Source of the DNA: Actinospica acidithermotolerans
Lineage (GTDB): Bacteria; Actinomycetota; Actinomycetes; Streptomycetales; Catenulisporaceae
Assembly (NCBI RefSeq): GCF_018139625.1
Contig: NZ_JAGSOH010000039.1
Coordinates: 1-54,750, forward strand
Length of the DNA: 54,750 nt
Reading direction: 5' to 3'
Shown: in pieces, positions 1 through 54,750 of the stretch
Position numbering within the stretch: the first letter of the stretch is position 1
Layout: the number at the start of each line of letters is the position of its first letter
Position numbers and translations under genes: made by a program
Notes under the pieces: model-generated
What the model saw: only the letters and a program-made list of their open reading frames with translations
What the model was told of the DNA's origin: nothing
The model's database searches: none

Positions 1-210
1 GGGAGGGCAAGCGCAAACCGGGGAGCAGCAAAGCTGCGACACGAAACCGCAGCCGAACAACCATTGCAACGGGCACTCAGAGCCAGCTCGGCAGAGGCGG
101 TGAAGCAATAGACGAATGTGGATGCTCAATGGCTAGCGGCCAATGATCCGCAGCTTACTGATGATCTGCGACGATCGATTTTCCGCGACGATCGATCCTG
201 GGCCCTGCAG
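1..210. other. Left-edge stretch, no confident gene
   Basis: This stretch has a visibly lower GC content than the rest of the window. Two plus-strand frames are open from the left edge: one stops at 109-111, and another runs to a TGA near 142-144. Either could be the tail of a gene cut by the window edge, but neither tail contains anything I recognise. I make no gene call here. Confidence 0.3.
168..196. repeat. 12-bp direct repeat downstream of nnaR
   Basis: The 12-mer GCGACGATCGAT occurs at 168-179 and again at 185-196, a 17-bp period. It contains the self-complementary core ATCGAT. It lies just beyond the 3' end of the minus-strand regulator gene. It could be a protein-binding direct repeat or chance; nothing else supports a function. 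Confidence 0.35.
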
Positions 211-1383
211 CTACCGGCCAGGCACGGCGGCGACTGGCTGGCGTTCGGCCGCTAGGCGGTAGCCGCGCTTCGGGACGGTCACCACTAGGCCGGCGTGCTC
301 GCCGAGTGCGGCGCGCAGCCGGGCGACGGTTACCTCGACGATGTGATCAGCGCCGCGCCGTCCCCACACCCGGCGCAGTAGGTCGGTGCGCGAGATGACG
401 CGGCCTGGGCTGCGCGCCAGTTCGTGCAGTACGGCCGCGGGCTGAGTGGGCAGTGTGACGACGGTCCCGCCGATGCCGACCGCGTTGCCTTGCATGACGA
501 CGTCGCCCAACGCCGTGTGGATCGTCTGCCGCAGCCTGCTTGGCAGTTCGTCCGTCAGTACCCGGACCAGCGAGCCGAGCCGGCCGCGCTCGGGCCAGAG
601 GGCCGGCAGCTCCTGCGAGAGGAACGGCTGCGCGCACAGCTCGCCTATGCACGCCGCCAGTACCGGCTCGGTGAAGGCCTCGCGTACCCGCGCGCCTTCG
701 CCGATTGCGTCCGCCGCATCGAGTAGGGCCGTAGCGCCGGGTGCCGAGGTGAAGGCGACGGCGTGCACCTCGTGTCGGGCGATCGCGTGTACGAGCCGGT
801 CCACGGCGGCTGGGTCCGGGGAGGGCCCCCAGCGGTAGACCGGCACGTCGATCACCTCGGCCCCGCACTCGCGTAGGGCCTCGACGAAGGCTGCGTCGTA
901 GTTGGCGTGCCGCTGGACCGCGATCCGGGTGCCTTGCAGTGAGCGCGCCGTGAGCCAGTTGAGGATCTCGCGGCTCTCCTCGGTCGGCGAGGCGAAGCTC
1001 TCGCTCAGCCCGCTCGCTCGCACGGCGCCCGTCGCCTTCGGCCCCCGCGTGAGCACGGAGGCGAACCGGCACCTCGCGGTCAGTGCCTCTTCGAGGCCCC
1101 AGCCTTCCGCCGCGTTCATCCAGCCGCGCCAGCCGATCCCCGTCGTGGCTACGACGTAGTCGAGACGGCCGCTTACGCACGCCTTCGTCGCCTCGTACAG
1201 CGGGGCCTCGTCGTCGAACTGCTCGATGCGCAGCGTGGGAGCCGACACCACACGGGCGCCACGCCGTTCGAGCAGCATCGTCAGCTCTTCGCGGCGGCGG
1301 TCGGCGGTGATGCCGACGACGCACCCGGCGAGCGGCACGGAGCCGTAGGGGTCCGCGAACGCGACGTCGGCCGGGGTGTGCAT
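211..1383 (-). CDS. nnaR: NnaR-type regulator: uroporphyrinogen-III-synthase-like domain + winged helix
   Basis: The protein is about 390 aa. Residues ~18-270 have the HemD (uroporphyrinogen-III synthase) fold, beginning GCVVGITADRRREEL. The last ~90 residues form an OmpR-type winged helix (SRTDLLRRVWGRRG, then the VPKRGYRL wing). This fusion is the architecture of NnaR, known in mycobacteria and Streptomyces as a co-activator of nitrate/nitrite assimilation genes working with GlnR. That is family knowledge; the divergent narK next door fits it. The ATG at 1383 leaves a normal 20-residue lead before the fold. Longer starts at 1440 or 1467 are possible but add a non-conserved Arg-rich leader. 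No Shine-Dalgarno sequence is obvious. The HemD half may be a ligand-sensing relic rather than a working enzyme. Confidence 0.85.
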   Translation of the reverse strand: MHTPADVAFADPYGSVPLAGCVVGITADRRREELTMLLERRGARVVSAPTLRIEQFDDEAPLYEATKACVSGRLDYVVATTGIGWRGWMNAAEGWGLEEALTARCRFASVLTRGPKATGAVRASGLSESFASPTEESREILNWLTARSLQGTRIAVQRHANYDAAFVEALRECGAEVIDVPVYRWGPSPDPAAVDRLVHAIARHEVHAVAFTSAPGATALLDAADAIGEGARVREAFTEPVLAACIGELCAQPFLSQELPALWPERGRLGSLVRVLTDELPSRLRQTIHTALGDVVMQGNAVGIGGTVVTLPTQPAAVLHELARSPGRVISRTDLLRRVWGRRGADHIVEVTVARLRAALGEHAGLVVTVPKRGYRLAAERQPVAAVPGR

Positions 1384-1395
1384 GCACAGATCATG

Positions 1396-1432
1396 GTCAA
1401 CGAGCGTTTCCGCGACGTTTCCCCGATGCGAC
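1396..1432. promoter_or_regulatory. Candidate GlnR/NnaR-type operator between nnaR and narK
   Basis: Two GTTTC elements (GAAAC on the minus strand) lie at 1406-1410 and 1417-1421, separated by exactly 6 nt. GTCAA (1396-1400) lies on one side and GCGAC (1428-1432) on the other. GlnR boxes of actinomycetes are alternating gTnAc and GaAAc elements with 6-nt spacing, so the 11-bp periodicity fits. The outer elements are imperfect. The position in the divergent nnaR-narK spacer supports the idea. This is inference from pattern only. Confidence 0.35.
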
Positions 1433-1599
1433 CGGACCATCAAGAACCGCCCAGAAAAACGCCTCACATCCGGCCCGTGCCGCCAGAGAGTGCCGTGTTC
1501 CGTACGCGCAACCCGGCGGAGACGGTCGGGAAACCGCCCTCGGCGAACGTCGGATACAGCGAGGTCACCGCCCCCACGAAACGATCCGGAGAGTCCCCG

Positions 1600-2940
1600 A
1601 TGTCACGTTGGATCACCGACTGGAACCCCGAGGACGAGACGTTCTGGCAGGAAAGAGGCCGACGTGTCGCCCTGCGCAACATGATCACGTCGATCGCCTG
1701 CGAGCACATCGGCTTCTCGGTGTGGAGCCTGTGGTCGGTCCTGGTGCTCTTCCTCGGCCCGGCCTACCACGTCGACGCCGCCGGCAAGTTCACCCTCACC
1801 GCGATCCCCACCTTCATCGGCGCCGTGCTACGGCTGCCGTACAGCTACGCCGTCGTACGCTTCGGCGGCCGCAACTGGACAATCGTCAGCGCGCTGCTGC
1901 TGCTCATCCCGACGATCTCGGCCACGTTCCTGATCCACCCGGGCGTCTCCTACTCGACGCTCGTCGTCCTGTCCGCGCTCGCCGGCTTCGGCGGCGGCAA
2001 CTTTGCCTCCGCGATGACGAACATCAACGCCTACTACCCGCAGCGGCTCAAGGGCTGGGCGCTCGGCCTGAACGCGGGCGGCGGCAACATCGGCGTCGCG
2101 GTCGTACAGCTCGTCGGCCTGCTGGTGCTGGCCACGGCCGGCAAGGGCCACCCGGCCGTGATGACCGGCGTCTACATTCCGCTGGTCGTCATCGTCGCCG
2201 CGACCGCCGCGCTGAGCATGGACAATCTCGCCGTGCAGCGCGACAAGGGCGCGCTGGCGCTCGCGGCCCGGCAGCCGCAGACCTGGTCCATCTCGCTGCT
2301 CTACATCGGCACCTTCGGCTCGTTCATCGGCTTCGGCTTCGCGTTCGGGCAGGTGCTGCAGGTGCAGTTCGCGCACTCGTACCCGACGCCGCTCAAGGCC
2401 GCCTACATCACGTTCCTCGGCCCGCTGATCGGCTCGCTTGTGCGCCCGGTCGGCGGTCGGCTCGCCGACCGCTTCGGCGGCGGCCCGGTCAGCTTCGCCA
2501 CGTTCGTGCTGATGGCGGGCGGCGCGGCCGTCGTGCTGATCGCCTCCTCGGCGAAGTCGCTCGGCCTGTTCATCGCCGGCTTCGTGCTGCTGTTCGCCTT
2601 CAGCGGCATCGGCAACGGCTCCGTCTACAAGCTCATCCCCGTCGCCTTCCGCGAGCGCCCCGACGGGGAGCGCATCTCCGGCGCGGTGATCGGCATCGCC
2701 GGAGCGATCGGCGCCCTCGGTGGCGTGCTCGTCAACATCGCGTTCCGCGAGTCCTTCCTGACCACGAAGAACGGCGACGCGGCGTACATCGCGTTCATCG
2801 CGTACTACGTGCTCTGCTCCGCGCTCACCTGGGCCGTCTACCTGCGCAAGGCCCGTTCGGCCGCGGCGTCGGCCGACGAGTCGACCGTGACGCCCGGGGT
2901 CGTGACGCCCGCGGTCGAGGCGGCCGCGGAGGCGGTCTGA
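1600..2940 (+). CDS. narK: NarK-type nitrate/nitrite transporter (MFS, NNP family)
   Basis: This 446-aa membrane protein has about 12 predicted helices. It carries nitrate-transporter glycine-rich signatures: GFGGGNFASAMTNINAYYP around residue 130, followed by the GLNAGGGNIGVAVVQ stretch, and a second AGAIGALGGVLVNIAF region late in the protein. The start is the ATG at 1600, preceded by GGAGAG at 1588-1593. An upstream in-frame extension to 1378 would run through the divergent promoter region and add an unrelated Pro/Arg-rich leader, so I reject it. It should import nitrate (and perhaps export nitrite) across the cytoplasmic membrane for assimilation. The divergent nnaR is its likely regulator. 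No nitrate or nitrite reductase gene is in view. Confidence 0.92.
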   Translation: MSRWITDWNPEDETFWQERGRRVALRNMITSIACEHIGFSVWSLWSVLVLFLGPAYHVDAAGKFTLTAIPTFIGAVLRLPYSYAVVRFGGRNWTIVSALLLLIPTISATFLIHPGVSYSTLVVLSALAGFGGGNFASAMTNINAYYPQRLKGWALGLNAGGGNIGVAVVQLVGLLVLATAGKGHPAVMTGVYIPLVVIVAATAALSMDNLAVQRDKGALALAARQPQTWSISLLYIGTFGSFIGFGFAFGQVLQVQFAHSYPTPLKAAYITFLGPLIGSLVRPVGGRLADRFGGGPVSFATFVLMAGGAAVVLIASSAKSLGLFIAGFVLLFAFSGIGNGSVYKLIPVAFRERPDGERISGAVIGIAGAIGALGGVLVNIAFRESFLTTKNGDAAYIAFIAYYVLCSALTWAVYLRKARSAAASADESTVTPGVVTPAVEAAAEAV

Positions 2941-2963
2941 CGACGTAGGCCGGCTGCTCGACC

Positions 2964-3006
2964 GGCGCCGCGTGCCGTGTGGTTTCTCGACACAGCACGC
3001 GGCGCC
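2964..3006 (+). terminator. Terminator hairpin after narK
   Basis: A 17-bp inverted repeat (2964-2980 with 2990-3006, one mismatch) encloses a 9-nt loop. It sits 24 bp after the narK stop. There is no U-tract, as is common in high-GC actinomycetes. It also shows that the next gene must start downstream of here. Confidence 0.8.
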
Positions 3007-3099
3007 GCTATGTCTATGCACTCCATCGACCGCTGTGCGAACGGGGACCTACCGTCTGCCGGAATCCTCGTACCCACCTCAAAGAAGAGGGCAGCGGTT

Positions 3100-4437
3100 A
3101 TGGTCTCCAGATCCCCTTCGATCCGCGCTATGTCGGCGGTCGGCGCCGTCCTGGCAGTGCTCCTCGCGCTGGTCTACGTGCTGACCGGCGCGAGCACCGC
3201 GCTCGCGAACAGTTCGACGCTCACCCAGGTCTCGTCCTTCGGCTCGAACCCCGGCAACATCCAGATGTACGACTACGTGCCCACCTCGGCGGGATCGAAC
3301 GCGCCGCTCGTCGTCGCGCTGCACGGCTGCACCCAGCAGGCCACCGACTACTACAACGACTCGGGCTGGCCGAGGTACGCCGACGAATGGGGCTTCGACG
3401 TCGTCTTCCCGAACCAGACCTCGAGCAACAACAGCCAGGACTGTTTCGACTGGTACACCCCCTCGGACGACTCGCGCGGCGCGGGCGAAGCGGAATCGAT
3501 CATTCAGATGGTCGATTACATGGAGGCGCACTATTCGATCAATCCGAAGCGCATCTATGTCACCGGCCTGTCCGCGGGCGGCGGAATGACCGCCGACCTG
3601 CTGGCCGACTACCCGGACGTGTTCGCTTCCGGATCGATCGATTCCGGACTGCCCGCGCAGTGCGCCACGAGCCAGACCCAGGCGTACACCTGCATGGACA
3701 GCACGGTCAGCAACACGGTCGCGCAGTGGGCCGCGCTCGCCGAGAACTCGGACTCCGGGTACACGGGCCCGTGGCCGACCGTGCAGATCTGGCAGGGCAC
3801 CTCCGACTACACCGTCAGCACGGCGAACTCGACCGAGTTGATGGACCAGTGGACGGGCGTGTGGGGCGTGAGCCAGACGGCCTCCTCGACCGAGTCGCTG
3901 ACCGGCGGGACCACCGAGAAGGATTACGACAACAGCGCCGGCCAGCCGGTCGTCGAGACCTTCGCGATCTCCGGCATGGGCCACGGCCTCGCCGTGAACC
4001 CGGGCTCGGGCGCCGACCAGTGCGGCGCGACCGGCGCGTACTTCCTGAGCTACATCTGCTCGACGTACTACGCCGCGACGTTCTGGGGCCTGAACACGTC
4101 GTCGACCGCGACGGCTTCGTCCACTGCGACGGCTTCGTCCACTCCGACGGCCTCGTCGTCGCCTTCGGCCTCCGCCTCCGCCACGCCGACCGCGACCGCC
4201 ACGCCGACGGCGACCGCCTCGGCGTCCGCTTCCGCTAGTAGCTCCGGCACCTATACGACGAGCTGCTACACCGCCGACAACTACACACAGACCGTCGACG
4301 GCCGCGCGTACCAGTCCGGCGGCAACACCTTCGCCGACGGCTCCAACGACGCGATGGGCCTGTGGAACCTGTACGTGACCTCAAGCCTCGAAGAGACGTC
4401 GCCGGGTTACTACATAGTGGTCGCCACCTGCCCGTAG
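3100..4437 (+). CDS. Secreted PHB-depolymerase-family esterase (CE1-like)
   Basis: The protein is 445 aa. It has a signal peptide (helix ~11-30, likely cleavage near TALA-NS at ~36). An alpha/beta-hydrolase domain of the Esterase_PHB_depolymerase type covers ~45-330: the oxyanion LHGCTQQ is at ~74-80, the nucleophile is Ser158 in GLSAG, and a late histidine lies in GMGHG. A Ser/Thr/Ala linker (~335-382) is encoded by tandem 18-bp repeats around 4110-4160. The last ~60 residues form a small Cys-containing domain (NY..T.DGRAY.SGG, ending SPGYYIV) seen at the C-terminus of other actinobacterial secreted esterases. Substrate is unknown: polyhydroxyalkanoate, acetyl-xylan or feruloyl esters are all possible. 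The start is the ATG at 3100 behind AGAAGAGG at 3083-3090. Starts at 2977 or 2979 fall inside the narK terminator. Confidence 0.85.
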   Translation: MVSRSPSIRAMSAVGAVLAVLLALVYVLTGASTALANSSTLTQVSSFGSNPGNIQMYDYVPTSAGSNAPLVVALHGCTQQATDYYNDSGWPRYADEWGFDVVFPNQTSSNNSQDCFDWYTPSDDSRGAGEAESIIQMVDYMEAHYSINPKRIYVTGLSAGGGMTADLLADYPDVFASGSIDSGLPAQCATSQTQAYTCMDSTVSNTVAQWAALAENSDSGYTGPWPTVQIWQGTSDYTVSTANSTELMDQWTGVWGVSQTASSTESLTGGTTEKDYDNSAGQPVVETFAISGMGHGLAVNPGSGADQCGATGAYFLSYICSTYYAATFWGLNTSSTATASSTATASSTPTASSSPSASASATPTATATPTATASASASASSSGTYTTSCYTADNYTQTVDGRAYQSGGNTFADGSNDAMGLWNLYVTSSLEETSPGYYIVVATCP

Positions 4438-4454
4438 CGCCACTTTGTGTGGCG
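4438..4454 (+). terminator. Short hairpin after the esterase gene
   Basis: CGCCAC (4438-4443) pairs with GTGGCG (4449-4454) around a 5-nt loop, immediately after the stop codon. The stem is only 6 bp, so it is at best a weak terminator. Confidence 0.4.
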
Positions 4455-4534
4455 GGACACCATGCCCGCGGCCGCCGGACCTGTCTAGCGTTTCGCGCCA
4501 TCACCCTCAGTGCCCCAAGAAGAGAGACAGTGCA

Positions 4535-5818
4535 ATGGCGCGCTTCAACGCTCAAAGATGGACCGGCCTGGCGGCGGCCCTGCTGATGTGCGGCTCGGCC
4601 GCGGCGTGTGCGAACGCCGCGGCCGGTACCGGCGGCAGCGGCGGGGCCGGCGGCGGCAGCGGATCCGGCGGCACGGTCACGATCGGCGAGTCGACCACGC
4701 TCAGCGGCGCGATCGCCTCGCTCGGCCAGACCGGACTGCAGGGCGTGCAGCTGGCCGCAGCCGACATCAACGCCAAGGGCGGCCTGCTCGGCAAGCAGAT
4801 CAAGGTGGTCAGCGCGGACGACGCGGCGACCCCGGCCACCGGCGTCTCCAACGTGCGCACCATGCTCGACGCCGACCACGCCGTCGCGATCTTCGGCCCG
4901 GTGGCCAGCTCCGTCGCGTCGGCAGAGGAGCAGATCACCAACGCGCAGCAGATCCCGATCTTCCTGCACACCTCGAACGACATCGGCCTGACCACGACCA
5001 CGTACAGCAAGTACGTCTTCCAGGACGTGCCGAACACCGTGATGGAGCCGCGCGCCGCCGCCGACTACCTGGCCACGCAGCTGCACGGCAAGAGCGTGAC
5101 CATCGCGACCTTCGCGCCGAACTACTCCTTCGGCCAGGACACCGTCGCCGGCTTCATCCAGGCGCTCAAGGCCGAGAACGTGCACTACACGCTCGTGAAG
5201 CAGGAGTTCCCGCCGCTGGGGGCGACCGACATCAGCTCGTACCTCGCGGCCATCGAGTCGGCCCAGCCGGACTACGTGTTCAACGCCCAGTTCGGCGGCG
5301 ACCTCGTCGCCTTCACCAAGCAGGCGGAGAGCTACGGTCTGTTCGCGAAGACGAAGGTCATCGCGATGTACGACTACTCCGTCCTCCAGTCGCTCGGCTC
5401 CGCGGCCCCGACCGGCGCGATCGGCTTCGACCGCGCGCCGTACTGGACGGATGACAACTCGACGATGAGCGCGTTCGTGGACGAGTTCCGCGCCAAGTAC
5501 GGCGACGCGCCGAGCGAGTGGGCGATCCTCGGCTACGCGGCCGTGCAGCAGTGGGCGTGGGGCGTCGAGCACGCGAAGTCCTTCTCCGGCGACGCCGTCT
5601 CCGCCGCGCTCTCCGGTGCCTCCCCGGCCACGATCCTCGGCAGCCCGCAGATCCGCGCCTGCGACCACCAGACGGAGCTGCCCGAATACGTCGGCACCGT
5701 CTCCGCCCAGGCCGCCTCGTCCAGCGACCCGACCCACCTGTGGGACACTCCCGCGTTCGAGGCGCAGTTCGACCAGATCGACTACAGCTGCGCCCAGATG
5801 ACGGCGCTGCAGAAGTAG
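4535..5818 (+). CDS. ABC transporter substrate-binding lipoprotein, LivK/periplasmic-binding type I
   Basis: The protein is 427 aa. A lipoprotein signal peptide ends at the lipobox SAAAC with acyl-Cys25, followed by a Gly/Ser-rich tether. The mature part is a type I periplasmic-binding fold (TIGESTTLSG at the start, then ADINAKGGLLGKQIK, characteristic of LivJ/K, amide and urea binding proteins). It should capture an amino acid or related small solute at the outer face of the membrane and deliver it to the two permeases encoded just downstream. The start is the ATG at 4535 behind AAGAGAG. It is the first gene of a five-gene set in canonical order. The ligand cannot be told from sequence. Confidence 0.88.
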   Translation: MARFNAQRWTGLAAALLMCGSAAACANAAAGTGGSGGAGGGSGSGGTVTIGESTTLSGAIASLGQTGLQGVQLAAADINAKGGLLGKQIKVVSADDAATPATGVSNVRTMLDADHAVAIFGPVASSVASAEEQITNAQQIPIFLHTSNDIGLTTTTYSKYVFQDVPNTVMEPRAAADYLATQLHGKSVTIATFAPNYSFGQDTVAGFIQALKAENVHYTLVKQEFPPLGATDISSYLAAIESAQPDYVFNAQFGGDLVAFTKQAESYGLFAKTKVIAMYDYSVLQSLGSAAPTGAIGFDRAPYWTDDNSTMSAFVDEFRAKYGDAPSEWAILGYAAVQQWAWGVEHAKSFSGDAVSAALSGASPATILGSPQIRACDHQTELPEYVGTVSAQAASSSDPTHLWDTPAFEAQFDQIDYSCAQMTALQK

Positions 5819-5829
5819 CTGGTCCGGCC

Positions 5830-6696
5830 ATGAACACCTTCGTCACCGAAACCGTCAGCATCCTGACGAACGCCGCCATGCTGTTCGTCGTCGCGGCCGG
5901 GCTCACGCTGGTCTTCGGCGCGCTCCGGCTGATCAACATGGCGCACGGCAGCCTCTTCATGGTCGGCGCGCTGACCGTCGCGTCCCTCGCCTCCGGTCTG
6001 ACCGGGGGCTGGGGATTCGCGGTCGCGCTGATCGCCGCCGTCGGGCTGTGCGCGGCCCTGGGCGCGGGCATCGAGATCAGCATCCTGCGCCGCCTGCACG
6101 ACCGCGAGCCGCTGGCCCAGCTGCTCGCCACGTTCGCCCTCGTCCTCGTCGCCGCCGACCTCGCGCAGCGCGTGTGGGGCACCTCGGACCGGACCGTGGC
6201 CACGCCGGTCGCCGGGAGGTTCAGCGTGGGCGGCGCCGTCGTCCCGGAATACGACCTCATCGTCATCGGCATCGCCGCCGCCGTCGCCCTCGGGCTGTGG
6301 CTGCTGCTCGCCCGCACCGCCACCGGCTGGCGGGTCCGCGCGGCCGTGGAGGACCCGGAGACCCTGTCCGTCGGCGGCACGAACCTCGCCCTCCTGCGCA
6401 CCAGCGTCTTCGCGCTCGGCGCGGGGCTGGCCGGGCTCGCCGGAGCCGCGATCGCACCGCTCGAATCCGTCGGCCCGGGCCTCGACACGCAGATCATCGT
6501 CGCGGCGTTCATCGTCACCGTGGTCGGCGGCCTCGGCTCGGTCGTCGGCGCGGCGCTCGGCGCGGTGGTCATCGCCACCGTCGAGGGCCTGGGCACGCTC
6601 TGGGTCCCCAGCTACGCCTCCAGCGCCGGCTACCTCGTGATGATCCTCGTGCTGGCCGTGCGCCCCTGGGGCCTGTTCGGCACCCCGGACAGATAG
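5830..6696 (+). CDS. ABC transporter permease, LivH type
   Basis: This 288-aa protein has about eight hydrophobic segments. It carries LivH features: AGLTLVFGALRLINMAHGSLFMVGA near the N-terminus and the conserved GAGLAGLAGA..P block before the last helices. It pairs with the LivM-type permease to make the transmembrane channel. The start ATG at 5830 is only 11 nt after the substrate-binding-protein stop, so the two are co-transcribed. I saw no truncation or missing segment. Confidence 0.9.
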   Translation: MNTFVTETVSILTNAAMLFVVAAGLTLVFGALRLINMAHGSLFMVGALTVASLASGLTGGWGFAVALIAAVGLCAALGAGIEISILRRLHDREPLAQLLATFALVLVAADLAQRVWGTSDRTVATPVAGRFSVGGAVVPEYDLIVIGIAAAVALGLWLLLARTATGWRVRAAVEDPETLSVGGTNLALLRTSVFALGAGLAGLAGAAIAPLESVGPGLDTQIIVAAFIVTVVGGLGSVVGAALGAVVIATVEGLGTLWVPSYASSAGYLVMILVLAVRPWGLFGTPDR

Positions 6697-6777
6697 CGGA
6701 CGGAGAGCGGAAAGCACGCGCACGGCCCGCGCACGGAAGACCGCGCCCGGAAAGACAGGAACCTGACGGAAGACCCC

Positions 6778-7800
6778 ATGACAGTCCTCGAAGAGAAGAT
6801 CCCCCCGGCCACGGCGCGGCCCGCGCCGCGCCCGGCCGCCCGCCTCCTCCCGCTGCTCGCGGGTGCCGCGGCCCTCGCGCTGCTGGCCGCCGCGCCCTAC
6901 CTCGTCACCGTCTCCGCCATCCTCAGCCTCGAGCAGGTCGCCGCGTTCGCCGTCTTCGCCGTCGCCGCGAACCTGCTCATCGGCCAGGCCGGCCTGGTCA
7001 GCTTCGGGCAGGGGGTGTTCTTCGGCCTCGGCGCTTACACCGTCACCCTCGGCTGGGAGCACGCCGGCCTGAGCTTCTGGGAGGGTTTCGCGCTCGCCCC
7101 GGTGCTCGGCGCCGCGGCGGCGGCGCTGATCGGCCTCGTCGCCCTGCGTGCCCGCACCCTCTACTTCGCCCTGATCACGCTGGCGTTCTCGCAGCTGTTC
7201 TACCAGCTCGTCGAGCAGAACACCGGCTTCACCGGCGGCGCGAACGGCGTGTTCGCACCCGTAGTCCCGGCCTGGATGGAAAGCCCCGTAGAAGGTTACC
7301 TGACGCTCCTCGGCATCGCCGTCGCCGCGCTGCTGGCGCTGTGGTGGCTCTACCGGTCCGACTTCGGCCTGCTGCTGCGCGCCTCCCGGGAGAACCGCGC
7401 CCGCGTCCAGGCCCTCGGCACGAACGTCTACCGCCTGCACCTGCTCGCGTTCACCGTCTCCGGCGCCTTCTGCTCGCTGGCCGGGGCGATGTTCGTGGTC
7501 TACAACCAGGGTTCGAATGCAGAGCTCTTCGACTGGACGACGTCGGGCCAGGCCGTGCTGATGAGCGTGATCGGCGGCATGTACACGTTCGCGGGCCCGG
7601 TCGTCGGCGCGTTCGTCTACCAGTTCGGGCACGACTGGCTGGTGCGCTACGTCTCCGACTGGCAGCTCGTGCTCGGCGGAGTGCTGCTGCTCGTCGTGAT
7701 CCTGCGCCCTGACGGCCTGGCCGGAGCCCTCCGCCGCCCCGGCCGTCTCCGGCTCTCCGGCCGTCTCGAACTCCCGAGCCGACTGCGAGGCCGCAAGTGA
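6778..7800 (+). CDS. ABC transporter permease, LivM type
   Basis: This 340-aa membrane protein has about ten hydrophobic segments. LivM hallmarks are ANLLIGQAGLVSFGQGVFFGLGAY near residue 60 and the SGAFCSLAGAMFVVYNQ block near residue 230. The C-terminus is a short Arg/Leu-rich tail (repeated GRLRLSGRLE-like). It is the partner of the LivH-type permease. An 81-bp gap with no hairpin separates it from livH. Its stop overlaps the GTG of the next gene by 4 bp, showing translational coupling. Confidence 0.9.
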   Translation: MTVLEEKIPPATARPAPRPAARLLPLLAGAAALALLAAAPYLVTVSAILSLEQVAAFAVFAVAANLLIGQAGLVSFGQGVFFGLGAYTVTLGWEHAGLSFWEGFALAPVLGAAAAALIGLVALRARTLYFALITLAFSQLFYQLVEQNTGFTGGANGVFAPVVPAWMESPVEGYLTLLGIAVAALLALWWLYRSDFGLLLRASRENRARVQALGTNVYRLHLLAFTVSGAFCSLAGAMFVVYNQGSNAELFDWTTSGQAVLMSVIGGMYTFAGPVVGAFVYQFGHDWLVRYVSDWQLVLGGVLLLVVILRPDGLAGALRRPGRLRLSGRLELPSRLRGRK

Positions 7801-8543
7801 CCGAGCTACTGACCATCAGGGGCCTGACCCGCGACTTCGGCGGCTTCCGCGCCGTGGACGGCGTGGACCTGGACGTGGCCCAGGGTGCGATCCACTCCGT
7901 GATCGGCCCCAACGGCGCCGGCAAGAGCACCCTGTTCTCGCTGATCACCGGCGAGCGCAGACCTACCGCAGGGACGGTCCGCTTCGACGGCCGCGACCTG
8001 ACCGGCCTCGCCCCGCACGCCGTCACCCGCGCCGGCCTCGCCAAGGCCTTCCAGACCACCAGCATCTTCCCCCGCCTCACGGTCGGCGAGTCCGTCTGCG
8101 CCGCTCTGGCGGCCCGCAACGCCCAGCTCAGGCTCCTGCGCTCGCGCACCAAGGCCGGCATCCGCGCCGAGGCGGAGACGATCTGCGGCGCGCTGGGCCT
8201 GGCCGAGCACATCCACCGGGCGGGCTCCGCCCTCTCCCACGGCGACCAGCGCGCCCTGGAGGTCGCCCTGGCCCTCGCCACCGCCCCCCGCCTGCTGCTG
8301 CTCGACGAGCCGACGGCCGGCATGTCCCCGTTCGAGACGAAGCGCGTCGTCGACCAGATCACCGGCCTCGCCCGCGAACGCGGCCTGACCGTGCTGTTCT
8401 CCGAACACGACCTCGACACCGTCTTCTCGATCTCCGACGAGGTCACGGTGATGCACCAGGGCCGCGTACTGGCCCACGGCCCGGCAGCCGAGGTGCGGGC
8501 GAACGACGAAGTGATGGCCGTCTACCTCGGAAGCGAGCCGTGA
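7797..8543 (+). CDS. ABC transporter ATP-binding protein, LivG type
   Basis: The protein is 248 aa. It has Walker A GPNGAGKST (~40), a signature reading LSHGDQRALEVALAL in place of LSGGQ (usual for LivG, which has LayGeQr), Walker B LLLLDEP followed by TAGMSP, and the switch histidine in FSEHD. The GTG start at 7797 overlaps the livM stop. It hydrolyses ATP as a heterodimer with the LivF-type subunit to power import. Confidence 0.92.
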   Translation: MTELLTIRGLTRDFGGFRAVDGVDLDVAQGAIHSVIGPNGAGKSTLFSLITGERRPTAGTVRFDGRDLTGLAPHAVTRAGLAKAFQTTSIFPRLTVGESVCAALAARNAQLRLLRSRTKAGIRAEAETICGALGLAEHIHRAGSALSHGDQRALEVALALATAPRLLLLDEPTAGMSPFETKRVVDQITGLARERGLTVLFSEHDLDTVFSISDEVTVMHQGRVLAHGPAAEVRANDEVMAVYLGSEP

Positions 8544-8570
8544 CCCGTGACCACCGAAGCAAGGAGATCC

Positions 8571-9305
8571 GTGCCGCACACGACGACGATGGCGACGATG
8601 CTCGAACTCACCGACGTCGACACGTACTACGGCGCCAGCCACATCCTCCAGGGCCTCTCGCTGAAGGTCGGCGCGGGCGAGGCGGTCGCTCTCCTGGGCC
8701 GCAACGGCGCCGGCAAGACCACCACGATGCGCAGCGTCCTCGGGCTCACCCCGCCCAAGCGCGGCAGCATCCTGATGGACGGCACCGAGATCGCCCGCGC
8801 CAAGACCCACCGGATCGCGCGCCAGGGCGTGGCGTTCGTGGCCAGCGGACGCCGCGTCTTCGGCGGCCTCACCGTGGCCCAGAACCTGGAACTGGCCGCC
8901 CGCACCCTGGGCAAGCGCGCAGCCGCCGACGGCCGCACCCTGGAAGACGTCCTCACCGTCTTCCCCAAGCTCCGCGAGCTGGCCGACCGACGCGCGGGCT
9001 TCCTCTCCGGCGGCGAACAGCAGATGCTCAAACTGGCCAGAGCCCTGCTGGGCAACCCCCGCCTGCTGCTGCTGGACGAGCCCACCGAGGGGCTGTCCCC
9101 GGCTGTGGTCTCCGACCTCGGCCGCTGGCTGGACCGGCTGCGCGAGCAAGGCCTGAGCATCCTGCTCACCGAGCAGAACGCCCTCTTCGCCCTGGCTCAC
9201 GTCGACCGCGGGTACGTCATGCTCAAGGGCCGCATCACCCACGAGGCGAGCGCGGAGGAACTCCGCTCCAGCGAGGAGGTGCGCGCAGCCCTCGGCGTCG
9301 GCTGA
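8571..9305 (+). CDS. ABC transporter ATP-binding protein, LivF type
   Basis: The protein is about 244 aa. It has Walker A GRNGAGKTT, signature LSGGEQQMLKLARALL, Walker B LLLLDEPTEGLSP and switch LLTEQN, all typical of LivF. Three in-frame starts are possible. GTG 8547 almost abuts the previous stop. GTG 8571 lies 4 nt after AAGGAG (8561-8566). ATG 8589 is close to the conserved MLELTDVDTYYG. I prefer 8571 for its Shine-Dalgarno. It is the last gene of the importer operon. There is no clear terminator after it. Confidence 0.9.
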   Translation: MPHTTTMATMLELTDVDTYYGASHILQGLSLKVGAGEAVALLGRNGAGKTTTMRSVLGLTPPKRGSILMDGTEIARAKTHRIARQGVAFVASGRRVFGGLTVAQNLELAARTLGKRAAADGRTLEDVLTVFPKLRELADRRAGFLSGGEQQMLKLARALLGNPRLLLLDEPTEGLSPAVVSDLGRWLDRLREQGLSILLTEQNALFALAHVDRGYVMLKGRITHEASAEELRSSEEVRAALGVG

Positions 9306-9414
9306 GGGCGCTCGACGGACGCGCGCGCCACCGCAGCCTCTATCTCAGAATAGTGAGTAAGGGTACTGTGGCCTTGAAAGGGACTCTGGCATCTCGTGTC
9401 CGGAGGAGCCGTCG

Positions 9415-10197
9415 ATGGCCGACCCCGTACCAGCACAGGTCGCTACCGCCGCCCAGACGCTTGGTCTGGGCGAACTTCGGGAGGTCCACAACGGGCCCTC
9501 GAACGCCGTCTACGTCTTCCTGTGGTGGGGCTACGCCTTCATCGTGGGCGGACCCGGGTTCGTCATGCTCAGCCCGAGCGCGAATCTCTTCGGCCACGGC
9601 AGTGCCGTGGGCAAAGTCATCACGATTCTGATCGGAGTGGTGCTGGTAGGCGGCGCGGCCGCGATGGTGTGGCGGGGCTTGCGGATCATCGTCAATCGCA
9701 AGCTCTACCTCTACCCGGGCGGGATCGTCTACACGCACCCGTCGGGACGGGCGAAGTGGTACGGGGCCTGGCAGGACGTGCAGGTGTATTGGGGTCAGGG
9801 CGCCGCGCGCGGATCGGAGCAGTACCGGATCGTCTTCCCGCAGGGCGGGAGAGTGCGGTGGGGCGTCAAGACGAGGTACCAGGATGTGATGGCCGAGAGG
9901 AACGGAGTCGGCGCGCAGGCGCGGCGGCTGAGTACCGCCCATGTCCTGCCGCTCATGCTGGACCGGTTCCGGGCCGGCGAGATGCTGGAGTTCGGTCCGC
10001 TCCACATCGACCGCAAGGGCCTGATCTATGAGCGGCTGGACGTCGCCTGGCCGGAAGTCACGTCCGTGACGGTACTCGGCAGAATCGCGCTGATCTTCCA
10101 CCTCACGGAGAAGCGCAGATTCAGTGTGAAGCTGGGGAAGATCCCCGATCTCAACGTGCTGCTGCGCTTGATCGAGATCGCCAGAAGCTCCCGGTGA
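9415..10197 (+). CDS. Conserved membrane protein, DUF6585-like
   Basis: The protein is 260 aa. Two hydrophobic segments lie at ~35-55 and ~68-88. They are followed by a soluble part rich in beta strands (KLYLYPGGIVYTHPSGRAKWYGAWQDVQVYW; later FGPLHIDRKGLIY). That pattern resembles the DUF6585 family of actinobacterial membrane proteins, whose function is unknown. The ATG at 9415 follows GGAGGAG (9401-9408). It stands alone between the importer operon and a secreted-protein gene. Confidence 0.7.
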   Translation: MADPVPAQVATAAQTLGLGELREVHNGPSNAVYVFLWWGYAFIVGGPGFVMLSPSANLFGHGSAVGKVITILIGVVLVGGAAAMVWRGLRIIVNRKLYLYPGGIVYTHPSGRAKWYGAWQDVQVYWGQGAARGSEQYRIVFPQGGRVRWGVKTRYQDVMAERNGVGAQARRLSTAHVLPLMLDRFRAGEMLEFGPLHIDRKGLIYERLDVAWPEVTSVTVLGRIALIFHLTEKRRFSVKLGKIPDLNVLLRLIEIARSSR

Positions 10198-10317
10198 ACC
10201 GACGGCATCCGCCGGGCCCGGAAAAGCTGCGGCAAAGCCCTCTCGACCGCCGTTGCACGCCGTGACCCGCGCCGGTAGTGTCCGGCCCGCTTAGGTTCTG
10301 CTGGGGAGGGAGCGGCG

Positions 10318-11178
10318 GTGAAGTCGGGCACGAGGTGGTCTACGGCGCTCGCGCTGGTCGCGGCGGCGTGGGTGACGGTCGGCGGCGTGGCGCACGCGGA
10401 CACCGTCTACGGGGTGACGGTGCCGGACGCGGCGTTCACCGCCGGTACGGGTACCCAGACGCTCGACATCACGATCGCGCCGAACTCCCGCGTCGTGGGC
10501 AGCGCCGATCAGGTGGGCGTGTCCTCCGTCGCGGGTCTCGTCACCGGCATCTCCGCATCCGGCGCCGGCGGAACGTGCTCCGGCTCGCCCGGCGCGTGGA
10601 TCTGCCAGCCGAGCGGCACGACGTGGCGAGCCGGGGACATCCGGGTGTACGTGAGCACGGCGACGGCGACGTGTGGCAACTCCATGGAGGTTTGCGGTCG
10701 CGAGCCGCTCACCGCCGACGTCGACGGCGCGGGACTGCCGATCGAGATCACCGGCAGCATCTTCATCGGCGCCGCTCCGACGCCGTCGCCGTCTCCGACC
10801 ACGCCGGCGGCTCAACCGTCGAAGGCCGCGCCCTCGTCCGCGCCGACCACGCCGGCTTCGACGCGGGCGGCCGCGGAGCAGGCCGCGACCGTGGCCGCAT
10901 CTCAGGTTCGCGCCCCAGCCTCCACGAGCCCGTCGCCGCCCAGCCCCCCGGCGACGTCCGCGTCGCCGCCGCGCTCCGCGTCGCCCACCACTGAGGCCTC
11001 GTCCGCGTCGAGGACCAAGGCCGCGGTCGCGGCCGCCTCCAGCCCGCCGTCGGGCGTCGTCGACCTGGCCGACACGAGTTCGTCCTCGACGATGGCCGTC
11101 GTCGGACTGGCGATCGCGTTCCTACTCGTCGGCGCGACCTCCTCCGCATGGATTCGCCGAAACCGGCGCGAGCGCTAG
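10318..11178 (+). CDS. Secreted protein with Pro/Ser/Ala stalk and C-terminal membrane anchor
   Basis: The protein is 286 aa from GTG 10318 (GGGGAGGGAG upstream). It has a signal peptide with likely AHA-DT cleavage at ~27, then an extracellular domain of ~115 residues with four cysteines (GTCSGSPGAWICQ; TCGNSMEVC). A long Pro/Ser/Ala/Thr stalk (~150-245) leads to a hydrophobic helix and the basic tail RRNRRER. Before the helix is LADTS, one residue away from the LAXTG motif used by actinobacterial class E sortases. With Ser for Gly, sorting is doubtful and simple membrane anchoring is likelier. The TAG stop lies within the CTAG flank of the foldback element that follows. Function unknown. Confidence 0.75.
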   Translation: MKSGTRWSTALALVAAAWVTVGGVAHADTVYGVTVPDAAFTAGTGTQTLDITIAPNSRVVGSADQVGVSSVAGLVTGISASGAGGTCSGSPGAWICQPSGTTWRAGDIRVYVSTATATCGNSMEVCGREPLTADVDGAGLPIEITGSIFIGAAPTPSPSPTTPAAQPSKAAPSSAPTTPASTRAAAEQAATVAASQVRAPASTSPSPPSPPATSASPPRSASPTTEASSASRTKAAVAAASSPPSGVVDLADTSSSSTMAVVGLAIAFLLVGATSSAWIRRNRRER

Positions 11179-11342
11179 GGCGTGTTTTGAAACTAGCGTC
11201 GGATCAGGCCGCGGCGTCTGACGCGTGCGATCGCAAGGCGCCGGGTCGTCCGCATACTGGGCGTACGTGGGCGATCCGGCAACGCGGCGAGCGTGCGTGG
11301 CAGGCGTCGCGGACCCGGCGATAGTTGCAAAACACGCCCTAG
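11175..11342. mobile_element. MITE-like foldback element, copy 1 (160 bp + CTAG flanks)
   Basis: The 160-bp core (11179-11338) begins GGCGTGTTTTGAAACTA. It ends with the inverse of GGCGTGTTTTGCAACTA, a 16/17 terminal inverted repeat. It is flanked on both sides by CTAG (11175-11178, 11339-11342), which looks like a target duplication. The two halves are also imperfectly complementary inward, so the whole unit can fold into one long hairpin. A second copy at 42731-42898 has the same length and differs at three positions. There is no transposase; it must have been moved in trans. The CTAG-flanked, GC-rich terminal design resembles IS5-family elements. The left CTAG carries the stop codon of the upstream gene. 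Confidence 0.85.
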
Positions 11343-11563
11343 ATGCGCTCGGCACGCGGTCGTCCGCGGCGGCCGTGTACGCGCTGCTGCACGCCGTGGG
11401 GCAGCGCGCTTCCCACCATTGAGTTTCGTCCCTTGGCGCTGCTCGCGATCTCGACCGTCCGACCCGGTCTCGCGGATTCGCCGGGACCGCCCCGGCGACG
11501 CGGTGACCCGTGACCTGATCAAATGCTTCAATGGTCTGGTTCACTGTCTCGTGAGGACGGACG

Positions 11564-12451
11564 ATGCAACTGACCCCCACTCAGGCGTTCCACCATCGCT
11601 GGTCTGCTGCCATGGCCGCGGGGGACGTCCACGCGCTGCGCGCGCTCTATCAGCCCGGTTCCTCGGTTCAGCTGTCCCTGGGCACCGGACAGGTGCTGAT
11701 GGGCGCGGAGTCGATCGCGGCGGGGTACGCCGAGACGTTCGGGGTGATCGGCGGGGTCGTCACCGCCGGCGTCGAGCGCTTCGTCGACCTCGGGTTCGCC
11801 TACGTCGCGGAGTCGTGGCAGTCCAGCGGGTACGCGTCGACGCTGTCGTACGACGTGTTCGTGCTGGAGGGCGGCCTCGCGCGGTACCACGTCAGCGGCT
11901 CGGTCGCGCCGCGCACGCCCGCCGCGCTGCCCGCCGAGTCCGCCGCGCCCGGGCAGTTCTTCTACCGGCAGGTCTGGGACGCCACCAACGCGCGCGACCT
12001 GGCGGCCCTCGCGCAGCTCTACGCGCCGGATGCCGTGCGCGCGTCGGCCGGCGTCGTCCAGCGCGGCAGCCTGGCGATACTGCAGAGCGAGCAGCAGACC
12101 TGGGCGCAGGGCGGCGGGCAGCGGATCAGCAGCCTCTCGACCTTCGTGGAGGGGCCCAACATCCTCGCGGCGGAAGGCGTCATCGAAGCCGTCCTCATGG
12201 ACGCGACGTTCAGCCTCGAGATCTACGACGTGTGGCTGATGCGCGGCGGCCAGGGCGTGTTGAACATCAGCGGGCTGATCAATCCGCGCCCGGAGGAGCT
12301 GAACCGGCTGATGCAGCGGGTGGCCTCGAGCCCGCGGCGTGCCGAGCATCCGGAGGCGTACGGGCAGAACCAGCTGGATAGCCGTCCCTACAGCCAGTTG
12401 GAGGGCGGCGTTTCGCGCAGTCAGCTGGAGGGCGGCTCCTATCAGCGGTGA
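11564..12451 (+). CDS. Tandem NTF2-like (SnoaL-type) two-domain protein
   Basis: The protein is 295 aa with two consecutive NTF2-like folds. The first (~5-110) begins with FHHRWSAAMAAGDVHALRALY. The second (~130-245) begins with FYRQVWDATNARDLAALAQLY. Both show the acidic/aromatic start and the later strand pattern of SnoaL/ketosteroid-isomerase proteins. The C-terminus carries the short repeat YSQLEGGVS / RSQLEGGSY. There is no signal peptide. Such folds bind small hydrophobic ligands or act as scaffolds; no substrate is suggested by context. A 221-bp spacer separates it from MITE copy 1, and I see nothing coding in that spacer. Confidence 0.7.
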   Translation: MQLTPTQAFHHRWSAAMAAGDVHALRALYQPGSSVQLSLGTGQVLMGAESIAAGYAETFGVIGGVVTAGVERFVDLGFAYVAESWQSSGYASTLSYDVFVLEGGLARYHVSGSVAPRTPAALPAESAAPGQFFYRQVWDATNARDLAALAQLYAPDAVRASAGVVQRGSLAILQSEQQTWAQGGGQRISSLSTFVEGPNILAAEGVIEAVLMDATFSLEIYDVWLMRGGQGVLNISGLINPRPEELNRLMQRVASSPRRAEHPEAYGQNQLDSRPYSQLEGGVSRSQLEGGSYQR

Positions 12452-12485
12452 CCGGCCGCGTCGGCCGACGCCGCTCGCAGCCGAC

Positions 12486-12593
12486 ATGTCCGAAGCCGAG
12501 CGCATCGAGGAAGAGGTCGTACTCACCGAGGACGGACCGCGCGCCGTCACCCTCTTCCCGACGGAAGCGCTCTTCGTGGCCAATCGGTACTAA
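12486..12593 (+). pseudogene. C-terminal remnant of an M24 (Xaa-Pro peptidase/creatinase-like) gene
   Basis: A 35-codon open stretch ends RIEEEVVLTEDGPRAVTLFP plus ten residues and a TAA. This closely follows the C-terminal pattern of M24 metallopeptidases (RIEd.vlvTEdG...LT.fP). The ~300 upstream residues with the metal ligands are absent; that space is now the NTF2-like gene. It has no Shine-Dalgarno. It stops one nucleotide before the ATG of the dehydrogenase gene. It could still be translated as a short peptide coupled to the dehydrogenase. Assignment rests on motif resemblance only. Confidence 0.5.
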
Positions 12594-12594
12594 A

Positions 12595-14058
12595 ATGAAC
12601 AATATGACTAGCGACGGCGCTCTCAAGCTCGCTCCCACCCAACTGCTGATCGGCGGCGAACGCCGGGACTCCTCCGACGGCGCGCTGATGGACGTCTACG
12701 ATCCGGCGACGGCGAGTGTCTTCACCCAAGTGGCGGACGGCAGCGTCGAGGACGGCCTGAGCGCCGTCGAGGCGGCGGCCGCCGCCGGACCGGGCTGGGC
12801 CGCGACCCCGCCGCGGCAGCGCGGCGAGGTGCTGCGCCGCACCTTCGAGCTGATGACCGAGCACGCGGAGGAACTGGCGCACCTGATGGTGCTGGAGAAC
12901 GGCAAGGCCCTGCGGGACGCGCGCAGCGAGGTCGCGTACGCCGCCGAGTTCTTCCGCTGGTACGCCGAGGAGGCCGTGCGCGGCTTCGGCGAGCTCGGCA
13001 CCGCCCCGTCCGGCGCCAACCGGATTCTCGTGATGCGTCAGCCGGTCGGCGTATGCGTGCTGGTCACGCCGTGGAACTTCCCGGCCGCGATGGCGACGCG
13101 CAAGATCGGCCCGGCGCTGGCCGCCGGCTGCTCGGTGGTACTCAAGCCCGCCAGTGACACGCCGCTGACCGCCCTCGCGATCGGCGCGCTGCTGGAGGAG
13201 GCGGGGGCGCCCGCGGGCGTGGTCAACGTCGTACCGTCGCGCAAGTCCGGGCCGGTCGTCTCCGCGATGCTGCACGACCCGCGGGTGCGCAAGCTGTCGT
13301 TCACCGGCAGCACCGAGGTCGGCCGCGCGCTGCTGCACGAGGCCGCCGACACCATCGTCAACACGTCGATGGAGCTCGGCGGCAACGCCCCGTTCCTCGT
13401 GCTCGACGACGCGGACGTCTCCGCGGCGGTCGAGGGCGCGATGCTCGCCAAGATGCGCAACGGCGGCGAGGCGTGCACGGCCGCCAACCGCTTCTACGTG
13501 CACCGGAGCGTCGCCGACGAGTTCTCCCGCGGGCTGGCCGACGCGATGGGCCACCTCGTCGTCGGGCCGGGCAGCGACCCGGCCACCGAGCTCGGCCCGC
13601 TGGTCAACCCGGCCGCCGTGGAGAAGGTCGAGGAGCTGGTCGCCGGCGCCCTCGACGAGGGTGCCCGCGCGCTGCTCGGTGCCACCCGCCCGGACCGGAC
13701 CGGCTGGTACTACGACCCGACCGTGCTGACGAATGTGGGCAGCACCAACCCGATCCTCGGCGAGGAGGTCTTCGGGCCGGTCGCCCCCATCGTCGTGTTC
13801 GATGACGACGAGGAGGCGATCGCGGCCGCGAACGACACCGAGTTCGGGCTGGTCTCCTACCTCTACACCGGCGACCTCGCGCGCGGCCTGCGCGTCGCCG
13901 AGGCGCTGGAGGCCGGGATGATCGGCCTCAACCGGGGCCTGGTCAGCGACCCGGCCGCGCCCTTCGGCGGCGTGAAGCAGAGCGGCATCGGCCGCGAGGG
14001 CGGACATGAGGGAATGCTCGAATACCTGGAGTCGAAGTACATCGCCGTGCAGTGGTGA
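12595..14058 (+). CDS. gabD: NAD(P)-dependent succinate-semialdehyde dehydrogenase-like ALDH
   Basis: The protein is 487 aa. It has aldehyde dehydrogenase features throughout: the PWNFP cofactor-site motif, GSTEVGR, catalytic Glu260 in MELGGNAPF and nucleophile Cys294 in GGEACTAANR. The ending GREGGHEGMLEYLESKY is typical of GabD-type succinate-semialdehyde dehydrogenases, which oxidise succinate semialdehyde to succinate in GABA catabolism. ATG 12595 and ATG 12604 are both possible starts. The gene abuts the M24 peptidase remnant, so it probably once belonged to an amino-acid or compatible-solute catabolic operon. Substrate range of such enzymes is broad, so the symbol is a best guess. Confidence 0.82.
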   Translation: MNNMTSDGALKLAPTQLLIGGERRDSSDGALMDVYDPATASVFTQVADGSVEDGLSAVEAAAAAGPGWAATPPRQRGEVLRRTFELMTEHAEELAHLMVLENGKALRDARSEVAYAAEFFRWYAEEAVRGFGELGTAPSGANRILVMRQPVGVCVLVTPWNFPAAMATRKIGPALAAGCSVVLKPASDTPLTALAIGALLEEAGAPAGVVNVVPSRKSGPVVSAMLHDPRVRKLSFTGSTEVGRALLHEAADTIVNTSMELGGNAPFLVLDDADVSAAVEGAMLAKMRNGGEACTAANRFYVHRSVADEFSRGLADAMGHLVVGPGSDPATELGPLVNPAAVEKVEELVAGALDEGARALLGATRPDRTGWYYDPTVLTNVGSTNPILGEEVFGPVAPIVVFDDDEEAIAAANDTEFGLVSYLYTGDLARGLRVAEALEAGMIGLNRGLVSDPAAPFGGVKQSGIGREGGHEGMLEYLESKYIAVQW

Positions 14059-14070
14059 CGACGGCCGGAC

Positions 14071-14811
14071 TCAAGCCTTCACGCCGGTGAGCAGCCGCTC
14101 GCGGTCGAACAGCTTCGCGACGAACCTGCCGGCCGCGACGTCGATCGCGAGCAGCGCCAGGCCGAGGATGAGCGCGAGTCTGAGCGAAGGCGTGATGACG
14201 CCGAAGCCCATCAGCGCGGTCACAGCCAGCGGCGGCAGGCTCACGAGTGTGCTGAGCTGCTGCGCGACGCGGACGTCGCTCGCCCGCGTCGAGATCGCGA
14301 TCCCGGCCCAGATCGACCAGGCGGCGAGCAGCGGCGTGAACAGCACCTGTGCCAGGATCCGGCCGGCCTGGAAGATGTCGTCGGAGACGTTCGGGTGCGC
14401 GAACAGCCCGGCGCAGGCGAGGAAGATCCCGTACATGGCGTAGGAGATCACGAGCGTCGGCAGGAAGGCGGCCAGCGCCTTGCCGAGCAGCAGTTCCTCG
14501 CGCGTCAGCGGCGTGGTCAGCACCGGTTCGAGCGTGCCCTGCTCGCGCTCGCCGACGATCGTGTAGGACGCGACCACCGCGGGCACCAGCGCCGGGATCA
14601 GGGTGAGGTAGAGGACCGAGACGCCGATCGCGGCGTCGAGCTTCTGCGAGGCCACGTCGGCGGGCAGCGAGAAGATCGTCACGATCGGCGCGATCATGAA
14701 CAGGATCGGCATGATCGCCATGGTGGTCGCGATGAACCGGTTGCGCCGGTAGTCGCGGATCTCCTTGCCGACGACAGCCCGGATGCGGGTCGTGCTCAGG
14801 GTGCTGATCAT
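14071..14811 (-). CDS. ABC-2 type transporter permease
   Basis: This 246-aa membrane protein has about six hydrophobic segments. The N-terminal RIRAVVGKEIRDYRRNR, followed by a long extracytoplasmic loop and the GEREQGTLEPVLTTPLTREELLLGK motif, is characteristic of ABC-2/GldF/NatB-like export permeases. Its ATG overlaps the TGA of the ATPase gene by 4 bp, so the two are co-translated. Substrate unknown (ions, peptides or drugs are all known for this class). It is convergent with the dehydrogenase gene, with only 12 bp between them. Confidence 0.87.
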   Translation of the reverse strand: MISTLSTTRIRAVVGKEIRDYRRNRFIATTMAIMPILFMIAPIVTIFSLPADVASQKLDAAIGVSVLYLTLIPALVPAVVASYTIVGEREQGTLEPVLTTPLTREELLLGKALAAFLPTLVISYAMYGIFLACAGLFAHPNVSDDIFQAGRILAQVLFTPLLAAWSIWAGIAISTRASDVRVAQQLSTLVSLPPLAVTALMGFGVITPSLRLALILGLALLAIDVAAGRFVAKLFDRERLLTGVKA

Positions 14812-15767
14812 CGCTGCTCGGCCTCCACGTCCGTGTCGATCATCTGGAGGTAGACGTCCTCGAGGGAGTGCCGGGTCGGGGTCAGCGCCAGCAGGTCCGC
14901 CCCGGCCGCGAGTACGGCACGCGCGGCGGCGGGGGCGGCGGCGTCCGGGTCGGTCACCGACAGCACGTACGCGCCGTCCTCGTTCCGGCGCCAGCCCTCG
15001 CAGCCGGGCAGTCCGGCCAGCACCCGGTCGGGATCGGCGAGCGGCTCCCGGGTGCGCACCTCGATGCTCTTGGCGAACAGCCGGTCGCGCAGCTCGTCCG
15101 GCCGCCCGATCGTCCGCAGCGTGGTGTTCATGATGCCCACGCGGTCGCACAGCCGCTCGGCCTCGGCGAGCCGGTGCGTGGTCAGGAAGATGGTCACGCC
15201 GCGCCGGCGCAGCCCGTCGATCAGCTCGTGCACCTCGCGGGCCGCGACCGGGTCCAGGCCCGAGGTGGGCTCGTCGAGGAAGAGCACCTGCGGGTCGCTC
15301 AGCAGCGCGCGGGCCAGCCCGACCCGCTGCTTCAGGCCCTTCGAGAGGGAGCGGCACAGGTCGTCCGCGCGGTGCTCGAGGCCGACGGCCTTGAGCGCGC
15401 GGGCGATCCGCTCGCGCCGGTCGGCCAGGTCGTACAGGCCGGCGAAGTAAGTCAGGTTCTCGGCGACGCTCAGCCGCAGGTAGAGGCCGGGGGACTCCGG
15501 CATGACCGCGATCCTGCCGCGGATCGCGACGCCGTTGGCCGCGTTCAGCGGCAGCCCGGCGACGCTCGCCGTGCCCGAGCTCGGCGCGATGAGGGTGCCG
15601 AGGGTGCGCACGGTCGTGGTCTTGCCCGCGCCGTTCGGCCCGAGGAACCCGAAGACCTCGCCGTAGTCGACGGCGAAGGAGACCTCGGAGAACGCCGTGC
15701 GTTCCCCGAAGCGCTTGGTGAGGCGGTCGACGACCAGCGCCGGCCCCGCGGATGACTGCGTGTTCAC
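14808..15767 (-). CDS. ABC transporter ATP-binding protein (NatA/CcmA-like exporter)
   Basis: The protein is 319 aa. It has Walker A GPNGAGKTT (~44), a signature SLSKGLKQRVGLARALL, Walker B VLFLDEPTSGLDP and the switch LTTHR. The ~90-residue C-terminal extension (IEVRTREPLADPD...) is usual for NatA-type export ATPases. It works with the ABC-2 permease encoded immediately downstream. A perfect 16-bp palindrome sits 4 bp before its start codon, so a local repressor likely controls the operon. No regulator gene is adjacent. Confidence 0.92.
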   Translation of the reverse strand: MNTQSSAGPALVVDRLTKRFGERTAFSEVSFAVDYGEVFGFLGPNGAGKTTTVRTLGTLIAPSSGTASVAGLPLNAANGVAIRGRIAVMPESPGLYLRLSVAENLTYFAGLYDLADRRERIARALKAVGLEHRADDLCRSLSKGLKQRVGLARALLSDPQVLFLDEPTSGLDPVAAREVHELIDGLRRRGVTIFLTTHRLAEAERLCDRVGIMNTTLRTIGRPDELRDRLFAKSIEVRTREPLADPDRVLAGLPGCEGWRRNEDGAYVLSVTDPDAAAPAAARAVLAAGADLLALTPTRHSLEDVYLQMIDTDVEAEQR

Positions 15768-15771
15768 GCTT

Positions 15772-15787
15772 AAAGTGATATCACTTT
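15772..15787. promoter_or_regulatory. Perfect palindrome AAAGTGATATCACTTT, operator candidate for the ABC exporter
   Basis: The 16-bp self-complementary sequence lies just upstream of the ATPase ATG (15767 on the minus strand). An AT-rich perfect dyad in such a GC-rich background is unlikely by chance. Binding there would block the transcript or its 5' end. The cognate repressor is not in the window. Confidence 0.65.
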
Positions 15788-15969
15788 GCTATAGGCCGGT
15801 CAACGGGCCGCGGACCTGCCCGGAGCCCGGCGATCGTGTTGACGTCCGGGCTGCGCGGGTGCGTGCGCGGCACGGGTGCGACGGTGCGGCAGGGCCCGGT
15901 CGCGCGGGGAGCGGGTGAAGATCGTCCGGGGGGAATAGCGGTCGGCGGACCCGCGTTCGCGGAGGTATA

Positions 15970-15983
15970 GTTGAATCGTCAAC
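15970..15983. promoter_or_regulatory. Inverted repeat GTTGA-N4-TCAAC, MarR-like operator candidate
   Basis: A perfect 5-bp dyad with a 4-bp centre (ATCG) lies 21 bp before the GTG of the LLM oxidoreductase gene. GTTGA/TCAAC half-sites with short spacers resemble MarR-family operators. No regulator gene lies adjacent, so the binder is unknown. Confidence 0.55.
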
Positions 15984-16004
15984 AACCTCGAAGGGGTGAG
16001 TGCC

Positions 16005-17111
16005 GTGCAGTTCGGGATCTTCACCGTCGGCGACGTCACGCCGGATCCCACCACCGGTCGGACGCCGACCGAGGGTGAGCGGATCAAGGCGATGACGGCG
16101 ATCGCGTTGAAGGCCGAGGAGGTGGGCCTTGATGTGTTCGCGACGGGCGAGCATCACAATCCGCCGTTCGTGCCGTCGTCTCCGACGACGATGCTGGGGT
16201 GGATCGCGGCGCGCACGGAGCGCCTGGTCCTCTCGACGGCGACGACGTTGATCACGACGAACGATCCGGTGAAGATCGCGGAGGATTACGCGATGCTTCA
16301 GCACCTGTCCGGCGGCCGGGTGGACCTGGTGATGGGGCGGGGGAACACCGGTCCGGTCTATCCGTGGTTCGGCAAGGACATCCGGGACGGGATCCGGCTG
16401 GCGGTGGAGAACTACGCGCTGCTGCACCGGCTGTGGCGTGAGGATGTGGTCGACTGGGAGGGGAAGTACCGCACGCCGCTGCACGGGTTCACCTCGACGC
16501 CGCGTCCGCTCGACGGCGTGCCGCCGTTCGTGTGGCACGGCTCGATCCGCTCGCCGGAGATCGCGGAGCAGGCCGCGTATTACGGTGACGGGTTCTTCGC
16601 GAACAACATCTTCTGGCCGAAGGAGCACTACCAGAAGCTGATCGGCCTGTACCGGCGCCGGTTCGCGCACTACGGGCACGGGAGCGAGGAGCAGGCGATC
16701 GTCGGGCTCGGCGGCCAGGTGTTCATGCGCGAGAGGTCGCAGGATGCCGTCCGCGAGTTCAGGCCGTACTTCGACAACGCCCCGGTCTACGGGCACGGGC
16801 CCTCGCTGGAGGAGTTCACCCGGGACACGCCGCTGACCGTCGGCTCGCCGGACCAGGTGATCGAGAAGACGCTCAAGTTCCGCGACTACTTCGGCGACTA
16901 CCAGCGCCAGCTGTTCCTGATGGACCATGCGGGACTGCCGCTCAAGACGGTGCTCGAGCAGCTCGACCTGCTCGGCGAGAAGGTCGTGCCGGTGCTGCGC
17001 GAGGAGTTCGCCAGGAACCGCCCGGCGAACGTCCCGGACGCCCCGACGCACGCGTCGCTGCTCGCCGCCGCGTCGAACCCGCCGGCGTCGCCGACCGCGT
17101 CGGACAGCTGA
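16005..17111 (+). CDS. LLM-class flavin-dependent oxidoreductase (CE1758-type)
   Basis: The protein is 368 aa with a luciferase-like monooxygenase TIM barrel (FGIFTVGDV start; ATGEHHNPPF; LSTATTLITTNDPVKIAEDYAMLQHLSGGRVDLVMGRG). Together with the FMN reductase encoded just downstream it matches the corynebacterial CE1758/CE1759 pair, in which the reductase supplies reduced FMN to the oxygenase. I chose GTG 16005, 8 nt after AAGGGG (15991-15996); GTG 15996 lies inside that Shine-Dalgarno. The substrate is unknown. The 3' end carries a 23-bp tandem duplication that covers the stop codon. Confidence 0.87.
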   Translation: MQFGIFTVGDVTPDPTTGRTPTEGERIKAMTAIALKAEEVGLDVFATGEHHNPPFVPSSPTTMLGWIAARTERLVLSTATTLITTNDPVKIAEDYAMLQHLSGGRVDLVMGRGNTGPVYPWFGKDIRDGIRLAVENYALLHRLWREDVVDWEGKYRTPLHGFTSTPRPLDGVPPFVWHGSIRSPEIAEQAAYYGDGFFANNIFWPKEHYQKLIGLYRRRFAHYGHGSEEQAIVGLGGQVFMRERSQDAVREFRPYFDNAPVYGHGPSLEEFTRDTPLTVGSPDQVIEKTLKFRDYFGDYQRQLFLMDHAGLPLKTVLEQLDLLGEKVVPVLREEFARNRPANVPDAPTHASLLAAASNPPASPTASDS

Positions 17112-17141
17112 ATCGGAACGCGTCGGACAGCTGAATCGGAA
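17096..17141 (+). repeat. Perfect 23-bp tandem duplication across the LLM stop codon
   Basis: Units 17096-17118 and 17119-17141 are identical. Each contains the last codons and TGA stop of the oxidoreductase gene (GTCGGACAGCTGA). Only the first stop is used. The duplication lengthens the spacer to the FMN reductase gene and appears recent because it has no differences. Confidence 0.9.
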
Positions 17142-17165
17142 AGACCAGGGAAGAGGTATACGAGG

Positions 17166-17780
17166 ATGGATGCGCTCCAGTTGATCGTCGTCTCGGCGGG
17201 CCTGCGCCAGCCTTCGAGCACGCGGCTGCTGGCCGACCGGCTGGCCGCGGCCGCCGAGCGCGACCTGCAGCTGCATGGCCGCGACGTGCGGGTCGAGGTG
17301 ATCGAGCTGCGCGACCTGGCCGTGCACATCGCCAACAACCTGGTGACCGGCTTCCCGAACGCGGAGCTCGGCGACGCCCTGCGCGACGTCGAGCACGCGG
17401 ACGGCCTGATCGTCGTCTCGCCGATCTTCTCGGCGTCCTACAGCGGCCTGTTCAAGTCCTTCTTCGACCTGATCGACCCGATGGCGCTGAGCGGCACCCC
17501 GGTGCTGATCGCGGCGACCGGCGGCAGCGCGCGGCACTCGCTCGCCCTGGAGCACGCGCTGCGCCCGCTGTTCTCCTACCTGCACGCCACCGTCGTGCCG
17601 ACCGCCGTGTACGCGGCGACGGAGGACTGGGGCGGCGAGGCGGCCGAGTTCGTCGGGCGCATCGACCGCGCGGCGGGGGAGCTGGCGGCGCTGCTGACGC
17701 TCCGTGAGCCGAAGCCGCGCGATTCGGACATCGAGGACGAAGACGAGGTCATCCCGTTCGAGCAGCTCCTCGCGGGTTGA
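17166..17780 (+). CDS. LLM-partnered FMN reductase (CE1759-type)
   Basis: This 204-aa flavodoxin-like NAD(P)H-dependent FMN reductase starts IVVSAGLRQPSSTRLLADRLA (phosphate-binding loop). It later has the flavin-site signature SPIFSASYSGLFKSFFD. It supplies FMNH2 to the adjacent luciferase-like oxidoreductase, as in other two-component flavin monooxygenases. The last ~25 residues are acidic (DSDIEDEDEVIPFEQLL). The start is ATG 17166, with GAGG upstream. It forms an operon with the LLM gene (54-bp gap). Confidence 0.88.
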   Translation: MDALQLIVVSAGLRQPSSTRLLADRLAAAAERDLQLHGRDVRVEVIELRDLAVHIANNLVTGFPNAELGDALRDVEHADGLIVVSPIFSASYSGLFKSFFDLIDPMALSGTPVLIAATGGSARHSLALEHALRPLFSYLHATVVPTAVYAATEDWGGEAAEFVGRIDRAAGELAALLTLREPKPRDSDIEDEDEVIPFEQLLAG

Positions 17781-17924
17781 TCTCAGCGTCTCGAATGGCG
17801 GACACTGGTACGTCTGAGTGATCTTACCGACGCGTAGCGAATACCCTCAACGCTGAACGTGGATGGGGTAGCCCTTGCTTCGGCTTTACTCGGGCATGGG
17901 CCGGCGTTCGCCATTCTTCGTTTT

Positions 17925-19139
17925 ATGCCACGCCTCATACCCAAGCTCGCTCTTGCGGTCACCGCCGCTGCGGGTCTGTGCGCTACCCCCGCACTCACCG
18001 CCGTGGCCAGTGCCGCTACACCCACCGCCGCCACTACCGCCGCCACCACCACAGCCATCCAGGCCTCGTCCGCCGCCGGCTGGGCGCACAGTGACGCGAT
18101 CCGCAACGACGCCAGGTCGCACAAGGCCGGCGCCGTCGCGAACGCCACGCCCTCGGGCTACGGACCCTCCGCCATCACCTCGGCGTACAAGCTGCCGTCC
18201 AGCTCGGCCGGCAGCGGCGAGACCGTCGCCATCGTGGACGCCTACAAGGACCCGAACGCCGCGGCCGACCTCGCCGTCTACCGCAGCGAATACGGGCTCT
18301 CCGCCTGCACCGTCGCCAGCGGCTGCCTGAAGATCGTCAGCCAGACCGGCTCCACCACGAGCCTGCCGAAGACCAACGCCGGCTGGGCCACCGAGGAGTC
18401 GCTCGACCTGGACATGGTCAGCGCGACCTGCCCGAACTGCAAGATCATCCTGGTCGAGGCCACCAGCGCCTCCAACGCCAACCTGGGCAAGGCGGTCAAC
18501 GAGGCCGTCAAGCTCGGCGCCGACGCGATCTCCAACAGCTACGGCGGTAGCGAGTCCTCCTCGGACACCACCTACGACACCACGTACTACGACCACCCCG
18601 GCGTCGCCATCACCGCGTCCTCCGGTGACGGCGGCTACGGAGTCGAGTACCCGGCCGCGAGCCCGTACGTCACCGCGGTCGGCGGCACCTCGCTGAGCAC
18701 GTCCTCGAACACGCGCGGCTGGACCGAGACCGCCTGGTCCGGTGCGGGCGCGGGCTGCTCGTCCTACGAGGCCAAGCCCAGCGAGCAGTCGAGCGCCGGA
18801 ACCGGCTGCTCCAAGCGCGCCGTCGCGGACGTCTCCGCGGTGGCCGACCCGAACACCGGCGTCGCGGTCTACGACTCGACCGCGTACCAGGGCTACGTCG
18901 GCTGGCAGGTGTACGGCGGCACGAGCGTCGCGTCCCCGATCATCGCGAGTGTCTACGCGCTGGCGGGCAACACCTCGTCGGTGAACGACGCCTCCCGCGC
19001 CTATGCCGACTCCTCGTCGCTGTACGACGTGACCTCCGGGAGCGACGGCAGCTGCTCGCCGAGCCAGCTGTGCACCGCGCGCACCGGCTGGGACGGTCCG
19101 ACCGGCCTCGGTACGCCGGACGGGGTCGGCGCCTTCTAG
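17925..19139 (+). CDS. Secreted S53-family (sedolisin) peptidase
   Basis: The protein is 404 aa. It has a signal peptide (hydrophobic ~6-30), a short Thr/Ala-rich leader and a S53 catalytic domain from ~75. The catalytic triad is visible: Glu157 and Asp161 in ATEESLDLD, Ser333 in GGTSVASP. The oxyanion Asp235 is in SSGDGG. A late Asp in LYDVTSG with the final TGWDGPTGLGTP corresponds to the C-terminal part that in this family holds calcium. The usual ~180-residue propeptide is reduced to ~45 residues, as in compact actinobacterial members. It should act outside the cell, typically at acid pH. The ATG at 17925 has no clear Shine-Dalgarno. A GTG at 17859 would place a non-signal segment first. 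Confidence 0.88.
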   Translation: MPRLIPKLALAVTAAAGLCATPALTAVASAATPTAATTAATTTAIQASSAAGWAHSDAIRNDARSHKAGAVANATPSGYGPSAITSAYKLPSSSAGSGETVAIVDAYKDPNAAADLAVYRSEYGLSACTVASGCLKIVSQTGSTTSLPKTNAGWATEESLDLDMVSATCPNCKIILVEATSASNANLGKAVNEAVKLGADAISNSYGGSESSSDTTYDTTYYDHPGVAITASSGDGGYGVEYPAASPYVTAVGGTSLSTSSNTRGWTETAWSGAGAGCSSYEAKPSEQSSAGTGCSKRAVADVSAVADPNTGVAVYDSTAYQGYVGWQVYGGTSVASPIIASVYALAGNTSSVNDASRAYADSSSLYDVTSGSDGSCSPSQLCTARTGWDGPTGLGTPDGVGAF

Positions 19140-19171
19140 GCAAAGGAAAAGCCACTTCCGAGGGGAGTGCA

Positions 19172-19208
19172 CGTAGTCCGGTCGGTCTACCCACCCGACC
19201 GGGCTACG
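19172..19208 (+). terminator. Terminator hairpin after the S53 peptidase gene
   Basis: A 14-bp stem (19172-19185 with 19195-19208, one G-T wobble) encloses a 9-nt loop, 32 bp after the stop. It lies between convergent genes and may serve both directions. The rest of 19209-19344 shows no gene. Confidence 0.75.
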
Positions 19209-19344
19209 GCATTCCCGCCTCTTTCCGGGCTATCGCCGCTGCCTGACGCCGCGTCAGTTCTCGCGAGTCCGGCGCAGCCGCGTCGCATTTGCCGCCGCGT
19301 CCAAGCTGCGCGCCGCACAAGCTGCCGCGCCCCGCAGAACCCGC

Positions 19345-19872
19345 TCAGCGCAGGAAGTCTTCCGGCGTGACCCGGCGCAGCTCGCGCCGCATCGCACGCG
19401 GTACGGATACCGGGGCCACCAGCAGCACCGGCGCCTGAGCGGTCCTGACGACCTCCCGGCGGATCCGGCCGCGCAGCTGCGCGACGAGCGAGCGCCGCGG
19501 GCCGGCGCCGAGCACCAGCAGATCGTTCGCGCGGTCGGCCAGCGCGTTCAGCGCGAAGGCGGCCGGTGCGCGCACGACGAGGACCTCGACGTGCAGATCC
19601 GCGGGGATGGCGCCGAGCGACTCGGCGATCGCGGCGGACAGCTTCTCGCGCGCCTCCCGCTCCCAGGTGGGCAGCATTCCGGGCACCGGCGCTCTGCGGT
19701 AGACCGCCTCGCCGCCCGGCGGCTCCCACGCGTACACGATGACGAGGGGGCTGCCGTTGCGCCGCGCCTCGAAGACGGCGCGGCGCAACGCGGCACCGCT
19801 GCTCACCGAACCGGTCACGCCGACCACCACGCGGGCGGTCCTGACCTCGGGGAATAGCTCTGTCTCGTTCAT
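19345..19872 (-). CDS. Universal stress protein (UspA-type)
   Basis: The protein is 175 aa. It begins with the Usp beta strand ARVVVGVTGSVSS. The ATP-binding-type C-terminal motif G.G.........GS is here altered to LVLGAGPRRSLVAQLRGRIRREVV, followed by APVLLVAP. The second domain position GxxG is partly conserved, so nucleotide binding is uncertain. The ATG at 19872 is preferred over 19893. It is divergent from the GlxA-type regulator gene. It probably acts in the cytoplasm in stress or dormancy responses. Confidence 0.8.
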   Translation of the reverse strand: MNETELFPEVRTARVVVGVTGSVSSGAALRRAVFEARRNGSPLVIVYAWEPPGGEAVYRRAPVPGMLPTWEREAREKLSAAIAESLGAIPADLHVEVLVVRAPAAFALNALADRANDLLVLGAGPRRSLVAQLRGRIRREVVRTAQAPVLLVAPVSVPRAMRRELRRVTPEDFLR

Positions 19873-19908
19873 AAGTCCCAGTATTCGAGCCATGAGTGTC
19901 CGTCAACA

Positions 19909-19932
19909 GTGGCACCATTGCCCTTGTGCCAC
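19909..19932. promoter_or_regulatory. Inverted repeat GTGGCAC-N10-GTGCCAC, operator candidate for the regulator gene
   Basis: A perfect 7-bp dyad with a 10-bp spacer lies in the 87-bp gap between the stress-protein and GlxA-type regulator genes. TGGCA-type half-sites spaced by one helical turn are common for AraC-family dimers. Autoregulation by the adjacent regulator is the simplest reading. Confidence 0.55.
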
Positions 19933-19959
19933 AATATCCTGCCAGATAGCGTTAAGAGC

Positions 19960-20922
19960 ATGCTGAAGACGGTCTCGGCTCTGGTGATGAACGGCTCCGC
20001 CGCGTTCGAGCTCGGCGTGGTGTGCGAGGTGTTCGGCGTCGACCGCACCGAGGACGGCGTGCCGCCGTTCGACTTCCGGGTGTGCGGCGAGCACCCGGGA
20101 AGGCCACTCGATTCCACCGGCTTCCGGCTCGTTCCGTCCCACGGCCTCGACGCGCTCGAGGACGCCGACCTGGTTGTCGTGCCCGCCGTCGCCGGGGCGC
20201 CGGCCGGCTTCCCGCCCGCGATCCTCGACGCGCTGCGCGCCGCGGCGGCCCGCGGGACGACGCTGCTCACGGTGTGCTCGGGCGCTTTCCTGCTGGCGGA
20301 GGCCGGAATCCTCGACGGCCGCCGCTGCACGCTGCACTGGAAGCACGTGGACGAATTCGCCCGGCGCTACCCGGAGACGAAGGTCGATCCGGATGTCCTG
20401 TTCGTCGACGAGGGCAGCGTGATCACCAGCGCGGGCACCGCCTCCGGGATCGACGCCTGCCTGCACCTCGTACGCCGCGAGCTCGGATCGGCCGTGGCCA
20501 ACGCGATCGCGCGCCGGATGATCGTGCCGCCGCAGCGCGACGGCGGCCAGCGGCAGTTCATCGACCTGCCGGTTCCCGAGACGGAGTGCGACAGCCTCCA
20601 GCCGGTGCTCGACTGGATGATCGAGAACCTCACCACCGAGTTCAGCACCGCCCGGCTCGCCCGCCGCGCGCGGATGTCGGAGCGCACCTTCGCGCGCCGC
20701 TTCGTCGCCGAGACCGGTACCACGCCGCTGCGCTGGATCACCCAGCAGCGCGTGCTGCACGCGCGGCGCCTGCTGGAGGAGACCGGGCTCGGCATGGAGG
20801 AGATCGCGCACGCCTGCGGCCTCGGCTCCGGCGCCCTGCTGCGCCATCACTTCCGCCGCGTCGTCGGCGTCACCCCGGTCGACTACCGCCGCTCGTTCAG
20901 CCTGGCCGGCTCAGAGCTCTGA
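19960..20922 (+). CDS. GlxA-family transcriptional regulator (DJ-1/PfpI + AraC HTH)
   Basis: The protein is 320 aa. An N-terminal DJ-1/PfpI-like domain (~1-195) includes LLTVCSGAFLLAEAGILDGRRCTLHW, where the Cys occupies the nucleophile-elbow position. It is followed by an AraC-type double helix-turn-helix (STARLARRARMSERTFARRF and MEEIAHACGLGSGALLRHHFRR). Such proteins regulate nitrogen/amino-acid catabolism and related genes. The ATG at 19960 is preceded by AAGAG. Its 3' end overlaps the convergent ProA-like gene by 12 bp. Targets are unknown. Confidence 0.88.
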   Translation: MLKTVSALVMNGSAAFELGVVCEVFGVDRTEDGVPPFDFRVCGEHPGRPLDSTGFRLVPSHGLDALEDADLVVVPAVAGAPAGFPPAILDALRAAAARGTTLLTVCSGAFLLAEAGILDGRRCTLHWKHVDEFARRYPETKVDPDVLFVDEGSVITSAGTASGIDACLHLVRRELGSAVANAIARRMIVPPQRDGGQRQFIDLPVPETECDSLQPVLDWMIENLTTEFSTARLARRARMSERTFARRFVAETGTTPLRWITQQRVLHARRLLEETGLGMEEIAHACGLGSGALLRHHFRRVVGVTPVDYRRSFSLAGSEL

Positions 20923-22206
20923 CAGATACTCCGTCGGCACGGTCACGTACTGGCGCAGCGAGAGGTCGCGGAAGGTGACCGGTCCGCGCGGGCCGGGGAC
21001 GCGGTCGATGTTGATGCCGGTCTCGGGCAGCCGGAGCAGCTTGAAGCCGTCGAGCAGCCGGGTCGGGCAGTTCCAGAAGCCGCCGGAACCGCCGTAGGCG
21101 TCGAGGAACCGGCGCGCGATCGCGGCGTCCTCGGTGGCGACCGCGGCGGCGAGGCCGGAGGTCTCCGTGTCGGCGATCCTGGCCGCCTCCTCGGGTCCGT
21201 CGACGGCGTCGACGGTGACGGTCGCGGCGCGCTCGGCGTCGAGCGCCCACTCGAAGCCGCGCGGGTGCTCGTGCGGGGGGAGCGAGGCGTCGATCCCGAG
21301 GCGCCCGAGCAGCCCGAGGATGCCCGGCAGCAGCTCGTCGTGCAGCGAGCGGTCGAGAAGCAGAAGATTGAGACGGTTGCAGACGCCGAGCCGGTCCAGG
21401 CTCTCCTCGACCATCCGGTGCGCGAGCTCCGGGGTCGCGCCCGGCGCGATGTAGAGCACGCCGCCGCCGTCCGCGTGGGCCAGCGTGCGCACGCCGTGCT
21501 GCGCGGCCTCGCGCGCCAGGTCGCGGGTGCTCTCGCCGCTGCCGCGCAGGATGACCAGGGGGATCAGGTCGGGCACCGCGACCAGCGCGTACGCCGCCGA
21601 ACGGTCCTCGGCCGGGATGAGCTGGACCGCGTCCGGGTCCAGGCCGGCCTCGGCCAGCGCGGGGGCCACGGCCTCGTCCATCAGCGCCTGGCTGGAGCGC
21701 AGCGCCGCCGAGCCGGTACGCAGCACGCCGCCGTTGCGCGACTTGAGCAGCTGCGAGGCGACGTCCACGGTCACGTTCGGCCGCGCCTCGAAGTTCGCGC
21801 CGATCACGCCGACCGGCCGGCGCCGCTCCAGCAGCGTCAGCCCGTCCGGCCGCCGCTCGACGATCCGGTCGCGCGGCTCGTCCGGCACCTCGGCCAGCGC
21901 CGTGAGCTGCTCGGACATCGCGTCCAGCCGTGCTCCGGTCAGCCGGAGCCGGTCCTGCAGCGCTTCGGACATCCCGCTCGCCCGCGCGGCGGCGAGGTCG
22001 GCCTCATTCGCCGCGATCAGCGCCGGGACTGCGGAACGCACCCGCCCGGCCATGCCGCGCAGGGCCGCGTCGATCGCCGAACCGGGTGCGTTCACCAGGG
22101 ACGCGGCGCCCTTCGCGGCGCGCTCGGCGCAGGCGCGGACCGTGGCGGCCACGGGCGAGGACATGGCGGGCGAGGACGAGGCGGAGTGGGCGGTGCCGGT
22201 CGTCAC
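20911..22206 (-). CDS. proA: ProA-like glutamate-5-semialdehyde dehydrogenase (divergent)
   Basis: The protein is about 431 aa and aligns in pattern with gamma-glutamyl-phosphate reductase: RRPVGVIGANFEARPNVTVDVASQLLKSRNGGVLRTGSAA (cofactor and substrate region) and the active-site Cys in VCNRLNLLLLD. Compared with housekeeping ProA the motif is VCNRLN rather than .CNA.ET, and the ending is YVTVPTEYLSEL rather than GL..LTS.KY. So it may be a paralogue with a different acyl-phosphate or aldehyde substrate. I chose GTG 22206, 8 nt after GGAAGG; ATG 22164 is an alternative. There is no proB in the window. Confidence 0.72.
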   Translation of the reverse strand: MTTGTAHSASSSPAMSSPVAATVRACAERAAKGAASLVNAPGSAIDAALRGMAGRVRSAVPALIAANEADLAAARASGMSEALQDRLRLTGARLDAMSEQLTALAEVPDEPRDRIVERRPDGLTLLERRRPVGVIGANFEARPNVTVDVASQLLKSRNGGVLRTGSAALRSSQALMDEAVAPALAEAGLDPDAVQLIPAEDRSAAYALVAVPDLIPLVILRGSGESTRDLAREAAQHGVRTLAHADGGGVLYIAPGATPELAHRMVEESLDRLGVCNRLNLLLLDRSLHDELLPGILGLLGRLGIDASLPPHEHPRGFEWALDAERAATVTVDAVDGPEEAARIADTETSGLAAAVATEDAAIARRFLDAYGGSGGFWNCPTRLLDGFKLLRLPETGINIDRVPGPRGPVTFRDLSLRQYVTVPTEYLSEL

Positions 22207-22400
22207 GGTCGAGGCCTTCCCGGAGCGGAGGATTGTTGAACGATAGTCAGCGTACTCCAGCGGCGCCGACCCCGTCCTGGTGCACCAGGGACTCAATCCG
22301 TGCCCTGCCGCACGAGCTGCGGGTACCTCTGCCCGATCGGGCGCCCGCCGCGGCAACCCCTCTACAATCGGTGCGTGCCGACAACCGAATCCGATCTCCG

Positions 22401-23330
22401 ATGAGCGTGCTGGTGGTCGGCGAGGTGCTCGTCGATCTGATCTGGAGAACCGACGAGACCGACCGGATCACGCCGTACCCCGGCGGCAGTCCGGCGAACG
22501 TCGCGCTGGGCCTGCAGCGGCTCGGAGTGCCCGCCACGCTCTGCACCTGCTGGGGCGACGATCCGGCGGGACGGCTGGTCGGGGCGCATCTGGAGCGCGC
22601 CGGGCTGAACGTGCAGCGGCTGCGCAGCCTCTCGAACCGCACGACGATCGCGCTGGCCTACGTCGATCCGGTCACCCGCGGCGCGACCTACGAGTTCCTG
22701 CCCGCCTGGGATCCCGGGCCGATCGACATCGCCGCGGACGTCGCGCTGCTGCACACCGGCTCGCTCGCCGGGATCATCGGGCCGGGCGCCGACCGCGTGC
22801 AAGAGGCCTGCCGGCACGTGCGCGGCAAGGCGGGCGGGACCGTCGCCATCGACCTCAACGTGCGCCCGGCCGCGCTGCCGCGGCGCGACGCGTACCGCGC
22901 GGCCGCCGACCAGCTCGTCCGCTACGCGCACGTGGTCAAGGCGAGCGACGAAGACCTCGAATGGCTGTATCCGGGCGCTGATCCGGTCGACTCGGCCCGC
23001 GCGCTGCTGACCCTCGGCCCGCGGCTCGCCGTCGTCACCCACGGCCCGCGCGGCGCCACGGCCGTCACCCCGGAGCACCGCGTCGAGGCGCCGTCGCCCG
23101 TCGTCGAGGTCGTGGACACCATCGGCGCCGGCGACGCGTTCCAGGCCGCGCTGCTCGACGCGCTGCTCGGCTACGGCGGCGAATCCGACGGCAGGGTCCG
23201 CATCCCGCAGGAGCCGGACGAACTGCGCAGACTGCTCGAACACTGCACGATCGCGGGCGCCCTGGCCTGCACCCGCGGCGGCGCCGAGCCGCCGACCCGC
23301 ACGGAGCTCGACCAGCTCGCGAAGAAGTGA
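22401..23330 (+). CDS. PfkB-family carbohydrate kinase (fructokinase-like)
   Basis: The protein is 309 aa with the ribokinase/PfkB fold. The N-terminal motif is PGGSPANVALGLQRLG, the mid region DLNVRPA is typical of fructokinases, and the C-terminal signature DTIGAGDAFQAALL contains the catalytic base. It phosphorylates a sugar (fructose is likeliest by overall pattern) using ATP in the cytoplasm. ATG 22401 gives a normal start for the family (SVLVVGEVLVDLIW). It is a single-gene unit closed by a strong terminator. Confidence 0.87.
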   Translation: MSVLVVGEVLVDLIWRTDETDRITPYPGGSPANVALGLQRLGVPATLCTCWGDDPAGRLVGAHLERAGLNVQRLRSLSNRTTIALAYVDPVTRGATYEFLPAWDPGPIDIAADVALLHTGSLAGIIGPGADRVQEACRHVRGKAGGTVAIDLNVRPAALPRRDAYRAAADQLVRYAHVVKASDEDLEWLYPGADPVDSARALLTLGPRLAVVTHGPRGATAVTPEHRVEAPSPVVEVVDTIGAGDAFQAALLDALLGYGGESDGRVRIPQEPDELRRLLEHCTIAGALACTRGGAEPPTRTELDQLAKK

Positions 23331-23333
23331 AAC

Positions 23334-23371
23334 GGGCCCTCGGAACGACCGCCCCGCCGTTCCGAGGGCCC
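23334..23371 (+). terminator. Terminator hairpin after the sugar kinase gene
   Basis: A perfect 14-bp stem, GGGCCCTCGGAACG (23334-23347) with its complement (23358-23371), encloses a 10-nt loop and begins 4 bp after the stop. It lies between convergent genes and can serve the SGNH hydrolase gene too. Confidence 0.88.
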
Positions 23372-23397
23372 CTGCGCGGCGGCCCGGGCGACTGCGG

Positions 23398-24216
23398 CTA
23401 CTCGGCCACGCCCGCCTCGAACGCCGGGTAGTAGGCGTCGGCCTGCCCGGTCGCGGTCGGGTGGTACGACTCCGAGGTGTCGGTGAGCACGAACGAGTGC
23501 AGCCACGCGCTGCTGTCGCAGATCTCGTGGCCGCTGAAGTAGGAGCGGATGTCGACGTAGCTGAAGTCGCTGTACTTCGCGGCCTCGGTGGAGATCACGC
23601 TGTCCAGCGTGTCCGCGCCGCCGTTGATCGCCGACCGGCTGTCGTAGCTCAGGCCCGCGCAGGTGCCCGACTCGGCGAGGTCGTAGAACTCCGGGTAGCC
23701 GATGACGACGACGTGCGCGTTCGGTGCGTCCGCCTTGATGTCGCTGTAAAGCGTGTCGAGCTTGGCCGGCAGGTCGTTCTCGGCCTCGGTCTCGGCGCTG
23801 GAGACGGCGGACTCGCAGGCGCTGGTGCCCTCGAGGATGCAGTCCTCCATAACCGTGCTGAAACCGACGTCGTTGCCGCCGACGGTGATCGACACGAGCG
23901 TCGTCGAGGAGCTCAGGCCGGACAGCTGGCTGGACTCCACGGTCGAGGTGGTGGCGCCCGAACAGGCGTTGTCGGTGAACGAGGTCGGGGCGTTGGCCGA
24001 GTCCCACAGATACGGGTAGGCGTTGGTGCTCCGGTCGCAGCTGCCGCTGGAGCTGGTGTAGCTGCCGGCGCCGACCCCGGACGAGTAGGAGTCGCCGAGC
24101 GCGACGTAGGAGGCGCTGGAGGCGTGCGCGGCGCCGCCGCCCCCGATGGCGATCGCGGCGGCGGTGCCGGTGGTGGCGACGACGGACAGGCTCCGTCGGA
24201 AGAACGTGGGCATCAC
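23398..24216 (-). CDS. Secreted SGNH/GDSL hydrolase
   Basis: The protein is 272 aa. The signal peptide ends near AHAS (~33). SGNH blocks are all present: block I GDSYSSG with Ser43, block III GGNDVGF, and block V with the catalytic His in ESYHPTATGQ. Six Cys suggest three disulfides, as in Streptomyces-type lipases/esterases of this family. It acts outside the cell on lipid or acyl esters. GTG 24216 is 8 nt after GGAGG; ATG 24213 is equally usable. An inverted repeat lies 22 bp upstream. Confidence 0.9.
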   Translation of the reverse strand: MMPTFFRRSLSVVATTGTAAAIAIGGGGAAHASSASYVALGDSYSSGVGAGSYTSSSGSCDRSTNAYPYLWDSANAPTSFTDNACSGATTSTVESSQLSGLSSSTTLVSITVGGNDVGFSTVMEDCILEGTSACESAVSSAETEAENDLPAKLDTLYSDIKADAPNAHVVVIGYPEFYDLAESGTCAGLSYDSRSAINGGADTLDSVISTEAAKYSDFSYVDIRSYFSGHEICDSSAWLHSFVLTDTSESYHPTATGQADAYYPAFEAGVAE

Positions 24217-24237
24217 GGTGGGTTCCTCCCTGGTGGA

Positions 24238-24256
24238 TACTTCTTACTCAGAAGTA
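24238..24256. promoter_or_regulatory. Inverted repeat TACTTCT-N5-AGAAGTA upstream of the SGNH hydrolase gene
   Basis: A perfect 7-bp dyad lies 22 bp before the hydrolase start and 149 bp before the response-regulator start. It is AT-rich in a GC-rich genome. It is a candidate operator, perhaps for the adjacent two-component response regulator, although OmpR-type regulators more often bind direct repeats. Confidence 0.55.
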
Positions 24257-24404
24257 ACCAGGGTTCTGACCAGTCACAAGACGAATGCGCAAGCTTTACC
24301 GGAACGAACAGCGAAGACCCCGTGCGCCGGTCGCGGCCCGGTTCCGGCCGGAGGTGCGACACCGGCTGGTACTGAATCCGCAGCGGCTGGGTTACCTTAA
24401 GGCG

Positions 24405-25112
24405 GTGACGCAGACAGCCGCCCCCGTACAGCCTCCGGTGCGCGTGCTCGTCGTGGAGGATGACGAGGGGATCGCCCATCCGCTGCGCCGCGGCCTGACC
24501 CGCTGCGGATACCTGGTCGAGACGGTCGCGACCGGCCGTGCCGCGCTCAGTGCGCGGCCCGCCGACGTCGTGCTGCTCGACCTCGGGCTGCCGGACATGG
24601 ACGGCCTCGAGGTGTGCCGCCGGCTGCGCGAGCACTCCGACGCCGCCGTGATCGTGGTCACCGCGCGGGACGGCGAGGTCGACCGGGTCGTGGCCCTCGA
24701 CGACGGCGCCGACGACTACCTCGTCAAGCCCTTCGGCCTCGAGGAGCTCAAGGCGCGGATCCGCGCCGTGCTGCGCCGGGTCCGGCCGACGGGGCCGCGC
24801 TACGTCGTCGGGGTGCTCTCCGTCGATCCCCGCGCCCGGCAGATCTGGGTGCGCGGCGGCGAGATATCGCTGACGCCGAAGGAGTTCGACATCCTCGAGT
24901 GCCTGATCGCCGAGCCCGGCCGGGCGATCTCCCGGCACTCGCTGATCACCCGCGTCTGGGACGAGAACTGGTACGGCCCGACGCGCGTGCTCGACGTGCA
25001 CATCGCCGCGCTGCGCCGCAAGCTCGCGATCGACGGCCTGATCGAGACCCTGTACGGCCACGGCTTCCGGCTGGTCCCGTCCGCCGCGGTCGCCGCAGCC
25101 TCCGGAGACTGA
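24405..25112 (+). CDS. OmpR/PhoB-family response regulator
   Basis: The protein is 235 aa. The receiver domain (~12-125) has the acidic pocket VVEDDEG, the phospho-acceptor Asp in VVLLDLGLPDMDG, and the Lys in YLVKPFG. The C-terminal winged helix (~140-228) has LTPKEFDILECLI and the wing GHGFRLV. The first convincing start is GTG 24405. A longer frame to 24285 adds an Arg-rich leader not seen in the family. It pairs with the histidine kinase that starts 4 bp downstream. Confidence 0.92.
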   Translation: MTQTAAPVQPPVRVLVVEDDEGIAHPLRRGLTRCGYLVETVATGRAALSARPADVVLLDLGLPDMDGLEVCRRLREHSDAAVIVVTARDGEVDRVVALDDGADDYLVKPFGLEELKARIRAVLRRVRPTGPRYVVGVLSVDPRARQIWVRGGEISLTPKEFDILECLIAEPGRAISRHSLITRVWDENWYGPTRVLDVHIAALRRKLAIDGLIETLYGHGFRLVPSAAVAAASGD

Positions 25113-25116
25113 GTAC

Positions 25117-26460
25117 GTGTCACGGCGGATCGCGCTGGTCACGGTCGGTTTGGTCGCCGCACTGCTGCTGCTCGCGGTGGTGCCGCTGGGCTTCTCGCTG
25201 ACCTCCAACGAGCGCGCCGACTTCCAGTACCAGGTGCTCTCCTCGGCCGACCAGCTCTCGGCGCGCGCGGAGGAGTACCTCGCGGACCACGACCCGCGCA
25301 CCGCCATGGACAGCGCGCTGTCCGAGGCCGCCGGGCGCGGCGACTGCGCGGCCGTGTACGGCAAGGCGCTCGAGCTCGTCGCCAAGACTCCGTGCGCCAC
25401 CGCGACCGACGCGTCGTGGGCCGCAATCGCCGCGAGGGTGCGCTCCGGCTCCGGCGAGATCAGCACCCGCGACGGCGACTGGCTGCTGGCCGCGGTGCCG
25501 GTCGGCGACGACGGCAACGCCTCGGGCGTGGCCGTGCTCGCGCGCACCGCCGACCCGATGACCGACCGGATCGTCGAGGTCTGGGCCTGGCTCGCGCTGA
25601 CCGGCATCATCGTGCTCGCGGCCGGCGTGCTGTTCGCGCTGTGGCTCGGCCGGTGGGTCGCGCGTCCGCTCACCGTTCTCGGCGCGAGCGCGGCCCGATT
25701 CGGCGGCGGCGCGTTGGAAACCCGGGCGCCCACGACGACCGCGGGGCCGAACGAGGTACGCGAGCTCTCGACGGCGTTCAACCGTATGGCTGAGCGCATC
25801 CAGTCGCTCGTCGGCAGCCACCGCGAGTGGGTCGCGGACGTGTCGCATCAGCTGCGCACGCCGCTGACCGCGCTGCGCCTGCGCGTGGACGTGCTCACCG
25901 AGGAATCGGAGGGCGAGACCGCCGAGGAACTGGCCGGCCTGCAACTCGAACTCGCGCGCCTCGGCAGCCTGGTGGACGGGCTGCTGACGGTCGCCCGGGC
26001 GGAGGCCTCGGTGCCGCGGCCGGAGACCGTGCGCGCGGACGAGATCGCCGTCGACCGCGTCGCGGCCTGGGAGCCGGTCGCCAGGGAGCGCGGCGTCCGG
26101 CTGGACGCCTCCTGCAAGCGCGCGGCCGAGGTGCTGCTCGGCCCCGGCGACCTCGAGCAGATGCTCGACAACCTGATCGCCAACGCCCTCGACTCAGTGC
26201 CCGAAGGCGGCGCGATCGAGGTCGGCGCGACCGTCACCGACGAGCGGGTCGAGGTGCGCGTGGCCGACGACGGACCCGGCATGCCGGCGCAGGCGAGGGA
26301 GAACGCCTTCCGCCGCTTCGGCCAGTCCAGCACCGGCGGCAACGGCCTCGGGCTCGCGATCGTGCACCGGCTCGCGGCGGCGAACGGCGCCGAGGTGGCG
26401 CTGGAGGAGACGCCCGGCGGGGGGCTGACGGCGGTGCTGCGCCTCCCCACGCCCCGTTGA
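25117..26460 (+). CDS. HAMP-domain sensor histidine kinase
   Basis: The protein is 447 aa. TM1 is at ~5-27, an extracytoplasmic sensor of ~120 residues with two cysteines follows, TM2 is at ~155-178, then HAMP, the phospho-acceptor His in ADVSHQLRTPLTALRL, and the HATPase with N-box NLIANALDSV, G1 DDGPGM and G2 GGNGLGLAI. GTG 25117 follows the response-regulator stop by 4 bp, so the two form one operon. The signal and regulon are unknown. The neighbouring divergent hydrolase is a possible target. Confidence 0.92.
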   Translation: MSRRIALVTVGLVAALLLLAVVPLGFSLTSNERADFQYQVLSSADQLSARAEEYLADHDPRTAMDSALSEAAGRGDCAAVYGKALELVAKTPCATATDASWAAIAARVRSGSGEISTRDGDWLLAAVPVGDDGNASGVAVLARTADPMTDRIVEVWAWLALTGIIVLAAGVLFALWLGRWVARPLTVLGASAARFGGGALETRAPTTTAGPNEVRELSTAFNRMAERIQSLVGSHREWVADVSHQLRTPLTALRLRVDVLTEESEGETAEELAGLQLELARLGSLVDGLLTVARAEASVPRPETVRADEIAVDRVAAWEPVARERGVRLDASCKRAAEVLLGPGDLEQMLDNLIANALDSVPEGGAIEVGATVTDERVEVRVADDGPGMPAQARENAFRRFGQSSTGGNGLGLAIVHRLAAANGAEVALEETPGGGLTAVLRLPTPR

Positions 26461-26716
26461 GCTGACGGCCCGTCGCGCGGCCGCCGACCGAAAGAGCCGC
26501 CGTCACGGCCGTCGCCACGGCTATCGCGCGGCCGCGCCGATGTCCGCCGACCGCCGTCACGTCCGCGCCGACCGACGACCGCCGTCACGGCCGTCGCCAT
26601 GGCCATCGCGCGGCCGCGCCGATTTCCGCCGACCGCTGTCACGTCCGCGGCGACCGCCGACCGCCGACCGCCGCCATGGCCATCGCAGCTCCGCGCCGAC
26701 GGACGACCGTCGTCAC
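26461..26716. repeat. Degenerate 82-bp tandem repeat (about 2.5 units)
   Basis: Unit 1 (26497-26578) and unit 2 (26579-26660) are both 82 bp and differ at about six positions. A partial, deleted third unit follows from 26661, and a fragment precedes unit 1 at 26461-26496. Units are built from CCGCCG-, GTCACG- and GCGCGGCCGC-like blocks. The block fills the whole gap between the kinase stop and the convergent antiporter gene. It has no gene-like codon pattern. Confidence 0.85.
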
Positions 26717-26723
26717 GCGGGGG

Positions 26724-27881
26724 TCAGCCCGGTGCCGGGGCAGTCGTCGCGGCCGTCTCCGTGGCCTGCGCGGCCGCGTGCCCCGCGAGCGCCGCGGCGG
26801 CGATGGTGATGAGCGCGCCGAGCATCAGCGCCGCGGCCTCGCCGGGTTGCAGCACGTGCACCTGCGTTCCCAGCGTCGCCGCCGCCACCGGCACCCCGAG
26901 CTGGCTCGCCGCGAGCACGCCGAGCGCGATCGGCTGGCCGCTGAACCGCATCAGCGCGTGCGCGGCCGCCGCCGCCAGTCCCAGCGCCACGCCCAGCAGG
27001 ATGAACCCGGGCCGGTGCCCGAGCTGGCGCAGATTCAGCTCGGCGCCGAGCCAGACGAAGAACAGCGGACTGAAGAAGCCGTCCGTGATCGCGAACAACT
27101 GCCGCGCCAGCCGACGCGGCTCGCCCACCGCCGCGACCGCGAGGCCGAGCGAGAAGCCGGCGAGCATGACGGACACGTGCGTCTGCACGGCCAGCGCCGC
27201 GAGCCCGAACAGCGCGGCGAGGCTGAAGCGAAGTTCGAGGGCGAACTTCCGCTGCTCGGAGAGCCGATGCATGCGGTGCCGCAGCCCCGAGCGCTCGACC
27301 TCCCGGAACAGGACGAACAGCACCGCCGCGCAGCCGATCACCGCGAGCGCGCCGAGCGTGGCCCGGCCCGCGTGCGCCGGATCGACGGCCAGGGGGACGG
27401 CCACGATGCACAGCGTGTCCGCGATCGCCACCTGCGGCACCAGTTCGAGCAGCGCCGGGCCCTCCAGCCCGAGCGAGTCGATCATCGGCAGCACCAGCGC
27501 CGCGGACGACGAGGCGATCAGCACCGCGTACATCGCCGTATGGCCGGTGTGGAACGCCCGGGCCAGCGCGAACGCCGGCAGCACCGCGATGGCGCCGACC
27601 GCGACCGCCCGCACCGCGCCCCTGCGCAGCCCCTTGACCAGCCGCGGATCGCGGATCGGCACGTGCGAGCCCGCCACGAACATCACCAGCGCGAAGCCGA
27701 TCTCCGCCAGGAACGCGAAGGTCTTGTCGTCCGGGTGCAGGAAGTCGGCCAGCGTCGGCCCGAGCAGCACGCCCGCGGCCAGTTCGCCGACGACCACCGG
27801 CACCCGCCAGCTCGGCGGGTACGCCAGCAGCGGACCCAGCAGCCCGATCAGCACGACGACGGCGAGCGTTCCGAAGCTCAT
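26724..27881 (-). CDS. Cation/proton antiporter (CPA2, NhaP/KefB-like)
   Basis: This 385-aa membrane protein has about 11-12 helices. It carries CPA2 features: the early [14 protein letters not shown] segment, the [16 protein letters not shown] helix and the [14 protein letters not shown] segment late in the protein. It has no C-terminal TrkA-N domain; it ends in an Ala/Thr-rich tail. It exchanges Na+ or K+ for protons. The ATG at 27881 follows GGGAG with 9-nt spacing. It is divergent from the phosphoketolase gene (120-bp spacer), which hints at acid or energy stress but does not prove it. Confidence 0.85.
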
Positions 27882-28001
27882 GCGCTGATTCTCCCTCACA
27901 TGTCGCACGCGTCCGGCCCGGCCACCCGAAAGGCCGAGCGGCCCGCCCGACTAGGCCTATGGTCCCTGTCGCGCGCGGCCCTCCGGCCGGAGGATGGATC
28001 C

Positions 28002-30404
28002 ATGACGACGACGCAGACGACGACAGCACCGACTCCGCTCGACCGCCGCGAACTCGACCTCATCGACGCGTACTGGCGCGCGGCGAACTACGTGTCGGTG
28101 GGCCAGATCTACCTCCTCGACAACCCGCTGCTGCGCGAGCCGCTGCAGGCCGCGCACGTCAAGCCGCGGCTGCTCGGCCACTGGGGGACCACGCCGGGAC
28201 TGAATCTGATCTACGCGCACCTGAACCGGCAGATCAAGGCCCGCGACCTGGACGCGATCTACGTCGCCGGCCCCGGGCACGGCGGTCCGGCGCTGGTCGC
28301 CAACACGTACCTGGAAGGAACCTACAGCGAGTTCTATCCTGGCATCGGCCGGGACGAGGCGGGACTGCGCCGGCTCTTTCGCCAGTTCTCCTTCCCCGGC
28401 GGCATCCCCAGCCACGTCGCCCCCGAGACGCCCGGCTCGATCCACGAGGGCGGCGAGCTCGGCTACGCCCTCTCGCACGCCTACGGCGCCGCCTTCGACA
28501 ACCCCGGCCTCGTCGTCGCGTGCGTGATCGGAGACGGCGAGGCCGAGACCGGCCCGCTGGCCGCCTCCTGGCACTCCGACAAGTTCCTCGACCCGGCGCG
28601 CGACGGCGCCGTCCTGCCGATCCTGCAGCTGAACGGCTTCAAGATCGCCAATCCGACGGTGCTGGCCCGGATCCCGCGCGAGGAGCTCGACGCCCTGCTC
28701 ACCGGGTACGGCTACCGGCCGATCACCGTCGAGGTGCAGGACCCTGAGGACCACGATGCCGCGCACCAGGCGATGGCCGCCGCGCTCGACGACGCGTTCC
28801 AGGACATCGCCGCCATCCAGCGGCTCGCCCGGGAGAACACCGGAGTCGTCGAGCGGCCGCGCTGGCCGATGATCGTCTTCCGCTCGCCGAAGGGCTGGAC
28901 CGGCCCGAAGGAGGTGGACGGCAAGCGCACCGAGGGCAGTTGGCGCTCCCACCAGGTGCCGCTCTCCGGCCTGCACGACAACCCCGCGCACCTCGCCCAG
29001 CTGGAGCAGTGGCTCGCCTCGTACCGGCCGAACGAGCTGTTCGACGAGCAGGGCGCGCTGATCCCGGAACTGGCGGCGCTGGCCCCTTCGGGCGAGCGGC
29101 GGATGGGTGCCAACCCGCACGCCAACGGCGGCCTGCTGCTGCGCGACCTGGAGCTGCCGGACTTCCGCGACTACGCCGTGGACATCAAGGAGCACGGCGT
29201 GACCAGCGCCGAGGCGACCCGCGTGCTCGGCGGCTTCCTGCGCGACGTGATGCGCGCGAACGAGCAGCACGCGAACTTCCGCCTCGTCGGCCCGGACGAG
29301 ACCGCCTCCAACCGGCTCGGCGCCGTGCTCGAGGTCACCGGCCGCACCTGGCTCGCCGACGCCGAGCCCGACGACGACGCGGACCTCGCCCCCGACGGCC
29401 GGGTGATGGAGATCCTCTCCGAGCACACCTGCCAGGGCTGGCTGGAGGGCTACCTGCTCACCGGCCGGCACGGCTTCTTCTCCTGCTACGAGGCGTTCAT
29501 CCACATCGTCGACTCGATGTTCAACCAGCACGCCAAGTGGCTCAGGACGACCGAGCGCATCCCCTGGCGCCGCCCGATCGCCTCGCTCAACTACCTGCTC
29601 ACCTCGCACGTGTGGCGGCAGGACCACAACGGCTTCTCGCACCAGGACCCCGGCTTCATCGACCACGTCGTCAACAAGAAGGCCGACGTCATCCGGGTCT
29701 ACCTGCCGCCGGACGCCAACACCCTGCTGTCGGTCGCGGACCACTGCCTGCGCAGCAAGCACTACGTCAACGTCATCGTCGCGGGCAAGCAGCCGGCGCT
29801 CAGCTGGCTGTCCATGGAGGAGGCCGTCGCGCACTGCACGCGCGGCATCGGCATCTGGGAGTGGGCCTCGAACGACGAGGGCGCCGAGCCCGACCTCGTC
29901 ATGGCCTGCGCGGGCGACGTCCCGACGCTGGAGACCCTCGCCGCGACCGCGATCCTGCGGCAGGAGTTCCCCGAGCTGAAGATCCGCGTCGTCAACGTCG
30001 TCGACCTGATGCGCCTGCAGCCCGAATCCGAGCACCCGCACGGCCTGAACGACCGCGAGTTCGACGCGCTGTTCACCGCCGACCGCCCGGTCATCTTCGC
30101 CTACCACGGCTACCCGTGGCTGATCCACCGGCTGACCTACCGCCGCACCAACCACGACAACATCCACGTGCGCGGCTACAAGGAGGAGGGCACCACGACC
30201 ACGCCCTTCGACATGGTCATGATGAACGACCTGGACCGCTTCCACCTCGTCATCGACGCGATCGACCGCGTCCCGGAGCTGCACGAGCGCGGCGCGCACC
30301 TGCGCCAGCGGATGCTCGACGCCCGCCTGGCCGCCCGCTCCTACACGCGCGAGCACGGCGACGACATGCCGGAGATCCGCGACTGGGTCTGGCCGCTCGG
30401 CTAA
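28002..30404 (+). CDS. xfp: Phosphoketolase (xylulose-5-P/fructose-6-P)
   Basis: This 800-aa protein has the normal length for the family. It shows the phosphoketolase N-terminus ([39 protein letters not shown]), the thiamine-diphosphate motif [19 protein letters not shown], and the family signatures [15 protein letters not shown] and [24 protein letters not shown]. It cleaves xylulose-5-phosphate and/or fructose-6-phosphate to acetyl phosphate plus an aldose phosphate. ATG 28002 follows GGAGG (27989-27993). It is closed by a strong terminator. There is no acetate kinase gene beside it. Confidence 0.95.
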
Positions 30405-30426
30405 TTGCACGGTCCCGTAACGCAGA

Positions 30427-30472
30427 CACGAGCCCCGCGACGCGCCTCGGCGTCGCAGGGCTCGTGCTTTTT
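30427..30472 (+). terminator. Rho-independent terminator after the phosphoketolase gene
   Basis: A 17-bp stem (30427-30443 with 30450-30466, one mismatch), a 6-nt loop and then CTTTTT. The U-tract is unusual for this genome and makes this the most convincing terminator in the window. Confidence 0.92.
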
Positions 30473-30523
30473 CTGCTGGAGCTTTTCCGGCCGCTGCTTA
30501 TCCGGCTACTGCTTTTCCCGCCA

Positions 30524-30545
30524 CGTCAGGCGTTTTTCCCTGACG
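30524..30545 (-). terminator. Hairpin after the canonical P450 gene
   Basis: CGTCAGG (30524-30530) pairs with CCTGACG (30539-30545) just beyond the minus-strand P450 stop. The loop contains a T-run on the plus strand. It is a short terminator candidate for the P450 transcript. Confidence 0.5.
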
Positions 30546-30548
30546 ACG

Positions 30549-31895
30549 TCAGCGTTCTCGGGCGACGACGCGGAGCTTGAGGCCCGCGGGAGTGTTCACC
30601 ACGTTCCGGTTGACGCGCAGCCGGTTGCCGGGCACCGCCACGAGACGCCACTTCGCGGTGATGGCCGCGAGGATGAGCGCGGTCTCGACCATCGCGAACT
30701 GGTCGCCGATGCATTTGCGCGCCCCCGTGCCGAACGGTATGTAGCCCTCGCGCGGCATGCCCGCCGCGCGATCGGGCCGCCAGCGGTCCGGATCGAAGCT
30801 GCGCGGGAACTCATGCGCGTGCGGGTCCCGATTGACGATGTAGGGGCTGTAGAGCACGTCGGTTCCGGCCGGTATGACGTGGCCCCCGAGCTCGGTCTCC
30901 GCGGTCGTGACCCTCGTGAACAGCCACGAGGGGCTGTGGAACCGCAGCACCTCGGCCAGCAGCCGGTTCGTCGCCTCGAGCCGCGCCACGTCGTCGTGGT
31001 TGGCCGGGCGTCCGCCCAGCACTCCGTCCACCTCGGCGTGCAGTTCCGCCTCGAGCTCGGGGCGTCTGCTGATCTCGTAGAGGGCCCAGGAGACCGTCTG
31101 CGCGGTCGTCTCGGTGCCCGCGATCATCATGAGCGCCAACTGGTCCACGATCTCGGAGTCCGAGAACCGGTCCCCGCTGCCGTCCTGCGCCTTCGCCAGC
31201 AGCGCGGAGAGCAGGTCGCCGTGTTCGAGTGCTCCCTCGCCCTCGGCGCGCCGCTCGGTGATCAGCCGCAGCATCGTCGCCCGAAGCCGTGCCACGGCCC
31301 TGCGATAGCGGCGGTAGCCAGGCACGAGGCGGGCGAGCGGCGCCGGCAGGGCCGTGTCGATCAGCACACCGCGGGTGAGCTCCACGGCGTCGGCCACGAT
31401 CTCCTCCAGCGTCTGCTCGGAGACCGAGCTGGAGAACATCGTCGAGGTCAGCACCCGGCCGGCGATCGTCATCAGGCCGGTGGCGACGTCCAGCTCCTGG
31501 CCGTCCTGCCAGGCCGCCACCGTCGCCGCGATCTGCTCGGTCATGATCTCGCCGTAGCCGGGCATCCGGCCGCGGGTGAACGAGGGCTGCATCAGCTTCC
31601 TGAGACGGCGGTGCCGTGCGTGCGGCACGAAGCCCACCGCGGTCGGCATCAGCTTCTCGGCCGCCTCGAACAGCGGCCCGCCCTTGTCGAAGACGTCGTC
31701 TTCGACCAGCACCCGGTGGGTCAGCTGCGGGTCGCAGACCACGATCATCTCCTTCGGCCCGAGCCGGAGCCGCAGCAGGCCGCCCTCGCCGGCCAGGGTG
31801 TCGAGGTAGCGCAGGGGATCGCGGGCGAGCCGGGGCAGGTGGCCCAGCAGCGGGACGGCCCCCGGGGCCACGGGGATCGAGGCGCACTCGGACAT
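30549..31895 (-). CDS. Cytochrome P450 (canonical; pentalenene-oxygenase-like)
   Basis: The protein is 448 aa with all P450 landmarks: I-helix AGTETT (259-264), K-helix EVLR (Glu315, Arg318), FDPDRW (~367-372), and heme loop FGTGARKCIG with Cys395. The sequence style (PGAVPLLGHLPRLARDPL start) is that of bacterial P450s that oxidise terpenes, such as pentalenene oxygenase. A terpene synthase gene lies 6 kb away. It needs ferredoxin and a reductase, neither seen here. It is divergent from the conservon across a 625-bp spacer. Confidence 0.9.
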   Translation of the reverse strand: MSECASIPVAPGAVPLLGHLPRLARDPLRYLDTLAGEGGLLRLRLGPKEMIVVCDPQLTHRVLVEDDVFDKGGPLFEAAEKLMPTAVGFVPHARHRRLRKLMQPSFTRGRMPGYGEIMTEQIAATVAAWQDGQELDVATGLMTIAGRVLTSTMFSSSVSEQTLEEIVADAVELTRGVLIDTALPAPLARLVPGYRRYRRAVARLRATMLRLITERRAEGEGALEHGDLLSALLAKAQDGSGDRFSDSEIVDQLALMMIAGTETTAQTVSWALYEISRRPELEAELHAEVDGVLGGRPANHDDVARLEATNRLLAEVLRFHSPSWLFTRVTTAETELGGHVIPAGTDVLYSPYIVNRDPHAHEFPRSFDPDRWRPDRAAGMPREGYIPFGTGARKCIGDQFAMVETALILAAITAKWRLVAVPGNRLRVNRNVVNTPAGLKLRVVARER

Positions 31896-32520
31896 GTCAG
31901 ACCTTTTCCTGGATCACGTGAGTACCTGTGGGTTCGTGGTGACAGGACCGCCATCGCGGCTCTACCCGCGGGTACGCACCCTTATTCACAGTGATCACAC
32001 GTATCACGTCCGATCCCACCGGCGCCGGACACTGCGCCGGAGCTACACCCGCCCCACGGATCCCGTCGCCGACCTGCTGAAACGCTTCAACGAACGGTAT
32101 GGATTGCGCAAAAAACCCGAGGCCGCAGTGGGAGATGTCACACGATGGATCCGCCGGTCCGCCGCGGGTTGCCGCCAGCGTGCGCCCGGCGCGCGCGGGG
32201 CGCGGACGCTTTTCCGCGTCGAGCGAGGTCTGATATAACGTCAGACCTGTCCGGAGAGACATCTGAACCGCTGTATCCGAACACTGAGCAAGGTGGCCGC
32301 GTGCCTGGAAAGATCACCTCGACCGAGGCCGCGATCGCCTCCCGTGATCTCCGGGCCGCCGGCAGCCGCCCCCGCCGCCACGAGCGGCGACCGGACCCGC
32401 GAAGTCCGATGCCTTGCGACGTCGGCGTCCTCAGCGCTCTCCGCGGGCCGCGCCCGTGACTCCCCTCCCCGTCCCCGTCGGTCACCGACACACGCCCACG
32501 ACCAGACCAAGGTTCTGCGA
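31896..32520. other. 625-bp intergenic region between P450 and conservon
   Basis: This is the longest gene-free stretch in the window. It must hold the promoters of the P450 gene (minus) and the conservon (plus). I find one strong inverted repeat at 32226-32248 (listed separately) and the loose dyad GTGATCACACGTATCAC near 31991. Open frames here are Arg/Pro/Ala-rich with no domain pattern; the best, from 32145 to 32459, is not convincing as a gene. Confidence 0.5.
32226..32248. promoter_or_regulatory. Inverted repeat AGGTCTGA-N7-TCAGACCT upstream of the conservon
   Basis: A perfect 8-bp dyad around TATAACG, which itself resembles a -10 element on the plus strand. A TetR- or similar repressor bound here would cover the promoter. 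It is ~270 bp before the cvnA start, leaving a long leader. Confidence 0.6.
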
Positions 32521-34017
32521 ATGATACGCAAGCGACCGTCACCTCGTGGCTCGCAAGGCGGCTCCTCCGTCGCCTACAGTGCCCTTATACCCGCGTGCCT
32601 GACCGCGCTCTGTACGGTGGCCGCGATCCTCCTCGTCACCCCGCACGCGCGCCGCGCCGTCGCCGTGTGCGGGCTCGTCGCCGTCATCGCGGTCGGGCTC
32701 GCCTGCGCCGAGATCGGCCGCCGCGGGCGCGCGATCGCCCAGCTGCGCCGCCGCCAGGCCGCCACCGAGCAGGAGCTCGTGCGCCGGCTCGAGATGCAGG
32801 AGGCCGAGACCGACCGCCTCGCCGTCGAGGTGCTGCCCGCCGCGATCAGCCGGCTGCACCACGGCGACTCCGTCGAGGAAGCCCTGTCCGGCGCCGGCCA
32901 GTCGGCCGCCCTCGGGGCCGCCTTCGTCAAGGCGCACGAGGACGTCGTGCGCACCGTCCTCGACGCGGTCAAGGCCGAGGAGGACCTGCGCGACTCCGCG
33001 CAGCGCGCGTTCGTCAACGTCGCCCGCCGCGTCCAGGCCATCGTGCACCAGCAGTTCCAGGACCTGCGCGAGATGGAGGAGCGGCACGGCGGCAGCCCCG
33101 ACGTGTTCGACGACCTGCTCCGCCTCGACCACGGCACCGCGCTGATCGGCCGCCTCGCCGACTCCCTCGCCGTCCTCGGCGGATCGCGCCCCGGCCGCCA
33201 GTGGCAGGCACCCGTGCCGCTGTTCAACGTGCTGCGCGGCGCGATGTCCCGGATCACCGACTACCAGCGCGTCGAACTGCACTCGGTGGTCGAGGTCGCC
33301 ATCGCGGGCCCGACCGTCGAGCCGCTCATCCACGCGCTCGCCGAACTGCTCGACAACGCCACCCGCTACTCGCCGCCGCAGACCCGCGTGCACATGACCG
33401 CCGTCGAGGTGCAGTCCGGCATCGCGGTCGAGATCGAGGACGGCGGCGTCGGCCTCGGCGACGAGGCCCGCGTCCGCGCCGAGCGGGTGCTCACCCAGGT
33501 CGTCACCGGCCTCGACCTCGCCGACCTCGGCGAGAACCCGCGCCTCGGCCTGTCCGTGGTCGGCCGGCTCGCGCAGACCCACCGCTTCCAGGTCTCGCTG
33601 CGCCCCTCCGCCTACGGCGGCGTGCGCGCCGTGCTGATCATCCCGCGCGATCTGGCGACCGTCGTGCCGCTGTCCGCGGCCACCCCCGGCGCCGCGGTCA
33701 CCGTGAACCCGAACCGCCCGGTGCCCGCCATCGCCCTGCAGCCGGAGGAGCCGCGGAACATCGAGATGAACGAGAACGGGCTGCCGCAGCGGCGGCGCGG
33801 CGTCACCCCGCCGGTCGGCGGCAGCAGGGCCCAGCAGAGCCTGACCGCGCCGCGCACGGCCCAGGCGGAGCAGCCCGAGCCCGCGGCGAACGGAACCGCG
33901 CCCGCCGCGCCGCCGCCCGGCCTATGGCTGGCCGCGTTCCAGAACGCGGTCTCCGGCGAGGGCCAGCGCGCCGAGCAAGCCAAGACTGACGATGCGTCGA
34001 GCAAGGAAGGCGAGTAG
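32521..34017 (+). CDS. cvnA: Conservon sensor-kinase-like protein CvnA
   Basis: The protein is 498 aa. Two N-terminal helices (~18-38, ~46-64) are followed by a coiled-coil-like charged region and a HATPase domain (~255-385) with N-box ALAELLDNATRYSPP and the G-box IEDGGVGLG. There is no conventional phospho-acceptor His box, as in other CvnA proteins. The last ~110 residues are Pro/Ala-rich and disordered. In Streptomyces the conservon products form a membrane-associated complex likened to eukaryotic G-protein-coupled signalling. The start is ATG 32521, with AAGG 7 nt upstream. It is the first gene of a five-gene operon. Confidence 0.9.
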   Translation: MIRKRPSPRGSQGGSSVAYSALIPACLTALCTVAAILLVTPHARRAVAVCGLVAVIAVGLACAEIGRRGRAIAQLRRRQAATEQELVRRLEMQEAETDRLAVEVLPAAISRLHHGDSVEEALSGAGQSAALGAAFVKAHEDVVRTVLDAVKAEEDLRDSAQRAFVNVARRVQAIVHQQFQDLREMEERHGGSPDVFDDLLRLDHGTALIGRLADSLAVLGGSRPGRQWQAPVPLFNVLRGAMSRITDYQRVELHSVVEVAIAGPTVEPLIHALAELLDNATRYSPPQTRVHMTAVEVQSGIAVEIEDGGVGLGDEARVRAERVLTQVVTGLDLADLGENPRLGLSVVGRLAQTHRFQVSLRPSAYGGVRAVLIIPRDLATVVPLSAATPGAAVTVNPNRPVPAIALQPEEPRNIEMNENGLPQRRRGVTPPVGGSRAQQSLTAPRTAQAEQPEPAANGTAPAAPPPGLWLAAFQNAVSGEGQRAEQAKTDDASSKEGE

Positions 34018-34020
34018 TCG

Positions 34021-34434
34021 ATGATGGACCACCTGCAGCCCAGCATGGACTGGATGCTCAAGGACCTTGCGGAGAGCGTGCCGGGCACCCGGCACGTCAT
34101 CGTCCTGACCTCGGACGGCCTGCGCATGGCCCAGCACAACACCGATGTGGACACCGCTGACCGACTCGCCGCGGCGTGCGCCGGCCTGCAGAGCCTGTCC
34201 GCCGCCGTCGCCGCCGAGTTCCCGCGCGGGGACAAGCAGATGCGCCTCGTGGTGATCGAGGTCGGCGGCGGATTCTTCTACCTGATGGCGGCCGGCGCGC
34301 GGGCGTACCTCGCGGTGCTCGCCGACGAGGGCGTGGACGCGGGCCTGATGGGACAGCAGATGCGCAACCTCGTCGCGCGCATCGGCGAGCATCTCACCAG
34401 CCCGCCCCGGATGGAGGAGAGGACGGCCGGGTGA
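34021..34434 (+). CDS. cvnB: Conservon roadblock/LC7 protein CvnB
   Basis: This 137-aa roadblock/LC7-domain protein contains DLAESVPGTRHVIVLTSDGLRMA at the start and the strand MRLVVIEVGGGFFYLMAAG later. In bacteria such proteins bind Ras-like GTPases and modulate their nucleotide state. It starts 3 bp after cvnA and overlaps cvnC by 4 bp. Confidence 0.93.
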   Translation: MMDHLQPSMDWMLKDLAESVPGTRHVIVLTSDGLRMAQHNTDVDTADRLAAACAGLQSLSAAVAAEFPRGDKQMRLVVIEVGGGFFYLMAAGARAYLAVLADEGVDAGLMGQQMRNLVARIGEHLTSPPRMEERTAG

Positions 34435-34805
34435 CCCCGTCCCCGATCAACGACGCGTCCAACTCCTGGGAGCAGGGCGGCCCGGAGCGGCTGTACGTGA
34501 TCACCGGAGGGCGCGGCGCCTCGGGCCGCCGCGCCGACCTCGACCTGGTCACCCTGGTGGTGGCGCGGGCCGCGGCCAGGCCGGAGATGCAGCCGGAGCA
34601 CGCGTCCATTCTGCGCATGTGCCACTACCCGCTGTCCATGGCGGAGATCTCGGCGTACCTCAAGCTGCCGTTCAGCGTGGTCGCCATCCTGGTCTCCGAC
34701 CTGCTGGCGGAATCCACCGTCGAGGTGCGCGCCACCGTGCGCACCGCCGGCATTCCCGATCCCGAACTGCTCAAGGCGGTGATGTATGGACTCCAGAAGC
34801 TCTGA
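34431..34805 (+). CDS. cvnC: Conservon DUF742 protein CvnC
   Basis: The protein is 124 aa from GTG 34431, which overlaps the cvnB stop. It is a DUF742 protein: RLYVITGGRG, ILRMCHYPLSMAEISAYLKLPFSVVAILVSDLL (a winged-helix-like core), and the ending LLKAVMYGLQKL. The DUF742 partner of conservon GTPases has no assigned activity. Its end overlaps cvnD by 20 bp. Confidence 0.92.
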   Translation: MTPSPINDASNSWEQGGPERLYVITGGRGASGRRADLDLVTLVVARAAARPEMQPEHASILRMCHYPLSMAEISAYLKLPFSVVAILVSDLLAESTVEVRATVRTAGIPDPELLKAVMYGLQKL

Positions 34806-35430
34806 GCTGGCCGTCGGGCCGACGCGCGAGGACGCGCTGCCCGCCTCGGCCGCCACCGCGGTCAAGATCGTCGTGGTCGGCGGGTTCGGCGTCGGCAAGA
34901 CGACCCTGGTCGGCTCCGTCAGCGAGATCAGACCGCTGACGACCGAGGAGACGATGACCGAGGTCAGCGTCGGCGTGGACGACGTCCGCGGGGTCGAGCA
35001 GAAGAACGCGACCACCGTGGCCATGGACTTCGGCCGCATCAGCATCAACGAGGAGCTGGTGCTCTACCTGTTCGGCACGCCCGGGCAGCAGCGCTTCTGG
35101 TTCCTGTGGACCGGCCTGTTCGAGGGCGCCCTCGGCGCCGTCGTGCTGGTCGACACCCGGCGCCTCGAGGCCAGCTTCGACGTCATCGGACGGCTCGAGG
35201 ACGGCGGTGTGCCGTTCATCGTCGCGGTCAACGCCTTCCCGGACGCCCCGGCGCACCCGCTCGACCAGGTGCGCGCCGCGCTGGACCTCTCGCCCACCGT
35301 GCCGATCGTCGAATGCGACGCGCGCAGCCGGGCCTCGAGCAGGGACACCCTGCTGGCCCTGATGCGCTACCTGTACTCGCTCTCCATCCAATCCGCGGCC
35401 CCGATGGCCGCCTCAGCCGCCACGGAGTGA
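34786..35430 (+). CDS. cvnD: Conservon small GTPase CvnD
   Basis: The protein is 214 aa. P-loop GGFGVGKTTLVG at ~29-40, switch region with TMTEVSVGVDD, the G3-like LFGTPGQQRFWFLW, and a base-recognition region where NKxD is replaced by AVNAF. That substitution is normal for this bacterial Ras-like (MglA/CvnD) family. It should switch between GTP and GDP with CvnB as partner. ATG 34786 lies inside the end of cvnC, giving translational coupling. Confidence 0.92.
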   Translation: MDSRSSELAVGPTREDALPASAATAVKIVVVGGFGVGKTTLVGSVSEIRPLTTEETMTEVSVGVDDVRGVEQKNATTVAMDFGRISINEELVLYLFGTPGQQRFWFLWTGLFEGALGAVVLVDTRRLEASFDVIGRLEDGGVPFIVAVNAFPDAPAHPLDQVRAALDLSPTVPIVECDARSRASSRDTLLALMRYLYSLSIQSAAPMAASAATE

Positions 35431-35432
35431 CC

Positions 35433-36950
35433 GTGTCCATCATCGACGAATCAGGCGCCGGAACAGGCGCCGCCGCCGTACCACCGCCGGGCTGCCCCGC
35501 CCACGCGGGCGGCACCGGGATGACTGCCCTCTACGGACCGCTGGCGCAGAGCGACCCGCACGGCGTGTACGAGAAGCTGCGCGCCGAGCACGGCACCGTG
35601 GCCCCGGTCGAGCTCGAGGGCGGCGTTCCCGCGTGGCTGGTCCTCGGCTACCGCGAGAACACCGAGGCCGCGCGCAACCCGGCCCGCTTCACCCGCGACT
35701 CGCGGATCTGGCGCGACTTCAACGAGGGCCGCGTCCCGCAGGACTCCCCGCTGGTGCCGGTCCTCGGCTGGCGCCCCGACGTCGTCTCCGTGGACGGCGA
35801 GGAGCACCAGCGGCTGCGCGCCGCCGTCAACGACACCCTCGCCAAGTTCGACCGGCACGGCATCCGCCGGCACGTCCAGCGCTACGCCGGCCAGCTGATC
35901 GACGGCTTCGTGGAGGCCGGCCGCGCCGACCTGGTCGCCCAGTTCTCCGAGCACCTGCCGATGCTGGTGTTCGCGCGGCTCATCGGCCTGACCGAGGAGC
36001 AGGGCCCGAAGCTGATCGAGGCGAGCGCCGGCATCGTCAAGGGCGGCGAGAAGGCGATGGAGTACAACAACTTCATCATCGAGACCCTGCAGACCCTCAC
36101 CCGCGAGCGCCGCCGGACCCCCGCGCACGACCTGGCGACCTGGATGGTGCAGCACCCCTCCGGCCTCTCCGACGAGGAGGCGGCCAACCACCTGCGCATG
36201 GTGCTGGTGGCGGGCAACGAGACCACCACGAACCTGATCTCCTCGACCCTGCGCATGGTGCTCACCGACCCCCGGTTCCGCGCCTCGCTGACCGGCGGCC
36301 TGATGACGCTGCCGGACGCCGTCGAGCAGATGCTGTGGGACGAGCCCCCGCTGATGGTCTGCCCCGCCCGCTTCGCCACGCACGACATGCAGTTCGGCGG
36401 CCAGGACATCAAGCAGGGCGACCTGCTCGTCCTCGGCTTCGCCGCCGGCAACACGGACCCCGAGATCCGCCCGGACCTCAGTGCCCCCATGCACGGCAAC
36501 CGCTCCCACCTGGCCTTCAGCCGCGGCCCGCACGAGTGCCCGGGCCAGGACATCGGCCGCGCCATCACGGACACCGGCGTCGACGTCCTGCTCTCCCGCC
36601 TGCCCGACCTGCAGTTGGCGGTCCCGGAGGAGCAGCTCAGCTGGACCGCGGCGACGTGGTCTCGCCACCTCGACGCCCTTCCCGTCCAGTTCACCCCCCA
36701 GCGCCGCTCCGAGCCCGACCAGGAGGCCGCGGCCACCCGCCTGGTGTCGCAGCAGCCTGTCTCGAACGTCGCCCCGGCGCAGGGCCGGGTCCCGGCCGAG
36801 TCCGCGACCCCCGCCGCCCCGGCGCCCGCCCTGAGCGCCGCCGCCGACGCGATGGCCGCCATCGCCCAGGCCGACGCGGCCGCCGAGGCCGAAGCCCGCT
36901 CCCGCCGCGGCTTCTGGTCCTCCCTCGCCGGCATCTTCCGCAGGAAGTGA
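35433..36950 (+). CDS. cvnE: Conservon cytochrome P450 lacking EXXR (CYP157-like), with C-terminal tail
   Basis: The protein is 505 aa from GTG 35433, 2 bp after cvnD. The I-helix AGNETT (260-265) and the heme loop FSRGPHECPG with Cys369 are intact. The K-helix motif that should be ExxR reads EQML followed by Trp302, so the conserved Arg is missing. Streptomyces CYP157 enzymes, also found in conservons, show the same feature (EQSLW in CYP157C1). After the P450 fold ends (~421) there is an ~84-residue Ala/Pro/Glu-rich tail. It finishes RRGFWSSLAGIFRRK, a basic amphipathic segment that could bind membrane or the CvnA-D complex. Substrate unknown; catalytic competence is open. Confidence 0.9.
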   Translation: MSIIDESGAGTGAAAVPPPGCPAHAGGTGMTALYGPLAQSDPHGVYEKLRAEHGTVAPVELEGGVPAWLVLGYRENTEAARNPARFTRDSRIWRDFNEGRVPQDSPLVPVLGWRPDVVSVDGEEHQRLRAAVNDTLAKFDRHGIRRHVQRYAGQLIDGFVEAGRADLVAQFSEHLPMLVFARLIGLTEEQGPKLIEASAGIVKGGEKAMEYNNFIIETLQTLTRERRRTPAHDLATWMVQHPSGLSDEEAANHLRMVLVAGNETTTNLISSTLRMVLTDPRFRASLTGGLMTLPDAVEQMLWDEPPLMVCPARFATHDMQFGGQDIKQGDLLVLGFAAGNTDPEIRPDLSAPMHGNRSHLAFSRGPHECPGQDIGRAITDTGVDVLLSRLPDLQLAVPEEQLSWTAATWSRHLDALPVQFTPQRRSEPDQEAAATRLVSQQPVSNVAPAQGRVPAESATPAAPAPALSAAADAMAAIAQADAAAEAEARSRRGFWSSLAGIFRRK

Positions 36951-36972
36951 GCAGGTAGCCGCGGGAGCAAGG

Positions 36973-37007
36973 AAGCAGGGGCCTGAGCAGTGATCTCAGG
37001 CCCCTGC
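36973..37007 (+). terminator. Terminator hairpin after the conservon
   Basis: A perfect 14-bp stem, AGCAGGGGCCTGAG (36973-36986) with its complement (36994-37007), encloses a 7-nt loop and begins 22 bp after the P450 stop. It defines the end of the five-gene operon. Confidence 0.9.
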
Positions 37008-37118
37008 TGCGTGCCGTAAGCGGACGCCCGCCAACCGGCGAATCGCCGCCCCGCGCCGGTGCTGTGAAAGCTCCCCGGCCCCATCGCTCGGCGACCGATT
37101 CGTCGCTATCATTAAGAC

Positions 37119-37283
37119 GTGGACAAGAACGTGGTCATCGCGATCTACATCCTCGCGATGGTTGCCGTCATCGTGGCCGTGGACGTTCTGATCTTCAGGG
37201 ATCACTTCTGGCCGCGACTCGCTGTCAACGTCGGGATCGTTTTGGTCTTCGGCGCCTTCTACTTCAGGTTCCTGAAGCACTGA
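37119..37283 (+). CDS. Small two-helix membrane protein (54 aa)
   Basis: A GTG at 37119 opens a 54-codon frame ending TGA 37281-37283. The product is VDKNVVIAIYILAMVAVIVA, then VDVLIFRDHFWPRL, then a second hydrophobic stretch and the ending FRFLKH. Two helices flank a charged turn. The composition and codon third-position bias are those of a real gene. Similar ~55-aa proteins of unknown function occur in actinomycetes, as I recall. The Shine-Dalgarno is poor (ATTAAGAC). It lies alone after the conservon terminator. Confidence 0.65.
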   Translation: MDKNVVIAIYILAMVAVIVAVDVLIFRDHFWPRLAVNVGIVLVFGAFYFRFLKH

Positions 37284-37329
37284 CGGCCGACTGCGACTAG
37301 GTAGCGAGCCGGCCGCGGACGGCGTGCGC

Positions 37330-37491
37330 GTGACGCCCGACCGGCGCGCGGTCATCGAAGCGGCGCGCGAACCGGCCTCGCGCTACCGGCAATTGCAGAC
37401 GGACCTTGCAAGCGTCCTCGATCCGATCACCGACCGCTCCCTGCGCGCCCGGTCGCACCCTTCCGGGATCTGGCGACGAGCACTGCCATGA
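37330..37491 (+). pseudogene. Short coding-like stretch, possible gene remnant
   Basis: A 53-codon open frame from GTG 37330 reads TPDRRAVIEAAREPASRYRQ at its start and ends HPSGIWRRALP. It looks protein-like (helical, amphipathic) but is too short for a domain and has no Shine-Dalgarno. It ends 7 bp before the next gene. It could be the relic of a longer gene or chance. I do not recognise a family. Confidence 0.25.
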
Positions 37492-37498
37492 TGAGGGC

Positions 37499-38194
37499 AT
37501 GAAGCCCGCTTTCGTCCTCGTGCACAGCCTGCTGCTCGGGCCGTCGACGTGGCTGCCGGTGGCCGATCGGCTGACCGGCGCCGGGTACCAGGCATGCGTT
37601 CCGTCGCTGCTCAAGGTGGGGGAGGGGGCGCCGCCGTACTGGCCGCGGGCCGTGGACGCCGTGCGCGCCGAGGTGGGGCTGCTGCCGGCCGCCGTGCCGA
37701 TCGTGCTCGTCGCGCACAGCAACGCCGGCCTGCTGCTGCCGGCGATCCGCGCCGGGCTGACGCATCGTGTGGTCGGCTCGGTGTTCGTGGACGCGGCGCT
37801 GCCGGCCCGCCGCGGATCCACCCGGGCCGCGTCGGCGGAGATGCTGGAGTTCCTGCGCCCGAAATCCGCCGACGGCCTGCTGCCGCGTTGGACGGACTGG
37901 TGGGACGAGGCGGACGTGGCACCGCTGTTCCCGAACGAGGAGATCCGGCGAACGGTGGTCGCCGAGCAGCCGCGCCTGCCGCTGGCGTACTACGAGCAGG
38001 AGGTTCCGGTACCGAGCGGCTGGAACGACCACCCGTGCTCGTATCTGCTGTTCAGCCCGTCGTACGAGGAACTGGCCGCGGAGGCGCACGACCGCGGCTG
38101 GCAGGTGGCGCACATGCCCGGCGCCCACCTTCATCAGATCGTCGATCCCGAGGGCACCGCGCGGCACCTCGTGGAACTCGCCGCCGGATCGTGA
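37499..38194 (+). CDS. Alpha/beta-fold hydrolase
   Basis: The protein is 231 aa. The start FVLVHSLLLGPSTWLPVADRL gives the oxyanion region. The nucleophile elbow is AHSNAG (A-H-S-N-A-G, Ser in GxSxG-like position). A C-terminal His lies in GAHLHQIVDPEGTARHL. There is no signal peptide, so it is cytoplasmic. The exact substrate is unknown. ATG 37499 is close behind GAGGG. An in-frame ATG at 37406 would add a non-conserved leader. It is convergent with the terpene synthase gene (22-bp gap). Confidence 0.78.
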   Translation: MKPAFVLVHSLLLGPSTWLPVADRLTGAGYQACVPSLLKVGEGAPPYWPRAVDAVRAEVGLLPAAVPIVLVAHSNAGLLLPAIRAGLTHRVVGSVFVDAALPARRGSTRAASAEMLEFLRPKSADGLLPRWTDWWDEADVAPLFPNEEIRRTVVAEQPRLPLAYYEQEVPVPSGWNDHPCSYLLFSPSYEELAAEAHDRGWQVAHMPGAHLHQIVDPEGTARHLVELAAGS

Positions 38195-38216
38195 GCACGA
38201 CCCGACGGCGATCTGA

Positions 38217-39362
38217 TCATGCTACGGTCGCGGTGCTCGGGACGTGCCCAGGGACGTAGGGGACGGACTCGGCGGCGGGGGGCCGGTCGGCGCGCACCGG
38301 CTCGGCGGGCGCGGCCGGGGCGGCCGGGCGCGACCACCACCAGGCGATTCCGGCGGGCGGCACGAAGCCGGTGGGCAGCTCGCGCCGCGCCTCCTCGGTG
38401 ACGGTGATGGTGGACCGGTCGCCGCGGCGGTAGCGGCCGGTGTGCATGCTCCAGTCCAGGTTGCCGCGGATCCACGCCGACAGGCCGCCGATGTAGCGCT
38501 GCGTGCCGTGGCTGACGTGCGGCCGGACCTGCTCGGACAGCCGCAGGTAGAGCGAGAGCACGGCGTCGCGGAAGTCGAGGGCCTCGGGCAGGGCCTCGCG
38601 CGGGGCGCGCCCGCGCTCGTTCGCGATCACGTCGACCAGGTTGATCTTGTCTCCGCTGCGCGAGTGCTCCTTGTAGTACGACGCGATGTCGTTGTCCAGG
38701 CCGACCAGGCAGCAGGTCATCTCGGTCAGGGCACGGATGTCGGGGCTCTCTATCTCGTTCGCGGGCACGTCGTAGCCCTCGGAGATCGGCAGCGTCATCG
38801 CGCAGACCTCCATGCTGCCGTTGCGGATCCGGGCCACCGCGTACTCGTCGATGCTCGGCACGCTGCCGCGCCTGCGGTGCGAGGCCTCCCACACCTGGTA
38901 GCCGAGGTATGCCTTCATGGAGTGCACCCAGCGGGCGGTGGCCGCCGGGCCGACCGCCATCGCGTCGAGGCGCTGTCTCAGGTCGGCCAGTCCGCGCGCG
39001 CACGGGCTGTCCGAGGTCGTGTGGCCGGTCTCCACGATCCGGTGCATCTTGTGCACCAGCAGGGCCATCTCGGCCGGGTCGTGGCTGTAGCGGCCCTCGT
39101 CGCAGTAGGCGTCGTCGAAGGCGAACAGCCAGATCAGGCTGTACGCGGAGAACAGCGCCCCGGCTTCGTAGGAGCAGTCGGGCAGGGTGCGGCCGGCGAG
39201 CTCGCCGGCCGTGATGCTGTAGAGCCGTCCGGCCTCGCGCTGCTCGCCGTCGAGTGCGAAGCGTTCCATCCAGTCGACGGTGTCGCGTTCCCAACTCCGC
39301 CATGCGGGGTGAATCGCGGGCGTCATCGGGCACCACAGAACGACTTGGTCCGGGATGTCCAT
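38217..39362 (-). CDS. Class I terpene synthase
   Basis: The protein is 381 aa. The metal-binding motif DDAYCD (Asp83, Asp84, Asp88) is present, as is the NSE motif NDIASYYKE (Asn224, Ser228, Glu232). A pyrophosphate-sensing Arg lies ~46 residues upstream (RIRNGSMEV), and the late RY pair is in TQRYIGG. All are hallmarks of bacterial sesqui-/diterpene cyclases. The last ~45 residues are a Pro/Ala-rich extension. ATG 39362 follows GGAAGGG; an upstream in-frame ATG at 39434 lies within the promoter. The product cannot be predicted. A P450 of terpene-oxidising type is encoded nearby. Confidence 0.9.
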   Translation of the reverse strand: MDIPDQVVLWCPMTPAIHPAWRSWERDTVDWMERFALDGEQREAGRLYSITAGELAGRTLPDCSYEAGALFSAYSLIWLFAFDDAYCDEGRYSHDPAEMALLVHKMHRIVETGHTTSDSPCARGLADLRQRLDAMAVGPAATARWVHSMKAYLGYQVWEASHRRRGSVPSIDEYAVARIRNGSMEVCAMTLPISEGYDVPANEIESPDIRALTEMTCCLVGLDNDIASYYKEHSRSGDKINLVDVIANERGRAPREALPEALDFRDAVLSLYLRLSEQVRPHVSHGTQRYIGGLSAWIRGNLDWSMHTGRYRRGDRSTITVTEEARRELPTGFVPPAGIAWWWSRPAAPAAPAEPVRADRPPAAESVPYVPGHVPSTATVA

Positions 39363-39403
39363 CTGGCCCCTTCCGGGTTGAGTCGGCCTTCCGAGTAAGT
39401 GGG

Positions 39404-39433
39404 CGTATACTCCGGGTGAGTGGAGTGCGTCCA
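39404..39433 (-). promoter_or_regulatory. Candidate promoter of the terpene synthase gene
   Basis: On the minus strand TGGACG (39433-39428) and TATACG (39409-39404) are separated by 18 bp. The predicted start leaves a ~35-nt leader with the Shine-Dalgarno. Both boxes match sigma-70-type consensus at 4 of 6 positions. Confidence 0.4.
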
Positions 39434-39437
39434 CTGA

Positions 39438-39450
39438 TGATCACTGGTCA
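39438..39450. promoter_or_regulatory. Near-palindrome TGATCACTGGTCA upstream of the terpene synthase promoter
   Basis: The two 6-bp arms around a central C match at 5 of 6 positions. It lies immediately upstream of the candidate -35 box, so an activator could bind there. The evidence is positional only. Confidence 0.35.
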
Positions 39451-39592
39451 GATTACTGAGTTCGTGACCTTCGTAAAGCCCCTGCTCCGGGGCGCACGGG
39501 AGCGTACGGAGTAAAGATCTCGTATGCAGACGGGCGCCTGTCACCCGGTGCGACCGACTGAGCGTTCTGAGTAGTCTGTTACCGCAGGGTTT

Positions 39593-41155
39593 TCAGTTGT
39601 CGCCGGTGATCGTAGCGAAACAGAGCCCGACGATGCCGAACGTGCACGTCGGATCGGCCGACGGGGTGCCGGAGACGGTCTCGCTCGGGCTCGGTGTCGG
39701 GATCGCGGCCGGAGACGAGGACTCGGACGGGCTCGCCGTCGGCGTGTCCGAGGCGACCGGGCCTGCGGAGGCCGACGCCGATGTCGACGGCACCGGGGGA
39801 GTGGTCGCACTCGTCGCGGGCGCGGAGGCCGGCGCAGCCGCCGCGGCGGAGGACGAGCTCGCGGCGGTGGTCGCAGAGGCCTGCGGTTGTGAGCCCTGCG
39901 CAAGGGCGCCCGACGGGGCCTGAGTCGCCGCCGCTGAGGTGGCGGCCGTCGTCCCGGCGGAGGTCGCGGGCGCTGCGGCCCGCGTCGAAGCGGGCGGCTG
40001 CGTGGCGGCGGCCGTGGCGGCGGCGCTCGCCGAGGCCGGCGCGCCCAGGGTCGCGGAGGCGGACGCCGCCGCGGACGTGGTCGCGGGCCCGGACGTCGGC
40101 TGGATCGCGGTCGCGTGCGGCTGCAGCGCGGATTGCGCGGCGGCGGTCGGATTGTCCGATGTGGCGAGTGCCAGCGTCGCCACCGTGGCCGCGATGCCGA
40201 CCGCCGCCACCGCACCGGCGACGACGGTCTTCGCCGGCGACATTCCACGCCTGACGATGCGCGCCTTGACGTCGATGCGCGCCTTGGCGCCGCCGCGCGT
40301 CTTGAGACCGATGCGGGCCTTGGCGCCGACGCGCGCGTGCCGGCCGGCCCGGCTGCCCGCGCGCGCGGCGGTACCCGCCGCGACGTCGGCGCCCGCGACG
40401 GCCGGCCCGAACCACGCGCCGCCGGCAAGGACGCCCGCCAGCAGCGCCGGGCCGAGCAGCGCGGGAAGCTGCGTGTTGGCCGCGGTCAGCGCGAGCATCC
40501 GGGACCGGCAGTCGTCGCACCCGTCGCAGTGCTCGGTCACGTTCCTGGTCCGCCTGGCCGACGCAGTGCCGCGCACGACCGTGGCCATGTGCTTCCAGTA
40601 CGGCGCGCACTCCCCGCTCAGCGGCGCGCCCGGCTGGGCGAGCAGGAACGCCTGCCGGAGCCGCTCGCGCGCCCGGGTCAGCACGACGGCCGTGGTGCCC
40701 GCGTTCGCGCCGATCTTCGCGCCGACCTCCTCCATCGGAAGGTCCTCGACCTCGGCGTACCAGAGCGCCTTGGCCCAGCGGTCCGGCAGCTCCTTCAGCA
40801 GCCGGGAGATCAGGTCCACGTGCGAGGCGCGGTGCTCCGGGTCCGCGGTCGCCGCGCCCCCGCGCGCCGGGTCCCGCGGCATCTCGGCGACGTCCCGGGC
40901 GATCTCGCGCTGCCCCCGGGCGAGTCCCGCCGCGAGATTGCGCACCGTCGTGGTGAGATAGGCGGCGACGTTGTCGATCCGGTGGCCCGCCTGGATCCGG
41001 CGCCACACCCGGAAGTGCGCCTCGGCGGCCAGGTCCTCGGCCGTCGCCGCGCTGCCGGTCAGCGACCTGGCATAGGCGACCAGCTGCGCGTTGTGCTCCT
41101 TGTAGAGGACGGAGTAGCGGGCCGCGTACTCGTCTCGGGTGCGCGTGCTCGGCAT
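39593..41155 (-). CDS. ECF sigma factor fused to zinc-finger/transmembrane anti-sigma-like region
   Basis: The protein is 520 aa. Region 2 of an ECF sigma factor covers ~14-80 and region 4 ~118-170 (LPMEEVGAKIGANAGTTAVV). Next is a zinc-finger anti-sigma-like motif His209-X3-Cys213-X2-Cys216. Then come a hydrophobic helix (~231-255), a basic repeat region (GAKARIG / GAKARID, ~275-300) and a second helix (~310-331). Finally there are ~185 residues rich in Ala, Ser, Thr and Pro. Sigma factors with fused zinc anti-sigma and membrane parts are known in actinobacteria (ECF52/53-type groups). This one probably senses at the membrane and may need proteolysis to act. ATG 41155 follows GAGGGGG. Confidence 0.88.
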   Translation of the reverse strand: MPSTRTRDEYAARYSVLYKEHNAQLVAYARSLTGSAATAEDLAAEAHFRVWRRIQAGHRIDNVAAYLTTTVRNLAAGLARGQREIARDVAEMPRDPARGGAATADPEHRASHVDLISRLLKELPDRWAKALWYAEVEDLPMEEVGAKIGANAGTTAVVLTRARERLRQAFLLAQPGAPLSGECAPYWKHMATVVRGTASARRTRNVTEHCDGCDDCRSRMLALTAANTQLPALLGPALLAGVLAGGAWFGPAVAGADVAAGTAARAGSRAGRHARVGAKARIGLKTRGGAKARIDVKARIVRRGMSPAKTVVAGAVAAVGIAATVATLALATSDNPTAAAQSALQPHATAIQPTSGPATTSAAASASATLGAPASASAAATAAATQPPASTRAAAPATSAGTTAATSAAATQAPSGALAQGSQPQASATTAASSSSAAAAAPASAPATSATTPPVPSTSASASAGPVASDTPTASPSESSSPAAIPTPSPSETVSGTPSADPTCTFGIVGLCFATITGDN

Positions 41156-41360
41156 GTCACATCCCCCTCAGCAGTGGGTGACCAGGGTATCGGACCACCT
41201 TAAGCGGACAAATTAACCTCCCGCATATGAGCTACATCACATAAATCCGGGGAAAACAGATGTAATGCGGCGCCCCCCGGCTGGGTCGAGGGCACGGCGG
41301 TACCGACCGGTGCCGGCGTGAACGCGGCCCCGCCGCCGGGCTTGGGGAGAGGAACCCGAG

Positions 41361-41768
41361 ATGTCGACGATGACCGAATGCCTCACCGCCCACCTGATCA
41401 TCGACCAGGAGGCCGGGGTGGACTTCACCATCACCGCGAGCTACGACGTGACCGATCCGTACGCGGTCCGGCTGGACTTCCCGGTCCTCGGCCCGGACGG
41501 ACACCTGCTGAACTGGGTGTTCGGCCGCGCGCTGCTGGACGAGGGGCTCTCCGGCCCGGCCGGCGAGGGCGACGTGCACGTCTGGCCCTGCGGACCGGAC
41601 CTGGTGATGCTGGAGCTGTGCTCGGAGACCGGCTCGGCGCTGATGGCGCTGCCCGCCCGGCAGGTGCGCGCCTTCCTGTTCCTGAGCTACGCCGAGGTCC
41701 CGCCGGGCTACGAGGGCGACTACATCGAGATCGACCGGCTGCTGCACGATCTCACGGACCGCGCGTGA
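41361..41768 (+). CDS. SsgA-like sporulation/cell-division protein
   Basis: The protein is 135 aa. SsgA-like (SALP) features include YDVTDPYAVRLDFPV, WVFGRALLDEGL, GEGDVHVWP and ARQVRAFL. SALP proteins direct septum placement and spore wall formation in actinomycetes that form spores. Among them SsgB-like ones recruit FtsZ. Which SALP this is cannot be settled here. The ATG at 41361 is preceded by GAGAGGA. It stands next to, but divergent from, the fused sigma factor gene. Confidence 0.92.
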   Translation: MSTMTECLTAHLIIDQEAGVDFTITASYDVTDPYAVRLDFPVLGPDGHLLNWVFGRALLDEGLSGPAGEGDVHVWPCGPDLVMLELCSETGSALMALPARQVRAFLFLSYAEVPPGYEGDYIEIDRLLHDLTDRA

Positions 41769-41862
41769 GCAGAATCCCCTCGCCGGAGGCGGGCCCCGCG
41801 ATCCGGAAGTGACCCGCAGCCGCTACGCTGGCGTCCCGCGACCCAGCTCAGGAGGCCACCGG

Positions 41863-42696
41863 GTGACCCGCATCGTCTGCCGCCAGCTCGCCCCGACCCT
41901 CGGCGATCTTCCGGGCAACCACCGGCAGATCCTGCGGGTGATCGAGGAGGAGACGTCCGCCGGCACGGACGTCCTCGTGCTGCCCGAGCTGGTCACGAGC
42001 GGCTACGTCTTCGAGACCGTCGACGAGGTGGACGCCTGCGCGATCACACCGCACGATCCGCTGGTGTCCGAATGGGCCGCCGCGATCAGGGGCGGTTCCG
42101 TCGTGATCCTCGGGTTCGCCGAACGCGGCGAGGACGGCCTGTTCTACAACGGCGCCATGCTGCTCGACGCGGGCGGCGTCCTCGCGACGTACCGCAAGGC
42201 GCACCTGTGGGACGACGAGAAGCGGTTCTTCACCCCGGGCTCGCAGCCGCCGCCGGTCGTCGAGACCCGCTTCGGCCGGATCGGCTTCATGGTCTGCTAC
42301 GACTTCGAGTTCCCCGAGTTCCCCCGCCGCTGCGCGCTCGAAGGCGCCGAGCTGATCGCCGTGCCGACGAACTGGCCGCTGGTGCGCCGCCCGGAGGGCG
42401 AGCGGCCGCCCGAGTGGCATCTCGCGCAGGCCGCGGCGCGGGTCAACCGGGTCGTCATCGCGTGCTGCGACCGGACCGGGACCGAGCGCGGCCAGCAGTG
42501 GACCGAGGGCACGGCGATCTTCGATCAGTACGGCTGGCTCGCGTCGGCCGCGTCGTCGTCGGCGGGCGCCCTTGCCGACGCCGAGGGCGCTGAGCACCGC
42601 GCCGAATACGAGGCGGACCTCGCCGCGACCCGGGACAAGAGCTTCAACCCGAACAACGACCTGTTCGGCGACCGGCGCCCGGAGCTCTACCTGTGA
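41863..42696 (+). CDS. Nitrilase-superfamily carbon-nitrogen hydrolase
   Basis: The protein is 277 aa. The Glu-Lys-Cys triad is Glu42 in LPELVTSGYVF, Lys112 in YRKAHLWDDEK and Cys145 in MVCYDFEFPE. It hydrolyses an amide such as a carbamoyl or omega-amide; the substrate is not identifiable. GTG 41863 is 7 nt after GGAGG. A start at 41809 would add a non-conserved 18 residues. It is convergent with the cysteine-desulfurase-like gene, with MITE copy 2 between them. Confidence 0.9.
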   Translation: MTRIVCRQLAPTLGDLPGNHRQILRVIEEETSAGTDVLVLPELVTSGYVFETVDEVDACAITPHDPLVSEWAAAIRGGSVVILGFAERGEDGLFYNGAMLLDAGGVLATYRKAHLWDDEKRFFTPGSQPPPVVETRFGRIGFMVCYDFEFPEFPRRCALEGAELIAVPTNWPLVRRPEGERPPEWHLAQAAARVNRVVIACCDRTGTERGQQWTEGTAIFDQYGWLASAASSSAGALADAEGAEHRAEYEADLAATRDKSFNPNNDLFGDRRPELYL

Positions 42697-42730
42697 CCGA
42701 CCCGGGCCTCCTGCCGGCGAGCCCCGCGTC

Positions 42731-42898
42731 CTAGGGCGTGTTTTGAAACTAGCGTCGGATCAGGCCGCGGCGTCTGACGCGTGCGCTCGCAAGGCGCCGG
42801 GTCGTCCGCATACTGGGCGTACGTGGGCGATCCGGCAACGCGGCGAGCGTGCGTGGCAGGCGTCGCGGACCCGGCGATAGTTTCAAAACACGCACTAG
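42731..42898. mobile_element. MITE-like foldback element, copy 2 (160 bp + CTAG flanks)
   Basis: The core 42735-42894 is 160 bp. It begins GGCGTGTTTTGAAACTA and ends with the inverse of TGCGTGTTTTGAAACTA. CTAG lies on both sides (42731-42734 and 42895-42898). Compared with copy 1, three of 160 positions differ. The right CTAG supplies the TAG stop of the minus-strand neighbour. The element fills the gap between two convergent genes and, as a long hairpin, may end transcription from either side. Confidence 0.88.
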
Positions 42899-44100
42899 GA
42901 GCGGACGAACTTCGTCAGCGCGTTCAGCAGCCGCTCGACGTCCTCGGCGTCGTTGTACGGCGCCAGGCCGATGCGCAGGCCGCCGGAGTCGCCGAGCCCG
43001 AGATGACGCGAGGTCTCGATCGCGTAGAACGACCCTGACGGCGCGTGCACCTTGCTCTCCGCCAGGTACCGGTACGCATCGACCGTGCTGCGCCCGGAGA
43101 TCGTGAGCAGCAGCGTCGGGGTACGGCGCTTCGCGCGCGAATAGACGTGCACGGCGTCGAGTTCCGCCAGGCCATCCTCGATCTGGCCACGCAGGCCGTT
43201 CTCGTGCTCCTCGATGGCGGCGTACGTCGACAGGAGCCGCTTCCTGCGCGATCCGGCGCTCGCCGGGCTCATCTCGGCGAGGAAGTCGACGGCCGCGCGC
43301 GCACCCGCGAGCAGTTCATAGGGCAGTGTGCCGAACTCGAACCGCTCGGGGACGGCGTTCGTCGAGGGCAGCAGCTTGTCCGGCCACACGGATTCGAGCA
43401 GCTGGGGCGCCGCGGCGAGCACGCCCACGTGCGGGCCGAGGAACTTGTACGACGAGCACACGTAGAAGTCCGCGCCGATCGCGGCGAGATCGACCATCGC
43501 GTGCGCGCTGTGGTGCACGCCGTCCACGTAGAGCAGCGCGCCCGCCTGGTGGACCAGTTCCGCGATCGGGGCGAGGTCCGGCTGCGTGCCGATCAGGTTC
43601 GACGCCGCGGTGATCGCGACCAGCCGCGTACGCTCCGACAGCGCCGCGTGCACGTCATCCGCCGTCAGCTCGCCGGTCTCGGGGTCGAAATCCACCCAGC
43701 GCACGACCGCGCCCACGCCTTCGGCCGCCTGAATCCACGGACGGACGTTCGCATCATGGTCCAGACGGGTGACGACCACCTCGTCGCCGGGCGTCCACGT
43801 CTTCGCGAGCGCGCGCGAGAAGTCGTACGTGAGCTGCGTGGCGCTGCGGCCGAAGACGATCCCGGCCGGATCGGTGCCGAGCAGGTCGGCCAGCGCGCGA
43901 CGGCTCTCCCCGACGATCGCGTTCGCGTTGCGCTCGCCCGGCGTGCCGTCGCCGCGGTTGGACAGCGGGCTCGCGAGCGCGTTCGCGATGGAGTTGATCA
44001 CCGGGAACGGCGTCTGCGTGCCGCCCGGCCCGTCGAAGTGCGCGACCCCCGAGGCCAGCGCGGGGAATTCGGCACGAAGGACGGCCACGTCGTAGGTCAT
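42895..44100 (-). CDS. Cysteine-desulfurase-like PLP enzyme (aminotransferase class V)
   Basis: The protein is 401 aa. PLP features include FGRSATQLTYDFSRAL, the Asp193/His196 pair in YVDGVHHSAH, and the Schiff-base Lys219 in SSYKFLGPHVG. It resembles the 'cysteine desulfurase family protein' subgroup with substrate unknown, not the SufS/IscS house enzymes (no suf or isc partners nearby). Its TAG stop is part of the right CTAG of MITE copy 2, so the end of the gene is directly at the insertion point. Confidence 0.85.
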   Translation of the reverse strand: MTYDVAVLRAEFPALASGVAHFDGPGGTQTPFPVINSIANALASPLSNRGDGTPGERNANAIVGESRRALADLLGTDPAGIVFGRSATQLTYDFSRALAKTWTPGDEVVVTRLDHDANVRPWIQAAEGVGAVVRWVDFDPETGELTADDVHAALSERTRLVAITAASNLIGTQPDLAPIAELVHQAGALLYVDGVHHSAHAMVDLAAIGADFYVCSSYKFLGPHVGVLAAAPQLLESVWPDKLLPSTNAVPERFEFGTLPYELLAGARAAVDFLAEMSPASAGSRRKRLLSTYAAIEEHENGLRGQIEDGLAELDAVHVYSRAKRRTPTLLLTISGRSTVDAYRYLAESKVHAPSGSFYAIETSRHLGLGDSGGLRIGLAPYNDAEDVERLLNALTKFVRS

Positions 44101-44407
44101 GCGGGGGTACTACCCCCATCGTCGATCAGCGGAACGGGAGAGTGCTCGCCAGAACCACGCTCACCACAGTTCCGCCGACCAGAGTTCCGCCGTTGATGCT
44201 CAGCAGCGCGTTGCGCCGCTCCAGGTGCAGCGCGCGACGTCGGTTCAGAAGATCAAGTCCGAATATTGGGTTGCCGCGGCGGCGCCGTCCGCAGCACGAT
44301 CGGCGCATGACCACGCATGCCGCCTTCCTGCCGTCGGACGCCGCCGCTCGCCTCGAGCGTGTCCGCCAGCAGCCGAGCCGACCGGGGAGTCCGAGCCTGC
44401 CGCGCAC
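44101..44407. other. 307-bp spacer with only doubtful short frames
   Basis: Between the PLP enzyme and the LysE gene I see no convincing gene. A minus-strand frame ending at 44126 finishes with a hydrophobic stretch (INGGTLVGGTVVSVVLASTLPFR) that could be one membrane helix. It has no start with a Shine-Dalgarno, and its upstream part is Arg-rich. A plus-strand short frame at 44307-44411 is listed separately. Confidence 0.4.
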
Positions 44408-44411
44408 ATGA
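44307..44411 (+). CDS. Possible 34-aa leader peptide coupled to the LysE gene
   Basis: ATG 44307 opens 34 codons (MTTHAAFLPSDAAARLERVR at the start). Its TGA (44409-44411) overlaps the ATG of the LysE gene in an ATGA arrangement. A coupled leader is conceivable. It has no Shine-Dalgarno and no family resemblance, so chance is equally likely. Confidence 0.22.
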   Translation: MTTHAAFLPSDAAARLERVRQQPSRPGSPSLPRT

Positions 44412-45067
44412 CGCCCGCGCTCCTCGCGGGGCTGCTCGCCGGGTACGGCATCGCCATTCCGGTCGGCGCGATCGGGACGTACCTGGTGGCCCTCACCGCG
44501 CGGACCTCGCTGCGCATCGGCGCGTGCGCCGCTCTCGGCGTGGCGACGGCCGACGGCGTCTACGCCCTGATCGCGCAGATCGGCGGATCCGCCCTCGCGC
44601 GCACCCTGGCGCCGGTGGTCGGCCCGCTGCGCTGGATCTCGGCCGCGGTGGTGGCGGCGCTCGCCGTGCGCATCGCCGTTTCAGCCTTCGCACAACGCAA
44701 GCGGTCCTCGACCGCCGCGGATGGGAACCCGGATGGGATTCTCGATGAGGGCACGAACGTAAAAACCCCGTACAGTCCGGTGCGCGCGTACCTCGGCCTG
44801 TGGGCCGTCACGATGATGAACCCGCTCACCCTGATCTACTTCGCGGCGCTCGTGCTCGGTATGCAGGGCAGGTCGGCTCCGGACCGTCTCGACCAGGCCG
44901 TTTTCGTGCTCGCCGCGTTCCTGGCCTCGGCGAGCTGGCAACTCCTGCTGGCCCTCGGCGGCGCCCTGCTCGGCCGCCTGCTGACCGGCGAGCGCGGCCG
45001 TTTCGCCACCGGGCTCGGTTCGAGCGCCGTGATCGCGTTTCTGGCCGTGCGGCTGCTGATTACGTAA
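44408..45067 (+). CDS. LysE-family amino-acid exporter
   Basis: This 219-aa membrane protein has about six helices. The LysE/RhtB start is LLAGYGIAIPVGAIGTYLVALTART, with the conserved G..IP.GP-like turn (here GIAIPVGAIG). A charged central loop (~100-120) is followed by NPLTLIYFAALV, the second conserved Asn-Pro motif. It exports an amino acid or related solute. ATG 44408 is supported by the family N-terminus. No LysG-type regulator is adjacent. Confidence 0.85.
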   Translation: MTPALLAGLLAGYGIAIPVGAIGTYLVALTARTSLRIGACAALGVATADGVYALIAQIGGSALARTLAPVVGPLRWISAAVVAALAVRIAVSAFAQRKRSSTAADGNPDGILDEGTNVKTPYSPVRAYLGLWAVTMMNPLTLIYFAALVLGMQGRSAPDRLDQAVFVLAAFLASASWQLLLALGGALLGRLLTGERGRFATGLGSSAVIAFLAVRLLIT

Positions 45068-45080
45068 ACCTCCGCGAGCC

Positions 45081-45109
45081 TTGACGGGGCGCGGGCGGAA
45101 ACGCATACT
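45081..45109 (+). promoter_or_regulatory. Candidate promoter of the GH16 gene
   Basis: TTGACG (45081-45086) and CATACT (45104-45109) are separated by 17 bp. The expected start is near 45116, just before the palindrome at 45123-45142. This is a good sigma-70-type match for this genome. Confidence 0.65.
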
Positions 45110-45122
45110 CCTGCGATAAGGC

Positions 45123-45142
45123 CTCCGTAAACGTTTACGGAG
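45123..45142. promoter_or_regulatory. LacI-type operator CTCCGTAAACGTTTACGGAG upstream of the GH16 gene
   Basis: This perfect 20-bp palindrome has the core GTAAACGTTTAC, the classic LacI/GalR-family operator centre. It sits immediately downstream of the predicted transcription start, the ideal place for repression by a sugar-responsive LacI-family protein. The repressor gene is not in the window. The GH16 gene follows in 88 bp. Confidence 0.85.
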
Positions 45143-45230
45143 AGCACGACCAGCGAGGTCGCGCGAGGATGCGCCGCACCGCACGCGGCCTCGCGCGCTC
45201 GCTCCGCCCACCCCGGAGGAGAGCCTTCGC

Positions 45231-46775
45231 ATGCCCTCGAAACCCTCACTCGCCACCCCGCCCCCGCCCGGCCGACGCGCCGTCAGCCGGGCCAGGCGCC
45301 GCGCCGTCATCGCCGTCATATCCGCCCTCGCCCCGGTCGCCGCACTGCTGACCGTGGTGAGCCTGCCCACCTCCGCCATGGCGACGACCGTGCCCTCGGC
45401 GCCGTCCGGCTACTCGACCGTGTACAGCGACAGCTTCAACGGAACGAGCGGCTCCGGCGTCGACTCGAGCTGGACCTATGACACGGGGACGGCCTACTCC
45501 GGTACCGGCTGCACCGCGAACTACGGCACCAGCGAAGTCGAGACCGACACGAGCTCGACGGCCAACGTGTCCGAGGACGGCTCCGGCCACCTCAACATCA
45601 CCGCCGTGAAGTCCGGCAGCGGCTCGTGGACCTCGGGCCGGATCGAGACCACGGCCGACAACTACGAGGCCCCGGCCGGCGGCGAGATGGAGGTCACCGC
45701 CTCGATCAAGCAGCCGAACCCGAGCTCCGGCGTCGGCTACTGGCCGGCCTTCTGGATGCTCGGCGCGGGCTTCCGCTCCTCCGGCGCCGGAACCTCGGGC
45801 ACCATGGACTGCTCGAACTGGCCGTACACCGGCGAGATCGACATCATGGAGGACGTCAACGCCCTGAGCGAGGTCGCGGGCACCCTGCACTGCGGCGTCG
45901 ACCCCGGCGGCCCATGCAACGAGACCACCGGCCTGGGCAGCGGCCTGGTGTCCTGCTCCGGCTGCCAGACCGGCTACAACACGTACTCGGTGATCGTGAA
46001 CCGGACCGACACCAGCAACGAGTCGATCACCTGGTACCTCAACGGCACCGCCTACAAGACGGTGACCGAGTCCCAGGTCGGGACCGCCGACTGGCAGGCA
46101 GCCGTCGACCACGGCTTCTTCATCATCCTGGACAACGCGATGGGCGGCGCCTTCCCCAACGCCGTGTGCGGCTGCACCTCGCCGTCCAGCAGCACCGCCT
46201 CCGGCGCGTCCATGAGCGTGGGCTACGTCGCGGTCTACGAGAAGTCCGGCTCCACCTCGACGGCCACCGCCTCGGCCTCCGCGAGCGCGTCGGCGACGGC
46301 GACCTCGACGGGCACGTCGACGGGCACCGCCTCGTGCCAGACCACCGCGACCTCCGACATCTCAGCCGACTGCTACGGCGCGTCCAACGGCACCATCACC
46401 GTGTCGAGCACCGGCGACACCGATCCCTCCGGAGTCGACTCCAACCAGGTCGCGCAGCTGTCCAACGGCGATTACCTGGAATACGAGAACGTCAGCTTCG
46501 GATCGACGGGATCCACCCAGTTCGACGCGCGAGTGGCGTCCGGAGCGGCGAGCGGGGTGAGCGGCGAGGTCGACGTGATCCTCGACAGCCCCTCGAACTC
46601 GCCGGTGGCCACCTTCGACGTCGCCAACACCGGAGGCTGGTCGACCTGGGAGACGATCCCGGCGAACATGTCCTCGGTCACCGGGACGCACAACGTGTAC
46701 CTCAAGTTCGTCTCGGCCGCCTCCGGCAGCCCGGCGTTCGTGAGCCTGCACTACTTCGACTTCCCGACCAGCTGA
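45231..46775 (+). CDS. Secreted GH16 beta-glucanase with C-terminal carbohydrate-binding module
   Basis: The protein is 514 aa. A long basic N-terminus and signal helix (~22-45) lead to cleavage near SAMA-TT. The GH16 domain (~60-335) carries the catalytic motif GEIDIMED (nucleophile and acid/base Glu). A Ser/Thr/Ala linker (~345-370) leads to a CBM6-like domain (~375-514; QLSNGDYLEYENV, then GGWSTWETI and NVYLKFVSA). Likely a laminarinase or other endo-beta-1,3-glucanase; the substrate is inferred. ATG 45231 follows GGAGGAGA. Regulation is probably by a LacI-family repressor (palindrome upstream). Confidence 0.9.
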   Translation: MPSKPSLATPPPPGRRAVSRARRRAVIAVISALAPVAALLTVVSLPTSAMATTVPSAPSGYSTVYSDSFNGTSGSGVDSSWTYDTGTAYSGTGCTANYGTSEVETDTSSTANVSEDGSGHLNITAVKSGSGSWTSGRIETTADNYEAPAGGEMEVTASIKQPNPSSGVGYWPAFWMLGAGFRSSGAGTSGTMDCSNWPYTGEIDIMEDVNALSEVAGTLHCGVDPGGPCNETTGLGSGLVSCSGCQTGYNTYSVIVNRTDTSNESITWYLNGTAYKTVTESQVGTADWQAAVDHGFFIILDNAMGGAFPNAVCGCTSPSSSTASGASMSVGYVAVYEKSGSTSTATASASASASATATSTGTSTGTASCQTTATSDISADCYGASNGTITVSSTGDTDPSGVDSNQVAQLSNGDYLEYENVSFGSTGSTQFDARVASGAASGVSGEVDVILDSPSNSPVATFDVANTGGWSTWETIPANMSSVTGTHNVYLKFVSAASGSPAFVSLHYFDFPTS

Positions 46776-46796
46776 CATACCGTCTAGTGGAGCGAC

Positions 46797-46838
46797 GGTC
46801 GCGCCCCTCTCCGCCCCGCCGCGGACCGGGGCGCGACC
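46797..46838 (+). terminator. Terminator hairpin after the GH16 gene
   Basis: A perfect 11-bp stem, GGTCGCGCCCC (46797-46807) with its complement (46828-46838), encloses a 20-nt loop that may itself pair. It begins 22 bp after the stop and separates GH16 from treY. Confidence 0.7.
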
Positions 46839-46900
46839 ATGCCGCGGCGGTTCGCGGAGTGTTTCGGCGTGCAGGGCGGCCCAGCCCGGGTAAAGGTGGG

Positions 46901-49449
<2,549 letters not shown>

Positions 49450-49453
<4 letters not shown>

Positions 49454-51192
49454 CCGTGATCGAGGTCTGGGCTCCGAACGCGAAGCGGGTCGAACTCGAC
49501 ACCGGCGACGCCCTCGTCCCCCTGCACCCCACCGGCCGCTCCGGCTGGCACGCCGCGCAGATCCCGGCCGGAACGCGCTCGTACGCCTTCCGCCTGGACG
49601 GCGGCCCCCCGCGCCCGGACCCGCGCTCCCGCCGCCAGCCCGACGGCGTCCACGCCCCGAGCGCGCTCGACGACCCGGCGGCCTTCGCCTGGACCGACTC
49701 CGGCTGGCACGGACGGCCGTTGCCTGGAGCCGTTATCTACGAACTCCACATCGGCACGTTCACCGCCGAGGGAACCTTCGACGCGGCCGTCGAGCGGCTC
49801 GACCACCTGGTCGCGCTCGGCGTCGACTTCGTCGAGGTCATGCCGGTCGCGGCCTTCAACGGCGAGCGGGGCTGGGGCTACGACGGCGTGGCGCTGTGGG
49901 CCGTGCACGAGCCGTACGGCGGCCCGGAGGGGCTGCGCCGCTTCGTCGACGCCTGCCACGCCCGAGGCCTTGGCGTGCTTCTCGACGTCGTCTACAACCA
50001 TCTCGGCCCGAGTGGAAACTACCTCGCCGAATTCGGCCCGTACTTCACCGACGCCCACCGGACGCCGTGGGGCTCGGCGGTGAACCTCGACGGCGCCGGC
50101 TCCGACGAGGTCCGCGCGTTCATCATCGACAACGCCTTGTTCTGGCTGCGCGAGAACCATCTCGACGGCCTGCGCCTCGACGCCGTCCACGCCCTCGCCG
50201 ACAACCGCGCCCTGCACGTGCTCGAAGAGCTCTCGGCCGCGGTCGACTCGCTCGCCGCGAGCACCGGCCGCCAACTCCACCTCATCGCCGAGACCGACCG
50301 CAACGACGCCCGCACCGTCACCCCGCGAGCCGCCGGCGGCCTCGGCGTCCACGCCCAGTGGAGCGACGACTTCCACCACGCGCTGCACAGCGCGCTGACC
50401 GGGGAGCGCCAGGGCTACTACGTCGACTTCGGCGGGCTGGACGCCCTCGCCAAAACCCTGACGTCAGCCTTCTTCCACGACGGCACCTACTCGACGTTCC
50501 GGGGCCGGCACCACGGCCGCCCGGTCGACACCGGCCAGCTCGACGCCAGCCGCTTCGTCGTCTCCCTGCAGAACCACGACCAGGTCGGCAACCGCGCCCA
50601 GGGCGACCGCATCGGCGCGTCCCTCTCCGCGGGCCTGCGCAAGGTCGGCGCCGCGCTGCTGCTCACGTCGCCGTTCACCCCCCAGCTCTTCATGGGCGAG
50701 GAATGGAACGCCGGCACCCCGTGGCAGTACTTCACCTCCCACCCCGAACCCGAGCTCGCCGACGCCGTCCGCAAGGGCCGCCGCGCCGAGTTCGCCGCCT
50801 ACGGCTGGCCGCCCGACCAGGTCCCCGACCCGCAGGACCCCGGGACCTTCGCCCACAGCACCCTCGACTGGACCGAGCCCGGCCGCGAGCCGCACGCCGG
50901 CCTGCTCGCCTGGTACCGCGCCCTGATCGCGCTGCGCAGAGCCGAACCCGACCTCACCGCACCCGGCTTCGCCACCGTCTCCGTGCACGTCGACGACCTC
51001 GCCCGCTGGATCCTCGTGCGCCGGGGAGCACTGCACGTGGCCGCCAACCTCGCGCCCGAGCCCCGTGAGGTCCCCGTCCCCGCGCCCTTCACCGTCGGCG
51101 AGATCCTGCTCGCCTCCGATCCCGGCGCCCGAGTCCACGGCCGGGGCACCAGCCTGACCCTCCCGGCCGAGTCCGCCGCCGTACTCCGCTAG
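49450..51192 (+). CDS. treZ: Malto-oligosyltrehalose trehalohydrolase TreZ
   Basis: The protein is 580 aa. A short N-terminal beta domain (VWAPNAKRVEL) precedes the GH13 barrel. Its nucleophile is Asp244 in GLRLDAVHAL, general acid Glu281 in IAETDRND, and the stabilising Asp377 in QNHDQVGNRAQGDR. It releases trehalose from maltooligosyl-trehalose made by TreY. ATGA coupling to treY. The usual third gene, treX (debranching), is not next to them in this window. Confidence 0.95.
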
Positions 51193-51237
51193 GCCGACGG
51201 GCGCATACAAGGGCTGACTCGGTCCAGGGTGCGAACG

Positions 51238-51735
51238 TCAGTCGCCCGGCGCCAGTCCGGTCGCGCCGTCGAGCTGCTCGCGCAGGATGTCGGCATGGCC
51301 GGCGTGCCGGTTGGTCTCGTTGAGGATGTGGACCATGACGTTGAAGAGCTTCACGTCCGGCTGAGGCCACCACGGGACGTGGCCCGGAGCGTCGATGGGC
51401 AGCTCATCGATCCTCGCGTCGCAGAACTCCCATACGCGGTGGTGAAAGGCGAGGATGTCCTCGCGTGACTCGTGCTCGGCGGCCTCGTGCTCGCCGTGCC
51501 ACGCGGCCTCGTCGTCCCAGCGCGGGACATCGGGGAACGGCCGGCCGAAGACCTCGCCGAAGTAGCGGGCGGCCGAGTACGACAGGTGCTTGACCAGGCC
51601 GAGCAGATTGTTTCCCGAGCCGGTCAGCGGCGTGCGGAGGTCCTCGTCGGAGAGGCCGTCGAGCTTCCAGAGCATGACCCCGCGAATCCAGCGCAGCTCC
51701 TCGTGCAGGTACTCTTTCGCGAATTCATCGATCAC
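51238..51735 (-). CDS. DinB/DUF664-family protein
   Basis: The protein is about 165 aa from GTG 51735 (CAGGG upstream). It is a four-helix DinB-like fold of the DUF664 type: EELRWIRGVMLWKLDGLSDEDLR, LLGLVKHLSYSAARYFG with a candidate metal-binding His, and ILNETNRHAGHADILREQ with two more His. Related proteins are mycothiol- or bacillithiol-dependent transferases and metal-dependent hydrolases. The activity here is unknown. Confidence 0.8.
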   Translation of the reverse strand: MIDEFAKEYLHEELRWIRGVMLWKLDGLSDEDLRTPLTGSGNNLLGLVKHLSYSAARYFGEVFGRPFPDVPRWDDEAAWHGEHEAAEHESREDILAFHHRVWEFCDARIDELPIDAPGHVPWWPQPDVKLFNVMVHILNETNRHAGHADILREQLDGATGLAPGD

Positions 51736-51808
51736 GAGCCCCAACCCTGCCAGTGCGCCTCGCTCTATGCCGCGTGATCCGCTCGGCGCGTCACACTAGA
51801 ATCGCCGG

Positions 51809-52765
51809 ATGAAGCTGCGCTGCGCCGTACTCGACGACTTCCAGGACGTCGCCACCACCGCCGCCGACTGGAGCCCGGTGCTGGACCACGTCGAGGTCAC
51901 CGGCTTCACCAGGCACTTCGCCGACGAGGATGAGCTCGTGGCGGCCGTCTCCGGCTTCGACGTCATCATCACGCTCCGCGAGCGGGTGTCCTTCCCCGCC
52001 TCGCTGATCGCGCGCCTGCCGCGGCTGAGGCTGCTGATCGCCTCCGGGATGCGCAACTCAGTGATCGACTACGCGGCGGCCGCTGAGCACGGCGTGACCG
52101 TGTGCGGCACGGAGAGCGCGTCCACGCCGCCGGTAGAGCTCACCTGGGCGCTGCTGCTCGGCCTGGCCCGCAACCTGGTCGGCGAGAGCAGCGCGCTGCG
52201 CGCGGGCGGACCGTGGCAGTCCACGGTCGGGGCCGATCTGCACGGCAGCCGCCTCGGGCTGATCGGCCTCGGGAAGATCGGCAGCCGGATCGCCGCCGTC
52301 GGCGCGGCCTTCGGGATGGAGGTGGTGGCCTGGAGCCGGAACCTCACCGACGAGCGCGCCGCAGCCGCGGGCGCCAAGCGGGTCGAGAAGGCGCGACTGC
52401 TGGCCGAGAGCGACTTCGTCTCCGTCCACGTGGTGCTGAACGAGGGAACCAGGGGCCTGATCGGCGCCGCCGAGCTCGCCCTGATGAAGCCGAGCGCCTA
52501 CCTGATCAACACCTCCCGGTCGGCCGTCGTCGACCAGGACGCCCTGCTCGCCGCCCTGCACGACGGCCGGATCGCCGGCGCCGGCATCGACGTCTTCGAC
52601 ACCGAGCCGCTGCCCGCCGACCACCCGATGCGCACGGCCCCCCGCCTGCTGGCCACGCCCCACCTCGGCTACGTGTCGCAGGCTAACTACCGCACCTACT
52701 ACGGCCAGGCCGTCGAGGACATCCAGGCCTACCTGGCGGGCGCGCCGATCCGCCGCCTCGGCTGA
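51809..52765 (+). CDS. D-2-hydroxyacid dehydrogenase
   Basis: The protein is 318 aa. The NAD-binding signature is LGLIGLGKIGSRIAAVGAAFGM. The catalytic Arg is in YLINTSRSAVVDQDALLAAL, a Glu lies in IDVFDTEPLP, and a His is in TPHLGYVS. It belongs to the D-isomer-specific dehydrogenases (glycerate, phosphoglycerate and similar). The substrate is unknown. ATG 51809 is 8 nt after an AGAATCG stretch, so the Shine-Dalgarno is weak. It is convergent with the SDR gene. Confidence 0.88.
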   Translation: MKLRCAVLDDFQDVATTAADWSPVLDHVEVTGFTRHFADEDELVAAVSGFDVIITLRERVSFPASLIARLPRLRLLIASGMRNSVIDYAAAAEHGVTVCGTESASTPPVELTWALLLGLARNLVGESSALRAGGPWQSTVGADLHGSRLGLIGLGKIGSRIAAVGAAFGMEVVAWSRNLTDERAAAAGAKRVEKARLLAESDFVSVHVVLNEGTRGLIGAAELALMKPSAYLINTSRSAVVDQDALLAALHDGRIAGAGIDVFDTEPLPADHPMRTAPRLLATPHLGYVSQANYRTYYGQAVEDIQAYLAGAPIRRLG

Positions 52766-52784
52766 TCCCGCGTCGGCCGAGGCG
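52754..52784. terminator. Short hairpin between the dehydrogenase and the SDR gene
   Basis: CGCCTCGGC (52754-52762) pairs with GCCGAGGCG (52776-52784) and overlaps the dehydrogenase stop. It lies between convergent genes, so it may end both transcripts. The stem is 9 bp with a 13-nt loop. Confidence 0.5.
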
Positions 52785-52787
52785 CCG

Positions 52788-53567
52788 TCAGAAGGTCGTG
52801 GTGAGGCCGCCGTCGACGGCGAGGGTCTGCCCGGTGACGAACGACGCGGCGTCGCTGGCCAGGAAGACGACGGCTCCGGCGATCTCCGCCGGCCGCCCCC
52901 AGCGGCCGAGCGAGGTGCGCTGCCCGAGCCACGCGACCCAGTCCGGGTCCGCGGCGAGGTGCGCGTTGACGGCGGTGGCGAAGGGGCCGGGCGCCACCGC
53001 GTTGACCGTGATCCGGTGCGGTCCCAGGTCCGCCGCCAGGGCCCGGGTCATCCCGTCGACGCCCGCCTTGGCGGTCCCGTAGGCGATGTCGCCGCGCCGC
53101 CCCACCTGGCCGACGACCGAGGACACGTTGACGATCCGGCCCGGCACGCCGCGGTCGACGAGCCGCTGCGCGAAGCGGCGGGCCAGGGCGTACGCCGAGA
53201 CGACGTGCACGCGCAGCATCGACTCGAGCTCGGACGGCCCGAGCTCCGCGGTCCCGCGCCGATCGCGGTTCCCGACGTTGTTGACGAGGATGTCGACCGG
53301 GCCGAGCCGGTCGAACGCCGCGTCGGCCGACGGCTGATCGGTCACGTCGAAGCAGGCCGTCGCCACCGCCAGCCCCTGCGCGCGCAGATCCTCCGCGGCC
53401 GTGTCCAGCGCCGCCTGATCGCGCCCGTTGAGCGTTACCGCGGCCCCGGCCGCGGCCAGCCCGCGCGCCATCTCCAGCCCGAGGCCGCGCACCGACCCGG
53501 TGACCAGCGCCGTGCGCCCGGTCAGGTCGAACGGACTCGGCTGCTTCGCCTCGAACGGTCCCGGCAT
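52788..53567 (-). CDS. Short-chain dehydrogenase/reductase (SDR)
   Basis: The protein is 259 aa. Classical SDR features: cofactor motif TGSVRGLG, NNVG (variant of NNAG), Ser of the catalytic triad in VSSVVGQVG, and YGTAKAG (Tyr-x-x-x-Lys). The ending GQTLAVDGG resembles gluconate/3-oxoacyl reductases. It probably reduces a sugar acid or a keto substrate. ATG 53567 follows GGAGG with 9-nt spacing. The neighbouring 2-hydroxyacid dehydrogenase may share a pathway, which I cannot prove. Confidence 0.88.
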   Translation of the reverse strand: MPGPFEAKQPSPFDLTGRTALVTGSVRGLGLEMARGLAAAGAAVTLNGRDQAALDTAAEDLRAQGLAVATACFDVTDQPSADAAFDRLGPVDILVNNVGNRDRRGTAELGPSELESMLRVHVVSAYALARRFAQRLVDRGVPGRIVNVSSVVGQVGRRGDIAYGTAKAGVDGMTRALAADLGPHRITVNAVAPGPFATAVNAHLAADPDWVAWLGQRTSLGRWGRPAEIAGAVVFLASDAASFVTGQTLAVDGGLTTTF

Positions 53568-53860
53568 CGTCCACCGCCTCCACGGAAACGAGTGTTTCAG
53601 TAGCTTCGAGCGTACGAGAGCCGCGTGTCCCGGAGGTTAAAGACGCCGCAACGAGACGGGCAAGGCGGGCGGGACCGGCACAAGATGGGCGGTGACCTGC
53701 GCTTCGCTGACCGGTGTGGGGTCCCTGGGGACAGTTTTCCCGATCACGGCCGGGCCGTCGTCGGGCGCCGGACCGAAGCGATCCCGGGACGCTGGGCTGA
53801 GACCCCGTCAGCTATCTCTAGCCTTTGACATGCCTGGCCGCGGCGGGCGATACTGGCATC
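53568..53860. other. Upstream region of the imuA'-like gene
   Basis: This 293-bp divergent spacer has no gene that I can support. It holds the candidate promoter of the right-hand gene (listed next) and otherwise no clear repeat. The short plus-strand frame from 53625 to 53828 is Arg-rich and unconvincing. Confidence 0.5.
53825..53854 (+). promoter_or_regulatory. Candidate promoter giving a leaderless transcript for the imuA'-like gene
   Basis: TTGACA (53825-53830) is a perfect -35 box. GATACT (53849-53854) is a fair -10 at 18-bp spacing. Seven bases later, at 53861, lies the GTG that best starts the coding region. So transcription and translation would begin at the same place, a leaderless mRNA, common in actinobacteria. 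Confidence 0.6.
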
Positions 53861-54724
53861 GTGGCATTCGCTCAAGTGTTCGAAAGGGTCGCCGCGGATG
53901 CGGGCGGCGGCGCGGGCGGACGGCGCGCGGCGCTGGCCGCCGTCGGCGGGCTGACCTTGGGCGACGCGCCGCCGCGGACCTTCGAGCCGATCGCGGTCCC
54001 CGAGCCGCTGGCCCCGCTGCTGCCCGGCGGGATCCGCCGCGGCGAGGCGCTCGGGCTGCCGGGCGACGAGGCCGCCGGCCGGCAGCGGGGCCGGGGCCCG
54101 GCCGGGGCCGCGGCGGTCGACTACCTCACCCTCGCACTGCTGGCCGGGGCGCTGCGGCAGGGGCTGTGGTGCGCGGCGGTCGGGGTACGCGGGCTCGGCG
54201 GCGCGGCGCTGGCCGGGCTGCTCGGCGCCGAGGCGCTGCGCGCGGGCGCGCTGCAGCGGCTGCTGGTCGTGGCCGGGCCGGGGGAGCGCTGGGCCGAGAT
54301 CGCGACGGTGCTGGCGGACGGCGTGGACCTGGTGCTGCTCGCCGCGCCCGACCCGGTCCCCGCGCAGCTGGCCCGCCGGGTGGACGCCCGGCTGCGGCAA
54401 GGGGCGGCCGACGAGTCCCGGCACCGCGCGGCCCTGCTGGTGCTCGGCGCGTGGCCCGGCGCCCGCACGGTGCTGCGGGTCCGCCGCCTCGGCTGGACCG
54501 GCTTCGACGCGGGCACCGGCCACCTCGTCGCAGGCCAGGCCGTGATCGACGCCGAGGACCGGGCCAGGCGGCGGCACACCGTCCAGGTGCTGCTGCCCGG
54601 CGGCCTCGGCCCCGAGGCCCCGCTCTCCGTCCGCGCCCCCGCCGACCTGGACCGGAACCAGGACCGGGACCGGGGCCGGGATTGGAGGGAGCGCCCGGCG
54701 GGCCGCCTCACCGCGGTGGCCTGA
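53861..54724 (+). CDS. ImuA'-like protein (mutasome accessory, RecA-fold relative)
   Basis: The protein is about 287 aa. It resembles actinobacterial ImuA' proteins, which accompany ImuB and DnaE2 in error-prone repair: LLPGGIRRGEALGLPG (a degenerate P-loop position), AVDYLTLALLAGALRQGLWCAAVG, then WAEIATVLADGVDLVLLAAPDPVPAQLARRVDARLR and WPGARTVLRVRRLGWTGFDAGTGHLV. The Walker A Lys is absent, so ATP hydrolysis is unlikely. GTG 53861 sits at a predicted leaderless start; ATG 53825 overlaps the -35 box. Its C-terminus is Asp/Arg-rich. imuB would be expected just beyond the window edge. Confidence 0.62.
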   Translation: MAFAQVFERVAADAGGGAGGRRAALAAVGGLTLGDAPPRTFEPIAVPEPLAPLLPGGIRRGEALGLPGDEAAGRQRGRGPAGAAAVDYLTLALLAGALRQGLWCAAVGVRGLGGAALAGLLGAEALRAGALQRLLVVAGPGERWAEIATVLADGVDLVLLAAPDPVPAQLARRVDARLRQGAADESRHRAALLVLGAWPGARTVLRVRRLGWTGFDAGTGHLVAGQAVIDAEDRARRRHTVQVLLPGGLGPEAPLSVRAPADLDRNQDRDRGRDWRERPAGRLTAVA

Positions 54725-54750
54725 CCCGCCGCCCCAGGGCCGAACGAACC

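Follow-up and report, generated by a model that had tools for sequence, protein, structure and literature searches.

The foldback element that occurs twice in the analysed DNA of Actinospica acidithermotolerans (the window, a whole stretch of 54,750 nucleotides, positions 1 to 54,750 of contig NZ_JAGSOH010000039.1) is probably a mobile hairpin, probably an RNA, which changes its transposon ends and survives where its insertion restores a stop codon. As judged from sequence comparisons, we consider it likely that the element is an IS5-mobilised CTAG MITE, that its bias toward gene 3′ ends is mostly a filter, that its core is maintained in the form of an RNA or single-strand hairpin, and that its ends are exchanged. 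The preliminary description of the window had emphasized a niche at stop codons; more surprising is that a structured core is conserved while the ends around it change.

In the window, copy 2 with its duplications occupies 42731-42898, with CTAG at each outer end. The element itself, 160 bp without the duplications, lies at 42735..42894, and the plus strand is its best-folding strand. The left target-site duplication is located at 42731..42734 (no strand), the left terminal inverted repeat, GGCGTGTTTTGAAACT of subfamily 1, at 42735..42750 on the plus strand, and the right terminal inverted repeat at 42879..42894 on the minus strand. The conserved core at 42762..42871 (plus strand) was scored at 110.3 bits over 110 positions by the covariance model R1, whose alignment contains this copy itself. 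The right CTAG at 42895..42898 contains the minus-strand TAG stop (read 42897 to 42895) of the host gene at 42895..44100, which is encoded on the minus strand and specifies a 401-aa class V aminotransferase/cysteine-desulfurase-like protein. Copy 1 with its duplications spans 11175-11342, the element being at 11179..11338 and its core at 11206..11315, both on the plus strand (R1, 112.6 bits). Its left CTAG at 11175..11178 includes the TAG stop (11176-11178) of the plus-strand host gene at 10318..11178, and its right CTAG lies at 11339..11342 (no strand). The 286-aa protein of this gene had no Pfam or NCBIfam match at E 0.001. No gene was called inside either copy. The coordinates and open reading frames agreed with the preliminary description, according to which both foldbacks are flanked by CTAG and carry a gene's TAG stop in one of the two. 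The rarity of CTAG that it had noted was also borne out, as the window has 19 such sites, whereas dinucleotide shuffles predicted 73. Moreover, the foldback was confirmed as a strong fold (DNA fold z = -9.6).

In the 7.9-Mb draft genome of the same strain, the element was found at about 28 places and in two main subfamilies, the window copies being two of these. Subfamily 1, to which the window copies belong, comprises nine copies with the ends GGCGTGTTTTGAAAC or near; the remaining copies have the ends GCCGTGTCTTCAAAC or decayed forms of them. The near-identical copies of this genome share 99-100% identity. The element was 159-173 bp long in 119 of 122 measured copies (52, 146, and 177 bp in the other three), with inverted ends of about 16 bp. 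CTAG was intact on both sides in 16 of 24 copies of this genome, 22 of 34 in three relatives, and 32 of 64 in order-mates, and was changed at one or both ends in the rest. In the four species, all 58 copies with both flanks were bounded by CTAG or an altered CTAG. Several features expected of a MITE were found, namely a size of 70-300 bp, inverted terminal repeats, absence of coding sequence, and a target-site duplication. Shorter forms were also observed. In the congener G001, a 52-bp mini derivative with element-like ends (L170) lies on a stop too, and L171 is a fragment; in G003 of a sister genus, pieces of 40-70 bp on C66, C77, C78, and C111 match part of the element and are possibly half-elements or other families.

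An autonomous element was identified for subfamily 2 only. This resident IS (L031/L174, contig C368) is 1,025 bp long, has CTAG on both sides and the ends GCCGTGTCTTCAAAG, and encodes a 287-aa transposase; its ends match those of subfamily 2 at 15 of 16 positions, the outermost 14 bp being identical. The transposase was assigned to the IS5-type DDE enzymes by matches to NF033580 transpos_IS5_3 (249.7 bits, cut-off 110), PF13340, and PF01609, and no IS481 model was among its five NCBIfam matches. Since the ends of subfamily 2 and of this IS5-type element match and both have CTAG duplications, the foldback is read as a non-autonomous MITE that would be moved in trans by IS5-type transposases using and duplicating the palindrome CTAG. 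No autonomous parent with subfamily 1 ends was found in this assembly, where L104-L107 lack matching CTAG-type ends; the nearest ends, by eye among those printed, belong to a related IS (L175) from another genus of the family. When ten IS copies were compared with the interior of the element, only short, chance-level matches were obtained past the ends. An origin of the element by internal deletion of the IS with matching ends was not supported, as the interior is not common to these ten copies. This result weakens the claim of origin and leaves the claim of MITE-like movement untouched.

The association with stop codons was determined by rebuilding the empty site of each copy and asking whether its CTAG contained the TAG of a called gene, the genes being called by our own codon-model caller, retrained for the order-mates, and not by a published one. 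In the case of the own genome, 29 listed places were reduced to 24 after dropping L025/L028 (one broken copy), L029 (partial), and L016 and L019 (contig edge), and a 33-bp match at C413 was left out of the count. The background was the 245 CTAG sites in 1.1 Mb that remained once 50 lying close to elements and 21 lying close to region ends had been taken out. The mapping proposed with the preliminary description was carried out in this way and gave a clear excess: 20 of 24 copies were on a TAG stop, compared with 68 of 245 other CTAG sites (Fisher p = 1.2e-7). The excess was robust to the gene-caller threshold (p 6e-8 to 2e-7 at 15, 25, and 40). In the congener G001, 18 of 22 copies were on stops, the 52-bp derivative being included and L041 (edge), L171 (short fragment), and L172 (no match) dropped. 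The corresponding counts were 4 of 10 in the congener G002, where L166-L169 were dropped as decayed or partial and L046, L052, and L054 are not fully independent owing to a common flanking repeat, and 1 of 2 in the sister genus. These three G002 copies share the flank ATGCATGATTTTCATGACGC in either direction and may lie in another repeat. For the four species together, 43, 43, and 41 of 58 copies were on stops at thresholds 15, 25, and 40, respectively.

Similar counts were made in wider samples. Order-mate copies were hand-picked among the R1 matches listed, favouring multi-copy genomes, with G212, G353, and G376 among those omitted. This gave 80 places in 19 genomes, and dropping the 16 without clean CTAG-type ends, several of which look like a TA-duplication type, left 64 copies in 18 genomes. 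On stops, 36 of these 64 were found, against 28 of 117 background sites (p = 1.6e-5), the background being what remained after 98 sites were dropped, 83 of them in the element zone itself. The class-wide set was small, with 19 loci reduced to 15 by excluding 4 without clean ends, and three of the 64 order-mate copies also belong to it. With the own genome's codon model, 3 of the 15 were on stops; 9 were near a gene 3′ end by our own reading, and 3 were within called genes.

The bias was not confined to stop codons. A 3′ zone was defined to include stops and sites no more than 50 bp from a gene 3′ end. All 24 own-genome copies fell inside it, compared with 97 of 245 background sites (p 1e-9). 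So did 56 of the 58 four-species copies, or 54 when the caller was set most strictly, and 43 of 64 in the order-mates, against 38 of 117 background sites (p 7e-6). Within this zone, stops were not significantly preferred, either in the own genome (20/24 vs 68/97, p 0.15) or in the order-mates (36/43 vs 28/38, p 0.29), and these two samples did not support the stop codon as such as the target. Moreover, no clear preference was detected for bases around the site beyond CTAG, the smallest p values being 0.04, uncorrected, among 26 tests. An extended target motif was accordingly not supported, and a transposase that recognizes stop codons is thus not needed. In the preliminary description, a mobile element that lands at stop codons had been suggested. 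The mobile element and a stop excess well over background stood, but the rule is better given as the gene 3′ end or within about 50 bp of it.

The suggestion that duplication of CTAG regenerates the stop was supported by the fate of the two duplications. In the four species, all 40 single-stop copies had TAG in the duplication serving the gene; in 12 of the 40, the other, unused duplication was changed. Among 33 single-stop copies in order-mates, the serving codon was TAG in 26 and TAA in 7, and the free duplication was lost in 3. At three sites, one CTAG had been common to two convergent genes, each of which now has its own CTAG. The idea of stop regeneration is not new, because it has been published for the IS481-type transposon TnRErm46.

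The core was 95-99% equal between three congeners while the ends differed. In congener group consensuses, compared from chosen rows (20 of 41), 82-85 of 86 mid-stem positions were equal, against 17-31 of 34 at the ends and 25-36 of 41-42 at the apex, and the mid-stem agreed with that of the sister genus at 76-79 of 86 positions. A DNA search with the core, in which two candidates per genome were scored, gave matches in 33 of the 394 class genomes, the own genome included; the matches were about 70-79% identical where long, and their ends were of many kinds.

Three alignments were prepared, namely A1 with 41 of 56 distinct copies, A2 with 23, and A3 with 19. In a MAFFT alignment of 23 diverse elements, 58 pairs were predicted, with compensatory changes in 43. 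In the core alignment, 22 of 36 pairs had compensatory changes, 95.3% of the cells were paired, and 90 double-change cells were counted; shuffling gave 26.6, and slid controls did not exceed 23. The core has an internal loop flanked by the nearly invariant letters GCAAGGCG and CAACGC. The two strands also differed. The alifold energy was -97.0 kcal/mol for the forward and -65.9 kcal/mol for the reverse strand, each in its own best structure, and the forward strand folded more stably in 56 of the 57 copies of one set and in all 64 of another, counts that are non-independent through shared ancestry. Twelve core pairs were possible on the forward strand only, and none (A2) or three (A3) on the reverse strand only. 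The 119:6 excess of G-U over A-C in the core is inflated, as the structure was predicted on the forward strand, and the ratio was 5:5 on pairs predicted for both strands; therefore, some dozen pairs carry the strand asymmetry, and these may trace back to a few old changes. The mismatches in the 16-bp ends of up to 121 copies (37 G-U, 13 A-C, and 50 transversions) also lean toward G-U, so that core and ends differ in degree rather than in kind. Upkeep of a palindrome at the DNA level could yield compensatory changes, but not the strand difference that was seen.

With R1 and a cut-off of E <= 1e-3, the core was detected in 102 of the 119 order genomes, and by our own count the best match reached E <= 1e-8 in 81 of them. 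In the phylum sample, it was detected in 18 of 296 genomes, 7 of the 18 being in the order; beyond the order, the weak matches may stem from chance or from other palindromes. R1 was built partly from genomes that were then searched, its E-values are rough, and at most 32 candidates per genome were scored in the order. No Rfam 15 match at gathering level was obtained in the window, and a search of five copy-bearing loci gave two matches at E <= 1, neither of them within the element. A known Rfam family was accordingly rejected, no curated model matching the element at these places. A 6C RNA (RF01066, 57.6 bits) was observed at 2685-2760 of locus L012, with an element copy roughly 1 kb away. Searches of one open-access library gave no publication describing this core.

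Changes at the ends were observed in several forms. In one G002 copy (L056, 1491-1660), the arms form a perfect inverted repeat of 28 bp; none of the other 56 copies exceeds 17 bp. This repeat looks like arm-to-arm copying or template switching, by which a change at one end would be able to spread to the other. In several of L262-L272, L298-L304, L308, L326, and L340, the same core lies between AGGGCTGTCCCG-type ends, and TA, often within C-TA-G, is apparently duplicated. At stops, such copies have TAA on the gene side, the codon of the 7 order-mate copies mentioned above; a TA-duplicating type would turn TAG into TAA. Moreover, in L282 and L310, around 5920-6190, the core is combined with yet other long ends and no CTAG was seen there, which suggests a third carrier type.

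A mechanism can be proposed from these observations. The transposase most likely inserts at any CTAG, and the 3′-end bias would mostly result from a filter, with CTAG scarce in genes and insertion into C-TAG restoring the stop. As CTAG is rare, 28% of the counted sites are stops, and an insertion there restores the stop and spares the DNA upstream of the next gene, copies at these sites would persist. The core would be maintained as an RNA (or single-strand) hairpin, beyond a mere DNA palindrome. The elements would swap ends, keeping the core and taking ends that fit the active transposases, possibly via arm-to-arm copying. A copy at a stop would give the host mRNA a 3′UTR hairpin of about 65 pairs directly after the stop, with possible effects on decay, processing, or termination. 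The orientation of the element relative to the upstream or host gene was 17 same to 22 opposite in the four species, 22 to 11 in the order-mates (p 0.08), and 39 to 33 when pooled, and a setting of element orientation by the host gene was not supported, as neither set was significantly biased. That the strands differ while the orientation to host genes is not significantly biased speaks against a simple role in the host 3′UTR. The element may be a travelling RNA and not plain junk DNA. A fuller reading is offered tentatively and is somewhat more doubtful than probable: one asymmetric hairpin, with structure and internal loop conserved across the order and perhaps wider, would be a travelling module with a function of its core RNA, repackaged between different transposon ends (CTAG- and TA-type) that follow the active transposase, its host genes being spared by stop restoration.

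Other explanations were weighed against this mobile hairpin. The element might be a functionless ordinary MITE, a palindrome amplified by IS5-type transposases whose core likeness stems from recent horizontal movement. The near-identical copies of the own genome and the dependence of the strand asymmetry on few pairs favour this possibility, and CTAG-duplicating MITEs with IS-type parents are known, as described in the consulted part of PMC3189936. However, recent transfer alone would carry core and ends together, whereas the ends differ between species and the core does not; moreover, at about 70-79% identity across the order, the core retains compensatory pairs and a nearly invariant loop region. 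A functionless MITE is therefore regarded as rather unlikely. A less probable alternative is that the hairpin is a transcription terminator or mRNA-end stabilizer selected at gene 3′ ends, a role that its high stability right behind the stop and its 3′-end location would fit. A scan of 42500-43100 at the copy 2 locus for an intrinsic terminator (GC-rich stem and U-run) found none; a classical terminator was rejected at this locus, and the terminator role suggested in the preliminary description was not supported. In the four species, 28 of 43 stop copies lie between tandem genes, where termination would be polar, and the size of the gap was unshifted relative to background. Moreover, the orientation is not significantly biased despite the difference of about 25 kcal/mol in fold energy between the strands.

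Active targeting of gene 3′ ends or stops by the transposase or its complex beyond CTAG, for example through a transcription-linked DNA structure, was judged about as improbable as the terminator. It would explain why the excess persisted against intergenic CTAGs alone (20/24 vs 68/195, p 6e-6 in the own genome), why 8 of 9 close, near-identical subfamily 2 copies with both flanks (L010-L020) are on stops, and why only 1 of 58 copies in the four species lies more than 50 bp beyond a 3′ end. In the order-mates, however, 10 of 64 copies lie beyond that distance, and of the ten autonomous IS copies with clear CTAG-type ends only 4 are on stops, some of the ten being without a called gene on one or both sides. 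The lack of a clear extra sequence preference and of a significant preference for stops within the 3′ zone also argues against active targeting. It is very improbable that the outer ends, CTAG included, belong to the element and that the stop was created by truncation of the host gene. Many copies do have CTAG at both ends, but the protein of the copy 2 host gene (42895-44100), the one window gene used in this comparison, has orthologues in two congeners without the element at that locus that end within about one residue of it, with the stops TAA and TGA. Creation of the stop by the element was rejected on the basis of these orthologue ends and the decay of free CTAGs, the used one being kept, and the three convergent gene pairs that had shared one CTAG also argue against it.

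In the usual view of bacterial MITEs, the ends are fixed and the filler between them drifts. In the present element, it is the filler that is conserved, with signs of a folded RNA, and the ends that change. If the proposed reading is true, the element would allow selection on a mobile RNA to be tested in bacteria, and its copies would form a large natural collection of 3′UTR hairpins. The counts also explain quantitatively why transposons of two or more families find shelter at the rare CTAG sites in stops.

Several known systems resemble this element in part. The mycobacterial MIRU is likewise a small mobile repeat at gene boundaries with little effect on genes, but it inserts at start codons and couples genes via its own ORF, and the part of the report consulted mentions no hairpin-and-CTAG logic (PMC12548453). 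Similar to the present element, TnRErm46/ISRe46 of Rhodococcus and ISLxc2 target CTAG in actinobacteria; in the consulted excerpts, the CTAG duplication of the former regenerates a stop (PMC6794481), and the latter makes an NCTAGN duplication, the stop at its insertion site being that of its own transposase (PMC2516522). Both have IS481 transposases, whereas the resident enzyme with matching ends is of the IS5 type (IS5_3). MITEPsy1 of Pseudomonas syringae is also short, with inverted ends and a 4-bp duplication of CTAG or YTAA, and is thought to derive from an IS (ISPsy2); it is 100 bp long, however, and 2 of its 6 copies interrupt loci, and neither a conserved structured core nor a stop-codon excess is mentioned in the consulted text (PMC3189936). 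As far as the consulted part of PMC3733652 goes, GTAG-class REPs are palindromic repeats whose ends often supply TAG stops to flanking ORFs, but they are 20-40 bp long and linked to REP-associated tyrosine transposases. An assignment to REP/RAYT units (20-40 bp, with a GTAG or CGTC foot) was rejected, as the present element is a unit of about 160 bp with a CTAG duplication and IS5-type ends.
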